From: Ignavibacteria bacterium
Lineage (GTDB): Bacteria > Bacteroidota > Ignavibacteria > Tepidaquicellales > OLB5
NCBI GenBank assembly: GCA_019912545.1
Contig: JAIOIK010000042.1
Span: forward strand, 1 to 64,000
DNA length: 64,000 nt
Direction: 5' to 3'
Shown: positions 1-64,000 of the stretch, in pieces
Numbering within the stretch: position 1 is the first letter of the stretch
How the letters are laid out: every line of letters starts with the position of its first letter
Notes under the pieces: model-generated
Told to the model about the DNA's origin: nothing
What the model saw: only the letters and a program-made list of their open reading frames with translations
The model's database searches: none
Position numbers and translations under genes: made by a program

Positions 1-214
1 ATTCAATTCCTACATAATTTTGATATTTTGTCGTATCTTCGTGTATCATTTGGGGCTCCTTTCTTCTTTTTAATGTGTGAAAATTAATTTAACTTAATTT
101 TCTGAAGATTGGGAGCCCTTTGTTAATTTACCGACAAAAAATAATTGCAATTGGTGAAATTCGTGGCTAAGTCTTTTTAATGGATTCCTGCCTACGCGGG
201 GATGAAATATTAAA

Positions 215-1462
215 TCATGATTTATCCCCCCAAATCACAGCCAAATTAATAATTGTTTCGACCGCTTTTTGCATATCCTGAACTGAGCACCATTCCTGTT
301 TGCTGTGGATACCATGCTCCCCTGCAAATACGTTTGGACAAGGAAGTCCCATAAATGAAAGCCTTGAGCCGTCTGTTCCGCCTCTTACGCTTTTCCTGAT
401 TGGCGTCAATCCTGAACGCTTAACTGCTTCAATTGCATATTCTGTTACAAAAGGAACCTTATCCAGAACTTCTTTCATATTCCGGTAAGATTCCTGAATG
501 ATGATCTTATAAGTGCTATTTTTATATGAAGATAATACTTTTTCTATAATGTTCTTTAGAATATTTTCTTTTTCAGCAAGTCCTGCCGTAACAAAATCAC
601 GAATGATGAATTTTATCTCTGCCCTTTCGGCTCCTCCGGAAACTGAGACAGGATGAATAAAGCCTTCTTTGTCTTTAGTAGCCTCAGGTGTCAAAGTATC
701 TTTTGGCAGCTCGGCAAGAATCTCTCCTGCAATCTTAATGGCATTTTCCAACTTTCCAAATGCAGATCCCGGGTGAGTAATCACTCCATTTATGATCAAT
801 GTTACCGAATCCGCCGAAAATGTCTCATCTTCAACACAGCCGGCTTTATCGCCATCTATCGTATAGCCATAATCAGCGCCAAGCTTCTCCATATCCAACT
901 TATCCACTCCCCTGCCAACTTCTTCATCCGGAGTGAAGAGTATCCTTATCTTGCCATGTTTTACTTCAGGATGAGTCATGAAGTAGTTTGCAGCATCCAT
1001 TATCTCTGCAACACCGGCTTTATTATCAGCCCCCAGCAAAGTTGTGCCGTCTGAGGTAATAATATCGTTGCCAATCTGGTTGTTGAGTTCTGCATGGACT
1101 GCAGGAGTTATTACTTGTGACTTATCAACCGGCAAAATTATGTTTCCTCCTCTGTAATTCTCGTGTATCAAGGGCTTAACATTTTTGCCGCTGCAATCAG
1201 GAGAAGTATCCATATGTGCGCAGAAACAAATAACAGGGACTTTCTTATCAGTATTACTCTCAATTGTCCCGTAAACGTACCCAAATTCATCCATGTGAGC
1301 ATCCTTGACCCCAATTTGGAGAAGTTCATCAACGAGAATCTTTCCGAGGTCTTTTTGTTTTTCAGTTGAAGGATAAGTTGTTGATTCAGGATCTGACTGC
1401 GTATCAACCTGAACATATTTCATGAACCGTTCGACGCAGGTGAAATCTATTTTATCTATCAT
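215..1462 (-). CDS. pepT: Peptidase T (tripeptide aminopeptidase, M20 family)
   Basis: 415-aa ORF; 'FCAHMDTSPDCSGKNVKP', 'LLGADNKAGVAEIMDA', 'FTPDEEVGRGVDK', 'RGGTDGSRLSFMGLPCPNVFAGEHGIHSKQEW' are PepT signatures. Confidence 0.95.
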   Translation of the reverse strand: MIDKIDFTCVERFMKYVQVDTQSDPESTTYPSTEKQKDLGKILVDELLQIGVKDAHMDEFGYVYGTIESNTDKKVPVICFCAHMDTSPDCSGKNVKPLIHENYRGGNIILPVDKSQVITPAVHAELNNQIGNDIITSDGTTLLGADNKAGVAEIMDAANYFMTHPEVKHGKIRILFTPDEEVGRGVDKLDMEKLGADYGYTIDGDKAGCVEDETFSADSVTLIINGVITHPGSAFGKLENAIKIAGEILAELPKDTLTPEATKDKEGFIHPVSVSGGAERAEIKFIIRDFVTAGLAEKENILKNIIEKVLSSYKNSTYKIIIQESYRNMKEVLDKVPFVTEYAIEAVKRSGLTPIRKSVRGGTDGSRLSFMGLPCPNVFAGEHGIHSKQEWCSVQDMQKAVETIINLAVIWGDKS

Positions 1463-1472
1463 TACTTTAATT

Positions 1473-3158
1473 TTACTTTATCAAGATCATTGATCTTGAA
1501 CTTGAAAACTTTGCGGAATTCATTTTGTAGAAATATACTCCACTTGAAAGCGATCCTGAATTGAAATTCAACGAATGATTTCCGGCAGGATAATTTCCAC
1601 TCACAATAGTTTTTACAAAAGTCCCAAGCGCAGTATATATTTCGATCGTAACAATTGCAGCTTCCGGCAGACTGAATGAAATAACTGTTGAAGGATTGAA
1701 AGGATTGGGATAATTCTGATTCAATCTATATCCGGTAGGAACAATCCCCGAAATCCCTGAAACCGGCAGTACATCATAGATCTCCGAAGTATATATTTCC
1801 ATATTAAACCCTCCGGCTCTCTCATCTGTCCAAACTGGAAGAATTCTTGACCCCATGTAATCCATATCGATATAATCACCAAAGCGAACGTTTGACCCGG
1901 GAATAGCAGTTGGTGAAGGCTCTGAACTTATAAGCTCATTTGAAAATGTACTGCCTCCATCATAGGAACGTGCTAAGTATGCTTCAATTATACTATTGCT
2001 GGATGTATTTCTGTTATCCATAAACAAGATCGCGATATTTCCGTATTCGTTCACAGCAACTACCGGCCAATACTGCGATTTACCGTTACCTAATGAATCA
2101 TTGTTAACTCTTGCGGGTGCAGACCAGTTTACACCGGCGTTAGTACTTCTAACAAGGAAAACATCGCAATCACCATTTCTCTTATCTGCAAATACTATAT
2201 ATAGCCACCCGGAACGCGGCCCTGAACTGTTATCTGATGCAATGAAAGGAAATGTATTTATGTTATTAGGAAGACCCGTAGGAAAAGCGCCTGAAGATAC
2301 AATAATATCTGAGCTAAAACTTGCACCACCATTTGTAGAACGGTCATAAGTAATATCACTATTGACTATGAATCTCATCCAGACTACATTGATCTGGCCA
2401 TCTTTGCTGATACAGACATTCGAACCCTGAACATTATTCAATTCGCTAACGCGAACCGGAGCTGACCAGTTTGAGCCAGAGTTTGATGATTTAGTAAGAT
2501 AAATTCCATTCAATGATAAACTTGTCCAGCTTATATACAAATTGTTATTGTAGGGACTCGTATTACTCAGGTCTGTTGTGATCCACTCTTTATCTTCAAT
2601 ACCGGTTTGAGAGCATATGAATGCCTGTGAAAAAGTTACTCCGGAATCAATTGATTTATAAATTGCTACTGTAAGGTTTCCACCGGCAGCACCGACACCT
2701 GCTATTACTGCAATATAAAAATTTCCTGATGTATCTACAGTCACAACCGGATCACTGTTATTTGTCAGGCCTCCCGGCAATAAAGTTGAATCAAGCACTT
2801 GTGAGACTGCCCAGCTTATGCCTCCATCAGTTGAGTAACTATACCCTACGCGCCTGATAGGATTTGGATCAATTCCATATCTGAAATCACGCCACGCAGC
2901 AACAACACGGTTTGAATCCTTGCAGCTAATGCACACTGAAGGTTCATTTTGAGGCGCAGAATTCTGAGAAACATTTGTGTTAATGAACAAAGACGGCATC
3001 GGATTTAAGTCCAGAGCTTCCGGTTCAGGGAATGTCTGACCTTCAATATTCATTGCTAGCGGATATTTAAGTCTTTCGCGAGGGTCTGTTTGTGAAAATG
3101 CTGTTGAACAAAATAGAATTAAAAGTGTAAAGAGGGCCGGAGAGGCAAGTGATGTCAT
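1473..3158 (-). CDS. Secreted BNR/sialidase-like repeat protein with T9SS type A C-terminal sorting domain
   Basis: Signal peptide; repeated 'SxDGGxSW'-type BNR/Asp-box motifs; C-terminal 'NQNYPNPFNPSTVISFSLPEAAIVTIEIY...GVYFYKMNS' sorting domain. Confidence 0.85.
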   Translation of the reverse strand: MTSLASPALFTLLILFCSTAFSQTDPRERLKYPLAMNIEGQTFPEPEALDLNPMPSLFINTNVSQNSAPQNEPSVCISCKDSNRVVAAWRDFRYGIDPNPIRRVGYSYSTDGGISWAVSQVLDSTLLPGGLTNNSDPVVTVDTSGNFYIAVIAGVGAAGGNLTVAIYKSIDSGVTFSQAFICSQTGIEDKEWITTDLSNTSPYNNNLYISWTSLSLNGIYLTKSSNSGSNWSAPVRVSELNNVQGSNVCISKDGQINVVWMRFIVNSDITYDRSTNGGASFSSDIIVSSGAFPTGLPNNINTFPFIASDNSSGPRSGWLYIVFADKRNGDCDVFLVRSTNAGVNWSAPARVNNDSLGNGKSQYWPVVAVNEYGNIAILFMDNRNTSSNSIIEAYLARSYDGGSTFSNELISSEPSPTAIPGSNVRFGDYIDMDYMGSRILPVWTDERAGGFNMEIYTSEIYDVLPVSGISGIVPTGYRLNQNYPNPFNPSTVISFSLPEAAIVTIEIYTALGTFVKTIVSGNYPAGNHSLNFNSGSLSSGVYFYKMNSAKFSSSRSMILIK

Positions 3159-3168
3159 TTATTATTGT

Positions 3169-3393
3169 TTATTTTATTATATCAGAATTATACCTGTATT
3201 TTTCTATAATGAATTCTTCGGTTGATGAATCAATTATTTCGCCGCACTTCTGGCATTGAAAGACAACTTCAGTGGGCTTTGAGCTGAATCCCATAGAAAG
3301 CCAGAAATAGCCTCCTTTAGTGTATCTTGTTTTAGCCGTTACCATAGGATCGCCAACTGAATTACCGCATTTGCATCTTTTTTCTGCCTTCAT
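3169..3393 (-). CDS. Small zinc-ribbon hypothetical protein
   Basis: 74-aa ORF with CKCG...CQKCG paired Cys motifs. Confidence 0.5.
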   Translation of the reverse strand: MKAEKRCKCGNSVGDPMVTAKTRYTKGGYFWLSMGFSSKPTEVVFQCQKCGEIIDSSTEEFIIEKYRYNSDIIK

Positions 3394-3503
3394 AAAGCAA
3401 TATAACTCTATTTATCAGGCTGTTCAAGGCAAAGCGTATGTGATGCTGCTATCTGATAATCAGGTCCATTACCAAACTATGGTTGTAATTATGTAGAATA
3501 TAT

Positions 3504-3531
3504 CGAACAAGGGGTTACGACCCCTTGTTCG
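3504..3531. repeat. Palindromic element, 12-bp arms, 4-nt loop (CGAACAAGGGGT-TACG-ACCCCTTGTTCG)
   Basis: Read directly; the 20-nt core matches a copy inside glgB (63108-63127) at 19/20 positions in reverse orientation. Confidence 0.85.
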
Positions 3532-3550
3532 TGAGGTCTGTAAATAATCT

Positions 3551-4813
3551 TCACGCAATAAACAGCCACCAAATCAGAGCATATAAGGGTATGAGTATAG
3601 GAAGTGAAAAGCGAATCATGTAACCAAAAAAGCCGGGAGTTTCCACATTCTGGTTATCTGCAATTGATTTTACCATGAAATTCGGACCGTTGCCAATGTA
3701 AGTCATAGCCCCGAAGAAAACAGCGGAAATAGAAATTGCCACTACGTGCTTCTCGTGTTCTGCAATAAAAGTAAGAACATTCTGCACATTATTGATATCA
3801 AGCCCGAAGATTCCCATTGATGCAGTCAGGAATGTAAGGTATGTAGGAGCGTTATCCAGAAAGCCCGATAGAATTCCCGTCAGCCAGTAATATGCCGAAG
3901 GACTTGAGATGCCCAGTTCTGCAGAATGAGTCCTGAGAAGCTCCAAAGCCGGTGTCATCGTTATGAATATCCCGATAAACAGCCATGCAACTTCCTTTAT
4001 CGGAAAAAAGTTGAAGTGGTTCCGTTTGTGTATTTCCTTGTTTGTGATCTTATAAGAAACAAATGCAGCTAATAGCATAATTCCTTCTCTTAGAAAGATT
4101 GGCTCAGAAATAAACACAGCGGCTATCACAATTGCGAGAAAAATAAAATTATAACCGCCCTTGATTTTGACGGTTTCCTTTGCTTTTTTCTCGCGTTCCT
4201 CTATTTCCTGTGGCTGTTTCCTGAAATTGATCAGGTCAGCAATATAAAAGATCACAAGAAGTGCGCCGAGTGCAGCGAGCCACTTGAAAAACACTTTATC
4301 CATTACCCAGAAAAAGGGGATGCCTTTAAGGAAACCTAAAAACAAGGGCGGATCACCAATAGGTGTGAGTGCGCCGCCTACATTTGATACAATAAAAATG
4401 AAAAACACAATATGAAAATTTGTAATTCTCATTTTATTGGTCTTAATGAACGGACGAATAAGCAGCATTGATGCTCCGGTAGTACCAATAATGTTTGCTA
4501 GCACTCCCCCGATTGCCAGTAAGATCGTATTCCTTAGCGGTGTGGCAAGCCCTTTGATCTCGATCAGGATACCTCCGGAAATAACAAATAGAGAAGTAAG
4601 TAATGAAATGAACATTACATATTCTTCGATACTGTGCATAAGGTCCCAGCCTTTGGTTAAGATGAGATAGTAAACAGCAGTAGTGAATGCAAGTCCGAGA
4701 GAAACTATGTGATAATACTCATGCCAGAATTTAGGCACGGCAAGAGGCATGACTGCAATTGAAAGCAGAAGTAATATAAAGGGAAGAACGCTAATTATGT
4801 TAGGTTCAATCAA
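3551..4813 (-). CDS. nhaD: NhaD-like Na+/H+ antiporter / citrate transporter-like membrane protein
   Basis: 420-aa polytopic protein; 'NIIGTTGASMLLIRPFI', 'SNVGGALTPIGDPPLFLGFLKGIPFFW', 'FLDNAPTYLTFL', 'MTYIGNGPNFMVKSIA' typical of NhaD. Confidence 0.85.
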   Translation of the reverse strand: MIEPNIISVLPFILLLLSIAVMPLAVPKFWHEYYHIVSLGLAFTTAVYYLILTKGWDLMHSIEEYVMFISLLTSLFVISGGILIEIKGLATPLRNTILLAIGGVLANIIGTTGASMLLIRPFIKTNKMRITNFHIVFFIFIVSNVGGALTPIGDPPLFLGFLKGIPFFWVMDKVFFKWLAALGALLVIFYIADLINFRKQPQEIEEREKKAKETVKIKGGYNFIFLAIVIAAVFISEPIFLREGIMLLAAFVSYKITNKEIHKRNHFNFFPIKEVAWLFIGIFITMTPALELLRTHSAELGISSPSAYYWLTGILSGFLDNAPTYLTFLTASMGIFGLDINNVQNVLTFIAEHEKHVVAISISAVFFGAMTYIGNGPNFMVKSIADNQNVETPGFFGYMIRFSLPILIPLYALIWWLFIA

Positions 4814-4834
4814 TAGAAAAGTTATTTATTTAGT

Positions 4835-6355
4835 TTATGGAATCTTAAGCAGGTTCTTCTTAACCGTCTGAACGTTTTCGATCACTTTTTTGACTGAAGC
4901 TTCTGATTTACTCAAAAATGTATTCGGGTAAACACCGATCCAGACAATAAACACTAATAGCAGAGAAGAGGCAAATATCTCCCTGAGATTGAGATCAGGA
5001 ATATTTTTATTTTCGTCTTTTGTTATCGGGCCAAGCATTACTCTTTGATACATCCATAATAAATAAATGGCGCTTAATACTACACCCGATGTACCAACTA
5101 TTGTGTAAGTATAGTTATGTAAGAAAGGAGAATTGAATGCTCCAATAAGGATCATAAATTCACCTATGAATCCATTCAAGCCGGGCAGTCCAATTGAACT
5201 TAAACATATCACAAGGAATAATGAACCAAATATCGGAATAGTTTTTATGATCCCGCCGTAATCAGCGATCTCTCTTGTGTGTCGTCTATCATAAAGAAAT
5301 CCAACAAACATGAAAAGCGCTCCTGTGGAGAGTCCATGATTAACCATTTGGATAATTCCGCCCTGCATTGATTCAATTGTTATTGCGGCGATACCAAGCA
5401 GGATAAAACCCATATGGCTGACAGAAGAATAAGCAACAAGCTTTTTAATATCCTTTTGTGCTATACAAACAAGCGCACCATAAACAATTCCTATCACACC
5501 CATTAGTGCAAGCAGCCAGGAGTATCTGATGAATATTACAGGAAACATCTCCATCGAAAAACGGATGAGACCGTAAGTACCCATCTTAAGCAATACAGCG
5601 GCAAGTATAATACTACCCGCTGTGGGTGCTTCTGTATGTGCATCAGGAAGCCAGGTGTGGAATGGAAACATCGGCACTTTGATGACAAAACTGATGCCGA
5701 AAAATATGAAAAGCCATAGTGCGATACTCTCAGGGATAAATGGCGAAACTTTCCTTAGCTCAGTGTAATCTGTTGTAAACTTTGCAAGCTGGGGAGTGCA
5801 ATACTGCGCAACCCAAATTATTGCAACCAGCATAAGCAAGCTGCCGAACATTGTATATAAGAAAAACTTCAGATTGGCGTAATATTTATTCTTGCCGCCC
5901 CAGAATCCGATAATAAAGTACATCGGAATAAGTATCAATTCCCAAAAGACATAGAATAAGATAAGGTCAAGCGATAAGAATACACCAAACAAGCTTCCCA
6001 TTAGCAAAAGAAGCAGGAAATAAAATTCCTTCACTCTTGTATTAATTGAGTTCCATACACCAAGTATAGTCACCGGAAAAATGAAAGCCGTAAGTAAAAC
6101 CATAAGTATCGAAATACCATCTACACCTAAAAGGTAATATATATTGAAGTCCCGTACCCATTGATGCTTCTCTATAAACTGGAAATCAGGGTTCGCAGGA
6201 TTGAATATCATAAATAAATACACAGCAAGTCCAAAAACTGCCGAACTCACAACAAGCGCATAGATCTTGATAAGTTTATCTTTATCCCTGAAGAACAGGA
6301 TTGGCAGAGACAGAATTATCGGAGCAAAAATCAGTATAGAAAGAATATTGTTCAC
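4835..6355 (-). CDS. nuoM: NADH-quinone oxidoreductase subunit M
   Basis: 506-aa proton-conducting membrane subunit; 'LPDAHTEAPTAGSIILAAVLLKMGTYGLIRFSMEMFP', 'KKLVAYSSVSHMGFILLGIAA', 'MVNHGLSTGALFMFVGFLYDRRHTREIADYGG'. Confidence 0.93.
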   Translation of the reverse strand: MNNILSILIFAPIILSLPILFFRDKDKLIKIYALVVSSAVFGLAVYLFMIFNPANPDFQFIEKHQWVRDFNIYYLLGVDGISILMVLLTAFIFPVTILGVWNSINTRVKEFYFLLLLLMGSLFGVFLSLDLILFYVFWELILIPMYFIIGFWGGKNKYYANLKFFLYTMFGSLLMLVAIIWVAQYCTPQLAKFTTDYTELRKVSPFIPESIALWLFIFFGISFVIKVPMFPFHTWLPDAHTEAPTAGSIILAAVLLKMGTYGLIRFSMEMFPVIFIRYSWLLALMGVIGIVYGALVCIAQKDIKKLVAYSSVSHMGFILLGIAAITIESMQGGIIQMVNHGLSTGALFMFVGFLYDRRHTREIADYGGIIKTIPIFGSLFLVICLSSIGLPGLNGFIGEFMILIGAFNSPFLHNYTYTIVGTSGVVLSAIYLLWMYQRVMLGPITKDENKNIPDLNLREIFASSLLLVFIVWIGVYPNTFLSKSEASVKKVIENVQTVKKNLLKIP

Positions 6356-6383
6356 CTGTATTTCGTATTAAATTTTTATCTGA

Positions 6384-7748
6384 TTATTGTTTGTGATTCT
6401 CATGGAACTGTTTTAACCTGCTATCAAGCTCAGGAAGCTGGTTATCTGCAACCAGCGATACACACGCTCTGATACCTTCTTTCCTTAAGCTTCCCGTATT
6501 GGAAAGTGATATAGCACTAATGCCATAATACAGCAACTCCTCTATCAGGTCTTCGCCGCTATATCCGTCATAGGCAACCGTAAAATAAAATCCGTCAGCA
6601 ATTGGCTCGCCGTCATCATGGTCATAAACTATCCTGAATCCGTTCTTAAGGAACATTTCCTTCATGATCTTAGCGCGCTCACCGTAAATCTTAACTTCTT
6701 TTATGAAATCCAGGTCACCGTCATTCACAGCTTTAATGAGTGCAGCAAATGCGTATTGAGTTGAATGGGTTACACCTGCTGATACTGAATATGCTGAACC
6801 ATAAATAAGTGTATGGCCGAATCCGGAGCTTGAATAGAATCTAAGCAGATCCGGGTAATCTCTGTTATAAAGACTATCTGAAACTACTATGCATCCTATC
6901 CTCTGCCCGGCATAAGAAAATATCTTGGAGCCTGAAACGAGAATTATATAGTCATCGCAATACTTTGCAACTGTTGGCTGATGCGGCTCCCTGCCGGGCT
7001 TAGAATAATCCTTGCGGAAATCCATGTTGAAATAAGCCAGGTCTTCTATTGGGATGACATCATATTTCTTGCAAAGCGTACCAATTATTTTGAGTTCTTT
7101 ATCCGTAAAGCAGATCCAGCTTGGATTGTTTGGGTTAGAATACAGCAGGCAGGAAATATTCCCCTGCTTCAGGGTTGATTCAAGTATTTCCATCAGCTTT
7201 TCGCCGCGGTATTTATAAACATCTATATTGGTTTGATTGATACCCAATACTTTCAGCTGCATTTTGTGGACCGGGAATCCAGGATCGAGGAAAAGGATCG
7301 TATCTTTTTCCTTATTGATCCTGCCAAGTGTCAGAAAGCTTACAAAACTTCCGCTTGTTGAACCTGTACATGGTATGCATGATTTTTCTGCAACATCAAT
7401 ATCCAGGAACAGCTTAATGAACCTTGAGATCTCGCGTTTCAATTCAGGCAGCCCTTCAATATCAGGATAAGTATTTGCTATTCCCTTTTTGAGAGCCGCA
7501 ATTTCGGCATTAGTACCAATTTCAGATGCAGGAAGACCGGGTACTCCCATTTCCATCCTGATGAATTTTGTGCCACTGGATTTCTCTATTGAGTTTATAA
7601 GGGCTTTTATTTCTCTTATTGAAGCTTTGCCTACACAGGGCAGTTTACTTTTTTCGATCATCTGTTTAACCAGCTTATAGTCTATCGGAGTATTGATCCG
7701 AGTATTTGACGTGGTTTCCAGCATTGTATTTTCGAGTACGTCTTTCAA
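6384..7748 (-). CDS. PLP-dependent aminotransferase class I/II
   Basis: 454-aa; 'ANTYPDIEGLPELKREISRFI', 'YSNPNNPSWICFTDKEL', 'SGSKIFSYAGQRIG' (PLP lysine region). Confidence 0.85.
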   Translation of the reverse strand: MKDVLENTMLETTSNTRINTPIDYKLVKQMIEKSKLPCVGKASIREIKALINSIEKSSGTKFIRMEMGVPGLPASEIGTNAEIAALKKGIANTYPDIEGLPELKREISRFIKLFLDIDVAEKSCIPCTGSTSGSFVSFLTLGRINKEKDTILFLDPGFPVHKMQLKVLGINQTNIDVYKYRGEKLMEILESTLKQGNISCLLYSNPNNPSWICFTDKELKIIGTLCKKYDVIPIEDLAYFNMDFRKDYSKPGREPHQPTVAKYCDDYIILVSGSKIFSYAGQRIGCIVVSDSLYNRDYPDLLRFYSSSGFGHTLIYGSAYSVSAGVTHSTQYAFAALIKAVNDGDLDFIKEVKIYGERAKIMKEMFLKNGFRIVYDHDDGEPIADGFYFTVAYDGYSGEDLIEELLYYGISAISLSNTGSLRKEGIRACVSLVADNQLPELDSRLKQFHENHKQ

Positions 7749-8060
7749 TTTAGTTAAAGACCAGTATTTAAAATATTTGGGAAATTATTTCTATACAAAC
7801 TTACTTAAAAAATGGGTTTTATTCAATTTATAAAGGCATTCATCTAAATTTATACGAAAATTGAAAACTTGACTTTGCTTGCTTGCCGGAGTGAAGTATA
7901 ATAAGATCAAGTATTATTGACGGGACTAAAATGAATAATGATTTTTTGTTACGAATTGAGCTTCTTTGAGCGTAAATTTTGGATATATTTGAACTTAATA
8001 CAAAAAAAGTTTGTTATGTACTTTAGTTTCAACTCTTTATTTTCCCAAAACTTAATTTAA

Positions 8061-8921
8061 TTGAACATGAAAAACATCTTAGTACCGTTTGATTTTTCAA
8101 AAACTGCAATGGCTGCTTTTGATTTAGCTCTTGATATAGCAAAAAAGCATAAAGCCAAAGTTGATATTCTCTATATTATAATTGATCCATTTATTGATCA
8201 GAATAATACAAGTTCAACACCAGAGGCTTTTAACAAAACTGATGTGAGAAGATTTATGGAAAGAATAAAAGCGGAATCTTTTGCAAACTTGAAGAATGTC
8301 ATCAGCAGATCAGGTTGCACAGAAGTGAAAATAAATCCGTTTGTCGAGTTTAATTCTAGTGTATATAAGAGTATCTTGAGGTTCATTGACAAGAAAAAGA
8401 CAGGTTTAGTGGTTATGGGTACTCATGGTTCAAAAGACATTAAAAGCAAAGTCCTTGGCACAAATACAGAAAGGGTGTTTAGACTTACAAAGGTTCCGGT
8501 ATTAATAGTAAGGAATAAAATACAGAATCATAACTTCAAGAAGATCGTATTCGCATCTGATTTAGAAACTACTTCGAAAAGCGTTTTTATCCAGGCATGG
8601 AACATAATTAAAGTCTATGACGCTAAAATAGACGTACTTAGAGTTAACACAACCAAAGACTCTATTCGCAGAACATACGCAGTTGGCAAAATGAGACATC
8701 TTACCAAGAAATATGCAGGTAATTTCGATTACATTATCAAAGATTCTGCTTCTGTGGAAGAAGGTATAGAAAAATATTGCGATAAAGAAAAAGCCGAACT
8801 AATAGTACTCGGTGTTCACAGAAAAAAAGGATTTAAGAGAATATTCTCAGATAGAGTTTCAGAGGCCATAACCAGATTAGCCAAACAGCCGATACTGACT
8901 ATAGATATAAGCAGTAAATAG
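8061..8921 (+). CDS. Tandem UspA-domain universal stress protein
   Basis: Two domains starting 'NILVPFDFSKTAMAAFDLALDIAKK' and 'KIVFASDLETTSKSVF'; 'VVMGTHGSKDIKSKVLGTNTERVFR' and 'IVLGVHRKKGFKRIFSDRVSEAITR'. Confidence 0.85.
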   Translation: MNMKNILVPFDFSKTAMAAFDLALDIAKKHKAKVDILYIIIDPFIDQNNTSSTPEAFNKTDVRRFMERIKAESFANLKNVISRSGCTEVKINPFVEFNSSVYKSILRFIDKKKTGLVVMGTHGSKDIKSKVLGTNTERVFRLTKVPVLIVRNKIQNHNFKKIVFASDLETTSKSVFIQAWNIIKVYDAKIDVLRVNTTKDSIRRTYAVGKMRHLTKKYAGNFDYIIKDSASVEEGIEKYCDKEKAELIVLGVHRKKGFKRIFSDRVSEAITRLAKQPILTIDISSK

Positions 8922-9007
8922 TGTTTAGCTGATAGAAGCTATTTCCTATGGTCTGATGTGAGAACAGGCAACTGTTAAATTTCTTCAGGAATTTCCGAGA
9001 AGTTATC

Positions 9008-10498
9008 TTAATCCTGAGGCACTGTTACATCATACCAGAATTTCTTTTTCCTGTCCAGTACTTCATCTATATGAATGTGTTTGAGTTCTGTATAGGCTTT
9101 AAGACCTTCAATACCAAGTTCTCTGCCAACTCCGCTTTGTTTATAGCCGCCAAATGGTGCCTTATCACTCAGCAAATGCCATTCGTTTATCCATACAGTT
9201 CCGGCTCTGAGTCTTTTTGCCAATGCAAGAGCCCTATCGTTATCTTTTGACCACACTCCACCTGCAAGTCCGAAACTTGATTCATTAGCGATCCTGATAG
9301 CATCTTCATCATCTTTTGCTTTAATTACACTCAAAACGGGCCCGAAGATCTCTTCACGGGCGATCCTCATATCATTAGTAACATCTGCAAAAAGAGTCGG
9401 TTCAACATAACAGCCTCTTTCAAATCCTTTAGGTACTCCGCCTCCGCAAACGAGCCTTGCTCTTTCCTTTTTCCCGATCTCGATATACTCGAGCACTCTT
9501 TTCTGATGCTTATTGCTGACAAGCGGACCGATATCGGTTTCTTTATCCATTGGGTCGCCTATCTTCATTTTACCAAGTTTATTTTTCAGCCGCTCAACAA
9601 CTTCATCATGAATTTTATTTGGCAATATCAATCTTGAGCCTGCAACGCAGCACTGACCGTTATGGAAATAGCATGCATACGCCGAGCCGTCTATTGCAAG
9701 ATCAAGATCTGCATCATCAAGAATTATGCTTGCTGATTTACCGCCAAGTTCAAGAGTTATTTTTTTCATGGTTGCCGAGGCAAGGCACATTACCTTCCTG
9801 CCAATTTCTGTTGAACCAGTGAAAGCAACTTTATCAACCATCGGGTTTGTGATCATCTCCTCGCCCACTTCTGCATCACCTGTAATAATATTCACCACAC
9901 CTTTAGGCAGGTCAGTTGAATCTATAATTTTGGCTAGCTCAAGCGCAGAAACGGATGTTTCCGGCGCAGGCTTTAAGACCATCGTGCATCCTGCAGCCAG
10001 AGCGGGAGCAATTTTCCATATAGCCATCTGCAGAGGGAAATTCCATGGAATGATTGCAGAAACAACTCCGACAGGCTCTCTTACCAGCAGATTCCTGCTC
10101 ACACCTTCTTTTGAAATATCCAGTTCTTCATCAAAGTCACTTAAAGCTAATTTTGCAAAAGTGCTTGCTGCTCGGTACGTAAGGTACATATCATCTTTAG
10201 ACTTCTTATATGTTGAGCCTGATTCCTTAATTTCAAGCTCCTGCAGCAAAGCAGAGTTCTCTTTGATCTTATCAGCGATCTGCTTAATAATTGCGCTTCT
10301 TTCTTCTTTGGGCATATGGCTCCATACACCGCTATCAAATGCATTTCTAGCAGCCTTAATTGCAGAGGCAGTATCTTCTACTGAGGCAACCGCGAGCTTT
10401 GCAAACACACTTCTATCAAAAGGATTAACAGCAACTATTGTTCCTTTATTGGAAGCATCCCTGAATTCACCGTTTATATAAAGTTTATATTCGAGCAT
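9008..10498 (-). CDS. Aldehyde dehydrogenase family protein (full length, catalytic Cys present)
   Basis: 'VTGSTEIGRK'-type motif, 'KITLELGGKSASIILDDADLD', 'FHNGQCCVAGSRL', 'APFGGYKQSGVGRELG'. Confidence 0.93.
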   Translation of the reverse strand: MLEYKLYINGEFRDASNKGTIVAVNPFDRSVFAKLAVASVEDTASAIKAARNAFDSGVWSHMPKEERSAIIKQIADKIKENSALLQELEIKESGSTYKKSKDDMYLTYRAASTFAKLALSDFDEELDISKEGVSRNLLVREPVGVVSAIIPWNFPLQMAIWKIAPALAAGCTMVLKPAPETSVSALELAKIIDSTDLPKGVVNIITGDAEVGEEMITNPMVDKVAFTGSTEIGRKVMCLASATMKKITLELGGKSASIILDDADLDLAIDGSAYACYFHNGQCCVAGSRLILPNKIHDEVVERLKNKLGKMKIGDPMDKETDIGPLVSNKHQKRVLEYIEIGKKERARLVCGGGVPKGFERGCYVEPTLFADVTNDMRIAREEIFGPVLSVIKAKDDEDAIRIANESSFGLAGGVWSKDNDRALALAKRLRAGTVWINEWHLLSDKAPFGGYKQSGVGRELGIEGLKAYTELKHIHIDEVLDRKKKFWYDVTVPQD

Positions 10499-10679
10499 TA
10501 ATTTTGTTCTGTTTAGTAACTTATTTATTAAATAACATCTTAAGAATACTTATAATAACCTCACCCTCAGTCTCCCTCTCCACAAAAGAGAGGGAGTGAC
10601 TTACAGGATTAATTCCAATGCAATTTTATCTTCAAAATGTATAGAACAATAATGTACTTTACGTAATTATTAACGAACA

Positions 10680-11168
10680 CTAATTCATGTATAGATATGG
10701 CCTCCACTCGTCATCCACTCTTCCAACGAAGTGTTTCATAAATGTGATGTGAGATGGTTTGGTAGGTTTTTTGAGAATCGGCATTCTAGCTTCTTCGGGA
10801 GAGCGGTCACCTTTTTTATTGTTGCACTTTACGCATGCTGTCACAAGGTTTTCCCATGTGTCATCACCGTCTTTTGATTTCGGAACAATGTGATCAATAG
10901 TTAAAGGAAGATCAGCCCTGCCGCAATAAACACATTTATGATTATCACGCCTTAATATGTTCTTTCTTGATAAGACTATCTTCTTATATGGAACCTTTAT
11001 ATACACTCTTAACCTTACAATATTCGGGAAAGGAACTGATGATTTTACACTTCTGATCCTTTTAGATTCTTTGGCAGAAATCAGTTCCGCCTTTCCTAAA
11101 AATAAAAGTACAACCGCTCTTTGAACATTGCAGATACTCATAGCTTCATAGTTCTGGTTTAAGACCAA
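10680..11168 (-). CDS. HNH endonuclease family protein (true N-terminus probably upstream)
   Basis: 'CVYCGRADLPLTIDHIVPKSKDGDDTWENLVTACVKCNNKKGD' HNH signature; the track start is TTG and the frame stays open to about 11291. Confidence 0.85.
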   Translation of the reverse strand: MVLNQNYEAMSICNVQRAVVLLFLGKAELISAKESKRIRSVKSSVPFPNIVRLRVYIKVPYKKIVLSRKNILRRDNHKCVYCGRADLPLTIDHIVPKSKDGDDTWENLVTACVKCNNKKGDRSPEEARMPILKKPTKPSHITFMKHFVGRVDDEWRPYLYMN

Positions 11169-11539
11169 TACTTTGCCGCTGAGCTTGCCGTTTAGTTTTG
11201 GTCTCCCGTTAAAATGAATAGCCTGCTTTTCTGAATCAATTGCAATCTCAGGTTCGAAGTCGAGTTTTCCTTTGCTAGAAATAAAGCGTTTTCAACAGTA
11301 TAATTTATAAAAATACCATTTTAATGAAAAATAAACAAGGAAGCCGTTTTCTGATGAGGAGTTTGGGTGTAATAGTTGAATTTGATGTTTCAAAATAGCG
11401 CTAGAATAACCACATTCAACAAAAATCATTTAAAAATTTTGGTATTGATTTAATTATCTCAACACTATAAAATTACACAATTAGAAACCTAAAAATGCCT
11501 ATGGAGCGATAAGTACGTTTTTTGAGTAATCTATAATTA

Positions 11540-14500
11540 TTGTTGATAAATAAAACCAATTACGTAAAACTTATTTTAAGTGCAGCACTTTTTTTTGTGC
11601 TGTTATGCTCCGGTAATAATTCCCTCGCGCAGGGAAGAGATAGAAGCAAGTTTCAAGGCGGCTATATTGATACTTCTTTATCTTACCTGGATTCCTCTTT
11701 GATAAAAGATTCAACCAGGATACGCATGCCCGTTGACTCTACTGCCAGGGTCAAAAATTTCAAATACGAAAGAACTGACGACCCAATACCCTCTTTTGGT
11801 GACTATAAATCACCGTTATTGCTTTACGGCTCGGGGCGGATTGATTATACTGTAACTTTTGATACTCTTAACAATGTTATAATTACAGAATCTTTTGAAG
11901 GTGAGCAGTACAAAGTTCCCCGCGTCATACCACTCGATAAGTATATTAAGATAAGAAGTTCGCTTGCCCAGCAGGACATGTTCTACAGGATTGTGGCAGA
12001 TAGTTACCAGATAGAAACTGAAGATGACCTTACAAAGCTCTTTAAGAATATTACTGAGATCACCATACCTTTGCCATTTGCAACAGAAACTATTTTCGGC
12101 CCGCCTACTATCAATTTGAAAATCAACGGTACTATTGACATAACTGCTTCTTATCAAAAGAGCACCAATGATCTTCAGACAATTACTTCTGAAAATCAGA
12201 CTCAGAATAATATTAATTTTAAACAGGAAGTACAGGTAAGCACAAAGGGTACAGTTGGTGATAAGCTGACCGTTGATGCTGACTGGAACTCACAGCGTAC
12301 ATTTGAATTTGAGAACCAGTTAAAACTTAAATACAAAGGTTACCCTGATGAAGTTATTCAAAGTATTGAAGCCGGTAACGTATCACTTGAAACCAGATCG
12401 AATTTGATCGGAAGTACACAGGCACTTTTTGGCGTTAAGGCACAGTTTAAACTTGGTCCATTGACGCTTACAACTATAGCCTCGCAAAAGAAAAGTGAAA
12501 AGAAAGAAGTAAATATTAATGGTGGTTCAGTAGAAACAAATTTTGATATTCCAATTTGGGATTATGCAGAAACAAATTACCTCTTGGATGAAACCTATGA
12601 GACTGAATTCACGAATTTTTATAGTACCGGTATCACCTCAATAAACATTACTAAAATTGAAGTCTGGGTAAACGCATTGCCAAACAACCCTAACAAACGC
12701 TCTGTATTTGGACTGGACACTCTTGGGGTTCGGCCACAAAACGGATACTCTATTACGGATTCAAATATGGTTACCACTGCAGGTCACAGCTTGATTGGGA
12801 ATTTCATTAAATTGAACCCTGAAGATTTCACACTAAATGCAAAGGCAGGCTATATTACTTTAAATGGAAATTTGCAGGCAAGCGGTCAGGATGCTCTTGC
12901 TGTTGCTTATACATACACTGACGCGAATAACAATTCATTCCAATACGGAGATTATACAACCGATGTAAATTCAGCTGACAGACTTAAACTTAAACTATTG
13001 CGATTTACATCACAACAGTCACCGGATCAAGAGCCTGCATTTGCCAGGCTTTGGAAGCGAATGTTGAAAAACATCTATAATCTGGGTGTAAGGAACATCA
13101 CTAATGATCCTTCAACACTTGAGTTTAATATTTATTATAATGAGCCGGGCCAACCGCCTAACCCAAAGTATAATGGAACGGGCAACTTTACCGGCCGGTC
13201 TTACCTTAATTTGACGGGACTCGATTATAGGATAAACGGCCAACCTAGCAGTAATGTACCTGAAGGAGACGATGCGTTTGATTTCTTTCCTACTAGTACG
13301 ATTGATTTAATTAATGGTAATATCATTTTCCCGTTTATTAATCCTTTTTCAGAGACTCTAATTCAAAAGGGAGTTGAAAGCCAGTTTATCGGCAAAAACG
13401 ATACAATATATACTTCTTCAAAAACTACTGCCCGTGATTTTGGTAACCTTAAATTTAATCTCAAAGGTAAGGCAAAAGGAGAAGCTTCTTCAAGATATAA
13501 CCTGGGTTTTAATCTTGTAGAAGGAAGTGTGAAAGTTTTCAATGGTTCGGTTGAGCTTACTGCGGGTGTAGATTATTCTATTGATTATTCACTTGGAGAA
13601 CTTTTGATCATCAACAGCAGTGCACTTGTTGCCGGGGCAAACCTTAAGATTACTTATGAGACCAATGACCTGTTTCAGCTTGCTTCAAAAACACTTCTTG
13701 GCACAAGGGCTGAGCTTCAATTAAGCAAAACAAGTTATATAGGGTTCACACTTATAAATCTGAAACAGCAAACCTTAAATGACAAGATAAGGATAGGTGA
13801 AGAACCTACAAACAATACTATAATCGGTTTTGATGCCTCGGCAGATATCAAGACAAATTTTCTAACAAAGCTTGTAAATAAGATCCCCGGATATAATACA
13901 AAAGAAGAATCAATTTTGAGTTTAAAAGGAGAAGTGGCATTCATGCTTCCTGACCCTAATACATTAAAGAGCAGAATCCCCAGTGATAATGGCGAAGCAG
14001 TTGCTTATGTGGATGATTTTGAAGGCGTTAAAAAGATCATTCCGCTTGGTTTAAATCCTCTTTCGTGGACATTATCATCAATACCTGTTGACCCCATGCT
14101 TGTACCTGTATTTGCAAACGAAGATGCCCGTGATAGTTTAATGAGCAGAAAAAGATCGAAATTGCAATGGTATAACCTATTGAACAACGTTCCTATTCTT
14201 GATGTATATCCAAATAGAAGCATAGCAAGTAATCAAAATCAAACATTAACTCCGTTTGTTTTTAACATCAGGCCTGATGAAGTGGGTCCGTATAATTATA
14301 TAACACAGCAGGAATTTTTGAACGAAGGTACCAATAAAGACAAATGGAATGGTGTATTTAAGTACCTGAATACCACTCAAACAAATCTGGTTGATGAAAA
14401 TATAAATTATATAGAAGTTTGGATGCAGGTAAACGGAGGCAATCCTATTACAAGTGATTCTGCAAAAATGATTATTGATCTTGGAGCAATGTCAGAAAAG

Positions 14501-17500
14501 ATTATCACGACAAAACGTATGCCGATAAACTCAACTGTTCTGAACACAAATTATCATTCCGAAGACATAAATGGCAGCGGTCAGCTTGATGTTGGAGAAG
14601 ATAATGGAATAGACGGTAGACCAAATAGTACAACCGGTAATATCCTGGGAGAAGAGTTTTATTTTCAAGAACTGATGCAGGAAACTGGTGGCGATCCGAG
14701 TCGTGATAACTACCTATGGACTCAAGGAAGCCTTGATTACGCAAAGTTCAATGGGACAGAATTGAATGCAACGAATCTAACGGAGGCAAAAAGAATAGAT
14801 ACCGAAGACCTTGATAATGATGGAAATCTTGGTACAAATAATAGTTATTTTGAATATGTGATTCCTTTGGATTCCAATTCATTTAAGAATCATCCATTTA
14901 TTGCCGGTGGCGGTAATGCAGGATGGTACCAATTTATTATACCGCTTGATCAGTGGAAGAACAAGATTGGAACAAATCCAACACTCACTAATATTAAGTA
15001 TGCGAGAGTGTGGTTTAAAGGCTTTCAGGACTCAACAACATTAAAAATTGTTGATTTTAGTCTCGTTGGTAACCAGTGGGTTAAATCAAATAAAAATGAT
15101 ACAACTTATACTGTATCAGTTGTTAATATTGAAGATAATTCGAATATCTACCAGCCCCCCGTACCTGGTGATATACTCAGACAAAAGGATCAATCACAGG
15201 TTGATCAGAATGTGCTCTCCAACGAACAGTCTATTTCACTTGATGTAAATAAACTTCTGCCGGGTCAAAGCAAATTCGTTTTCAAGTCTTACACTACCCG
15301 GCCCACTGATCTTATCAATTATAAAATTCTGAAATTATTTGTAAATGGAGATTCATCATTTACTTACACAAACCCTGATCTTTATGATGCGGCAGTAATA
15401 GTCAGATTAGGCAGTGATTCTTCGAATTATTATGAATACCGCGCACCGATCCATCCGGATGTTAGACCCGGTTCTCCGTGGAATGCACTGAATGAAGTTT
15501 CAATTAATCTTGCAGAAATTACTGCGGTTAAGCAGAAACGGGATAGCTCCGGAACGATAGTTTATGAACCTGTAAATAACGGCCCCCCCGGGGCAATGTA
15601 TGGAGTTATCGGTAATCCTTCGATCAGGAATGTTACACAAATTTCCCTGGGTGTCTATAATAATAACAAAGACCCGATAGTTGTTAAAGAATTGACCGGA
15701 TCGGTTTGGTTTGATGAAATGAGGGTTATTAAGACTAACAATGATAATGGCTATGCATTTACTTTGAGCTCAGGATTGAAGATCGCTGATCTTGCCACAC
15801 TGAATTTCAGTTATAATAAAACAGATCCTAATTTCCATAGTCTTGAAAACAGGTTTGGAAGTTTAACACTTGCAAACAGCTGGGAAATCTCCGGGCAAAT
15901 TAATGCGCACAAGATATTGAATGCGCTGCTTTCAAAATATGTTTCGGTTAAGTTCAAAGACTTCTTCACTATACCAATATCATTTTCACATTCTGAAGTA
16001 CTTGATAATCCCAATTATCTCCCATCTACTGATGTGAATCTTGAGGAAGCAGCACAAAGCAAATACGATGAGATACTCAGGCAGACCGGGAATACAGAAC
16101 TAGCAGAATACTCCGCTAACCAGATAAGAACTTCCGCGCAAACTTTGAGAATAGCAAACAGGTTCTCAATTAACGGAATGAAATTCACTTTCCCAGGCGA
16201 TAATTTCTTTGTGAAGCAGATAATAAATAAACTGGAAGTAAATTTTGTAAGGAATTCATATACAGAAAGGAACCCTACCCTCGAAAGCAAATATGCCTGG
16301 GATATGAGCGGAAGCGTGGGTTTAAGTTCTGATCTTGATTTGATGAATACACTAAACCTGAAGATTGGCAAATTCCTTCCGTTTGGCGATGAATTCAAAG
16401 ATGCAAAAATGTATTTCTTCTTCCCTTTCATGCCGTTGGCACCACTCTTCTCTTCAAACATTGCACTCAGCGGTAATTTTAACCGGCGAAGGGGTGACGA
16501 GAAACTAAGGACACAGATCAACAACAGCCCAACTTCCAGGCAATTTGATGCAACCCGCGGGTTTAACCTGAACTGGAAATTTATAGAAAACTGGATAATT
16601 GATATAACCGGAGATTATTCATTCCGCTCAGGCAGTGACCTGACATATCTGGAAACTACAGGTGATTCATCCAGAATTCAAAGGACGGAAAGCCAGATAT
16701 TTGATGATATATTTTTTAATGGCGGATTTATCAATTGGGGCAAAGACCTTGACTATTCACAGAACGTTTCCATTAATCCAAAATTCAACATACCGGGATT
16801 AAGAAATTTCCTGGACCTGACTTCATCATACAGAGTTACATATGGATGGAGGGCTTCACAATACAGTTCCGATCTGGGCAGCAATGTTGGTTACAGCTCT
16901 GATCTTCAGGCTACTGCTTTTTTAAAGCTTAACAGTATTTTTGACCTTTTTAAAAAAGGGCCAAACAAACTCATTGGCGGTTCCAGTCCGGGTTACCAGG
17001 ATAAGTCTGATCCCGCGGATCTTATAAAATTGCTTGGCACATTTATACCAGACCAGGTAAATGTTACATTTTCGGAATCGAAACAGCTTTCTAATCCCGG
17101 AGTAAGCGGCAGGCCCGGATTTGGTAATTTCTGGATGCAGCTTGGCTCTAAAGAATATTTGGGACCTTCACGGCTCTACCAATTAGGATGGGTATCCGAT
17201 CCCGGCAGCAGAGTTCCATTTACCCAATTGACTGACAACCAAAACCTGAACAGGACGGTAACTTTTAATACATTCATAACACCAATATTTCCCAATAATC
17301 TCAAGATCAACTTTACTTACAAATGGGGAGGCGGTTCTATTAATTCATTGACGTATAATACCGATGGCGCAGGCAATCTAGGCTCTCCGCTTACAAGACA
17401 GGAAAGCAGAACCATTACAAGACCAAGTTTTTTTGTTTCAAGTGATATTACAAATAAACTTGCAAGGCCGGAGGATCCTACTACACAAGCAAAAGAAATA

Positions 17501-18178
17501 GCTGAATCATTTGAGAACAATATTGTATCGTTTCCCTTCCCTAGTTGGAATTTGACACTAAATGGGATAGAAAAATTTGATCTCTTCACAAATATTGCAC
17601 AATCCGTAACGCTGGAAAGCGGCTATTCTTCGGAATACAGAAAAATACTCAGCTATGATGGTCTGAATCCTGAATACATAAGCGCGCAGGCAATTACTTC
17701 GGGCTTTACTCCTCTTATTGGGTTAAATTTCAACTTCAAGCCGATCTCGGACGGAACATTTACAGCATCTTTCAAGCTGAGCAAAACAAATTCCTATAAT
17801 ATGGAACCAAATAATGCAAAACTGACAAATACATCTACAAATGACCTTGCTATAAATGCAAGCTATACAAAATCAGGTTTTAATTTGCCTATCTTTGGGC
17901 TTTCACTAGAAAATAACCTAACAATTTCATTTTCTTATACCAGAACAAAGAACGATCCTATCGTATATTCATACCAGAATTTCCTTTGGGAATCAAACAC
18001 ACAGAACGGTTCAACTTCAACAACCATTAATCCATCTATTCAGTATAATTTATCAAGAAGTGTAACCTTACAGTTGTTTTATAAATACACTAAAATAGAA
18101 CCTACAGGAAGTAACCTTCTTATAACAACGAGAACTTCGAACGAAGCCGGTCTGAATATCAGGCTTCAGATACAGTAG
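11540..18178 (+). CDS. sprA: SprA/Sov-like giant outer-membrane translocon component of the type IX secretion system
   Basis: 2212 aa, signal peptide, TTG start; 'FAYVDDFEGVKKIIPLGLNPLSWTLSSIP'-type motif, 'LDYAKFNGTELN', 'EWMQ/IEVWMQ', C-terminal beta-rich region. Confidence 0.92.
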   Translation: MLINKTNYVKLILSAALFFVLLCSGNNSLAQGRDRSKFQGGYIDTSLSYLDSSLIKDSTRIRMPVDSTARVKNFKYERTDDPIPSFGDYKSPLLLYGSGRIDYTVTFDTLNNVIITESFEGEQYKVPRVIPLDKYIKIRSSLAQQDMFYRIVADSYQIETEDDLTKLFKNITEITIPLPFATETIFGPPTINLKINGTIDITASYQKSTNDLQTITSENQTQNNINFKQEVQVSTKGTVGDKLTVDADWNSQRTFEFENQLKLKYKGYPDEVIQSIEAGNVSLETRSNLIGSTQALFGVKAQFKLGPLTLTTIASQKKSEKKEVNINGGSVETNFDIPIWDYAETNYLLDETYETEFTNFYSTGITSINITKIEVWVNALPNNPNKRSVFGLDTLGVRPQNGYSITDSNMVTTAGHSLIGNFIKLNPEDFTLNAKAGYITLNGNLQASGQDALAVAYTYTDANNNSFQYGDYTTDVNSADRLKLKLLRFTSQQSPDQEPAFARLWKRMLKNIYNLGVRNITNDPSTLEFNIYYNEPGQPPNPKYNGTGNFTGRSYLNLTGLDYRINGQPSSNVPEGDDAFDFFPTSTIDLINGNIIFPFINPFSETLIQKGVESQFIGKNDTIYTSSKTTARDFGNLKFNLKGKAKGEASSRYNLGFNLVEGSVKVFNGSVELTAGVDYSIDYSLGELLIINSSALVAGANLKITYETNDLFQLASKTLLGTRAELQLSKTSYIGFTLINLKQQTLNDKIRIGEEPTNNTIIGFDASADIKTNFLTKLVNKIPGYNTKEESILSLKGEVAFMLPDPNTLKSRIPSDNGEAVAYVDDFEGVKKIIPLGLNPLSWTLSSIPVDPMLVPVFANEDARDSLMSRKRSKLQWYNLLNNVPILDVYPNRSIASNQNQTLTPFVFNIRPDEVGPYNYITQQEFLNEGTNKDKWNGVFKYLNTTQTNLVDENINYIEVWMQVNGGNPITSDSAKMIIDLGAMSEKIITTKRMPINSTVLNTNYHSEDINGSGQLDVGEDNGIDGRPNSTTGNILGEEFYFQELMQETGGDPSRDNYLWTQGSLDYAKFNGTELNATNLTEAKRIDTEDLDNDGNLGTNNSYFEYVIPLDSNSFKNHPFIAGGGNAGWYQFIIPLDQWKNKIGTNPTLTNIKYARVWFKGFQDSTTLKIVDFSLVGNQWVKSNKNDTTYTVSVVNIEDNSNIYQPPVPGDILRQKDQSQVDQNVLSNEQSISLDVNKLLPGQSKFVFKSYTTRPTDLINYKILKLFVNGDSSFTYTNPDLYDAAVIVRLGSDSSNYYEYRAPIHPDVRPGSPWNALNEVSINLAEITAVKQKRDSSGTIVYEPVNNGPPGAMYGVIGNPSIRNVTQISLGVYNNNKDPIVVKELTGSVWFDEMRVIKTNNDNGYAFTLSSGLKIADLATLNFSYNKTDPNFHSLENRFGSLTLANSWEISGQINAHKILNALLSKYVSVKFKDFFTIPISFSHSEVLDNPNYLPSTDVNLEEAAQSKYDEILRQTGNTELAEYSANQIRTSAQTLRIANRFSINGMKFTFPGDNFFVKQIINKLEVNFVRNSYTERNPTLESKYAWDMSGSVGLSSDLDLMNTLNLKIGKFLPFGDEFKDAKMYFFFPFMPLAPLFSSNIALSGNFNRRRGDEKLRTQINNSPTSRQFDATRGFNLNWKFIENWIIDITGDYSFRSGSDLTYLETTGDSSRIQRTESQIFDDIFFNGGFINWGKDLDYSQNVSINPKFNIPGLRNFLDLTSSYRVTYGWRASQYSSDLGSNVGYSSDLQATAFLKLNSIFDLFKKGPNKLIGGSSPGYQDKSDPADLIKLLGTFIPDQVNVTFSESKQLSNPGVSGRPGFGNFWMQLGSKEYLGPSRLYQLGWVSDPGSRVPFTQLTDNQNLNRTVTFNTFITPIFPNNLKINFTYKWGGGSINSLTYNTDGAGNLGSPLTRQESRTITRPSFFVSSDITNKLARPEDPTTQAKEIAESFENNIVSFPFPSWNLTLNGIEKFDLFTNIAQSVTLESGYSSEYRKILSYDGLNPEYISAQAITSGFTPLIGLNFNFKPISDGTFTASFKLSKTNSYNMEPNNAKLTNTSTNDLAINASYTKSGFNLPIFGLSLENNLTISFSYTRTKNDPIVYSYQNFLWESNTQNGSTSTTINPSIQYNLSRSVTLQLFYKYTKIEPTGSNLLITTRTSNEAGLNIRLQIQ

Positions 18179-18179
18179 A

Positions 18180-18437
18180 TTGGAAGCATTCATATTAGTT
18201 ATTGGAATGTTGGCTGCGGCACTTACAACTTTTGCATATCTGCCGCAATCATTAAAGGCCATTAAGACAAAACATACAAAAGACCTTTCGCTCCCCACAT
18301 TACTTATGCTTGAGTTTGGTTTGATAACCTGGCTCATTTACGGCTTGTTAATTATGAGTATCCCCATAATTGCGGCAAATACTGTATCAATAGTTTTCAT
18401 GTCAGTCATCCTTTATTTGAAAATTAAGTATAAATAG
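18180..18437 (+). CDS. SemiSWEET (MtN3/saliva/PQ-loop family) transporter
   Basis: 85 aa, three predicted TM helices, 'TTFAYLPQSLKAIKTKHTKDLSLPTLLMLEFGLITWLIYGL'; TTG start 1 nt after the sprA stop. Confidence 0.88.
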   Translation: MEAFILVIGMLAAALTTFAYLPQSLKAIKTKHTKDLSLPTLLMLEFGLITWLIYGLLIMSIPIIAANTVSIVFMSVILYLKIKYK

Positions 18438-18531
18438 TCGTAATAATTTTACATTTCATTTAAATTTAAGCATTATTATATTTGTATTCTTAATTCTTTA
18501 ATTTTCAGGTTTTTTCGCCATTTCCCGATCT

Positions 18532-18605
18532 GCGCCCATAGCTCAACCGGATAGAGCGACAGCCTTCTAAGCTGTAGGTTACAGGTTCGATTCCTGTTGG
18601 GCGTA
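18532..18605 (+). tRNA. tRNA-Arg (anticodon TCT)
   Basis: Acceptor GCGCCCA/TGGGCGT, anticodon arm ACAGC-CTTCTAA-GCTGT, T arm ACAGG-TTCGATT-CCTGT. Confidence 0.93.
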
Positions 18606-18622
18606 CAAGAATTACAGGATTA

Positions 18623-18697
18623 ATAGCTCAACCGGTATAGAGCGATCCGCCGGCTGGCGGATAGGTTACAAGGTCCCGTTCCTGTTGGGCGTACAAA
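18623..18697 (+). pseudogene. tRNA-Arg-derived pseudo-tRNA with anticodon arm replaced by the palindrome ATCCGCCGGCTGGCGGAT
   Basis: D-arm and T-arm/3' acceptor match the upstream tRNA-Arg (atagctcaaccgg.atagagcg ... aggttac.aggt...ttcctgttgggcgtacaa); 5' acceptor strand lost. Confidence 0.75.
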
Positions 18698-18726
18698 GAT
18701 GATAGTTTTTGCATTAAAATTTCGAT

Positions 18727-18801
18727 GGTGAGCGTAGTTCAGTTGGTTAGAACATCAGATTGTGGCTCTGAGGGTCGGGGGTTCGAATCCCCTCGCTCAC
18801 C
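18727..18801 (+). tRNA. tRNA-His (anticodon GTG), with G-1 and downstream encoded CCA
   Basis: Acceptor GTGAGCG/CGCTCAC, loop TTGTGGC, T loop TTCGAAT; followed by CCA at 18802-18804. Confidence 0.92.
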
Positions 18802-18941
18802 CCAGAAGATTCAGTGTTAGGCAGGTAAAGTACCATGAACTCCCCTACTAACCGCTATTTTTCATTGATTATTAACGACTTTAAAACTATATTTGTTTTT
18901 TAGTTTTTTGCCAATATTTACATAATTTACTGAGGATTAGC

Positions 18942-21020
18942 TTGAGAAAAAACAGGTTCAGAATAATTTTAACGGTACTCTTTTTAGGGCTCGCACTCTA
19001 TTTCTTGTATCCCACATTTAAAGATCGAGAGTTTAATAAGGATATTTCTAAGTTGACAAATGCGCAGGATAGTGCTGCATTTTTTGATAAAAACGGAAAT
19101 GATGTTATCAAGGCCAAAGAAGACAGGATCAAGCTTGGTTTAGATCTTCAGGGCGGAATGTATGTCATTATGGAAGTTGATATTGCAAAACTTTTGACTG
19201 ATCTCGCAAAAAAGAAGGATGATAATCTTACACAGGTCCTTAATCAGGTTAGTGAGCAATCAAAAAGCTCAGATGAAGATTTTGTCGAAATGGTTGATAT
19301 CCGGCTCAGAGAAAAGGGTCTATCTTTAAAAGCATATTATGGCGAAATAAGAGATGATGAATCCAGTATTAAATCATCACTTAAGACCGAAGTTGAAAAT
19401 GCGATCGATAGAGCTATCCAGGTTGTTAGAAACAGGATCGATCAGTATGGAGTTTCTGAACCGGTAATACAGAAAAAAGGTTCAAGCAGGCTTGTTGTTG
19501 AGCTTCCCGGTGTAAGCAATGTTCAGGAAGTGAGAAAACTTCTTCAGGGAACTGCACTTTTAGAATTTAAACTTGTTATTGACCCGCAGATCGCTGTTAA
19601 GGTGATGGAAAAGATCAATACCTACCTTGCAGGCGGCAATCTCGACTCTCTTGTTAAGGCTGATAGTTTAACTAAGATAGCTAAACTTGATTCTTTAAAG
19701 AAAAAAGATACGACAGGAGTTACTAAAAATAATATTAAAAAAGATTCAACATCAATTACAGAGAAAAAGGATTCTACCAAGAAAGATATAACAAAAAAAG
19801 ATACTACTAAAAAAGATTTAACCAAAAAAGACACCTCTAAAAAGAATACGACGAAGATGGATTCAATTAAGCCTGAAGATTCGAATTTAACCGGCTTGAC
19901 TGATAGCAATGGCAATCCCCTTGATACTGGCAAACAATTGAGTGAAGAGGAGTTTAAAGCTAAGAATCCCTGGTTCTACCTTGTCCGCCCGCAGCAATTT
20001 CAGGATGGGACAGTAGCATGGTTTGTTCGTGAAGCTGATAAACAAAAAGTTCAGAAGTTAATTGAGAAGAAAGAAATTCAGGATCTGATACCAACTGATG
20101 TGAGTTTTGCATTCAGTAACCGCTCGACTTTTGTTGACGAAGGAGAAAAGATCTACCAATTCTACATATTAAAAAGAGATCCGGAACTAACTGGCGGTGT
20201 TGTAGTAAATGCAAGGTCAAACATTGATCCATCTAATAACACTCCGGTTGTTTATATGGAGATGAACAGTGACGGGTCGGCAGACTGGGCAAGAATAACG
20301 GGTGCAAATATCAATAAACAAATAGCAATTGTTCTGGATAACGTAGTTTATTCAGCTCCAGTTGTGAGAAGCAAAATTACAGGCGGAAGCTCGCAGATCG
20401 AAGGAATGGCAAATATTCAGGAAGCAAAGCTGCTTGAGATAGTACTTAAAGCCGGTGCACTTCCTGCTCCATTAACAATTATTGAAGAAAGAACAGTCGG
20501 ACCATCGCTTGGAGAAGACTCGATTCAGAAGGGTTTATACTCGTCTATAATTGCGTTAATCCTTGTAGCCCTGTTCATGATCGTTTACTATCGGTTTGCA
20601 GGCTTTGTCGCAGACCTTGCTTTACTGTTTAACATGGTAGTGATAATGGGAATCATGGCCAGCTTCCATGCTACTTTGACTTTGCCCGGTATTGCGGGAC
20701 TTATACTTTCAATCGGTATGGCGGTTGACTCCAACGTTCTGATCTATGAACGTATAAGAGAAGAATTGCGGGGCGGCAAGCCTATTAGAACTGCCATTGA
20801 AATTGGCTACAATAAAGCTTTTTCTGCTATTATGGATGGGCACGTTACATCAATAATTACCGCTATTATTTTGTATCAATTTGGTACAGGCCCCATCCAG
20901 GGTTTTGCTTTAACTCTTTTGATAGGTTTGATCGCCAATTTATTTACTGCTATTGTAATGACAAGGATCATCTTTGATGTTATGACAGGAAAAGGCAAAA
21001 CTTCAATTAACTTTGGATAA
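18942..21020 (+). CDS. secD: Protein translocase subunit SecD with Lys/Asp/Thr-rich repeat insertion
   Basis: 'IKLGLDLQGGMYVIMEV', 'VVRNRIDQYGVSEPVIQKKGSSRLVVELPGV', 'SIGMAVDSNVLIYERIREELRGG'; TTG start. Confidence 0.95.
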   Translation: MRKNRFRIILTVLFLGLALYFLYPTFKDREFNKDISKLTNAQDSAAFFDKNGNDVIKAKEDRIKLGLDLQGGMYVIMEVDIAKLLTDLAKKKDDNLTQVLNQVSEQSKSSDEDFVEMVDIRLREKGLSLKAYYGEIRDDESSIKSSLKTEVENAIDRAIQVVRNRIDQYGVSEPVIQKKGSSRLVVELPGVSNVQEVRKLLQGTALLEFKLVIDPQIAVKVMEKINTYLAGGNLDSLVKADSLTKIAKLDSLKKKDTTGVTKNNIKKDSTSITEKKDSTKKDITKKDTTKKDLTKKDTSKKNTTKMDSIKPEDSNLTGLTDSNGNPLDTGKQLSEEEFKAKNPWFYLVRPQQFQDGTVAWFVREADKQKVQKLIEKKEIQDLIPTDVSFAFSNRSTFVDEGEKIYQFYILKRDPELTGGVVVNARSNIDPSNNTPVVYMEMNSDGSADWARITGANINKQIAIVLDNVVYSAPVVRSKITGGSSQIEGMANIQEAKLLEIVLKAGALPAPLTIIEERTVGPSLGEDSIQKGLYSSIIALILVALFMIVYYRFAGFVADLALLFNMVVIMGIMASFHATLTLPGIAGLILSIGMAVDSNVLIYERIREELRGGKPIRTAIEIGYNKAFSAIMDGHVTSIITAIILYQFGTGPIQGFALTLLIGLIANLFTAIVMTRIIFDVMTGKGKTSINFG

Positions 21021-21038
21021 TTAAATTAGAAAACTGAA

Positions 21039-21992
21039 ATGCATTTTTTTCAAAATACAAATATAGATTTTTTAGGCAAGAGAAAACTTTTTTACATCGT
21101 TTCTCTATCAGTGATAGTTATCGGGCTCGCGGTTTTCTTTGCAAAAGGGCTTGTAATCGGAATTGATTTTGCCGGCGGCACTGAAGTACTTGTGAGATTT
21201 CAGAAAGATGTACCGATTGAACAGATCAGAACCGCGATGTCAACGGCAAAGATCGATGGAGCAGAGATCAAAACCCTGGGCAGCGAAAGAGATATTCTTA
21301 TCCGTACGCCTGAGCAGGGTGAAGGTACTGCCGTTAGTGATAACATCAGGCAGGCATTAACTACCGGCATTCCTGATAATACTTTCGAAGTACTCAGGAT
21401 CGATAAAGTTGGTCCCAAGATCGGAAAAGAACTTACAACATCTGCTATATACGCAACGATATTTTCTCTAATAGCAATACTCATTTACCTTGCATTCAGG
21501 TTTGAGTTCGTATATGCCGTAGGTTCAGTTCTTGCTTTGCTTCATGACGTGCTGGTTACACTGGGATTGGTTGCCATTTTCGGGTATTTGTTTCCAGACC
21601 TGCATCTTGAGCTTAACCAGGGTATGGTGGCAGCATTTTTAACGCTTATAGGTTTCTCGGTAAATGATACGGTTGTTGTTTTTGACAGGATTAGAGAGAA
21701 TATCAAGCTTTACAAAAGTGAAGATATTTATCATGTTATGAACAGGAGTTTAAATTATACCTTAAGCAGAACTATCATAACTAACGGAACAGTATTCATA
21801 ACTGTGTTAATATTGCTGATATTTGGCGGTGAAGTTAACAGGAGTTTTGCGTTTACATTTCTGATAGGTATAATAACCGGTACGTATTCATCAATATACA
21901 CTGCCGGCGCATTCGTTGTGGATATCAAGAATTTCATGGATAAAAACAAAAAAGGAATCATCCCCGGTAAATTATCGGTCAAGAAAGCATAG
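21039..21992 (+). CDS. secF: Protein translocase subunit SecF
   Basis: 'GLVIGIDFAGGTEVLVRF', 'LTLIGFSVNDTVVVFDRIREN', 'NRSLNYTLSRTIITNGTVF'. Confidence 0.95.
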   Translation: MHFFQNTNIDFLGKRKLFYIVSLSVIVIGLAVFFAKGLVIGIDFAGGTEVLVRFQKDVPIEQIRTAMSTAKIDGAEIKTLGSERDILIRTPEQGEGTAVSDNIRQALTTGIPDNTFEVLRIDKVGPKIGKELTTSAIYATIFSLIAILIYLAFRFEFVYAVGSVLALLHDVLVTLGLVAIFGYLFPDLHLELNQGMVAAFLTLIGFSVNDTVVVFDRIRENIKLYKSEDIYHVMNRSLNYTLSRTIITNGTVFITVLILLIFGGEVNRSFAFTFLIGIITGTYSSIYTAGAFVVDIKNFMDKNKKGIIPGKLSVKKA

Positions 21993-22029
21993 ATTTTCAG
22001 AGCTCTTACTTTCAAGAGAAATAATATGA

Positions 22030-23310
<1,281 letters not shown>

Positions 23311-23322
23311 ATTGAATAACTT

Positions 23323-23426
23323 AACACACCCTCTACGAGTCTTCGACTCGAAGAGTCGTAGACCGTCTTCACCTACGGTGAATCCACCCCTGCCTGCTGC
23401 AGGCAGTCCTCTCAAGAGGGGAATTA
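23323..23426. repeat. Composite dispersed intergenic repeat carrying two palindromic insertions
   Basis: Alignable to the simpler copy at 53151-53202 (reverse strand), which lacks the 32-nt block 23332-23363 and the 19-nt block 23391-23409. Confidence 0.8.
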
Positions 23427-23465
23427 TTTACTAAGTTCTCATTTTTGAAAATTTCAATAAAATAA

Positions 23466-23496
23466 AAAAGGGACAAAACGAAATTTTGTCCCTTTT
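23466..23496. terminator. Bidirectional intrinsic terminator between convergent genes
   Basis: Perfect 13-bp stem AAAAGGGACAAAA / TTTTGTCCCTTTT with 5-nt loop CGAAA; A/T tracts on both sides. Confidence 0.88.
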
Positions 23497-23516
23497 GCAT
23501 TAAACAGCATTAAAAA

Positions 23517-23987
23517 TTATTTCTTGTCGATCTTCGCATTAAATAATCCGCCTTCAGTATGGCCGCTCCTGAAAGTGGAATAGTACCATCCGCCCTTTAA
23601 TTCTCCACTAACAATATTAGCATTTAAGAAGACATTTGCATCGGCAATTCTTGGATTAGTATTAATATTAATGAAGTTCTGCTTATCATTATAATAACCC
23701 TTTAATTCACCACCCTCCATTGTCGTAAAACCCTGGTAAATGGTGTCCTTGGTGAGTTTTGATATAGTGTATGAACCGCTCACAAGGTAATCTCCTGATC
23801 CTGTCGTCTGTTTTGTAATTGAATCGAAAGTCATCAATCCTTCAACCAGCGATGTTCCGGAACTATCTGTAAGAATATATTGATACCGGCCTTTTTTTAG
23901 CGCCAGAGATGAATCTGAATCCGAACCCGAACATGAGCTTAGTATTAAAACTGCTGCAATTGAAATTAAGCCAATTATTTTCATCAT
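23517..23987 (-). CDS. Hypothetical lipoprotein
   Basis: Lipobox 'LILSSCSGSD'; start overlaps stop of the upstream metalloprotease gene. Confidence 0.6.
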   Translation of the reverse strand: MMKIIGLISIAAVLILSSCSGSDSDSSLALKKGRYQYILTDSSGTSLVEGLMTFDSITKQTTGSGDYLVSGSYTISKLTKDTIYQGFTTMEGGELKGYYNDKQNFININTNPRIADANVFLNANIVSGELKGGWYYSTFRSGHTEGGLFNAKIDKK

Positions 23988-25696
23988 TTTACCAATACCA
24001 TTTTTTTGATTTCTGAATAGACCGATTTGTTATCTCTGTTAACATCAAGTTTATACAAATATACTCCCGATGCTAAGTTTAAGCTGTTCGCATCTAAGTT
24101 GTATGAAAATATACCAATTGGATAGTAATTACTATTTATTAAAATAGCTATTTCCCTGCCGGTTATATCATATATTTTAAGGCTTACTAGCCCATCTTCA
24201 GGCAGCGCGAATTTTATATTTGTTACAGGATTAAACGGATTTGGGTAATTCTGGAGCAAGCTGAAAAACAACGGCGCTTCAGAGGAATTAAGCGGGTTAT
24301 CTAAACAAAGTGCCTGGTTATACCTCAGGTTGATTGTATCGCGAGGTAATGACCCGAATCCCCTTGTTAAGTTTATTGCTCCATTTAAATGGCAATAACT
24401 CATAATTGTACCATTGTTATTTGCAAATGTACCCGTTACACATGCACCCTCAGATTGATAACATGAATCGATCTGTCCGCTTACAGTCGGCCAAACACAA
24501 GCGTGTGTATGCATAGAGCCAAAATTATGGCCGGTTTCATGTGTGATAACCATAACTGTCCATGAATAAGTGGGATAGGGCTGATAGTTTCCTTCGATAT
24601 TACTGAAAGCATACCTTCCGGACTGGCTGGAAGGCTCATAAGACTGGCATAGAACTCTTATCCATGCAATACCGCCAAGCAATTGCCCATGTCCGGTGGA
24701 AAGCAAATGCGCCAAATCTCCTGTAAATGCATTCTTTGTCCTTGTGCCAAAAGCTTTCAAAATTTCATCTGACCCGCTAAGGTTCGCATATGGATCTGTT
24801 GAAGTATAAACTGAAACACTTGGAACCATATTGACAGTGATGCTTTCATTCTGGTAAAGTGTTTTTACATGCAGAAAAACTCCGCTTACGAAAGCCGCTG
24901 TTGCAGTTGCGCTGCTACCATTATCCTGGTACATTTTATAATCACATGTAAAATTAATATCAACAGGTGATATTGTAGCTTCGGCGTTGCCAATATTATT
25001 ACTATTATGTGCCGGAGTTCTATAGAATTTGTCATAAGCGTCACCGGACCCGCACTCAAAGCCGGGTTTGGTAATAACATCCAGATCATTATATAGAATA
25101 TACTCACTTGTCAGGTTCTTTTTATCATCCTTAAGAGCGCCAAGAACGAAGTTCCCGTTATCAGTTGAGAATATTCCCATTACATTGTTCTCAAAGACGC
25201 TTAATGAAACAATTGAGTTCTCATCACCCTTAATAATACCGCTGTAGAAGTTACCCTGGTTAAAGTTCTCTTCTTTTACCTGGCCATTACCAATTGATCT
25301 GACTTTAATTCCTTCAGGGTAAGGATTTACTTTTACAAGCTCTGCCTCAATATCTTTATTATTTGGACCCTTTAGCATGAGTGTGATTGTCTCCGGTTTT
25401 GAAGAATTCAATTCACTGAGTGCATTTACATCAATTGTGAAAAAAGATGCTTTATTGACAAACGTATTTAACGCTTCAGAATTATCCTTATTGCTTTGTT
25501 TAAACAGGCTAATGCCGACAAAGCTTCCTGTGTTTTTCATGCCTTTTACTAATTCTGCATTAGTGTTTTTGTGCTTAACACTACTATTAAAAACCACTTC
25601 TGTATTCGCTCCTGAATTAAATGCGCTGAAACTGAATAGCAGAGCTATTGCCAGAATTGAAAAGACAAGAATGTTTAATCTATAAACTTTTTTCAT
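23984..25696 (-). CDS. M12-type (reprolysin-like) zinc metalloprotease with T9SS type A sorting domain; start trimmed from the track ORF (25774)
   Basis: 'VITHETGHNFGSMHTHACVW' HExxHxxGxxH zinc motif; 'FSLLQNYPNPFNPVTNIKFALPEDGLVSLKIYD...SGVYLYKLD' CTD; internal ATG at 25696 begins a signal peptide MKKVYRLNILVFSI. Confidence 0.85.
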   Translation of the reverse strand: MKKVYRLNILVFSILAIALLFSFSAFNSGANTEVVFNSSVKHKNTNAELVKGMKNTGSFVGISLFKQSNKDNSEALNTFVNKASFFTIDVNALSELNSSKPETITLMLKGPNNKDIEAELVKVNPYPEGIKVRSIGNGQVKEENFNQGNFYSGIIKGDENSIVSLSVFENNVMGIFSTDNGNFVLGALKDDKKNLTSEYILYNDLDVITKPGFECGSGDAYDKFYRTPAHNSNNIGNAEATISPVDINFTCDYKMYQDNGSSATATAAFVSGVFLHVKTLYQNESITVNMVPSVSVYTSTDPYANLSGSDEILKAFGTRTKNAFTGDLAHLLSTGHGQLLGGIAWIRVLCQSYEPSSQSGRYAFSNIEGNYQPYPTYSWTVMVITHETGHNFGSMHTHACVWPTVSGQIDSCYQSEGACVTGTFANNNGTIMSYCHLNGAINLTRGFGSLPRDTINLRYNQALCLDNPLNSSEAPLFFSLLQNYPNPFNPVTNIKFALPEDGLVSLKIYDITGREIAILINSNYYPIGIFSYNLDANSLNLASGVYLYKLDVNRDNKSVYSEIKKMVLVK

Positions 25697-25706
25697 ATAT
25701 TTAAAA

Positions 25707-26165
25707 TTATTTAAGTTCGCTTGAATTATGGTTGAAGCTATTTCTACCATTATTTTCAATACTGGTTTCAGCACCGGTAATTGTCTGGCTGTAATACAGT
25801 ATCCTGTTGTTATTAATGCCCGTTAAGAGAAGTTCATTGTTCTGAGTGAAATTATAACTGTACTGTACCCCGGAATCAGTATATGTTAAGGTAGAGCCTG
25901 AAATTGAGTATGGTCTGCTTATCGCACTTGCATCAGGACATTGCAGTGTGGCTGTTCCCCCTGTAGAACTTGGATAATTTACAGTCTCACCTGGACAAAT
26001 ATCAAGTGTTGTACCTGCATTGTATATCAATGTCCAGCTCCCTGTAATATCACCGGTTGGATTACTATTGAGGATCTCCTCGCAATCAGAACCAATGAAT
26101 GGAAGTGAAAGCAGCATTAAACCCGTAATAATGCGTAATGATAGTTTCTTGTACATATTATTCAT
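25707..26165 (-). CDS. Hypothetical secreted/lipocalin-like protein
   Basis: Signal peptide; 'ITGSWTLIYNAG'. Confidence 0.5.
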   Translation of the reverse strand: MNNMYKKLSLRIITGLMLLSLPFIGSDCEEILNSNPTGDITGSWTLIYNAGTTLDICPGETVNYPSSTGGTATLQCPDASAISRPYSISGSTLTYTDSGVQYSYNFTQNNELLLTGINNNRILYYSQTITGAETSIENNGRNSFNHNSSELK

Positions 26166-26234
26166 AAATAATTAAGTTAATTTGTCCTAAATATAATTAT
26201 CAGAATATTAATACACAACAAGTTTTACAAATAA

Positions 26235-26936
26235 TTACAGTTTTTCAGCAAATACGGTATGAACAATGCCAAGAAAGTTGTTTTTTTCCCCATTTACTTT
26301 GAATCCATTTTGGAGCAGCTTTTCAGTATACTCTCTAACAGGCAGGAAATTATCCACGGAATCAAACAGATAGCTATATGCATACTGGCTACCTGCCATC
26401 TTATTTCCGATCTTGGGAAGGACTTTCTCGAAGTACTGCTTAAATATTCTGCCTGCAATCGTGCTATTCAAAGGTTTAAACATTTCAATGGTAACAAAAG
26501 ATGCACCGGATCTTAATACTCTGCAAATTTCCTTTAAACAGTTATCCAAGTTCTGAAAATTCCTAACGCCAAATCCAATACCGCAGAGATCAAAGGTGCT
26601 ATTGCTGAAAGGTAAATGCTCGGCTTCTGCTCTAATAGGAAGATTGATACTCTTATCAAGCTTTTTCATGTCAATCTTAAGCATCTCTATGGAAAGGTCT
26701 GCAGAGTATATTTTTTTGGGATTTAGTTTCTGGAACTCAAGGCCTAAGTCACCCGAACCGCACGCAAGATCAAGTATTATATCGTACTTATTACCGCTGT
26801 TTGAAAGGAATTTTACTGCCTGTTTACGCCACCGGTTATCCTGGTAACCGCTTAAAAGATGATTAAGCCTGTCATAAGTAGGAGATATCTCATCGAACAT
26901 CTTCCCTACGAATTTCTTATCTTTGGAAAATTTCAT
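26235..26936 (-). CDS. ubiE/menG: Demethylmenaquinone/ubiquinone methyltransferase
   Basis: 'VGKMFDEISPTYDRLNHLLS', 'ILDLACGSGDLGLEF', 'GIGFGVRNFQNLDNCLKEICRVLR'. Confidence 0.93.
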   Translation of the reverse strand: MKFSKDKKFVGKMFDEISPTYDRLNHLLSGYQDNRWRKQAVKFLSNSGNKYDIILDLACGSGDLGLEFQKLNPKKIYSADLSIEMLKIDMKKLDKSINLPIRAEAEHLPFSNSTFDLCGIGFGVRNFQNLDNCLKEICRVLRSGASFVTIEMFKPLNSTIAGRIFKQYFEKVLPKIGNKMAGSQYAYSYLFDSVDNFLPVREYTEKLLQNGFKVNGEKNNFLGIVHTVFAEKL

Positions 26937-26939
26937 TAA

Positions 26940-28163
26940 TTATTTGAACCTGAGCGAAGTAATGGGGTTTAGCCTCGATGCCATGTAGGAAGGAATAACT
27001 GTAACAAGAATACTGAGCAACACAGCAATAACGGTTATCATTATGCCTGTACTCCAGTCGATAAGAAGCGGAACTGTGGACATATAATACAAGTCCGGTA
27101 TCTTAACAAGATCGTACTTAAGCTGCAAGAAACAGAGTCCGTAACCCAATACATTACCCAGGATTATTCCTGCTACAGAGATTAACATTCCCTGGAAGAA
27201 AAACACCATCGTAACATCAGTATTCTTGGCTCCGAGTGATTTCAATATCCCGATCGTCTCGGTCTTTTCCAGCACAAGCATTAGCAGGAATCCTATAATA
27301 TTTATTGCCGCAACTATGATTATTAAACCCAGAACTATCGGAATGGGCTTTTTTTGCAGGTCAACCCATGTGAAAAGACCTTTGTAGAGCTGGAATACAT
27401 TCTTTGCATTATTGTTGGGATAGTCAATGTTACTCCGTATTTCCTGTGTTGTTGTTCTGATCTTCTCTGTATCCTTCAAAAAGACCTCAATTCCGGTAAC
27501 ATACGGCCCCATGGAAAAAAGTTTTTGAGCATCATTAAGCGCAGTATACAGCAGCACATCATCGTATTCCTTTAAGCCGGATTCATAAATACCAACTACC
27601 TTAAAACCTTTTACGCTAGGAGTATTGGCTGCAGAAGGAATTCCCACAGTTGCAATTATGAATACCTTGCTATCCAGACCGATACCCAGCTTTGAAGCAA
27701 GCTTATTGCCGATTACGATACTTGAAAATGCTGTATCAGATTTTCCTAGATCACCGGTACCGGAAATTATTTTTCTTTGGGAAGCAAAAACATTGTCCTC
27801 ATTTCTTACTCCCTTAATAATAATGCCTTCAGTTCTTTCCTTAAACTTTATCACTGCCTCTTTTTGAACAAAAGGCTGTGCCATTGCAACACCGAAATGT
27901 TTTGAGCTGTCATTAAGGTCATTAAGAAGCTTCTGATAGTCGGCAATCCCCTCTTTTTTAAAAGATAGAACCTGGATATGCGATGAAAGTGATATTGTTT
28001 TTTCGGTTATCTCTTTTTCAAAACCGTTGAGCACCGAGACAGCTATGATCAATGCCGCTACTCCAATAGCAATCCCCGCAATTGAAATGAAAGTGATAAA
28101 GGAGATAAATGATGACTCACCTTTAGACCTCAAAAACCGCTTTGCAAGAAAGAAATTTATCAT
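26940..28163 (-). CDS. Lipoprotein-releasing ABC transporter permease (LolC/LolE family, FtsX domain)
   Basis: 'FLAKRFLRSKGESSFISFITFISIAGIAIGVAALIIAVSVLNGFEKEI'; C-terminal FtsX helices. Confidence 0.9.
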   Translation of the reverse strand: MINFFLAKRFLRSKGESSFISFITFISIAGIAIGVAALIIAVSVLNGFEKEITEKTISLSSHIQVLSFKKEGIADYQKLLNDLNDSSKHFGVAMAQPFVQKEAVIKFKERTEGIIIKGVRNEDNVFASQRKIISGTGDLGKSDTAFSSIVIGNKLASKLGIGLDSKVFIIATVGIPSAANTPSVKGFKVVGIYESGLKEYDDVLLYTALNDAQKLFSMGPYVTGIEVFLKDTEKIRTTTQEIRSNIDYPNNNAKNVFQLYKGLFTWVDLQKKPIPIVLGLIIIVAAINIIGFLLMLVLEKTETIGILKSLGAKNTDVTMVFFFQGMLISVAGIILGNVLGYGLCFLQLKYDLVKIPDLYYMSTVPLLIDWSTGIMITVIAVLLSILVTVIPSYMASRLNPITSLRFK

Positions 28164-28177
28164 TCTATATGGATTAA

Positions 28178-29270
28178 CTAAAACTCCATTAAATAACTTT
28201 TTATAAATTCATCGATATTGCCATCCATTACGGCCTGAGTATTGCTGGTTTCATAGTCAGTACGGTGATCCTTAACCATATTGTATGGATGGAATACATA
28301 GCTTCGTATTTGACTGCCCCATTCGATCTTCTTCTTTGAATTCTCTATCTTATCCTGTTTAGCCTGCTCTTTTTCCTTTTCAAGCTGGTAGAGCTTTGAT
28401 TTCAGCATCTTCAATGCATTTGCACGGTTTTGATGCTGTGAGCGCTCATTCTGGCATTGTACAACGATTCCTGTGGGTGTATGAGTAATCCTGATAGCAG
28501 TTTCCACCTTGTTAACATTCTGCCCGCCAGCTCCACCGCTCCTGAATGTATCAACCCGAATATCAGCCGGATTTATCTCAATCTCAATATTATCATCAAC
28601 TATAGGATAAACGAAAACTGCGGCAAAGGAAGTATGCCTTTTCTTGTTTGAATCAAATGGTGATATCCTGACGAGCCTGTGAACTCCATTTTCAGCCTTT
28701 AAATAGCCGTATGCGTACTTGCCTGTTATTTCCAGAGTAGCGCTTTTGATTCCGGCACCATCACCTTCCAGCAGATCAACAACCTCAGCCTTAAAGCCCT
28801 GCTTTTCGGCATACCTTAAGTACATTCGCATTAGCATTTGAGCCCAATCCTGCGCCTCTGTACCGCCCGCACCGGAGTTTATGTTCAGGATTGCATCCCT
28901 GTCGTCATCGGCATCCCTCAGCATATTCTTGAATTCGGCATCACCAACAAGCTTTGAAAGCTTTTCAATGTCCTTTTCAAATACTTCTTCAAGCGTAATA
29001 TCTGATTCTTCTTCTGCAAGGGCCAAAAGTGATTCCATATCGTTATACCTTGTATCCAGATTCTTCCAAAGCTCTATCCATTCATTATTGCTGTTTATTT
29101 CCTGCAAAACCTTCTGAGCTTCGGTATTATCATCCCAAAACCCGGGCTCGGATGTTTTTGCCTGGAGCTTATCTACTGTTTCCTGTTTGCTCGTGATCTC
29201 AAAGGAACCTCCTTAGATCATCGATCCGTTTCTTAACTTTCTTCAATTCTGATTTACTGTAATCGAACAT
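28178..29270 (-). CDS. prfB: Peptide chain release factor 2 with programmed +1 frameshift at the in-frame TGA (29201-29199)
   Basis: Zero frame ATG at 29270: [39 protein letters not shown]; +1 frame continues [41 protein letters not shown] into the track ORF; '[12 protein letters not shown]' GGQ motif. Confidence 0.96.
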
Positions 29271-29388
29271 GTTTTTAATCCTGAGCGCAGCGAAGGATCC
29301 AATCCTCATTCTGCTATATTTTAGTTTAACTAATGTTCTTTAACTTATAATAATTTAATGTAGTTATAGGTCGTAGGAACGCAGTCCT

Positions 29389-29488
29389 GTAGGGAATGCA
29401 TTTATGCGATTTATCTGAACCCGTGGCAAATTGCTATTCATGATAATTAACCCTACAACTCATTCATTGTTAAAATGCATTCCCTGCT
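29389..29488. repeat. Snap-back element 1 (inverted TGTAGGGAATGCATTT ... AAAATGCATTCCCTGC)
   Basis: Read directly; about 100 nt between and including the inverted arms. Confidence 0.7.
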
Positions 29489-29514
29489 GTTTCCCCCTTC
29501 ATACATTGAATCTT

Positions 29515-29613
29515 TGTAGGGAGTGCATTTGATCGATTAATATAGTCCTAAACTTAATTCAAAATCTGACAAAAACCTTCCCCCAAAATAATCCCCAAAA
29601 TGCACTCCCTACG
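29515..29613. repeat. Snap-back element 2 (inverted TGTAGGGAGTGCATTT ... AAAATGCACTCCCTACG)
   Basis: Same arm sequence as element 1 with a G/A difference, different interior. Confidence 0.7.
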
Positions 29614-29631
29614 TTAACAATAATCAACTCA

Positions 29632-29949
29632 TCACGGCTTTTCAATTTCCATCATCAGCAATGCGGAAGCCAGAGTTTTACCCTGTGCATCATTCTTAAG
29701 AGAAACAGTTCCCCCACCACCAAGAGTATTGTGAAGCACAAAATTCAGTGCATTAATATTCGGCATTTCGTATCTATCCACTTCACCCAGGCAGATACCC
29801 TCAAAATGCTTCTTTACAGCCTCAGCAGTTACTTTTTCCCTTATAATGGAGTAATCTTCCTTCTTGAAGGCAATCAGCCCTACATTGGCTGCATCGCCTT
29901 TATCACCTGATCTGCCGTGGCATATCTCTTTTAATTGAATTTTTGGCAT
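29632..29949 (-). CDS. Stand-alone AtuA C-terminal-domain-like protein
   Basis: 'CHGRSGDKGDAANVGLIAF', 'FVLHNTLGGGGTVSLKNDAQGKTLASALLMMEI'. Confidence 0.7.
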   Translation of the reverse strand: MPKIQLKEICHGRSGDKGDAANVGLIAFKKEDYSIIREKVTAEAVKKHFEGICLGEVDRYEMPNINALNFVLHNTLGGGGTVSLKNDAQGKTLASALLMMEIEKP

Positions 29950-30152
29950 ATTTCTTCATTCCCATGCAAATGGGAATCCAAATAATTTCTTAAATTTCAC
30001 AAAATTAGTGAAAAAATAAGTAAACTGAAATGTATTATTGTTATCTTGATAACTAATTTCATTACAAAACACTGGATTGGAAAGATGATAATTGGATTCT
30101 TTTGGATGGGATTTAACTTTCTAGGTTAGTAAGAGAACATCTCCTTTAAATG

Positions 30153-30195
30153 GCGTCTGATATTCATCTGACGCATGTCAGGTACATACCTGACA
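30153..30195. repeat. Two adjacent hairpins: GCGTC..GACGC and TGTCAGGTA-CA-TACCTGACA
   Basis: Second hairpin (30176-30195) is a perfect 9+2+9 palindrome. Confidence 0.7.
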
Positions 30196-30214
30196 CCAAT
30201 TCTATTTATTGATT

Positions 30215-31144
30215 CTACCCTTTCGGATGCGCCTTCTCATACACTTTCTTAAGCCTGTCAATTGAAACATGAGTGTAAATTTGCGTTGTTGATAGGCTTG
30301 AATGTCCGAGGAGGTCCTTTACAGCGCGGATATCTGCTCCGTGATCGAGTAAATGCGTAGCAAAAGAGTGGCGTAAAACGTGGGGTGATTTCTTCTTCAG
30401 CTCTGAGACCCTTGAAATGTACTGATTGGTTATTCTGTTCAATAAAGCGGGATACAGCTTTTTCCCGTTTTTGCCATTAAAAACTACTCCGTTATCAAAA
30501 TCAACTGCCTTCTCGGAGAAATACTCTTCTCTTTTTTCAAGGTAAGCTGATATTGCACCGATTGCAAGTAATCCAACCGGAATAATTCTTTCTTTCCTGC
30601 CTTTACCGCGGACCTTAATTGTACAATTATCAATATAAATTCTATCAACAGTCAAATTAATGAGTTCGCTTAGTCTTATGCCCGAGCTGTAGAATAACTC
30701 TATTATTGCCCTGTCACGGGTTCCCCAGATATCATTTTTGAAATTCTTAGGATCAAGCAAGTTGTTTAGCGATGTTTCATCAATCACAGTAGGCAGGTTT
30801 TTAGGCAGCTTAGGGAATATCAGGTTACGCGAGGGATTTTCAGAAAACAGTTTCTTCCTGTTTAAGAATTTATAAAACGATTTCAAGGTAGATATCTTGC
30901 GTGAAATTGTCCGCTTCGAGAATTTCACCTCGCGATTCTGCACGAAGTTTGCAATGAAGCGTTTCAGATCCTCTTCTTCAATATATTTAAGCTCAATTTT
31001 AGATTCAGTATTATCGCCAAGTTTAGCAATATAAATGTAAAGGTCGTTCAGGTCCTTTACATAATTCAGCAGCGTATGCCTTGAATAGTTCTTTTCGTTT
31101 ATAAGGTATGATGAAAATTTATCAATTGCTCTTATCAGATTCAT
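30215..31144 (-). CDS. Tyrosine recombinase XerC/XerD-like
   Basis: 'ELFYSSGIRLSELINLTV', 'SPHVLRHSFATHLLDHGADIRAVKDLLGHSSLSTTQIYTHV'. Confidence 0.92.
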   Translation of the reverse strand: MNLIRAIDKFSSYLINEKNYSRHTLLNYVKDLNDLYIYIAKLGDNTESKIELKYIEEEDLKRFIANFVQNREVKFSKRTISRKISTLKSFYKFLNRKKLFSENPSRNLIFPKLPKNLPTVIDETSLNNLLDPKNFKNDIWGTRDRAIIELFYSSGIRLSELINLTVDRIYIDNCTIKVRGKGRKERIIPVGLLAIGAISAYLEKREEYFSEKAVDFDNGVVFNGKNGKKLYPALLNRITNQYISRVSELKKKSPHVLRHSFATHLLDHGADIRAVKDLLGHSSLSTTQIYTHVSIDRLKKVYEKAHPKG

Positions 31145-32478
31145 CAGATCGCATCCGATAAACTGGAGAAATTAAAATTACCAACCTTAAGCGGCGGCAC
31201 ATGTATCTGCATCGTTCCGGTTTCAGCACCAGCAGCTTTCTCCGGCTTCCCTGCCTCAATCAGATTCTGAAAAACATTCATCGGGCTTTCATTGAACCTG
31301 AAATTCTTTACAGGTCTTATTATCTTGCCGTCTTTCACTTCAAATACGCCATCCCTTGTTAAACCCGTAAGCAGCATTGATTGCTGGTCAACCGACCTAA
31401 TATAATAAAACCTGGTGACAAGTATCGCATTATCAGTCTCACTTATCATTTGGTCAAGCGATTTCTCAGAACCGCTCATCAGAATATTTGACGGATTAGC
31501 AATAAACGGTTCACCGGTTTTTTCTGCCCAATACCTTGACCTCTCCAGGTTCTTTAATATACCACCCTCAAACCAAACTACTCTGTTCCTTGGCTCACCT
31601 TCTTTGTTAAAGGGAATTGAAGGAGAATTAATATCTGAAGGATAAGAGAAAATTGTAACATTTGGGTTTGCAAGCGATTCACCTATTCTGTTTCCGCCCC
31701 CGGTTTTAGAAAAATAACTTCTTCCTTCATCGGCTTCTCTTGCATTCATGTAATTTATGCAAATTCCAAGCATATCTGCCGCTGCCGCCGGTTCCAGAAT
31801 GACTTTATATCTTCCGGGCTTTATTTCAACAGGCTCTTTCGAAAGTATCGATCTCTTGATAGCTTTATCAGTTAATTCTTTTTGTTTAAGATCATTTATA
31901 TTCACGAAGTTCTTTTCAAACCTCGCTGAGCCTGTTCCGTCATTGGTCCTGATTGTTGCGGAGTAATCCGCAAGCGTGTACTTATTATACGCAAAAAGAC
32001 CAACAGTATTCATAACTGCGTTAAATGTCAATGAATCTTCGAAATAGCCCGCCGTAGTAACATTCTTACTTGTAGATTCATTAATAATATAAGAAAGAAT
32101 TCCAGATCTCTCATCGCTCGAAAGTTTTTCAGTATCTGCGGAATAATTTAGAGCATCCAGATACTCCTGCTTTCCAAGCGGAGTCATGAATTCTTTATTA
32201 TCCGGCGAACGCCTGGCTATTTCTTCTGAACTCCGAACAGCCTGTTTAAGAGAATCTTCATCAAACTTATTGGTTGTTACACTTCCTGATTTCCTGCCAA
32301 TATTGCTGCTTATTGTGAGAGCTAATCCGTCTGAAAATCCGTTTGTGGTGAGGGAATTTCTTGCAAAGCGCAGATTATGGATATTGCTTCCTACAAGCAG
32401 CGCTGTTGCGGAATCTGCCTTAGAGTATCCGAGAATTTTATTCAGCAGGTTTTTGGCTTCATTTTCGTTAAGTATCAA
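31144..32478 (-). CDS. TldD/PmbA family, TldE/PmbA-like subunit
   Basis: 444-aa, lacks HExxxH; 'RNSLTTNGFSDGLALTI', adjacent to the TldD-like gene. Confidence 0.85.
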   Translation of the reverse strand: MILNENEAKNLLNKILGYSKADSATALLVGSNIHNLRFARNSLTTNGFSDGLALTISSNIGRKSGSVTTNKFDEDSLKQAVRSSEEIARRSPDNKEFMTPLGKQEYLDALNYSADTEKLSSDERSGILSYIINESTSKNVTTAGYFEDSLTFNAVMNTVGLFAYNKYTLADYSATIRTNDGTGSARFEKNFVNINDLKQKELTDKAIKRSILSKEPVEIKPGRYKVILEPAAAADMLGICINYMNAREADEGRSYFSKTGGGNRIGESLANPNVTIFSYPSDINSPSIPFNKEGEPRNRVVWFEGGILKNLERSRYWAEKTGEPFIANPSNILMSGSEKSLDQMISETDNAILVTRFYYIRSVDQQSMLLTGLTRDGVFEVKDGKIIRPVKNFRFNESPMNVFQNLIEAGKPEKAAGAETGTMQIHVPPLKVGNFNFSSLSDAI

Positions 32479-32479
32479 T

Positions 32480-34069
32480 TTATTTGCCTGCCTCCTCAGA
32501 TGTATTGAGAATATTTACTTTTCTGAATCTTGCAGGTGAAGCGCCATGGCTAACCGGAGAGAGCTGACCAGGCTCACCTTTGCCGCAGAAGAAAGATCCG
32601 CCCAGCATGTATTCGCTTTTATCGCAAATGGCATCGCATGAATTCCAGAAATCTACCGTGTTGCCCTGGTATGCCACATCTCTCAGCATACCGGTAATCT
32701 TGCCATTCTTTATATCCCAGAACTCCTGCCCTGTAAATTGAAAATTATACCTTTGCATATCAATGCTCCAGCTTCCGCTGCCTTTAATGTAAATGCCGTC
32801 TTCGGTATCTGCAATGAGATCACTCAAAGACAATTTATCCTCGCCCGGCATTAAAGATACATTAGGCATTCTTTGAATAGGAAAATGCGCCCAGCTATCG
32901 GAATACGCACAGCCGTTGGATGAAGATTCACCGATGAACCTTGCAATTTCCCGGGTTGTCTGGTATCCTGTAAACCTGCCTTCTTTTATTAAGTCCCACT
33001 CGGTTGTTTTAACTCCGTCATCATCATATCCTCTTGTGGCAAGTCCGTCTTTTTGTGTCCTGTCACCCTTCATATTGATATGCCTGCTGCCGTACTGCAG
33101 TTTCCCAAGCTTATCGGTTGTCATAAAGCTGGTTCCGGCGTAATTTGCTTCATATCCCAGCGCTCTATCAAGCTCAGTTGGATGCCCGCAGGATTCGTGT
33201 ATAGTAAGCCAAAGATGTGTCGGGTGAAGAATAATATCACGTTTACCGGGAACAACGGTCGGCGCTTTCAATTTCATTTTTGTATGCTCAACTGCTTCTT
33301 CAACATCGCTCATAAAATCATATTCTTCAACATAATCATATCCTTTACCGATCGGCACTGAAAAACTATCCCTTGATTCAAATATACCGGTAACTTTATC
33401 AACAACGGTTACTTCAAATTGCGGCCATATCCTGTGAAGATCCTGTTTTATATATGATCCTTCTGAGGAAGCAAAATATTTCCATTCGTTCACACTCCAT
33501 ATAAATGAAGCACAGAAGTCCGCACCAATTGATCTTGCCTTTTCGTTTATTTTGAACAACAAATTAACTTTGTCATCAATCGAAACATCGAATGAATTTT
33601 TCTTTATAGGGGTTTGCCATGTATCATTGTAAACGGGGTTCGGCGCTAACTGAACCTTATTCAACTGAATTTTGCTGTTTGCTTCTGCAATTTGGCAGGC
33701 AAGCTCAATAGCTTTGATAACTTCAGTTTCTGTAAAAGTACTGCTTGATGAAAATCCCCATGTACCGTTTTTAAGAACTCTTACGTTGAATCCAAAATTC
33801 TCGGTCTCTCTGATAGACTGAATTATCTGCTCTCTTGTATTAATGTTTTCAGAGCGGAAATTACTAAGGCAAAAATCAGCGTATTCAGCGCCAAGTTGTT
33901 TGGCCCGGAACATGGCTGAGTCTGCAATTTTTTTTATGTAATTATCATCTAAGGAATTGCGGAGGGTTGCTGCATCATTTGATCTCAATATATCGCTCCC
34001 TATAGAATTGGCAAAAACGGCTCCCGGCAAGGCAAGTGAGCAGGATTTAATAAAGTTTCTGCGCCTCAT
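32480..34069 (-). CDS. TldD-like metalloprotease with Tat-like N-terminal signal
   Basis: 'MRRRNFIKSCSLALPGAVFANS'; 'THLWLTIHESCGHPTELDRALGYEANYAGTSF' HExxxH. Confidence 0.88.
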   Translation of the reverse strand: MRRRNFIKSCSLALPGAVFANSIGSDILRSNDAATLRNSLDDNYIKKIADSAMFRAKQLGAEYADFCLSNFRSENINTREQIIQSIRETENFGFNVRVLKNGTWGFSSSSTFTETEVIKAIELACQIAEANSKIQLNKVQLAPNPVYNDTWQTPIKKNSFDVSIDDKVNLLFKINEKARSIGADFCASFIWSVNEWKYFASSEGSYIKQDLHRIWPQFEVTVVDKVTGIFESRDSFSVPIGKGYDYVEEYDFMSDVEEAVEHTKMKLKAPTVVPGKRDIILHPTHLWLTIHESCGHPTELDRALGYEANYAGTSFMTTDKLGKLQYGSRHINMKGDRTQKDGLATRGYDDDGVKTTEWDLIKEGRFTGYQTTREIARFIGESSSNGCAYSDSWAHFPIQRMPNVSLMPGEDKLSLSDLIADTEDGIYIKGSGSWSIDMQRYNFQFTGQEFWDIKNGKITGMLRDVAYQGNTVDFWNSCDAICDKSEYMLGGSFFCGKGEPGQLSPVSHGASPARFRKVNILNTSEEAGK

Positions 34070-34088
34070 TATTTATGATTAAACTGTT

Positions 34089-36410
34089 TTAAGCAGTCTC
34101 TACTGCATCTTTTGAATCTATTTCCACTTTATGCTTGCATTCAGGGCATTCAAGATATTCTCCCTTTTTCTTTGAATATTTCTCAAGCATGTAAGTACTT
34201 CCGCACATTTCGCATTTTGTTTCCCGCGGCTTGCTGTTTGATATAAAATCACAGTCAGGGTAACGGGTACAGCCATAAAATGTCTTTTTGGATTTTAATG
34301 CTTTCCTTCCGAGAATTTCACCCTCTTTACACTTAGGGCATTTTATACCAAGAGTTATCGGCTGGATATTTTTGCAATCCGGATAAGTTGAGCATCCCAG
34401 GAATTTCCCATACTTGCTTGATTTAACCACCATCGGGTTACCGCACAGAATACAGATTTTTCCTTCGGCAAGCTCCTGGTGTTCTTCCTGTTCACCCGGT
34501 AACGGCTTGGCATTCTTGCACTTCGGATATTTGCTGCAGGAGAGGAATCTTCCGTTCCTTCCCCATTTGATAAGCATTTCTCCGCCACATTTATCACATA
34601 TGATATCTGTTTTCTCTATCAGCGATTCCTTGATTTCTTTTGTTTTCTTATTAAGGAATTCAAGATCAAGATTAAACGGTAGATAAAAATCATCCAGAAC
34701 TTTCTTGTAAGTCAGATCACCCTCAGCAATTTTATCAAGTTCTTCTTCCATTTGCGCAGTGAATTTGACACTTATAACATCACTAAAATGCGTCGCAAGA
34801 AGCCTGTCAACAGTCTGGCCAAGCTCGGTTGCATAAAGCTTTCTATCGGTCAAGTCGCAGTATGTCCTGTTTATAATAGTAGAAACTATAAATGCATATG
34901 TTGAAGGACGGCCAATACCCAGATTATCCAACTGCTTTATCAGGCTGCTTTCTGTGTACCTGGGAGGCGGATTTGTAAAATGCTGCTTCTTAAAAAGTTC
35001 TTCAAGATCAAGTATATCGCCAATCTCAATTTCTGCCGGGATAGAAAATTCATCTTCTGTATCTTCCTTCTCTTCTTCAAATACATCATCGTAAAGCGCC
35101 AGGAATCCTTTAAATTTTATCGTTGAATCTGTAGTCCTGAACTGGTAGAAATTTGGTGTTTTGCTGCTGCCGTTAGTAGATTCATTAAATGTATCTATCA
35201 GGAGTGTGATCTGGTCTGATACTGAATTCTGCATCTGACATGCAACAAATCTTTTCCAGATAAGATCATAAAGTTTGTACTGATCTAAAGTAAGGTCATT
35301 TTTAAGGCTTTCGGGTGTGCGCCAAACTGAAGTTGGCCTAATGGCTTCATGTGCATCCTGTGTATTTTCTTTTTTCTTTGAATAAACTTTTGGTGAAGCA
35401 GGTAAAGACGCTTTGCCAAACTTTTCGAGTATATATCCCCTTGCTTCACTAACGGCATCTTCGCTCAGTCTAGTTGAGTCAGTCCTCATATATGTTATCA
35501 GGCCTGTTAATCCTTCGTCACCGATATTAATACCCTCATACAGTTTCTGTGCCTGCATCATGGTCTTTTTAGGCGCAAAACGCAGCCTGACGGAAGCATC
35601 CTGCTGAAGTGATGATGTTGTAAAAGGCGGGTAAGGATTGCGCTTAACCTCTTTTTTGATAATATCCGAAACCTTGTAAAGTTTGGATCCAAGATCGCTG
35701 ATTATTTCATCTGTTTCAGATTCGTTCTTGATCCTTGGGTCTTCGCCATTGAACTTAAACGCAGTATCATTTCTCACTATAAGCTTCGATTCAAATACTT
35801 TGTTCTTATCTCTATCTTTGAAATTCGCAAGAACACTCCAGTATTCCGTCGGTACAAATTTCTTTATTTCAGCTTCTCTTTCACAGATAAGCCTTAAGGC
35901 AACTGACTGAACTCTTCCGGCAGATAGTCCATAATAGATTACTTTCCATAAAAACGGGCTTACTTTATAACCCATGATCCTATCAAGTGCACGTCTTGCC
36001 TGCTGTGAGCTGACAAGTTTTTCATCTATTTGCAGAGGATTATTAATGCCTTCTTCAACACCTTTTTTCGTGATCTCGTTGAAAAGAACCCTGTATATGG
36101 GCTTCTTCTTGCTCTTAACTTCCTGAGCGATATCGTACGCTATCGCTTCACCTTCGCGGTCAGGATCTGTTGCTATGTATATATTTTCTGCGCTTTTTGA
36201 AAGTTCTTTAAGCTCTTCAATTATCTTTTCTTTTCCGGGAATAGTTTCATAGGTAAGCTCATAGTTGTTTTCAAAATCTACGCTGATTTTACTTTTCGGC
36301 AGGTTCTTAATATGCCCTACCGAAGCAATTACTTTGTAATTCTTCCCAAGATATTTATTTATTGTCTTTGCCTTCGAAGGAGATTCAACTATTACGAGTG
36401 ATTTAGCCAT
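34089..36410 (-). CDS. topA: DNA topoisomerase I
   Basis: 'SLVIVESPSKAKTINKYLGKNYKVIASVGHIKNLPKSK', 'ITYMRTDSTRLSEDAV', C-terminal Cys4 zinc fingers. Confidence 0.97.
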   Translation of the reverse strand: MAKSLVIVESPSKAKTINKYLGKNYKVIASVGHIKNLPKSKISVDFENNYELTYETIPGKEKIIEELKELSKSAENIYIATDPDREGEAIAYDIAQEVKSKKKPIYRVLFNEITKKGVEEGINNPLQIDEKLVSSQQARRALDRIMGYKVSPFLWKVIYYGLSAGRVQSVALRLICEREAEIKKFVPTEYWSVLANFKDRDKNKVFESKLIVRNDTAFKFNGEDPRIKNESETDEIISDLGSKLYKVSDIIKKEVKRNPYPPFTTSSLQQDASVRLRFAPKKTMMQAQKLYEGINIGDEGLTGLITYMRTDSTRLSEDAVSEARGYILEKFGKASLPASPKVYSKKKENTQDAHEAIRPTSVWRTPESLKNDLTLDQYKLYDLIWKRFVACQMQNSVSDQITLLIDTFNESTNGSSKTPNFYQFRTTDSTIKFKGFLALYDDVFEEEKEDTEDEFSIPAEIEIGDILDLEELFKKQHFTNPPPRYTESSLIKQLDNLGIGRPSTYAFIVSTIINRTYCDLTDRKLYATELGQTVDRLLATHFSDVISVKFTAQMEEELDKIAEGDLTYKKVLDDFYLPFNLDLEFLNKKTKEIKESLIEKTDIICDKCGGEMLIKWGRNGRFLSCSKYPKCKNAKPLPGEQEEHQELAEGKICILCGNPMVVKSSKYGKFLGCSTYPDCKNIQPITLGIKCPKCKEGEILGRKALKSKKTFYGCTRYPDCDFISNSKPRETKCEMCGSTYMLEKYSKKKGEYLECPECKHKVEIDSKDAVETA

Positions 36411-36468
36411 TTAGAATATTATGTTCAGTAATAAATCTGTTATTAATGTATTGTGTCAATGAGTTGCA

Positions 36469-36927
36469 TCAATGAATTGTATCTTTGGTATTTATCATCA
36501 TTCTGCTGTTTGTATCGGTCATGTCTTCAATATCCAGCAGGTAAGTTGCAATGATCATCTTCATGTCTTCTTTATCTACCCTGTTGTAGCTTGAGACCAT
36601 TATCTTATCTATAATAAGATCAATATCCATATTATTGATAAGCCCAAGCTCTTTGATCTGTATCAAATAACCATATGATTCCGGTGAAATAACGCTCTGC
36701 TCTGCATCATGAAGGAAACGCTGTGAACGCGTATCAGACTTTTTATCTATGAATATCTTTTCACCAGCGTAGATCTTTGAATATACCCAGCTAAAAGCTG
36801 TATTGATCTCGTTAGCTGTATATCCAAGATTTTCAAGCTTATTCATATCAACATCTGTAAGCTGCTTGTTATTTTTGAGCTCGCTTAAGAGGTAAACTAT
36901 TATTTCAATTATCTTTTCGTATAACAT
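36469..36927 (-). CDS. smg: Smg/DUF494 family protein
   Basis: 'MLYEKIIEIIVYLLSELKNN...LENLGYTANEINTAFSW'; next to topA. Confidence 0.8.
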   Translation of the reverse strand: MLYEKIIEIIVYLLSELKNNKQLTDVDMNKLENLGYTANEINTAFSWVYSKIYAGEKIFIDKKSDTRSQRFLHDAEQSVISPESYGYLIQIKELGLINNMDIDLIIDKIMVSSYNRVDKEDMKMIIATYLLDIEDMTDTNSRMMINTKDTIH

Positions 36928-36933
36928 GAGTTT

Positions 36934-37398
36934 TTAATTGCTTAGATAAAAATCTTCCTTTTGCCTGATTATTTCCTTTTGCTTAACTGTCCTATCATCA
37001 TAGCCTGCCAGATGAAGGCATCCATGTATAATAACCCTTTTGAGTTCCATTTTGTATCCCGATCTGTAAACAGTTCCGTTTTTCTTAACAGTATTTAAGG
37101 AAATAAAGATCTCGCCCTCAATTTCTTTCTTATTATCATTGTAGGGGAACGTAATGATATCAGTATTATAATCGTGACCCAGGAATTTAGTGTTTATGCG
37201 CTTTATATCCCTGTCATTACCAAAATTTAACACAATTTCACTAAACCGGCAATCCTCGCCATCCATTACTTTTGATACTAATCCCCGTACATTATCATGT
37301 GTTATAGGTAATCTGAACTCTGGGTGTATATTATTTATCAATATGCATTTTTTAGTGTAGAAATGGGGTTTCTTATCTCTTCTTAACAATAAAACCAA
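36934..37398 (-). CDS. ybeY: Endoribonuclease YbeY
   Basis: 'LGHDYNTDIITFPY', 'RVIIHGCLHLAGYDD' HGxLHLxGYDH-like motif. Confidence 0.88.
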   Translation of the reverse strand: MVLLLRRDKKPHFYTKKCILINNIHPEFRLPITHDNVRGLVSKVMDGEDCRFSEIVLNFGNDRDIKRINTKFLGHDYNTDIITFPYNDNKKEIEGEIFISLNTVKKNGTVYRSGYKMELKRVIIHGCLHLAGYDDRTVKQKEIIRQKEDFYLSN

Positions 37399-37484
37399 TA
37401 CCTAAATTCATTAAAATTAAAGTGTAACATTAACAAATTATCAAAACTTCTTATTTTACGACACTTAAAATATACAGAAATTTA

Positions 37485-38063
37485 TTATTTGTCAAGAGGC
37501 AAAAAATCTTGAAATCCGGCTCCTTTGTTGAATTCCTTATACTGCTGGCAATAAAACATGTAATTCTTGGCATTTTGCTTTATTTTTTCAATCTCCTCTG
37601 GTTTCAGGTCTCTTATGATCTTAGCCGGAACGCCTGCAACCATGGTTCCTTCAGGTACTACAAACTTCTCTTTTACCACAGATCCCGCTGCAACAAGCGA
37701 AAATGAGTTTATATGACAATCATCAAGAAGCTTTGCCCCAATACCAATCAGCACAAAATCATCTATTCTGCATCCGTGAATTACGGCGCTGTGACCAATG
37801 GATATATCATTGCCAATAGATGTCGGAAACTTCTTATATGTAACATGCACCATCGTCAAATCCTGGATATTCGTTCTTTCTCCGATACGGATATAATTTA
37901 CATCTCCCCTAACGACAGTATTAAACCATATACTTGAATCCTTACCAATTTCAACATCGCCTATGATATGTGCGCCCTCAGCAATCAAAACTGATTCATG
38001 GATCTTCGGATATTTATTCTGATACGGAAAAATCATATTCAAATAGGAATTAACAATGAGCAA
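37485..38063 (-). CDS. Gamma-class carbonic anhydrase-like hexapeptide protein
   Basis: 'SIWFNTVVRGDVNYIRIGERTNIQDLTMVHVT', 'IGHSAVIHGCRIDDFVLIGIGAKLLD'. Confidence 0.9.
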   Translation of the reverse strand: MLIVNSYLNMIFPYQNKYPKIHESVLIAEGAHIIGDVEIGKDSSIWFNTVVRGDVNYIRIGERTNIQDLTMVHVTYKKFPTSIGNDISIGHSAVIHGCRIDDFVLIGIGAKLLDDCHINSFSLVAAGSVVKEKFVVPEGTMVAGVPAKIIRDLKPEEIEKIKQNAKNYMFYCQQYKEFNKGAGFQDFLPLDK

Positions 38064-38151
38064 TTAACAATTAATAATAAAAATCAAAATTGATTTCTAC
38101 TCGGTCAAATGTATTACAAATTCTCAACCAAGGAACTTAAAATTTCAATAC

Positions 38152-38937
38152 TCAATACTTTGGAGGTGTCCAGCCGGAACGCTTCCATGATTTCAACTCA
38201 AGCGAAATGTTACCAATCTCAACTTCAAGCTTCGCTTTTAGCGGAATCGATGCCGCATCATTGGAAAACCAGCCTGAAAAATTACCCGTCAACCCGAATA
38301 CAGCTTTGAAATACAAAAACCCGTCAAGGAATACAGAAGAAATATCATAATCCACATCTGATATTTCAACATCCGTATTTTTTGAAACATAATTGATCTT
38401 CATTAGCGCCGTATCAGTATGCATTAAAACAGGTACATATTCCGTTTTATCTTTTCGGGCATTCAGCCGGGCATAATAAAATATCGATAGCCCGTCCTGG
38501 AATACAGTTGATGTACTGATCTTTTTATCCATCTCGATATTTTTATCGAATCCGGACTTTTTTACTGTTATAAAATTAGAGTCATAATTGAAATCACACA
38601 CAAGCTCACTCCGTTTATCATCTTTGTATTCATATGCGGTAAACTTATGTGGCTTTAGAATTCCACCCTTGAGTTCAATTATGCTGATAAAATCATAATC
38701 TACATTTATGAATGGCAGCGAGTTATTTGATTTAAGCTTCGCAGTAGTTGTGAACAATCCCGGTTTACCTGCAATTGCAATAGTATTGAACTTTGCCCAG
38801 CCTATATTAATGAACGAGTAATTTACTTCGTAATAAAGTTCTTCTCCGCTATAGAGTACTTCTGATTGTGAAAAAGTCCTGCTGTTAACAAGTAACAGCA
38901 AGACCATTAAAAATCGGTGATATTTCAGAAGGTTCAT
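38152..38937 (-). CDS. DUF3108 domain-containing protein
   Basis: 'EELYYEVNYSFINIGWAKF', 'STVFQDGLSIFYYARLN'. Confidence 0.75.
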   Translation of the reverse strand: MNLLKYHRFLMVLLLLVNSRTFSQSEVLYSGEELYYEVNYSFINIGWAKFNTIAIAGKPGLFTTTAKLKSNNSLPFINVDYDFISIIELKGGILKPHKFTAYEYKDDKRSELVCDFNYDSNFITVKKSGFDKNIEMDKKISTSTVFQDGLSIFYYARLNARKDKTEYVPVLMHTDTALMKINYVSKNTDVEISDVDYDISSVFLDGFLYFKAVFGLTGNFSGWFSNDAASIPLKAKLEVEIGNISLELKSWKRSGWTPPKY

Positions 38938-40526
38938 CTGAGTTGAGCAAGCTTCTCCGCTTCAGGGAAAAGCTGCAGTGCTTTTTCCATTTGTCTATCT
39001 GTTGCAAGGAAAACTGCCATAGAGCCGTTATTGCCCCAAAGGTCTCTTGCTATAATTGATTTAATACTCATTGAGATAAAATCAGCATCCCTGTTCCACT
39101 CGTCTTCGTTGAACTGAACATTCTTTGATGCTGCCAGACTCTTAAAATCCTCCAGCATTGCAGGAGATACCTGGAAATTATCTCTGAATTTTATGTAATC
39201 AGAATATGTTGATTTAATATTTTCTCTGTTATTATCAAAATATGAATTTGCATATTCAAGGAACAGGTTCAGTCTTCTTAGCTGAACGGAGTAATTTGTC
39301 AATGTATCAAGCTTAACAATAAAATCTGGTGTTACGCCGCCGCCGCCATATACTGTTCTGCCGCCCATGGTCTTGAACTCAGGCCTTGATGTATCTTTAG
39401 TATCGTTGTTGTGATAAAGATTATCGCCTTCATCCTGGTTTAAGAGCATTTTCTTGTATTCGCCGCCCTCATATGGCTTCTGGATCAGCCTGCCTGATGG
39501 TGTATAGTATCTTGATGTAGTTACTCTCATTGCAGAACCGTCTGAAAGGTCATATTGCCTCTGAACAAGTCCTTTGCCGAATGTATTTTCGCCAACAATG
39601 ATTCCTCTATCCCAATCCTGAATAGCCCCTGAAACGATCTCGCTTGCTGATGCCGAACCGTCATTTACCAGCACTACAAGCGGAATATTTATATATTCAC
39701 CGCCTTCGGAAATGTACTCATCGTTATATGCAGGAATCCTGCTTTTTGTATAAACAATTTTCTTGCCTCTTTCAATAAACATGCTTGCCATTTTGAAAGC
39801 CTGGTCAAGGTAGCCGCCCGGGTTATTCCTCAGATCAAGCACCAGCTTCTTCATGCCGTTTTTCTTCATTTCGGCAAGCGCTTTTGAAAATTCATCATAG
39901 GTTGTTGCAGAAAACCTTGTAACTCTTGCATAGCCAACTTCGTTATTGATCATAAACGAAGCATCCACACTGTAAAGCGGAATTTTATCGCGTGTAATTT
40001 CAAAATCTATGAGGTTCGTGCTGTTGCCTCTTGCTATTGATACTGTAACTTTTGTTCCTTTTGCGCCTCTTAACTTTTTGGGCACTTCTTCTCTTGTCAT
40101 TCCAATAGAGCTCACGCCGTCTATTTTAACTATCTTATCACCAGCCTGGATACCAAGAGCCTCAGAGGGTCCGCCTGAGATCGGAGTGATAATCGTAATA
40201 GTATCATTCACTATATCAAACTCAACACCAATGCCTTCAAAACTGCCTGAAAAATCTTCATTAATTCGTTTTAGCTGTTCCTGTGTTATATATGTTGAGT
40301 GCGGATCAAGCTCTCCGAGCATGCCTCTTATGGCAGCTTCGGTCAGTTTATCAGCGCTAACGTCATCTACATAGTTCTTTTGCACCAGTGTAAGAGCTTC
40401 ATTGAATTTCTTGACATTATCAAATACATCGTCCCCCGAGGCGGCAGTATTCACTTTCATCCCCACCAAAACACCGATGGAAATCAACATTAAGAAAATC
40501 GGGATCAGATATTTACGTTTTTGCAT
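38934..40526 (-). CDS. ctpA-like: S41 carboxy-terminal processing peptidase
   Basis: PDZ plus 'LDLRNNPGGYLDQAFKMASMFI', 'VLVNDGSASASEIVSGAIQDWDRGIIVGENTFGKGLVQ'. Confidence 0.93.
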   Translation of the reverse strand: MQKRKYLIPIFLMLISIGVLVGMKVNTAASGDDVFDNVKKFNEALTLVQKNYVDDVSADKLTEAAIRGMLGELDPHSTYITQEQLKRINEDFSGSFEGIGVEFDIVNDTITIITPISGGPSEALGIQAGDKIVKIDGVSSIGMTREEVPKKLRGAKGTKVTVSIARGNSTNLIDFEITRDKIPLYSVDASFMINNEVGYARVTRFSATTYDEFSKALAEMKKNGMKKLVLDLRNNPGGYLDQAFKMASMFIERGKKIVYTKSRIPAYNDEYISEGGEYINIPLVVLVNDGSASASEIVSGAIQDWDRGIIVGENTFGKGLVQRQYDLSDGSAMRVTTSRYYTPSGRLIQKPYEGGEYKKMLLNQDEGDNLYHNNDTKDTSRPEFKTMGGRTVYGGGGVTPDFIVKLDTLTNYSVQLRRLNLFLEYANSYFDNNRENIKSTYSDYIKFRDNFQVSPAMLEDFKSLAASKNVQFNEDEWNRDADFISMSIKSIIARDLWGNNGSMAVFLATDRQMEKALQLFPEAEKLAQLR

Positions 40527-40678
40527 TATTTATTGGTTATTTGCAGAATAAATTTGATTTTTCTATACTTATATACACAAATATAGCTAAATAAGTTTCA
40601 TAATGAAAGATTTTGGTGAAAAACTATATATTGTGACATTTCAAAAGTTTCTGCGTCTTGGCACAACTTTTCAACAAC

Positions 40679-41176
40679 TTAGTTCAACATTAATATTGAA
40701 ATATTAAGATAAGCAGCAAAGCTCACCCAAATAATGTAAGGAACCAACAAGATTGAAGCCATTTTTGACACTTTGGAGAATCTTATTATAGAAATCAATA
40801 TAAATATCCACAAAAGCAAGATTACAATAACTGATATCAAGACCTGATGCAATCCAAAAAAGATTATAGACCATAACGCATTTAGAATCAGTTGAACGAA
40901 AAATACTGCAATGGCTCCATTTGCTTTTTTACTGGCTGATTTCTTATTCCAAACTAAAAACAGTGAAATTCCCATAAGTGTGTATAAAGTGATCCACACC
41001 GGTGCAAAAATCCACCCCGGTGGATTCAGTGCCGGCTTTTCTAAAGCTGCATACCACATTGAGATTGATTCAATAGTGAAAAATGAACCAATGATACCTG
41101 CAAGCTGGCAAATAAGAATACATATAATTAACTTCAGAAAATTTTTCATAGATACAGCTGGTTTCATCTTACTCAT
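40679..41176 (-). CDS. tspO: TspO/MBR family protein
   Basis: 'WYAALEKPALNPPGWIFAPVWITLYTLMGISLFLVW'. Confidence 0.92.
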   Translation of the reverse strand: MSKMKPAVSMKNFLKLIICILICQLAGIIGSFFTIESISMWYAALEKPALNPPGWIFAPVWITLYTLMGISLFLVWNKKSASKKANGAIAVFFVQLILNALWSIIFFGLHQVLISVIVILLLWIFILISIIRFSKVSKMASILLVPYIIWVSFAAYLNISILMLN

Positions 41177-41708
41177 TGATATTTTTAGGTATTCTCTTCT
41201 TAATCAAATTTATCTGCCCCCTGTGGTTAATTTCATCCTCAAAAACATGAAACCATATGAAAAAATTGTTGGCAGGTTTACCATTCCAGAAAGGCATTTC
41301 TTCATAAAGCCAATCGTCATCCACCGATTTAAGCATCTCCAGAACTTTATTTCTTTCATTCATCAATGCTTCAAGATAATAATCTATACTGTTTTCTTTA
41401 ATATGTTCCCTTGCAGGCTCGCCTAAATACGAGGCATGCGCCCACTCTTTATCTTCTTCCGTTGTTAATTCTCTTTTTTGTAAGCTAAATATACGGTAAA
41501 AGAAATCAGTTGACGCAATATGCATCAGCAGAGCGCCTATTGAGTTGGCTTTTTCATCAAGAAGGTAATCTAATTGTGAGAGTGTTAAGTTTTGAACTGA
41601 TTCAATTGTAACACTTCTTGCGTAATTCATCATTGAAACTAACTTGCTTATTTCGGGAGTGTATCCTTCTATATCAGTTATGAGGTAGTTGTTATTGCTG
41701 TTTGGCAT
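41169..41708 (-). CDS. DinB family (DUF664-like) protein
   Basis: 'IGALLMHIASTDFFYRI', 'FIWFHVFEDEINHRGQINLIKKRI'. Confidence 0.85.
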   Translation of the reverse strand: MPNSNNNYLITDIEGYTPEISKLVSMMNYARSVTIESVQNLTLSQLDYLLDEKANSIGALLMHIASTDFFYRIFSLQKRELTTEEDKEWAHASYLGEPAREHIKENSIDYYLEALMNERNKVLEMLKSVDDDWLYEEMPFWNGKPANNFFIWFHVFEDEINHRGQINLIKKRIPKNINE

Positions 41709-41743
41709 TCAATTCGTAATTGATAATTCCTAAATCTTAATTG

Positions 41744-42640
41744 TTAGAGCCCCATTGTATGCCAAACAGTCTTGATCTCTGAAAAATTCTGGATATTACC
41801 AAGAGTTTCATAATGTTCATCATCAAAAATACCTTGCTTACCTTGTGGAACAGAATACACAAACCGCTTCACATTACCTGCACAGGCAGTTTGAACGTCT
41901 TTCTTGAATGACGAATTACTATCGGCATAATCAAAAGCATTCACATCCATATGTCCTGCTAAATGAGGAATAAGCTCTTTTTTCACCCCTGTAAGTATGT
42001 TAATTACTCCGCCGGGGATATCGCTTGTTGCGATGACCTCGGAAAATGATAAAGCCGGAAGCGGCGCGGTTTCAGAAGCTATAACTACACAAGTATTACC
42101 GCTCACAATTACAGGACAAATTCTGCTGATAAGAGAAAGTATTGGATACTCATTCGGCAGCAGAACACCAACAACTCCCGTTGGTTCTGCCATAGAAAAA
42201 TTAAAGTAACCATTTTGCACTGGATTAACTGATCCTGCGAGCTGTGCCCATTTATCTGCAAATCCTGCATACCATATGATTCTATCAACTGCCTTCATAA
42301 CTTCTCGTGCTGCCTGAGCGCGATCTGATGAAGTTGATTGCACTAATTCACTAGTAAACTGTTCTTTCCTGCCTTCGAGCATTTCTGCAAGTCTGTACAA
42401 TATCTGCCCTCTTTCGTATCCCGTCTTGTTTGCCCAAGCTTTGTATCCACTGCGGGCTGCAACAACAGCATTCCTTACATCTTTCCTTGAAGCGCGGGAA
42501 ACGTTGCAGATTTTCTTTTTTGTTTTGGGGTTCGTTGCAGTCATGTAACGCTCAGATTCAGTGCGGGTGAATTTGCCGCCGATAAACAACTTATACATTT
42601 TGGGGACTTCAAGTCTTGTACTCATTTTTGTAATGTACAA
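41744..42640 (-). CDS. Degenerate aldehyde dehydrogenase-fold protein lacking catalytic Cys (ALDH16 C-terminal-domain-like)
   Basis: 298 aa; 'YKLFIGGKFTRTESERYMTATNPKTKKKICNVSRASRKDVRNAVVAARSGYKAWAN' ALDH N-domain; no ELGGK and no GQxC motif. Confidence 0.75.
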   Translation of the reverse strand: MYITKMSTRLEVPKMYKLFIGGKFTRTESERYMTATNPKTKKKICNVSRASRKDVRNAVVAARSGYKAWANKTGYERGQILYRLAEMLEGRKEQFTSELVQSTSSDRAQAAREVMKAVDRIIWYAGFADKWAQLAGSVNPVQNGYFNFSMAEPTGVVGVLLPNEYPILSLISRICPVIVSGNTCVVIASETAPLPALSFSEVIATSDIPGGVINILTGVKKELIPHLAGHMDVNAFDYADSNSSFKKDVQTACAGNVKRFVYSVPQGKQGIFDDEHYETLGNIQNFSEIKTVWHTMGL

Positions 42641-42976
42641 TTAATTTCTGAATTTTCTTATTTCAGAGAATAATATTTTGCCATTAGAAGCTGAAAAGAT
42701 CGGTTTTCCATTTTCTATAATAATTACCTGAGGGGACTCGTGTTCAACTGAAAAATCGTCTGCAATCTTTTGAGAAATAGATTTCTGAGATACTACATCA
42801 ACCAGGAAAGTTTCCATGCCCATTTCACCTTCTGCCCACTCCCTTTCAAGTAATCGCTTCATTACAAAATCAATTACGCTTCCCGGCGAAAACCTGAATA
42901 CAAGAATTCTTTGAGAAGCAGAAATTTCTTTAATTTCCCCGAGTTTTTCTTCGGTTTCTATATTGATCCAGTTCAT
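42641..42976 (-). CDS. YtxJ/BrxC (DUF2847)-like bacilliredoxin homologue without Cys
   Basis: 'RILVFRFSPGSVIDFVMKRLLEREW...SPQVIIIENGKPIFSASNGKI' aligns by eye to the YtxJ 'vFKHSTrCsISsmA ... SPQvivikngkavydaSH' pattern. Confidence 0.55.
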   Translation of the reverse strand: MNWINIETEEKLGEIKEISASQRILVFRFSPGSVIDFVMKRLLEREWAEGEMGMETFLVDVVSQKSISQKIADDFSVEHESPQVIIIENGKPIFSASNGKILFSEIRKFRN

Positions 42977-43048
42977 TAATAAAAATTAAAGGTCTAGCTA
43001 AAAGAATAACTAAACCCGGATTATATTGTTATTGAAATAACTTCAAAC

Positions 43049-43177
43049 TTAAAATGGAATCCTGAAAAAAATTCCCAATACTATAAATACAACTACTACA
43101 TAAAATAATAAGAATCCTGCAGCAAATGATACACTTGCGGCAGTACTTGGATAGTTTACTTCATTTTCATTTGTCAT
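43049..43177 (-). CDS. 42-aa single-TM small membrane protein (not in ORF track)
   Basis: MTNENEVNYPSTAASVSFAAGFLLFYVVVVFIVLGIFFRIPF; ATG start and TAA stop; fills the gap between two same-strand genes. Confidence 0.55.
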   Translation of the reverse strand: MTNENEVNYPSTAASVSFAAGFLLFYVVVVFIVLGIFFRIPF

Positions 43178-43192
43178 AGTACAATTTAATGA

Positions 43193-43924
43193 TTATTTTC
43201 CAGAAATGTAATTCTTTAACTCCTCGATACTGGAATCGAATGTGAACGCTTCATAAACCTTAAAAAAATTCTTGGTATCACATATTTTTTTGTATCCATA
43301 TTTAGCTATTTCCAGTTTGCTATCTTCAAAAGTGAAATATCCCAGCAGTTCTTTCAATTGCTCTGATGTAAAGCTATTGGCATCAATAGCAGATTTGAGA
43401 ATTGAAACATTGCTTGTTTCAAAACTTCGGTTACTCACCGAACCTTTTAGATCTTTGAAATCTTCATTCTTCATTACTTTGTATCTGCATTCATCAGATA
43501 CGTTATATGTTTCCTTATCTTTATAATTGTTGCTTTTTCCCTCATCTCCGCATTTGCTTACACTCTCGCCGGAAGGAAAGATTCTTTTGATGCCGTAGCC
43601 TTTCTTTTTATATATTGAAAAAGCATTATATTCATCTATCACAGCATAAAGATCAAGGCCTGCAGGGATCTTTATTTTGCCGTCAAATATCACGTTTGCC
43701 TGTGGAGGCACATTTGTTCCTTCTCGGACAATTTTAAGTGAATGCTCTCCCGGCGAGACATTATCAAACTCAGCATAATTCCCGGTGGATAGCTGAGTAT
43801 TATCGAATGTAACTGAAAAATCTCCGTCATCGTAAAGCGAGAGCTGCAAATATGAGTTTTGTGAATAGCTTTTGGCAAACAACAGCGTTATTAGAATTAA
43901 TGCAAATGATAATTTGGTAAACAT
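43193..43924 (-). CDS. DUF4476 domain-containing protein
   Basis: Signal peptide; C-terminal 'FTSEQLKELLGYFTFEDSKLEIAKYGYKKICDTKNFFKVYEAFTFDSSIEEL'. Confidence 0.75.
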   Translation of the reverse strand: MFTKLSFALILITLLFAKSYSQNSYLQLSLYDDGDFSVTFDNTQLSTGNYAEFDNVSPGEHSLKIVREGTNVPPQANVIFDGKIKIPAGLDLYAVIDEYNAFSIYKKKGYGIKRIFPSGESVSKCGDEGKSNNYKDKETYNVSDECRYKVMKNEDFKDLKGSVSNRSFETSNVSILKSAIDANSFTSEQLKELLGYFTFEDSKLEIAKYGYKKICDTKNFFKVYEAFTFDSSIEELKNYISGK

Positions 43925-44009
43925 TATTATCAGATCCTTTCTCTGTATTTTTTTTAAAACTTATTTTGAATTTGCAGCCGGAGTCATCAGATAATGATCT
44001 CCGGAAGCA

Positions 44010-45422
44010 TTAAGATACTTTTTCCTGAGGCTTTATCGTTTCTATGATTGATTTTTCGATTGAGAAAGCAAAATTATCATTCCTGATCCTCCATCTGGAT
44101 ATAGTCTTCAAAGGTTTTTTTAGTACTCTTTCTTTACCCCCGGAGAATCGGTTATAGAACTTGAACTTCTCGACATATTTATATTTTTCCTTAGTTACCC
44201 ACGGACCTGAAGACCCGATATAATCGAAATCAGCCCACTCCTCCAAACTTGCCGGCATTTTGTATCCTTGTTTTTCAACTTCTGTAGTTATGTTTGAACC
44301 CGGATATGGTTTGTAATAAAATACGGGTGTTTCAAATTTCGGACTCATTTCCCGGAGCTTGTTCGCTATTGCGAGTGATTGTTTTACACTGCGATCGCTT
44401 TCACCCGGAAAACCGATTATAACCGGAAAGTGAGCGGCAATCCCGAATTTTTTACATATTTCTGCACAATACATTACCTGCTCAACAGTAATATCTTTCT
44501 TCAGCCAATTTAGCATTTCATTTGAGCCTGATTCAACGCCTATTAGCACCCATCTTAAACCTGATCTCACCAGATGTTTAAAAATGTCTTCGCTTAATCT
44601 TGATCCCTGGTCAGCACGCATCGTTGCAGTCCATTTAAATTTAAGGTTTCTTTTCAGGAATTCATCTGCAATTGATATTGCCCTATCTTTATAAGTAAAA
44701 AAGGTCTCATCCTGGAAAGCAAGTTCAGCAAATTTGTATTTGTTCCATTGAAAAGAGATCTCTTCTCCCATTCTTTCTGGTGATAATGCCGACCATTTTC
44801 TGTTATAAACCTGCGGGTCGGCGCAAAACGAACACCTGAAGAAACAGCCAATTGACGAAATAAAATCAAATTGTCTTTGACCTTTTAGTTTAAAGTAACC
44901 TTCAACCGGAATGTGCTCATATTTCTGGAAACCAAGTTCATTCATATCCTTCAAGTCACGGGGCGGATTGCGTATTATCTTCCCTTCTTCTTTATAGCAT
45001 ATGCCTCGCAGACCGGAAAAACTTCCGCCATTAGAAATCTTTTCCACCAAAGAGGCAAAGACATTTTCACCCTGACCCTGAACAGTAACATCTATAGACT
45101 CCTCCATAAGAGTATCTGTTGGGAACAAAGAAGTATGCCACCCTCCCCAGATAATTTTCAGACGAGGATATAGTTTTTTTAAAGTCCTAGATGCTGCCAG
45201 GGCATTCTTAATTGGTGCGCCTGTGAGTACTGTCATACCGACACAAATAGCATCTTTTGAAGAAGAAATAAGTCTATTTATCGGATCTTTCTCTAACCGC
45301 GCATCGATAATTAAAACTTCATATTCTTTCTCATCGAGATTCGACGCAAGAGCAACAAGCGATAAGGGCATTGTATAGAATACAGCCTTTGGATTGTATA
45401 AGATTATTTTTTTTCGGATCAA
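44010..45422 (-). CDS. B12-binding-domain radical SAM protein (BchE/P-methylase-like)
   Basis: 'CFFRCSFCADP' CxxxCxxC; 'GQGENVFASLVEKI', 'IIGFPGES'. Confidence 0.88.
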   Translation of the reverse strand: MIRKKIILYNPKAVFYTMPLSLVALASNLDEKEYEVLIIDARLEKDPINRLISSSKDAICVGMTVLTGAPIKNALAASRTLKKLYPRLKIIWGGWHTSLFPTDTLMEESIDVTVQGQGENVFASLVEKISNGGSFSGLRGICYKEEGKIIRNPPRDLKDMNELGFQKYEHIPVEGYFKLKGQRQFDFISSIGCFFRCSFCADPQVYNRKWSALSPERMGEEISFQWNKYKFAELAFQDETFFTYKDRAISIADEFLKRNLKFKWTATMRADQGSRLSEDIFKHLVRSGLRWVLIGVESGSNEMLNWLKKDITVEQVMYCAEICKKFGIAAHFPVIIGFPGESDRSVKQSLAIANKLREMSPKFETPVFYYKPYPGSNITTEVEKQGYKMPASLEEWADFDYIGSSGPWVTKEKYKYVEKFKFYNRFSGGKERVLKKPLKTISRWRIRNDNFAFSIEKSIIETIKPQEKVS

Positions 45423-45430
45423 ATTACATT

Positions 45431-46780
45431 TTATCTGGACTTGGCAAGCTGGTACAATGGACTCAACTTCTCTACTAAATTGGGGAAGTGCTTCATTGCA
45501 GATTCAAGATCAGCAACAGCAAGTCTGTAATTACCCAAATTATAATATGCTATTCCCCTGTTTTCCTGAACAATATAGTAATGAGGGCTGACACTCAGAG
45601 CTTTATTATAATTGTTAACAGCGGCCTGATATTCGTCTCTATCAAGATATAAATTCCCTAAAAAATAATACGCTGTGGAATCTCCCGGATTTAATAGAAT
45701 CGCATTATTGAGATCACTTTCTCCTTCAGGTATCTTTCCCATACTGATCATGATCTGAGACCTGTATGTAAAAGCCGAAGATAACTTGTCATCAATCCTG
45801 ATAACCTTATCAAGATCGATCAGGGCAAGAGAGTCTTTTCCTTCTCTGTAAAATATTATGCCCCGTTCAAGGTATGCAACTGTATCCATCGGGTTTAGTT
45901 TTATTGCTTCCTCAAAATCCGTAAAAGCCTTCTTAGTCTGTCCTGTCTTCGCATAAGAAAGCCCTCTCATTTTGTATACAAAAGATACATCCAGATCTGT
46001 GTTTTTAGTACCAAGAGCTTTTCCGAAGAAAACAATTGCTTTATGGTGATTGTTCATCAAACTATAAAGAATTCCTAATCCAAAATATGCCTGAGAGAAA
46101 TTCGAGTCGATCTGGACGCTCTTCAAAATGTTCTTAAGCGCAAGGGCAGAATCTTTGTTGGCAAAATAAGCATTACCCAATCCATAAAAATATTTTGCTT
46201 TTGTCGAATCAAGTTTAGTTGCATTTAGATAGCTATCAATCGCTTCCGGGTAGTTACCGGAGTTAAAAGCTGCATTACCAAGGGAGTAATTAAGTTCAGG
46301 ATAAGTTGGATCCAGTTCCAGGGCCTGCTCAAAATATCTGCTTGCTTTAACATCATTACCCATTGCCAGGTTTAGATTACCCAGTTCAATGAATACATCA
46401 GTGTAATCTTTTTTCAGTTCAATCGCTTTTTCAAGATAAAACAGGGCTATAGTATAATTCTTACTATCTTTATAATAAGCGCCCATTCTATAATACATCT
46501 GGGCATCTTTATAGCCCATTTCATATGCATATATATAATCTCTAATGGCAAAATCATATTGTTTAAGTTCATAGTAACAGTTTCCGCGCACAAAGTACCC
46601 TGCATCGTGCCCGGTTGCAACCTGGAGATATGAATTTAAATATTTGATAGCTTCTTCATACTCATCGTTGTTATATGCTTCAATTGCTGAATTATACGCT
46701 GTTGTAGTGGAGTCAAAAGCTAAGGATAAATGCGAAGCAAGAAAAACTATTGAGGATAATAGAATGAGTTTTATATTCAT
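45431..46780 (-). CDS. Tetratricopeptide-repeat protein
   Basis: Serial 34-aa TPR units across 449 aa, N-terminal signal peptide. Confidence 0.9.
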   Translation of the reverse strand: MNIKLILLSSIVFLASHLSLAFDSTTTAYNSAIEAYNNDEYEEAIKYLNSYLQVATGHDAGYFVRGNCYYELKQYDFAIRDYIYAYEMGYKDAQMYYRMGAYYKDSKNYTIALFYLEKAIELKKDYTDVFIELGNLNLAMGNDVKASRYFEQALELDPTYPELNYSLGNAAFNSGNYPEAIDSYLNATKLDSTKAKYFYGLGNAYFANKDSALALKNILKSVQIDSNFSQAYFGLGILYSLMNNHHKAIVFFGKALGTKNTDLDVSFVYKMRGLSYAKTGQTKKAFTDFEEAIKLNPMDTVAYLERGIIFYREGKDSLALIDLDKVIRIDDKLSSAFTYRSQIMISMGKIPEGESDLNNAILLNPGDSTAYYFLGNLYLDRDEYQAAVNNYNKALSVSPHYYIVQENRGIAYYNLGNYRLAVADLESAMKHFPNLVEKLSPLYQLAKSR

Positions 46781-46803
46781 TAACTGATTTTGCTTTAAAT
46801 GAT

Positions 46804-48312
46804 TTATACCTGAAGATATTCTTTTAATCCGTGAACTCCGCCTTCCCTACCGAAGCCGCTTTCTTTAAACCCTCCGAACGGGGAAGCCGGGTTGAACTTA
46901 TTATAAGTATTAGACCAGATAATACCGGCTTTAATTTCACTTACCATCTTGAATATCTTTGAGCCTTTGTCCGTCCATATGCCTGCTGAAAGGCCATACG
47001 GCGTATTATTGGCTTTTTCAATAGCTTCCTTTGGTGTGCGAAACATTAAAACTGAGAGCACCGGACCGAATATCTCATCCTGTGCAATACGGTTAGATTG
47101 CGCCGTATTTGTGAAAAATGTAGGTCGGAACCAGAAACCCTTATCAGGTAGAACGCACTCAGGCTGATATATTGTACAGCCTTCATCAATACCTGATTGC
47201 ACCAATTCCGCTATTTTATTTAACTGCATTTTCGAGTTAATAGCTCCCACATCTGTATTCTTATCCAGCGGGTCGCCTACCCTAAGCGTTTTAAGCCTCT
47301 GTTTAAGCTTCTTAACGACAAGACTTTTGACGCTTTCCTGTACAAACAATCTTGACCCTGCGCAGCATACATGCCCCTGGTTAAAATAAATTCCGTTTAT
47401 AATCCCTTCAATTGCCTGGTCTATTGGCGCATCTTCAAAAATAATATTTGCTGCTTTTCCGCCAAGCTCAAGAGTAACCTTTTTATCAGTTCCTGCAATG
47501 CTTCTTAGAATAATTTTACCTACTTCGGTCGAACCGGTAAAGGCAATTTTCTTTACTTTGGGATGGTTAACGATGTATGAACCTGTATCGCCGGCACCAC
47601 TTAAAATATTTACAACACCATAGGGCAATTCAGCTTCCTGGATAATTTCAGCAAGTTTATAAAGAGTTAATGGAGTTGTCTCTGCGGATTTAATAACAAC
47701 AGTATTACCACATGCAAGTGCTGGTGCTATCTTCCAGGCAGCCATGAGAAGAGGGAAATTCCAGGGAATTATCTGGCCAACAACGCCAATTGGAGAAAAT
47801 TTCTTTCCGGGAAATGCGTACTGCAGCTTATCAGCCCAGCCGGCGTAATAGAAAAAATGAGCAATTGCCAATGGCACATCAACGCCTTTTGATTCTTTGA
47901 TTGGTTTGCCACCATCCATAGTTTCAATTACAGCAAGCTCTCTTGCCTTTTCCTGCATTATCCTTGCAATACGGAAAATGTACTTAGCTCTTTCCTTACC
48001 GGAAAGTTTGCTCCACACATTTTTGTAAGCCTTATCAGCCGCAAGAACAGCCCTGTTTACATCTTCTTTAGAAGCAGAAGCTACTTCAGCTATTTTCTTT
48101 TCATTTGCCGGATTTATAGTCGCAAAATATTTCTTTGCTTTAACCCATTTACCACCAACAAAAAGATCATACCTGTTTTTAAGGCTGATATGATCTTTTG
48201 CTTCGGTTGAGGGTGCATATTCCCATACAGGTTTTGACCTGCCTGAAACAATTTTCACCTCCCCGTTAGATGACGGTCTGTTTGACGCACCTGGTTTCTC
48301 TCGAAAAGTCAT
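46804..48312 (-). CDS. Aldehyde dehydrogenase (ALDH16 N-domain-like, full catalytic set)
   Basis: 'VTLELGGKAANIIFEDAPIDQAIEG', 'FNQGHVCCAGSRLFVQ', 'SPFGGFKESGFGREGGVHGLKEYL'. Confidence 0.92.
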   Translation of the reverse strand: MTFREKPGASNRPSSNGEVKIVSGRSKPVWEYAPSTEAKDHISLKNRYDLFVGGKWVKAKKYFATINPANEKKIAEVASASKEDVNRAVLAADKAYKNVWSKLSGKERAKYIFRIARIMQEKARELAVIETMDGGKPIKESKGVDVPLAIAHFFYYAGWADKLQYAFPGKKFSPIGVVGQIIPWNFPLLMAAWKIAPALACGNTVVIKSAETTPLTLYKLAEIIQEAELPYGVVNILSGAGDTGSYIVNHPKVKKIAFTGSTEVGKIILRSIAGTDKKVTLELGGKAANIIFEDAPIDQAIEGIINGIYFNQGHVCCAGSRLFVQESVKSLVVKKLKQRLKTLRVGDPLDKNTDVGAINSKMQLNKIAELVQSGIDEGCTIYQPECVLPDKGFWFRPTFFTNTAQSNRIAQDEIFGPVLSVLMFRTPKEAIEKANNTPYGLSAGIWTDKGSKIFKMVSEIKAGIIWSNTYNKFNPASPFGGFKESGFGREGGVHGLKEYLQV

Positions 48313-48324
48313 TGTATTATGAAT

Positions 48325-48531
48325 TTAAAATGGTTCGGCTTGTGATCCTTCGCCGCCTGCAGCAGCTGTATCATCGCCGCAACTTTCACCATTTGTCTCA
48401 ACGAATTTTTTTATTGAATCAAGATTCTCAAGTATCATTTTAGCTTTGCTTAAGCCAAATGAAAATGTGAATTTTGAACCGGGATTGAGGCAAATAAGTT
48501 TGTTCCCTTTGTATTCTGATATTTCAGGCAT
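48325..48531 (-). CDS. Small hypothetical protein
   Basis: 68-aa ORF between same-strand genes with tight spacing; 'LICLNPGSKFTFSFGLSKAKMILENLDSIKKFVE'. Confidence 0.6.
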   Translation of the reverse strand: MPEISEYKGNKLICLNPGSKFTFSFGLSKAKMILENLDSIKKFVETNGESCGDDTAAAGGEGSQAEPF

Positions 48532-48546
48532 GATTTTATGTTTAGG

Positions 48547-49338
48547 TTAATAAATTGAGTACTCGTAATTTTTGCTGTCTTTTATCCATCCAAAAGAATT
48601 ATTTGAAGCTGACTTTAGTTCTTTCAATGCTGAATTTTTGTCATCACATTTGTAATACTTATCAAAAAAATCAAGGCCAACATAATCATCACCGCTTATT
48701 AGCGATTGTATCATGACAGCTTCAAAAAATGTGAAATAATTAGCATCCGTACATGTAAAACCGCCCTCTTTGTATTGTTTCAGATTCTCCCTTGTGCTTT
48801 CAACATCGGGCAAAACCATATTTTCCCATACTTCATTTTTTGGTTTATAATATTTGATCTTTTTATCCCTGTATTCCACAAGCCAGTTATAACCAAGTCC
48901 CATTACCGAAGGCGACATCCTTGCATAACAATCTATCTTTGGCAGCTCTTTCGGTTTTATAATGAGGTCTGCATTTTGCATTGTAAATTTAGGTTCAGGA
49001 CCCAAAGTAATATCAAATATCAGCATTCTGTTATAGATATACGGAGAAGCTCCTTCAGTAAGAACCAAAACCAGTTCATTTTTTCCGTTACCATCAAGAT
49101 CAACTATTTCATGGCTTGAGTAATCAGAAAAAAAGCTATCTGCTGCAAACACTATTATGTTCTCTTTTTGAACTTTCATGCTGCCGTTAAAGAATCGTTG
49201 AGTATTGTAATTAAGTTCGACCTTAATATCATAATAATTTATTACAACGGTTTTAAGTGAATCATCTTCTCCGGCCTTAGTCAAATATACATGACTTAAG
49301 ATCATAACAAATGATAAAAGAATCTTTATACGCATCAA
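48547..49338 (-). CDS. Hypothetical secreted protein
   Basis: Signal peptide 'MMRIKILLSFVMILSHVYLTKAGE'; tight operon spacing. Confidence 0.6.
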   Translation of the reverse strand: MMRIKILLSFVMILSHVYLTKAGEDDSLKTVVINYYDIKVELNYNTQRFFNGSMKVQKENIIVFAADSFFSDYSSHEIVDLDGNGKNELVLVLTEGASPYIYNRMLIFDITLGPEPKFTMQNADLIIKPKELPKIDCYARMSPSVMGLGYNWLVEYRDKKIKYYKPKNEVWENMVLPDVESTRENLKQYKEGGFTCTDANYFTFFEAVMIQSLISGDDYVGLDFFDKYYKCDDKNSALKELKSASNNSFGWIKDSKNYEYSIY

Positions 49339-49353
49339 TTCGTAATATTTTTG

Positions 49354-50268
49354 TTAATCATTGGTAAAATAATCAGCAGATTGATAAAGCCCGGTTTTTT
49401 CTTTTCTATACTGCATTAGCAGGTCATTAAGCAATGTTGATGCTCCAAGTCTGAATAAGTTCGGAGTCAGCCAAGTATCTCCCAGTGTTTCTTTTACCAG
49501 ACATAAGTATGCAATAGCATCTTTTGTTGTCCTTATGCCCCCTGCCGGTTTCATTCCAACTATCCTGCCTGTTTCATTATAGAAATCCCTGATTGCCTCA
49601 AGCATTACAAGTGTTACAGGCAAGGTTGCAGCAGGCTGCACTTTCCCGGTAGATGTTTTAATGAAATCCGCTCCCGCCAGCATTGCAATTATGCTTGCTT
49701 TCCTAACATTATCAAAAGTCTCCAGCTCTCCGGTTTCAAGTATAACTTTCAAGTGTGCATCGCCGCATGCTTCCTTGATTGCTTTAACTTCGTTATAAGT
49801 ATAGTTGTAATTTCCTTCAAGGAACTCTCCCCTGCTGATCACCATATCAATTTCATCTGCTCCAAACTGAACTGCTTTTTTTACCTCATCCAGCCTGATC
49901 TTTAATGGAGACTGTCCCGAAGGGAAACCAGTAGCAACAGAAGCGACCTTTACTCCGCTTCCAAGTAGCGTTTGTTTAGCAGTTTTTATCAGATTTGGAT
50001 ATACACAAATTGCCGCAACATGAGGTACTTCAGGCTCGCCATCAATTGGATGCATTGCTTTCTGGCATAGTGCATAAACTTTTCCGTCAGAATCTTTACC
50101 TTCAAGTGTGGTAAGGTCTATCATAGAAATGGCAAGTTTTATAGCTGTTACTTTGCTTTGTTTCTTGATACTTCTTCCGGCAAGGGATGCAGCCCTTTCT
50201 TTTGCACCAACTTCATCTACTGCAAGATGGAAGGATTCAAGACTGCTTATATTTGCGTTAATATTCAT
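49354..50268 (-). CDS. deoC: Deoxyribose-phosphate aldolase
   Basis: 'SVATGFPSGQSPLKIRLDEVKKAVQFGADEIDMVIS', 'LKVILETGEL', 'DFIKTSTGKVQPAATL', 'GMKPAGGIRTTKDA'. Confidence 0.95.
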   Translation of the reverse strand: MNINANISSLESFHLAVDEVGAKERAASLAGRSIKKQSKVTAIKLAISMIDLTTLEGKDSDGKVYALCQKAMHPIDGEPEVPHVAAICVYPNLIKTAKQTLLGSGVKVASVATGFPSGQSPLKIRLDEVKKAVQFGADEIDMVISRGEFLEGNYNYTYNEVKAIKEACGDAHLKVILETGELETFDNVRKASIIAMLAGADFIKTSTGKVQPAATLPVTLVMLEAIRDFYNETGRIVGMKPAGGIRTTKDAIAYLCLVKETLGDTWLTPNLFRLGASTLLNDLLMQYRKEKTGLYQSADYFTND

Positions 50269-50401
50269 TACTTAGCACATAATTTAACTATATATTTCAA
50301 TAATAAAAACGCTTTTTGGCTGATTGTAACAAGATTTTTATGGATTATTAATAATCCTTTAAAATATTATCTTTGCTTATAAATCAAACTTAAATATCTT
50401 A

Positions 50402-52255
50402 ATGACATCAAACAGGAAGAAGATGAAGACTTCAAAAGCTCCAGGTGCCCAACATCCGAAAAAATACAAAATTTCACAATTCTTTGCCATACGGGCAATT
50501 TCAGGTTTTTCTGTTTCACCAAACGCAAAAACTATTGCATACATTACAAATACAAACGGCTCACCCAATATATGGACTATCCCAATAGAAGGCGGCTGGG
50601 CATCACAGATAACACTACAGGAAAATGCCGTGTTCGCCATTTTCTATTCACCAAAAAAAAATGAAATAGCTTTTCTATCGGATAATCAGGGTGATGAAAA
50701 CCACCAGTTGTACATGGTTTCTGATAAAGGCGGTGAAGTGACCTGCCTTACTCCCGGTCATAAAGGAGCTCAGATCCAGTTTTGCGGGTGGAACAAAAAA
50801 GGCGATAAGATAATGTTCTCTTCTAACAAAAGAGACCAGAGATATTTCGATACATATATTCTTGACATGAATTCTTTGAAAGAGGAATGCATCTTCGAAA
50901 GCAACGATCCGTTTCCGCTTGTTGCAGCAGCATGGAGCAGGGATGAGAACAAAATATTATACCAGAAGTTTTACAATAATGCAGACCAGGATATTATCCT
51001 TTTCACCAGGGATAAGAACCAGTGGCATAACCTGACTGCGCATAAAGAACCGATGAAAAATATCGGGTGTATATTCAACAAGAAAGGTGATACAGTTTAC
51101 TTTTTTTCTGATTATCAAAGAGAGTTTACAGCGCTGGCATATTACCGCATAATGAGAGGAGAGATTGGCTGGAGTGTAACCGAAAAATGGGATCTGACAA
51201 ATTACTCATTTTCTAATTCCGAAAAATTTCTTCTTTATTCAACCAACGAAAACGGATCTTCGGTTCTGAGAATGAAGAACATCAAGACCGGCAAGACAAA
51301 GAAGCTTAAGCTTCCAAAGGGAAATTGCATTTCTTATGATTTTACCCGTGATGATAAGAATATAGTTCTCATATACGACTCACCACAGAATCCGAATGAC
51401 ATTTATGTTTATGATATCAAAAAAGAGAAGCTAAAACAGATCACTTACTCTATGATAGGCGGTATTCCTAAAAGCGACCTCATAGTTCCGCAGGAAATTA
51501 AATACAAAAGTTTTGACGGACTGGAAATATACGGCTATATGTTCATTCCAAAAGGCGCTAAGAGAGATGGCAGCAACCCGGCTGTTGTGTATCCGCATGG
51601 CGGTCCAGAATTGCAGGAGAAGAACCTGTTCAACAAGTACTTCCAGATCATGGCTAATAACGGCTATGTTGTTATTGTACCTAATTTCCGGGGCAGCACA
51701 GGATATGGCAAGACTTTCCAAAGCAAAATATATAAAGACTGGGGCGGAAATGAATTCAAAGATGTACTTGGAGCGTATGACTATTTGTTGAATTCGGGCT
51801 ATACCGAAAAATCAAAAATTGCAGTCCTGGGAGGGAGTTTTGGAGGATTCATGACACTAACATGCATCACGAAAGCGCCAGAGTTGTGGAAATGTGCCGT
51901 TGATATTTTCGGGCCTTCGAACCTTTTTACATTTATGGATTCCGTTCCAGAGCACTGGAAGCCGGGCGTTGCCGCTCTTGTTGGCGATCCCATGGCAGAT
52001 AAAGAAATGCTTACAGAAAGATCTCCGATAAATCACGTAGATAATATCAAATGCCCGCTGTTTATAATTCAGGGTAAGAATGATCCAAGAGTCCGCCAGG
52101 CCGAATCAGACCAGATAGTTGAAAGAATGAAGTCGCAGAATAAGGAAGTAGAATACCTTGTACTTGATGATGAAGGGCATGGGTTTTCCAAAGTATCTAA
52201 CCAGATACTTGTTTGGGGCAAAATGATAGATTTTCTTGATTCACATTTAAAATAA
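50402..52255 (+). CDS. S9 family prolyl oligopeptidase-type peptidase
   Basis: TolB-like propeller plus 'AVLGGSFGGFMTLTCIT', 'YPHGGPELQEKNLFNKYFQIMANNGYVVIVPNFRGSTGYG', 'DDEGHGFSK'. Confidence 0.93.
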   Translation: MTSNRKKMKTSKAPGAQHPKKYKISQFFAIRAISGFSVSPNAKTIAYITNTNGSPNIWTIPIEGGWASQITLQENAVFAIFYSPKKNEIAFLSDNQGDENHQLYMVSDKGGEVTCLTPGHKGAQIQFCGWNKKGDKIMFSSNKRDQRYFDTYILDMNSLKEECIFESNDPFPLVAAAWSRDENKILYQKFYNNADQDIILFTRDKNQWHNLTAHKEPMKNIGCIFNKKGDTVYFFSDYQREFTALAYYRIMRGEIGWSVTEKWDLTNYSFSNSEKFLLYSTNENGSSVLRMKNIKTGKTKKLKLPKGNCISYDFTRDDKNIVLIYDSPQNPNDIYVYDIKKEKLKQITYSMIGGIPKSDLIVPQEIKYKSFDGLEIYGYMFIPKGAKRDGSNPAVVYPHGGPELQEKNLFNKYFQIMANNGYVVIVPNFRGSTGYGKTFQSKIYKDWGGNEFKDVLGAYDYLLNSGYTEKSKIAVLGGSFGGFMTLTCITKAPELWKCAVDIFGPSNLFTFMDSVPEHWKPGVAALVGDPMADKEMLTERSPINHVDNIKCPLFIIQGKNDPRVRQAESDQIVERMKSQNKEVEYLVLDDEGHGFSKVSNQILVWGKMIDFLDSHLK

Positions 52256-52260
52256 TAAGA

Positions 52261-53139
52261 TTGAGCTCAGACAAAATTATTGACGGAAAATTGATTTCTT
52301 CACATATTATTGAAGAAGTTAAGGCTGAATTGAAAACTTCCGGTATTCAGCCGGGTTTAGCTTTAATACTTGTTGGCAATAACCCTGCATCTGAGATCTA
52401 TGTGAAAATGAAAGAAAAAAAGTGCGCCGAGCTTGGATATTATTCCGTAACCGATAAGCTGCCAGAAGTCATCCCAGAATCTGCCTTACTCAGCCTGATC
52501 CATAAATACAATAACGATAGCAGAATTCATGGAATTCTTATTCAGCTTCCTTTGCCGAAACATATTAATGAAATGAATATTCTTGAGGCCGTTGACTATA
52601 AGAAGGATGTTGACGGCTTTCATCCCGTTAATGCAGGCAGGCTTATGATAGGCGAGAAGTGTTTCCTCCCCTGCACACCTGCCGGAATACAGGAGCTTCT
52701 CATTCGTTACAATGTTAATATAGCAGGTAAAAACACAGTAGTTTTAGGAAGAAGTAATATAGTTGGCAAACCTATTGCGAATATTCTGATGCAGAAATCA
52801 AAGCATGCCAACGCAACGGTAACAGTTTGCCACAGTGCTACTGAAAACATCAGCGAATACACCTCCCGTGCTGATATTATTATTGCCGCAATCGGCAAAC
52901 CTGAGTTTTTATTCGGCAATATGGTAAAAGAAGGCGTTGTGATAATTGATGTTGGTATAAACAGAGTTGAAGACAGTTCGGCAAAAAAGGGCTACCGAGT
53001 TGTTGGTGATGTAAATTATGAGGAGTGTTATCCCAAAGCTTCGTTGATTACTCCGGTCCCCGGAGGGGTCGGGCCAATGACGATTGCAATGCTAGTGAAA
53101 AACACACTTGATTCAGCCCTGAAGAAGATTTACAAGTAA
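52261..53139 (+). CDS. folD: Bifunctional methylenetetrahydrofolate dehydrogenase/cyclohydrolase
   Basis: 'GILIQLPLPKHIN', 'DVDGFHPVNAGRL', 'CTPAGIQELL', 'LGRSNIVGKPIANIL', 'VTPVPGGVGPMTIAMLVKNTL'; TTG start. Confidence 0.95.
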   Translation: MSSDKIIDGKLISSHIIEEVKAELKTSGIQPGLALILVGNNPASEIYVKMKEKKCAELGYYSVTDKLPEVIPESALLSLIHKYNNDSRIHGILIQLPLPKHINEMNILEAVDYKKDVDGFHPVNAGRLMIGEKCFLPCTPAGIQELLIRYNVNIAGKNTVVLGRSNIVGKPIANILMQKSKHANATVTVCHSATENISEYTSRADIIIAAIGKPEFLFGNMVKEGVVIIDVGINRVEDSSAKKGYRVVGDVNYEECYPKASLITPVPGGVGPMTIAMLVKNTLDSALKKIYK

Positions 53140-53150
53140 TAATACCTACA

Positions 53151-53202
53151 TATTCCCATCTAGAGAGGGGTGGATTCACTAACGGTGAAGACGGGGTGTG
53201 TT
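53151..53202 (-). repeat. Uninterrupted copy of the dispersed intergenic repeat (empty site)
   Basis: Reverse complement AACACACCC|CGTCTTCACCGTTAGTGAATCCACCCC|TCTCTAGATGGGAATA aligns to 23323-23426 without the two inserts. Confidence 0.8.
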
Positions 53203-53284
53203 GCTTATCATTTATTTGTATTCCGACTTAAGTTTCGGCACTTCTCATCACTTCTAGTGAAAATTATAAAGTTTAGATTTACAC

Positions 53285-54139
53285 ATGGAAAGATTATACA
53301 TTGAGCTTGAAATAGCATTTAATGAATCTACTTACGACCTTATATACAATACACTTTATGTTAACGGATTAAACTCAATACTCGAAGAAAACGGAACTGT
53401 AAAAGTATATCTTCCTGAAGGCGAGTCCGCTCATGCAGAGGGGATCAAAACTGAATTGCTGAAATCAGGCCTGATAAAAGAAAAAGATATCAGCATTGAA
53501 GACTATGCCAATCAGGACTGGAACAAGGAGTGGGAAAAGACAATTGAACCGATTTACATAGCTGAAAGGCTCGTCATTTACCCTTCTTGGAAACGAAATG
53601 ACATTGACACCACAAAAGATTTTATCCCGATAGAAATTGACCCCAAAATGTCATTTGGCACGGGACATAATGAGACTACACGGCTCATTTTAGACCAAAT
53701 GTGCCGCTATATAACTCCCCTAGCCGATAAATACATGCTTGATTTCGGCTCAGGCACGGGCATTCTCTCAATTGCTGCCATTAAACTGGGTGTTGAAAGA
53801 GTCGTTGCCATTGAAATTGATGATGACTCAATTGAAAATGCAAAAGAGTATTTTGAGATTAATAGAGTGACTGACCAAATCACTTTGCATCAATTGGATA
53901 TAAATCAGATTACAGAAAGCGGATTTGATGTGATTGCAGCGAACATTACGAGTAATGTTATCATCCCCAATCTGTCCGTCATTTACAGTAAACTAAAACC
54001 AGGCGGCAAGCTGTTCATTACGGGAATACTCAAAGAAGAAGCAGAAGAACTGATAAATCACCTGACCAAGAATAATTTTGTAATGCGGGAGCTTAAACAG
54101 CAGGCAGAATGGTCCGCTTTTTATTGTCTGAAGAAATAA
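53285..54139 (+). CDS. prmA: Ribosomal protein L11 methyltransferase
   Basis: 'DPKMSFGTGHNETTRLILDQM', 'MLDFGSGTGILSIAAIKLGVERVVAIEIDDDSIENAKEYF'. Confidence 0.93.
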   Translation: MERLYIELEIAFNESTYDLIYNTLYVNGLNSILEENGTVKVYLPEGESAHAEGIKTELLKSGLIKEKDISIEDYANQDWNKEWEKTIEPIYIAERLVIYPSWKRNDIDTTKDFIPIEIDPKMSFGTGHNETTRLILDQMCRYITPLADKYMLDFGSGTGILSIAAIKLGVERVVAIEIDDDSIENAKEYFEINRVTDQITLHQLDINQITESGFDVIAANITSNVIIPNLSVIYSKLKPGGKLFITGILKEEAEELINHLTKNNFVMRELKQQAEWSAFYCLKK

Positions 54140-54147
54140 ACTAAAAA

Positions 54148-54240
54148 CCTCAACCCTCCACGAGTATTCGACTCCTTGGAGTCGTTGACCTTCCCCTCTC
54201 CTTCGAGGAGAGAGGTGGGGTAAGCCGGGGTGAGGTGTAA
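54148..54240. repeat. ACCTCA...TGAGGT-type imperfect intergenic palindrome with 33-nt nested palindrome (54157-54189)
   Basis: AACCTCAACCC[TCCACGAGTATTCGACTCCTTGGAGTCGTTGAC]CTTCCCCTCTCC...GGGGTGAGGTG; the nested block is homologous to 23332-23363. Confidence 0.75.
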
Positions 54241-54278
54241 CTTGTTAATTGACTTATTATAGATAGATAAACTGTAAA

Positions 54279-55220
54279 ATGATCAAAACCACAATAGACA
54301 TCGGAACAAACACTATGCTAATGCTCATTGCAGAGTATGATGAAATAACTACAGCAGTTAAGACATTGCTTGATATTCAGCGCGTACCGCGTCTTGGAAA
54401 AGGAGTTGATTCAAACCGAAACATATTGTTTGAATCTACAAACAGAGCAATTGCTATTTTGAACGAATATAAGGCGATCAGCAAAGAGTATAACTCTGAA
54501 TCATTAACAGCCACTGCAACAAGTTTTATAAGGGATTCTCATAACAGGGCTGAGTTCACAAAATCAATCAAAGACGCAACAGGAATTGATATTGAAATAC
54601 TCTCCGGCGCTGATGAAGCTAAATGGACATACATCGGAGGAATATATGATAAGTTAACCGGCTCATCTGAAAGGATCACAACAATTGATATCGGCGGCGG
54701 AAGCACTGAAATAACAACTGATTTTAGATCTGCAAGAACTTTGAGTGAACTTACTCAGCAGGAAATTACCTGTAAAAGCATGAATATTGGCTCTGTAAGA
54801 ATAAACGAAAAGTTCCTGAACAGCCATCCACCAGCTTTTGAGAATATCATTCAGGCTGAGGAGTTCATAAATGAACATCTTCAGCAAATCGATTTTGATA
54901 TTTCAGGAACTAAACTTATCGGAGTAGCAGGAACTGTTACAACTCTTGGAGCAATAATGCTTGGGCTGGATAAATTTGAAGCGGATAAAGTTGATAATCT
55001 TGTAATTTCCCTAAGTGAAATCGAAAGTATTTTGAACAGACTTGTTCCTTTATCACTTGAAGAGATTTATGTTATGGGCGATTACATGACCGGCAGAGCG
55101 GATATTGTAATACCCGGAATACTGATACTGAAATGCTTCATGAAAAAATTCGGTTTTGATGAAATCACAGTTTCAACCAAAGGATTGAGATATGGTATAT
55201 TTTTAAGGGAAATGCTGTAG
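54279..55220 (+). CDS. Ppx/GppA exopolyphosphatase/phosphatase family protein
   Basis: 'TTIDIGTNTMLMLIAEY', 'TATATSFIRDSHN', 'ITTIDIGGGSTEIT', 'GVAGTVTTLGAIML'. Confidence 0.9.
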   Translation: MIKTTIDIGTNTMLMLIAEYDEITTAVKTLLDIQRVPRLGKGVDSNRNILFESTNRAIAILNEYKAISKEYNSESLTATATSFIRDSHNRAEFTKSIKDATGIDIEILSGADEAKWTYIGGIYDKLTGSSERITTIDIGGGSTEITTDFRSARTLSELTQQEITCKSMNIGSVRINEKFLNSHPPAFENIIQAEEFINEHLQQIDFDISGTKLIGVAGTVTTLGAIMLGLDKFEADKVDNLVISLSEIESILNRLVPLSLEEIYVMGDYMTGRADIVIPGILILKCFMKKFGFDEITVSTKGLRYGIFLREML

Positions 55221-55229
55221 CAAGAAAAA

Positions 55230-55275
55230 ATCCCCCCTGCCTGCAGCAGGCAGGCCTTTGTTTTTAAAGGGGGGA
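55230..55275. terminator. Terminator-like hairpin ATCCCCCC|TTTGTTTTTAAAGGGGGGAT interrupted by a 19-nt palindrome (55238-55256)
   Basis: Removing TGCCTGCAGCAGGCAGGCC restores an 11-bp perfect stem between convergent genes. Confidence 0.75.
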
Positions 55276-55428
55276 TGAATACCTTTAATGTTCATTAATT
55301 GTTAACTCAACATTAGGTTCGCACACAGAGAATCTACAATGGGGGTTTGCTTCGAAAACTAAAAATTTGAGCCGGAGTGGTTTCTCATACTTTCAAATCC
55401 TTGACAATCTATTACAGCAAATGTATAG

Positions 55429-55448
55429 ATTCCTGCCTTCGCAGGAAT
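55429..55448. repeat. Short palindrome ATTCCTGC-CTTC-GCAGGAAT
   Basis: Perfect 8-bp arms; degenerate relative at about 184-204. Confidence 0.75.
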
Positions 55449-55462
55449 GACAATCAAAATCA

Positions 55463-56083
55463 TCACTTCGTCAAATCCAAAATACCCTTATATACCAGAT
55501 TCACAGCAATCGCTAAAATAAAAAATCCCATCATTCTGGTTAAGATATTTATTCCATTAGCGCCGAGTTTTTTCATAAGCGGAAGCGAAAGGATCAAAAA
55601 CAAATATGTGACGATCCCTATTCCAAGAATGCCGATCACAAAACCGATATAATCCTCCAAATGCTTTGCGCCGCTGGAGAGTCCGATAACCGCACCGATT
55701 GCTCCCGGACCGCTGAGTATTGGCATAGCCATAGGCATGAATGAAATATCTTTGTTTTCTGCTATGGGAGTTTTATCTTTCTCGTTATCAGGCTTTGAGT
55801 TCACCATTTCCCAGCCGGTGCTTGCGACAATAAGTCCGCCCGCAATTTCAAGCACACCAAGCGATATTCCGAACAGCTCAAGCAGCAGTTTACCAATAAG
55901 CAGAAAAGTTATCAGTATGATAAAAACATTGATCGAAATTTTTTTGGCCTGAAGTTTTCTGAATTCAGGAGTATCATGCGCCGTCAAACCCGAAAATGAC
56001 GGCACTCCACCGATTGGATTTATCAGCGGAAAAAGTGCGCTGAAAGCAATACCCGCAAATGTGAATATATCTGTAATTGACAT
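55463..56083 (-). CDS. MarC family membrane protein
   Basis: 'ALFPLINPIGGVPSFSGLT', 'MPMAMPILSGPGAIGAVI', 'LTRMMGFFILAIAVNLVYKGI'. Confidence 0.9.
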   Translation of the reverse strand: MSITDIFTFAGIAFSALFPLINPIGGVPSFSGLTAHDTPEFRKLQAKKISINVFIILITFLLIGKLLLELFGISLGVLEIAGGLIVASTGWEMVNSKPDNEKDKTPIAENKDISFMPMAMPILSGPGAIGAVIGLSSGAKHLEDYIGFVIGILGIGIVTYLFLILSLPLMKKLGANGINILTRMMGFFILAIAVNLVYKGILDLTK

Positions 56084-56280
56084 TAGATTTTAATTTTCAA
56101 GTTTAATTTCTTTTGATCTTCTGAAAATGGGTGCAGCTCATCTTCAAAATACAGATCAATTGCTTCTTTTAAATTTGATACTGTCTCCTTAACTGAAAAT
56201 CCCTGAGTTACTACCGGAATATCTTCACATTCTCCGACAAAGTAACCATCTTCACCTTTTGTTACAATTGCCTTGATCAA
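56083..56280 (-). CDS. HicB-like antitoxin-family protein (orphan)
   Basis: 'MIKAIVTKGEDGYFVGECEDIPVVTQGFSVKETVSNLKEAIDLYFED' HicB fold pattern; stop overlaps marC start (TAATG). Confidence 0.75.
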   Translation of the reverse strand: MIKAIVTKGEDGYFVGECEDIPVVTQGFSVKETVSNLKEAIDLYFEDELHPFSEDQKKLNLKIKI

Positions 56281-56339
56281 TTTTCTAACTTACTATTAAT
56301 TTTTTGTTAAAATACTTTTTTGAACCATTAAGATAATTG

Positions 56340-56482
56340 CCACGACCTTTAGAGGCTGTCTCAAAAGTACCATTTTTCGGTGGCACAGACATTCTTGTCT
56401 GTGATCGTTAAACATAAATGAGGTTTTCGACAGACAGGAATGTCTGTCCCACTGGTTTTGAGTCAGCCTCTTTAGGTCGTGG
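56340..56482. repeat. MITE-like 143-bp element with about 27-bp terminal inverted repeats
   Basis: CCACGACCTTTAGAGGCTGTCTCAAAA / reverse complement CCACGACCTAAAGAGGCTGACTCAAAA (24/27); internal inverted copies of a (G/C)ACAGACATTCYTGTCTGT palindrome. Confidence 0.8.
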
Positions 56483-56555
56483 AAGAATGTGGATTTTTAT
56501 TTCGGCTTTAGCCGCTAATAAAGTATACATATATGATTGGATTCTTCGCCCGACC

Positions 56556-56572
56556 TGCCTGCAGCAGGCAGG
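56556..56572. repeat. Third copy of the TGCCTGCAGCAGGCAGG palindrome
   Basis: Identical to the first 17 nt of 55238-55256; flanked by ATTCTTCG.../...CAGAATGAC inverted sequence. Confidence 0.8.
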
Positions 56573-56596
56573 TAAACCGGTCTCAGAATGACAAAT

Positions 56597-58230
56597 CTAA
56601 TCAATCCTGCAATACTTTAAATTTATTATCCCAAGCCCGTCAACGTACATACCTGAAACTTTCTTTTGCTTCAGGTAAATAAACTGATTGTAATACACTA
56701 TCATCCAGGGTGAATCCTCAAATATTATCTTATCAATCTCCCGATAAACCCTCATTCTGTCGTCAAAATTGGTGAGCTTCAGCCCCAGGTCATATAATGA
56801 ATCCACTTTCGCATTTTTGTAGTGAGATGTATTCGGCCCTATGGGAGTCTCATTCTTGCTGTAGAATAAAGCGTAATAATTCTCGGGATCGTAATAATCC
56901 GCGCCCCAGTTTGCGCGCCAGAATGTAAGCTTTCCCTCATTCTGCGCTGAACGATGTGTTGCGCCAAGCATTTCCTCTATCTGCAGGTCAATTCCAAGCT
57001 CTCTGAACTGCGCCTGCAAGGCCTCGCAAAGCTCTCGCTGTGATTCATCGTTATGATAAACGATCTTTAACGATAATCCTTTTCCATCGGGATAACCCGC
57101 ATCCTTAAGCAATTGCTTCGCCTTTTCTTTATCGTAACTGTACCCTTTCACATCTTCTGAAAAGCCGGGCATACCTTTTGGCAGAGGACCGTTAACTCCC
57201 GGAATACCTTTGTTCTTCAATACGAACTTAACTATCTTTTCCCTATCAATCGCATAGTTAAGCGCCTGACGTAGTTTCTTGTTACCGGCAAGAATGTTAT
57301 TCTTCCCGCCTTCCATATTTGGATTAAGCATCGTTGCAAGATAAACCGTGTTAAGATATGGCTGCTTAACCAGATCAAAATTATACTCTGGCTTCAATGT
57401 ACCGTCGTCACTTGTAATCATGCCGTAAACATCAACCGACGGTTTTTCAAAATCAAGCTTGCCGCTTTTGAAGTCAAGGAATTCTGTCTCCGGACTGCGG
57501 ATGAACGATACAGAAAATCCGTCAATCTTAGGAAGCGCTGAACCGTCTTTATCCTTAGCCCAGTAGTTCGTGTTCTTCTCACAAAAAAGTTCCTTATCAA
57601 CTTCCCACTTAACAAACCTGTACGGACCCGTACCAACTACCCTAAAGCCAAAATCGTCCTTGTAAAACTCAACTGCTTCTTTGGGATAGACATATCCATA
57701 CGGCATGGTAAGTATGCTCATAAACGGAGCGAAAGGCTGAGTGAGCTTTATCTGAAATACTGAATCATTTACAGCAACAAATCCGCTAACCTCCTTCACC
57801 TTATCCGGAGAATCGGAAAATGCTTCTGCACCCATGACCTTATCGCGGTAAACCCACAAGCCTCTTGTCTTAGCACGTGGATCGCAAACTCTTTCATAGC
57901 AATACTTGAAATCAGCAGCAGTAACTTTCCTGCCCTTGCCTCCGGGGAAACACTTATCATCATGGAAGAAAACATCAGTCCGCAAATTGAACGTATAAGT
58001 CATGCCGTCGGGAGAAATATCATAGCTCTTCGCAATAAGCGGCTGGAGCTTTGCCTCCTTATCGTACTCAACAAGTCCCTCGCACGTATTTATAAGCACA
58101 TGCAGGGCGGGATAGTTGTTGGCTGTAATGGGATCAAGGCTTTCAATGCCGTTAGGATCGTTATACCTGAATATCTTATCGGTAGAGTCTTTTTTAGTGC
58201 AGTTTAGAGAGCTTAAAGAGATACTTAAAA
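56597..58230 (-). CDS. Oligopeptide ABC transporter substrate-binding lipoprotein (SBP family 5); N-terminus extended beyond the track ORF
   Basis: 'LLINTCEGLVEYD', 'ATDFKYCYERVCDP', 'FVGTGPYRFVKW', 'RQALNYAIDREKIV'; upstream frame encodes KLLLAIFLSISLSSLNC lipoprotein signal; exact start unresolved. Confidence 0.85.
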
Positions 58231-58352
58231 AAATAGCGAGAAGAAGCTTTCCCGCTGAATCGAATATTCTTATTGGTATTATTTTATTAATAATTTTGAT
58301 GATTAACTAAAGAAATGTTGGTTTTGGCTGCAAATTTGTTCAAGTAGTATAA

Positions 58353-58611
58353 TTATTTGTAAACATTTTTTCTATGCTTTATTGAAAGCACTTCAACTGA
58401 TTTTGATTTCTCATCAATCTCATAAATAACCCTGTAATCACCAACTCTGTATCTAAACAAACCTGAAAGCTGACCTGATAACTTCTTAATGTTATTACTC
58501 ATAAGGATTGATTTCAAGTTGTAAAAAACATTTAGAAAATTTTTTTGCAAGAGTCAAGTTTGCTTTTGAATATGCTTTCGCGGCGTGAGACGAAAGAGTG
58601 ACTTTATACAT
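58353..58611 (-). pseudogene. RelE/ParE-like toxin interrupted by a frameshift near 58498
   Basis: Frame 0: MYKVTLSSHAAKAYSKANLTLAKKFSKCFLQLEINPYE*; other frame: SNNIKKLSGQLSGLFRYRVGDYRVIYEIDEKSKSVEVLSIKHRKNVYK. Confidence 0.8.
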
Positions 58612-58834
58612 CACTTCTCACTTTACGCCAATCAATTCCTTTTCCGGAAGCGAACTCCTTTTTTGCAGCATTGATTTCTGAAAGAAGACCGGGAATTCTA
58701 AGAAGTTCTTTAGTAGCGGGATTATCACTACGTTCAGCCAGATAAGAAACAAAATCTTCAACTACTAAAAGCTTATCTTTTGGGAAGTTACGAATTCGCT
58801 TGCTTATGCTGCTTTTCAAAGAAGTTGTGGTCAT
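58604..58834 (-). CDS. Antitoxin-like protein paired with the RelE-like ORF
   Basis: 76 aa, overlaps the toxin start by 8 nt; 'PKDKLLVVEDFVSYLAER'. Confidence 0.7.
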   Translation of the reverse strand: MTTTSLKSSISKRIRNFPKDKLLVVEDFVSYLAERSDNPATKELLRIPGLLSEINAAKKEFASGKGIDWRKVRSDV

Positions 58835-58863
58835 AACAAATGTAATTTTAGCAGTTTATTTAG

Positions 58864-58936
58864 TGCATCCTTGGGGGCTCGAACCCCAGGCCTAATGATT
58901 AAGAGTCATTTGCTCTACCAACTGAGCTAAGGATGC
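58864..58936 (-). tRNA. tRNA-Lys (anticodon CTT)
   Basis: Minus strand GCATCCT...AGGATGC acceptor, AATGA-CTCTTAA-TCATT anticodon arm, GGTTCGAGCC T loop region. Confidence 0.93.
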
Positions 58937-59115
58937 CCACAAATATGCGATTTTCATCGTTTTCATTCAATCCCTTTTTTGATATTGTTAAGATAAAATA
59001 CAAGGTTCATTTAATTAGATAGATTTGATCCTTAAAAACATTTATTTACAAATTAGTATCATCACATGATTTGCATAAGAGACTACGGTGTGTTAAATTA
59101 ATCCTTACATAATAT

Positions 59116-60201
59116 ATGAACAACATCATCTTAAAATCTCGCGGTGCAGTGCAGAATACGAAAAACCGGTTTGAGACTATTCATTTTGATTATAACGACG
59201 AGTCGCTGGAAGAGTACTACGATGAAGACGGCAATATTGAAGTAAGGCGCATTCCCACGCAATTCTTTACCGATCACAGTAAAAGCATTTTGGCTAAAAA
59301 TGATTCACCTGACCTTGGCTTTGATTACAGCATCAATCCCTACCGCGGGTGTGAGCATGGCTGTATATACTGTTATGCCCGCCCAAGTCATGAGTATCTC
59401 GGATTTTCCGCCGGACTGGATTTTGAAACCAAAATTATGATCAAGCCCGATGCCCCAAATCTGCTTGAAGAAGCCTTCCGCAAAAAGTCATGGGTACCGC
59501 AAACGATAATGTTTAGCGGCAATACTGATTGCTATCAACCCGTTGAGCGAAAGCTAGGTATAACGCGGGAGTGTCTTAAGGTATTTCTGGAATTCCGCAA
59601 TCCCGTTGGCATCATCACAAAGAATGCACTCATACAAAGGGATATTGATATACTAAAAGAAATGGCAGAACTGAAGATTGTCAACACGGTTATTTCAGTC
59701 ACAACTCTTAAGCGAGAGCTATCTAGAAAGCTTGAGCCAAGAACATCAGTGCCATCAAAACGCCTTGAGACAATTGAAAAGCTTGCATCTGCCGGTATTC
59801 CCGTTGGCGTAAATGTTGCGCCCATAATACCCGGTTTGAATGACGAAGAGATTCCGGCAATACTCAAAGCCGCTGCCACGAGCGGCGCAAAAACTGCGGG
59901 AAGAACAATTCTGCGGCTCCCATATTCCGTTAAAGAGCTGTTTACCGAATGGATCACTCGCAACTATCCTGAAAAGGCGTCTAAGATACTCACAAGAATT
60001 AAGGATGTTAGAAGCGGTGAGCTATCCAGTGCTGAGTTTGGTGCACGCATGCGAGGCGAAGGCAAGTATGCAGATCATATCCATGACCTCTTCAAAAAAT
60101 GCTGCACGAGGCTTGGACTTAATATGGAGTTCACTCACACAAGGAAAGACCTGTTCCACGTAGCTCATTTGGATAAAAGCCAGGGCGAGTTGTTTGGATA
60201 A
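59116..60201 (+). CDS. SplB/PA0069-like radical SAM protein
   Basis: 'SINPYRGCEHGCIYCYARPSHEYLGFSAGLDFETKIMIK', 'SGNTDCYQPVERKLGITR'. Confidence 0.92.
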   Translation: MNNIILKSRGAVQNTKNRFETIHFDYNDESLEEYYDEDGNIEVRRIPTQFFTDHSKSILAKNDSPDLGFDYSINPYRGCEHGCIYCYARPSHEYLGFSAGLDFETKIMIKPDAPNLLEEAFRKKSWVPQTIMFSGNTDCYQPVERKLGITRECLKVFLEFRNPVGIITKNALIQRDIDILKEMAELKIVNTVISVTTLKRELSRKLEPRTSVPSKRLETIEKLASAGIPVGVNVAPIIPGLNDEEIPAILKAAATSGAKTAGRTILRLPYSVKELFTEWITRNYPEKASKILTRIKDVRSGELSSAEFGARMRGEGKYADHIHDLFKKCCTRLGLNMEFTHTRKDLFHVAHLDKSQGELFG

Positions 60202-60298
60202 TAGATTTTAATATCTCAAATTCTTATTAACACTTTTCATGGATTGATTATTCATCAATTGCTATATTTGAAGAATATTCCGAATTTAAATTTTCATT

Positions 60299-60649
60299 TT
60301 GACAATTATGAATGATGCTTCGAAGTTAAGGCTTGTCAAGTTACTTCATACGCTTATTTGGTTATTCTTCAATGTGGTAATTTTCTATTTGCTCTACGCC
60401 GTAATTGCTGACAAAATTGATAAGTGGGTTTGGATATGCCTTGGCCTGATAATTCTGGAAGGAATTACACTTGCTGTATTTAAGAAAATGTGTCCGGTTA
60501 CACTCATCGCAAGAAAGTATTCTGATTCCGATAAAGATAACTTTGATATTTACTTACCTAACTGGCTGGCACGGCATAATAAGCTTATATATACAATAAT
60601 CGTACTAATAGCAATTGTAATTCTATTTTTCAGGCTTCTTACTAAATAA
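60299..60649 (+). CDS. Small membrane protein of unknown function
   Basis: 116 aa, multiple TM segments, 'CPVTLIARKYSDSDKDNFDIYLPNWLARHNKLIY'. Confidence 0.65.
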   Translation: MTIMNDASKLRLVKLLHTLIWLFFNVVIFYLLYAVIADKIDKWVWICLGLIILEGITLAVFKKMCPVTLIARKYSDSDKDNFDIYLPNWLARHNKLIYTIIVLIAIVILFFRLLTK

Positions 60650-60683
60650 GTAATTTCCTGAATTAATCAAACATAGTTTAAAT

Positions 60684-61208
60684 ATGAAATTCGATCTAAA
60701 TGAATCAATTGATATTCTTAGCCGCACTCCAGCTGTACTTGAAACTCTGTTAAGCGGACTAAGTAACGATTGGCTAAATAATAACGAAGGTGGAGAGTCT
60801 TGGAGTCCGTACGACATTGTTGGCCATCTCATCCACGGCGAAAAGACCGACTGGATACCGCGCATGGAAATTATTCTATCCGATAGCCTTGACAAAAACT
60901 TCTCTCCATTTGATAGATTTGCTCAGAAAACTCAAAGCAAAGGTAAATCATTAAGTGAATTGCTTGAAGAATTTATGACAATAAGAAAGAAAAATATTGA
61001 GAATCTCAAATCAAAAAATTTAACAGCAAGTGATCTTACAAAAACAGGTATTCACCCTGAATTCGGTGAAGTGACTCTTGAACAGCTTTTGGCTACAATG
61101 ACTGTTCATGACCTCGGCCACATTGCGCAAATATCAAGAGTAATGGCTAAGCAGTATTTTGCGGAAGTTGGCCCCTGGAAAGCGTATTTGCCTGTGCTTA
61201 CAAAATAA
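60684..61208 (+). CDS. DinB family protein
   Basis: 'ESWSPYDIVGHLIHGEKTDWIPRM', 'TVHDLGHIAQISRVMAKQY'. Confidence 0.88.
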   Translation: MKFDLNESIDILSRTPAVLETLLSGLSNDWLNNNEGGESWSPYDIVGHLIHGEKTDWIPRMEIILSDSLDKNFSPFDRFAQKTQSKGKSLSELLEEFMTIRKKNIENLKSKNLTASDLTKTGIHPEFGEVTLEQLLATMTVHDLGHIAQISRVMAKQYFAEVGPWKAYLPVLTK

Positions 61209-61305
61209 TTCCTGACTGCACTCCCCGCAAAAGGAAAGTTATTTGGATAAATATATTAAGAAATTTCTGATAAATTGGAGAAATTATTGTAAATTAACTT
61301 ACGAA

Positions 61306-61402
61306 ACCTCACCCCGTCCTCACGGACACCCCTCTCCTATTCCCGCCAAACAGAAACGAGGGACGGCAAGAAACGCCGAAGGAAAGGGGGCAGGGGTGAG
61401 GT
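61306..61402. repeat. Intergenic ACCTCACCCC...GGGGTGAGGT inverted repeat
   Basis: 10-bp perfect terminal arms (61306-61315 / 61393-61402) with C-rich/G-rich halves. Confidence 0.75.
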
Positions 61403-61465
61403 GAGCAGTAGTAATCAATTTAATCTCCAATTATTACAATTTTTAATCAATCTCAACTATAAAAA

Positions 61466-62470
61466 ATGAACAAAGTCCTGATAATTCTTTTTTTTAGCTT
61501 CATAGTTTTTTACGGGTGCAAGGATAATTCCACAAATCCGGTTGTTAACCAGCAGAACATGAAGCTTATTAATACATATAATACTTATGCTTCAACCAAC
61601 GGGGTTTATTTGGCTGCGTTTAATTTCAGGAACTATGCTTTCATTGCTGATGGCTCTGCAGGAATGCAGATACTTGATGTAACTCTAGTAAATACCATCG
61701 ATTCGGTTTCATCATATGATACAGATGGCAGCGCAAATGATATATGTGTTGCGGGAATCAACGGAGATACATATGCATTTATTTCTGATTACAACGGCGG
61801 GTATGTTATTGTTGATATAGATGACCCTGCCAGTCCTTTTTTGCTTGGTACAATTGCAGCCGCAGGTTTTGTTAATACATCTTATGTAGATGCTGTTAAC
61901 AGAATTGCATATGTTGCATTTGCCACGGGACAGGTTTCAATATACGACCTCTCACCTCTTCCTAATATTCCAACTTTCCTTGGCTCTATCAGCATTCCGG
62001 GCGGAAGCGCAAACGGTCTGAGTGTCTCAGGGGATAAGCTTTATATTGCCGGCGGCAATGTCGGAATTGAAATTGTGAATATTGCTAACCCTCAAAATCC
62101 AATAGTACTTTCTGCATTCAACACTCCGGGCAACGCAAGCGGAATAACCGTAAGCACAAACTTTGCTTATGTTGCCGATGCTTCAAACGGCATGCTGGTT
62201 TTGAATGTCAGCAATCCTTCTGCGCCTGTTCAGCTTTCAAGGTTTGCACCAAACGGACAGATACTCGGAGTGGCTGTTAACAACAACAATGTTTTCACTG
62301 CCGATAATGGCTATGGCGTTGAGAATGTGAGTGTTTCTACTCCACAATCACCCACACAGCAGGGATATATACAAACCAATAGCTCAGCGCTTAACATTGT
62401 GTATTTCGGAGGTTATATATACCTGGCAGCGGCCGAAGGCGGCATGGCAATTTTTCAGCCCACTAACTAA
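61466..62470 (+). CDS. LVIVD-repeat-like beta-propeller lipoprotein
   Basis: Lipobox 'FIVFYGCKDN'; repeats such as 'AFIADGSAGMQILDVT', 'YVADASNGMLVLNVSNPSAPVQLS'. Confidence 0.8.
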   Translation: MNKVLIILFFSFIVFYGCKDNSTNPVVNQQNMKLINTYNTYASTNGVYLAAFNFRNYAFIADGSAGMQILDVTLVNTIDSVSSYDTDGSANDICVAGINGDTYAFISDYNGGYVIVDIDDPASPFLLGTIAAAGFVNTSYVDAVNRIAYVAFATGQVSIYDLSPLPNIPTFLGSISIPGGSANGLSVSGDKLYIAGGNVGIEIVNIANPQNPIVLSAFNTPGNASGITVSTNFAYVADASNGMLVLNVSNPSAPVQLSRFAPNGQILGVAVNNNNVFTADNGYGVENVSVSTPQSPTQQGYIQTNSSALNIVYFGGYIYLAAAEGGMAIFQPTN

Positions 62471-62485
62471 TCACGAATTCCCAAA

Positions 62486-64000
62486 TTGACCGGTAAAGAA
62501 AAAGATAAATTAAGTATCGAAGAGCAAGCCGAGCTTCGCAAAAAAGAAATTACCGCTAAACTGAATATTACTCTCAGCACAGAAGAGCCATTTGCTTCGG
62601 TGGATGAATCTGGAAAAACCGAAGACATTCAGAGTACAGTTGATCTTACTAACTCAACAGACTCTATACACTCAAATCACTCAATAGACTCCACACTCAT
62701 TACCGATTTCGACGCACACTTATTCAACAGCGGGACGTTTTACAAAGTATTCGAGAAGTTCGGCGCACAAATAACAGATTATGATGGTGTAAGCGGAGTC
62801 AGATTCACAACATGGGCGCCAAATGCAGAATCAATTAGCGTCATTGGTGAGTTCAACGGATGGGCTGAGAGTGTAAATGAAATGGCAAAAGTTCATAAGA
62901 GCGGCCTGTGGAGTGTATTTATTCCTGAACTCAAAGAGGGCGACACTTATAAATTTTCAATTAAATCAAATGTTGACGGCCAGTATCGAAGAAAAATTGA
63001 TCCATACGCATTCAGAGCTGAAAGACGCCCGAAGAATGCATGCGTTGTTCACAATATCAACAAGTATGAATGGAAAGACTCCACGTGGATTGAAGAGAGA
63101 AACCGAGCAAGGGGTCGTGACCCCTTGGCTTCTACTTATATTGATAAACCGATGAACATCTATGAGCTTCATCTTGGTTCATGGAAAAAGGATTACGATA
63201 ATAAGGATTTCCCTAACGAATGGGGTTACTTAAGTTATGGCCAGCTTGCGCATGAAATTGTTGAGTATGTTAAAAGGATGGGTTACACTCATATTGAGCT
63301 AATGCCGGTTATGGAGCATCCTTTGGATGTTTCGTGGGGCTACCAGGTAACCCATTACTACTCACCCTCAAGCCGCTTTGGCACTCCCGATGATTTCATG
63401 TACTTCGTAGATCATTGCCATCAAAATGGCATTGGTGTGATTCTCGACTGGGTTCCGGCTCACTTCCCTGCTGATGACCATTCGCTAGAATTTTTCGACG
63501 GCAAACAGATATATGCTTACGAGAATCTAAAAAAAGGATTTCATAAAGACTGGAACACTTATGTTTTTGATTATGCACGTCCGCAGGTGATAAATTTTCT
63601 TGTGGCAAATGCTTTATTCTGGCTGGAGAAATATCACATTGACGGACTTCGTGTTGATGCTGTTGCTTCGATGCTTTATCTTGATTACAGCCGCGATCAG
63701 GGCGAGTGGGAGCCTAACATTCATGGCGGCAGGGAAAATCTTGAAGCAGTTGAATTCCTTAAGCACTTAAACGATGTAATACATAAATATCATCTTCACG
63801 CGCTTATGATCGCCGAAGAATCCACAAGCTGGCCGGGAGTTTCGCATACCGTTGCAGAAGGCGGCCTTGGATTCGATATGAAGTGGAACATGGGCTGGAT
63901 GAACGATATACTTCTGTATTTTTCAAAGGACCCTATTCACCGCAAATTTCACCAGGGGAAGATAACTTTTTCCCTGTGGTATGCATTCAGCGAGAATTTT
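62486..64000 (+). CDS. glgB: 1,4-alpha-glucan branching enzyme, truncated by window end (absent from ORF track)
   Basis: Open frame from TTG 62486: 'VRFTTWAPNAESISVIGEFNGW', 'MNIYELHLGSWKK', 'GYTHIELMPVMEHPLDVSWGYQVTHYYSPSSRFGTPDDFMYFVD', 'HIDGLRVDAVASMLYLDY', 'MIAEESTSWPGVS', 'GFDMKWNMGWMND'. Confidence 0.95.
   Translation, partial: MTGKEKDKLSIEEQAELRKKEITAKLNITLSTEEPFASVDESGKTEDIQSTVDLTNSTDSIHSNHSIDSTLITDFDAHLFNSGTFYKVFEKFGAQITDYDGVSGVRFTTWAPNAESISVIGEFNGWAESVNEMAKVHKSGLWSVFIPELKEGDTYKFSIKSNVDGQYRRKIDPYAFRAERRPKNACVVHNINKYEWKDSTWIEERNRARGRDPLASTYIDKPMNIYELHLGSWKKDYDNKDFPNEWGYLSYGQLAHEIVEYVKRMGYTHIELMPVMEHPLDVSWGYQVTHYYSPSSRFGTPDDFMYFVDHCHQNGIGVILDWVPAHFPADDHSLEFFDGKQIYAYENLKKGFHKDWNTYVFDYARPQVINFLVANALFWLEKYHIDGLRVDAVASMLYLDYSRDQGEWEPNIHGGRENLEAVEFLKHLNDVIHKYHLHALMIAEESTSWPGVSHTVAEGGLGFDMKWNMGWMNDILLYFSKDPIHRKFHQGKITFSLWYAFSENF
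63108..63127. repeat. In-frame palindromic element inside glgB (CAAGGGGTC-GT-GACCCCTTG)
   Basis: 19/20 match to the reverse complement of the core of 3504-3531; encodes part of RNRARGRDPLAST. Confidence 0.82.

Follow-up and report, generated by a model that had tools for sequence, protein, structure and literature searches.

Short palindromes nested in intergenic hairpin repeats of an Ignavibacteria genome as probable mobile micro-elements

The closest analogue of the elements considered here is, judged by description, the group of SDR elements of Nostoc, reportedly described by Elhai et al. (2008, Genome Res. 18:1484), which are said to be hairpins of ~20–30 nt that insert precisely into other repeats, nest within themselves and have been amplified in a restricted clade. 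SDR5 inserts into the palindrome HIP1, its entry point lying between nucleotides 3 and 4 (PMC4390886). The two palindromic units that we analysed, PAL32 (32 nt) and PAL19 (19 nt), share with the Nostoc elements the small hairpin unit, the precise insertion into repeats, the self-nesting and the clade-limited amplification, as far as the descriptions go, but they occur in a different phylum, and PAL19 is a perfect palindrome found beside CpG in many unrelated hairpins and not within one octamer. As in REP and REPIN systems with RAYT (TnpA_REP, a Y1 HUH transposase), intergenic palindromes of 20–40 nt are present in high copy number in a genome that also holds Y1 genes (PMC2817692, PMC3116915, PMC3733652), whereas PAL19 and PAL32, unlike RAYT-linked REPs, lack an unpaired tag of GT[AG]G or CGTC and flank none of the Y1 genes examined. 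A few REP families sit inserted inside other palindromes (PMC3733652). Members of IS200/IS605 insert without larger target duplications (PMC2817692), and PAL19 resembles elements of this type in inserting without target duplication.

Short palindromes within palindromes and composite nested repeats are also found in Volvox carteri organelle DNA (PMC2670323), likened here by description, which differs in being organellar and in the TAAA/TTTA loops of its palindromes. The Rickettsia palindromic elements (RPE) are likewise short palindromes spread in one lineage; they are inserted in frame in genes (PMC3733652), whereas no PAL19 site is convincingly genic, and longer reading frames do not consistently result when PAL19 is excised. 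A MITE of a DDE transposase would have terminal inverted repeats and a fixed-length target duplication, and PAL19 shows no duplication. No prior description of such elements in Ignavibacteria was found in the literature searched.

Filled and empty copies of the host repeat

The window, i.e. the whole analysed stretch of 64,000 nt, lies on contig C173 of a 3.66 Mb genome. At 23323–23425 on the forward strand it carries a dispersed repeat located directly 3′ of purA, which we take from its sequence to encode adenylosuccinate synthetase, with a small convergent gene on the other side of the repeat. This copy reads, in order, AACACACCC / TCTACGAGTCTTCGACTCGAAGAGTCGTAGAC / CGTCTTCACCTACGGTGAATCCACC / CCTGCCTGCTGCAGGCAGT / CCTCTCAAGAGGGGAATT, a host frame of the form AACACACCC-CGTC-hairpin-CCACC-CCTC-hairpin-GGGGAATT that is interrupted twice: by PAL32 (TCTACGAGTCTTCGACTCGAAGAGTCGTAGAC, 23332–23363, +), inserted at AACACACCC^CGTC (site 1; ^ marks the junction), and by PAL19 (CCTGCCTGCTGCAGGCAGT, 23389–23407, +), inserted at CCACC^CCTCTCAAG (site 2). 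The frame itself contributes a central hairpin, TTCACC-TAC-GGTGAA (23368–23382, +), with CGTC before it, TCCA after it and a loop that is occupied by other palindromes in other copies, and a distal hairpin, CCTC-TCAA-GAGG (23408–23419, +), recognised from sequence and folding. The sequence-only reading had set this copy against a reverse-strand copy near 53 kb that lacks both blocks, and had concluded that two palindromic mini-elements landed in a third repeat. Both sequences could be confirmed, the empty copy lying at 53152–53202 (−) after folD with the same frame; both blocks are present, the second being better cut in a rotated form, as CCACC^CCTGCCTGCTGCAGGCAGT^CCTCTC. The 53 kb copy is indeed empty, but it is a paralogue, and the orthologous evidence comes from a congener, as given below. 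Folded as single-stranded DNA, the filled copy gives z = −5.1 and the empty copy z = −0.8, which is not significant.

Among the parsed copies of the AACACACCC...CCACCCC repeat in this genome, site 1 is empty in 24 and holds PAL32 in seven, one of them with an additional C; in L016 it holds PAL32 with a PAL32-like palindrome nested inside, and in L019 an unrelated palindrome, CTCCGAAGGAGTCCTTCGGA. At site 2, 14 of the simply parsed copies are empty and five contain PAL19, with longer composite forms in others. Host repeats with the core CGTCTTCACC occur 11 times in the genome (control 0). The central hairpins of the hosts vary, with TTCACC, TTTGCC, ATTGCC, CGCC and other stems, several of which are accompanied by PAL32, and the repeats are mosaic, many central hairpins being paired with differing left and right parts. 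The hairpins of the CGTC-TTCACC/TTTGCC/ATTGCC type followed by (T/G)CCA resemble CGTC-tagged REPs, described by a CGTC tag, A/T first stem pairs and a CCA tail, but their stems are shorter and vary. The AACACACCC...CCACCCC repeat is probably an older dispersed hairpin repeat and one host among many. As a separate observation, the loops of the central hairpins (e.g. at 23368–23382) mostly have the sequence TTCG, TACG or TGCG with a closing C-G pair; if this strand is read as RNA these are UNCG tetraloops, which hints at selection for an RNA hairpin.

Exact units and their target sites

Genome-wide, PAL32 was found at 15 places (≤3 mismatches) and PAL19 at 65 (≤1 mismatch), with 0 matches of the reversed-pattern control in either case, by which chance is excluded. 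The consensus of PAL19 is the palindrome CCTGCCTGCWGCAGGCAGG, from which the copy at 23389–23407 deviates in its last base only. Two more copies lie in the window, one at 55236–55254 (+) in the arm of a CCCC...GGGG hairpin just past a gene end, for which a similar empty sequence exists in L010, and one at 56554–56572 (+) at TTCGCCCGA^TAAACCGGTC. Longer forms of PAL19, PAL30 and PAL48, have the common termini CCTGCCT...AGGCAGG. Nesting extends to at least three levels: PAL48-type units lie within host repeats (e.g. L023, L129) and PAL19 lies inside a PAL48-type palindrome (L220), which together with the PAL32-like unit within PAL32 (L016) provides the self-nesting in our own set.

The precision of the units was assessed by excising each palindrome and seeking the joined 22-mer as an empty sequence (≤2 mismatches) in ~379 kb of DNA from the same genome. 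Excision at exact length yielded a 22-mer found empty for 20 of 50 PAL19 copies (a lower bound, as empty partners were sought only in these ~379 kb), 8 of 15 PAL30–48 copies and 3 of 8 PAL32 copies, while excision one base longer or shorter did so for none of the PAL19 or PAL30–48 copies and for one PAL32 copy; some copies that occupy one and the same host site may go back to a single insertion followed by duplication of the host. Since empty matches of PAL19 occur only at offset 0, its units are exact, and PAL19 inserts precisely and without target duplication. In the case of PAL32, a 32-nt unit is indistinguishable from one of 31 nt that duplicates a single C, so that the check for target duplications proposed by the sequence-only reading returns none for PAL19 and at most 1 nt for PAL32. 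The empty partners come from many unrelated repeats, and the hosts restored by excision include CCCGCCTTCGCG^GGAATGAC, CTTTCGCT^TCGCTCAGGATGAC, GACCTGCC^CGTACAGGCGGG and CACAGA^CATTCTTGTCTGTG. In the congener G009, PAL19 occupies the same kind of site as here, CCCGCCTTCGCG^GGAAT, and PAL32 has a third host, CCTCACCCC^AACCCCTCTCC. With unrelated hosts that have exact empty counterparts, a different palindrome at the same site (L019) and an orthologous repeat without either block, the case for insertion, as originally proposed, is strong.

The flanks of PAL19 are variable except for a preference for CpG, which touches one side in 15 of 32 non-redundant junctions compared to 7% expected locally (p = 8.5e-10). 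The CACC^CC host sites, which account for 16 of the 50 PAL19 copies and have no CpG, were excluded from this count. In other species, CpG stands beside 7 of 9 PAL19 copies (p = 2.6e-7; scored by eye, on copies independent of those from which the rule was discovered). Empty sites also have a stronger propensity to fold than local controls (mean z −1.53 vs −0.29, p = 1.2e-7), which holds for the non-host subset as well. Almost every PAL32 copy inspected has one and the same orientation relative to a C-rich target strand. We therefore consider it likely that PAL32 and PAL19, together with PAL30 and PAL48, are non-autonomous mobile micro-elements which enter hairpin-forming intergenic repeats as exact hairpin units. 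Movement was not observed, and mobility is argued here from the comparison of sequences; if the units are as mobile as they appear, PAL19 and PAL32 rank with the smallest candidates for mobile DNA in bacteria. With units of exactly 19 and 32 nt, an amplification specific to this species, sites in both the filled and the empty state, a target preference replicated in other species and many candidate enzymes, the questions of how REP-like hairpins multiply and how small mobile DNA can be are directly testable here.

Candidate enzymes and mode of spread

We propose a model in which each element, one DNA hairpin, would be copied and inserted as an exact unit without target duplication, preferably into hairpin-forming intergenic repeats and, in the case of PAL19, with a tendency toward CpG neighbours. 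The mobile intermediate would be a single-stranded hairpin, and a Y1 (HUH, RAYT-like) transposase would act on PAL19 and PAL32 in trans. Single-hairpin units, the lack of target duplication and the strand bias match the behaviour of the Y1 enzymes of IS200/IS605 and RAYT (PMC2817692, PMC6006769). Spread as REP/SDR-like single-stranded hairpins is most likely, and the enzyme is probably a Y1 transposase acting in trans, which we infer because Y1 enzymes insert without target duplication and because the genome holds 11 Y1 genes, many with their own flanking palindromes. The search for a RAYT suggested by the sequence-only reading returned candidates, 11 matches above the curated cut-off, most of them with flanking palindromes of their own, but none flanked by PAL19 or PAL32. 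Nor is any of ~40 loci in congeners flanked by either unit; with incomplete assemblies, such a gene could have been missed. One Y1 gene, on contig C39 of G007, lies ~2 kb from PAL32, and the hairpins adjoining it are of GCTCC type. At the foot of the hairpin, neither PAL19 nor PAL32 shows an unpaired tag, be it GT[AG]G or CGTC; the GTAG of PAL32 lies within the stem. Given no Y1 locus with either unit and no tag, the assignment to an enzyme can only be inferred.

PAL19 and PAL30 are found inside palindromes that flank Y1 genes in the genus (e.g. L213, L202), and PAL32 occurs in GTTGTTGGT...ACCAACAAC repeats; in G009, a closely related repeat flanks a Y1 gene (L263). Tentatively, PAL19 and PAL32 might be hyperparasites of REP-like palindromes, which would depend in trans on one or more Y1 HUH transposases belonging to other palindrome families and would land within the hairpins of those same families, in the case of PAL19 next to CpG, giving rise to nested intergenic hairpins. 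If this holds, they would rank with the smallest known units of mobile DNA.

Spread without any transposase, either by template switching in replication or by reverse transcription of an RNA intermediate, is an unlikely alternative, although the targets are hairpins, no Y1 gene flanked by either unit turned up and the perfect symmetry of PAL19 masks any strand polarity. An RNA-mediated or template-switch route has reportedly been proposed for the Nostoc SDR elements. However, exact 19-nt units in unrelated sequence, together with the CpG adjacency, speak for an enzyme that is selective as to ends and targets, and the constant orientation of PAL32 relative to the C-rich target strand fits strand-specific cleavage, as expected for the Y1-mediated spread that we favour.

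Independently of PAL19 and PAL32, Y1 genes with a YxxxQxxHH signature (L068–L071 on contigs C122, C145, C39 and C25 of this genome; L255–L294 in congeners) are mostly bracketed by short hairpins; often two precede and two follow the gene, spaced by ~50 nt, of CC-GTA-GG type upstream and CC-TAC-GG type downstream. This signature corresponds to subclass 1.2 of TnpA_Y1, which is said to generally lack terminal secondary structures (PMC6006769), and the hairpin-flanked loci look like an undescribed REPtron-like organisation. Many Y1 genes with a YxxxNP signature (L190–L196 and congener loci) have gene-specific palindromes on either side, which belong to several families.

History in the genus and origin of the empty sites

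Comparison with 12 congeners and 8 genomes of other genera showed at most six copies of PAL19 in each congener, and six copies of PAL32 in G009, four in G007 and at most one in each other congener; the 8 genomes from other genera yielded no match to either unit. With 65 and 15 copies here, compared to at most six of either per congener and none in other genera, these numbers point to a recent and species-specific amplification. The closest of the 12 congeners is G006 (purA 92% identical), and its repeat after purA reads TTACACACCCCGTTTTCACC...GGTGAATTCACCCCTCTCAAGTGAGGAATTATCTGCTGAATTCTCATT, without PAL32 and without PAL19, and another palindromic stretch occupies the central loop; this state was read directly, the machine alignment being poor over that stretch. 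The purA site is the only clean orthologous comparison of filled and empty states: in six further congeners readable 3′ of purA the repeat is absent, at five other aligned host-repeat loci of this genome (G000) and G006 the intergenic divergence is too high for such a reading, and for the loci at 55236 and 56554 a usable orthologue was not found.

The mosaic structure of the host repeats would be in line with an exchange of modules, in which palindromes are shuffled among repeat copies by homologous recombination or gene conversion. The hosts of PAL19 and PAL32 have no common flanking homology, however, so that conversion cannot explain their placement there; within a single host family it may account for some copies, and it is improbable as a general explanation.

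Hairpins promote replication slippage, and slippage deletion usually requires direct repeats at the flanks. A precise loss, in which a host repeat that originally contained the two palindromes gave rise to empty copies through deletion by slippage over the hairpins, would draw on this promotion, and the polarity at the purA locus is unreadable from G006 alone, because the whole repeat is missing in more distant congeners. We nevertheless regard such a loss as very improbable. Most PAL19 sites have no flanking direct repeats, two unrelated palindromes are found at the same site, unrelated hosts carry the same palindrome and have exact empty counterparts, and PAL19 is abundant in this species only. 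The sequence-only reading had itself named deletion as the alternative, to be indicated by most copies containing both blocks with graded divergence; instead, empty copies outnumber filled ones, and PAL32 copies differ by 3.6% in mean pairwise comparison, in contrast to 22% for their hosts (host strings assembled by hand), which shows the palindromes to be younger than the hosts, or at least to have spread later. Insertion of the palindromes into pre-existing hairpin repeats therefore remains the preferred reading. An artefact of assembly is barely conceivable, since the metagenome-assembled genome, although in 206 contigs and with several repeats at contig ends, is 99.7% complete with 0.5% contamination, and independently sampled genomes show the same palindromes in like sites.

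Some minor observations concern single loci. In two paralogous stretches at contig ends (L042 and L043, on C26 and C49), PAL32 lies near a PAL19-like palindrome in an apparently broken coding region. At the end of contig C164 (L218), PAL19 lies within the 5′ half of a tRNA-Leu-like sequence, for which ARAGORN calls no tRNA with or without the insert. In the window, positions 56339–56483 hold an inverted-repeat element of ~144 bp (CCACGACCTTTAGAGGCTGTCTCAAAA...), which has ~20 copies in the genome and also adjoins the Y1 gene on contig C145.
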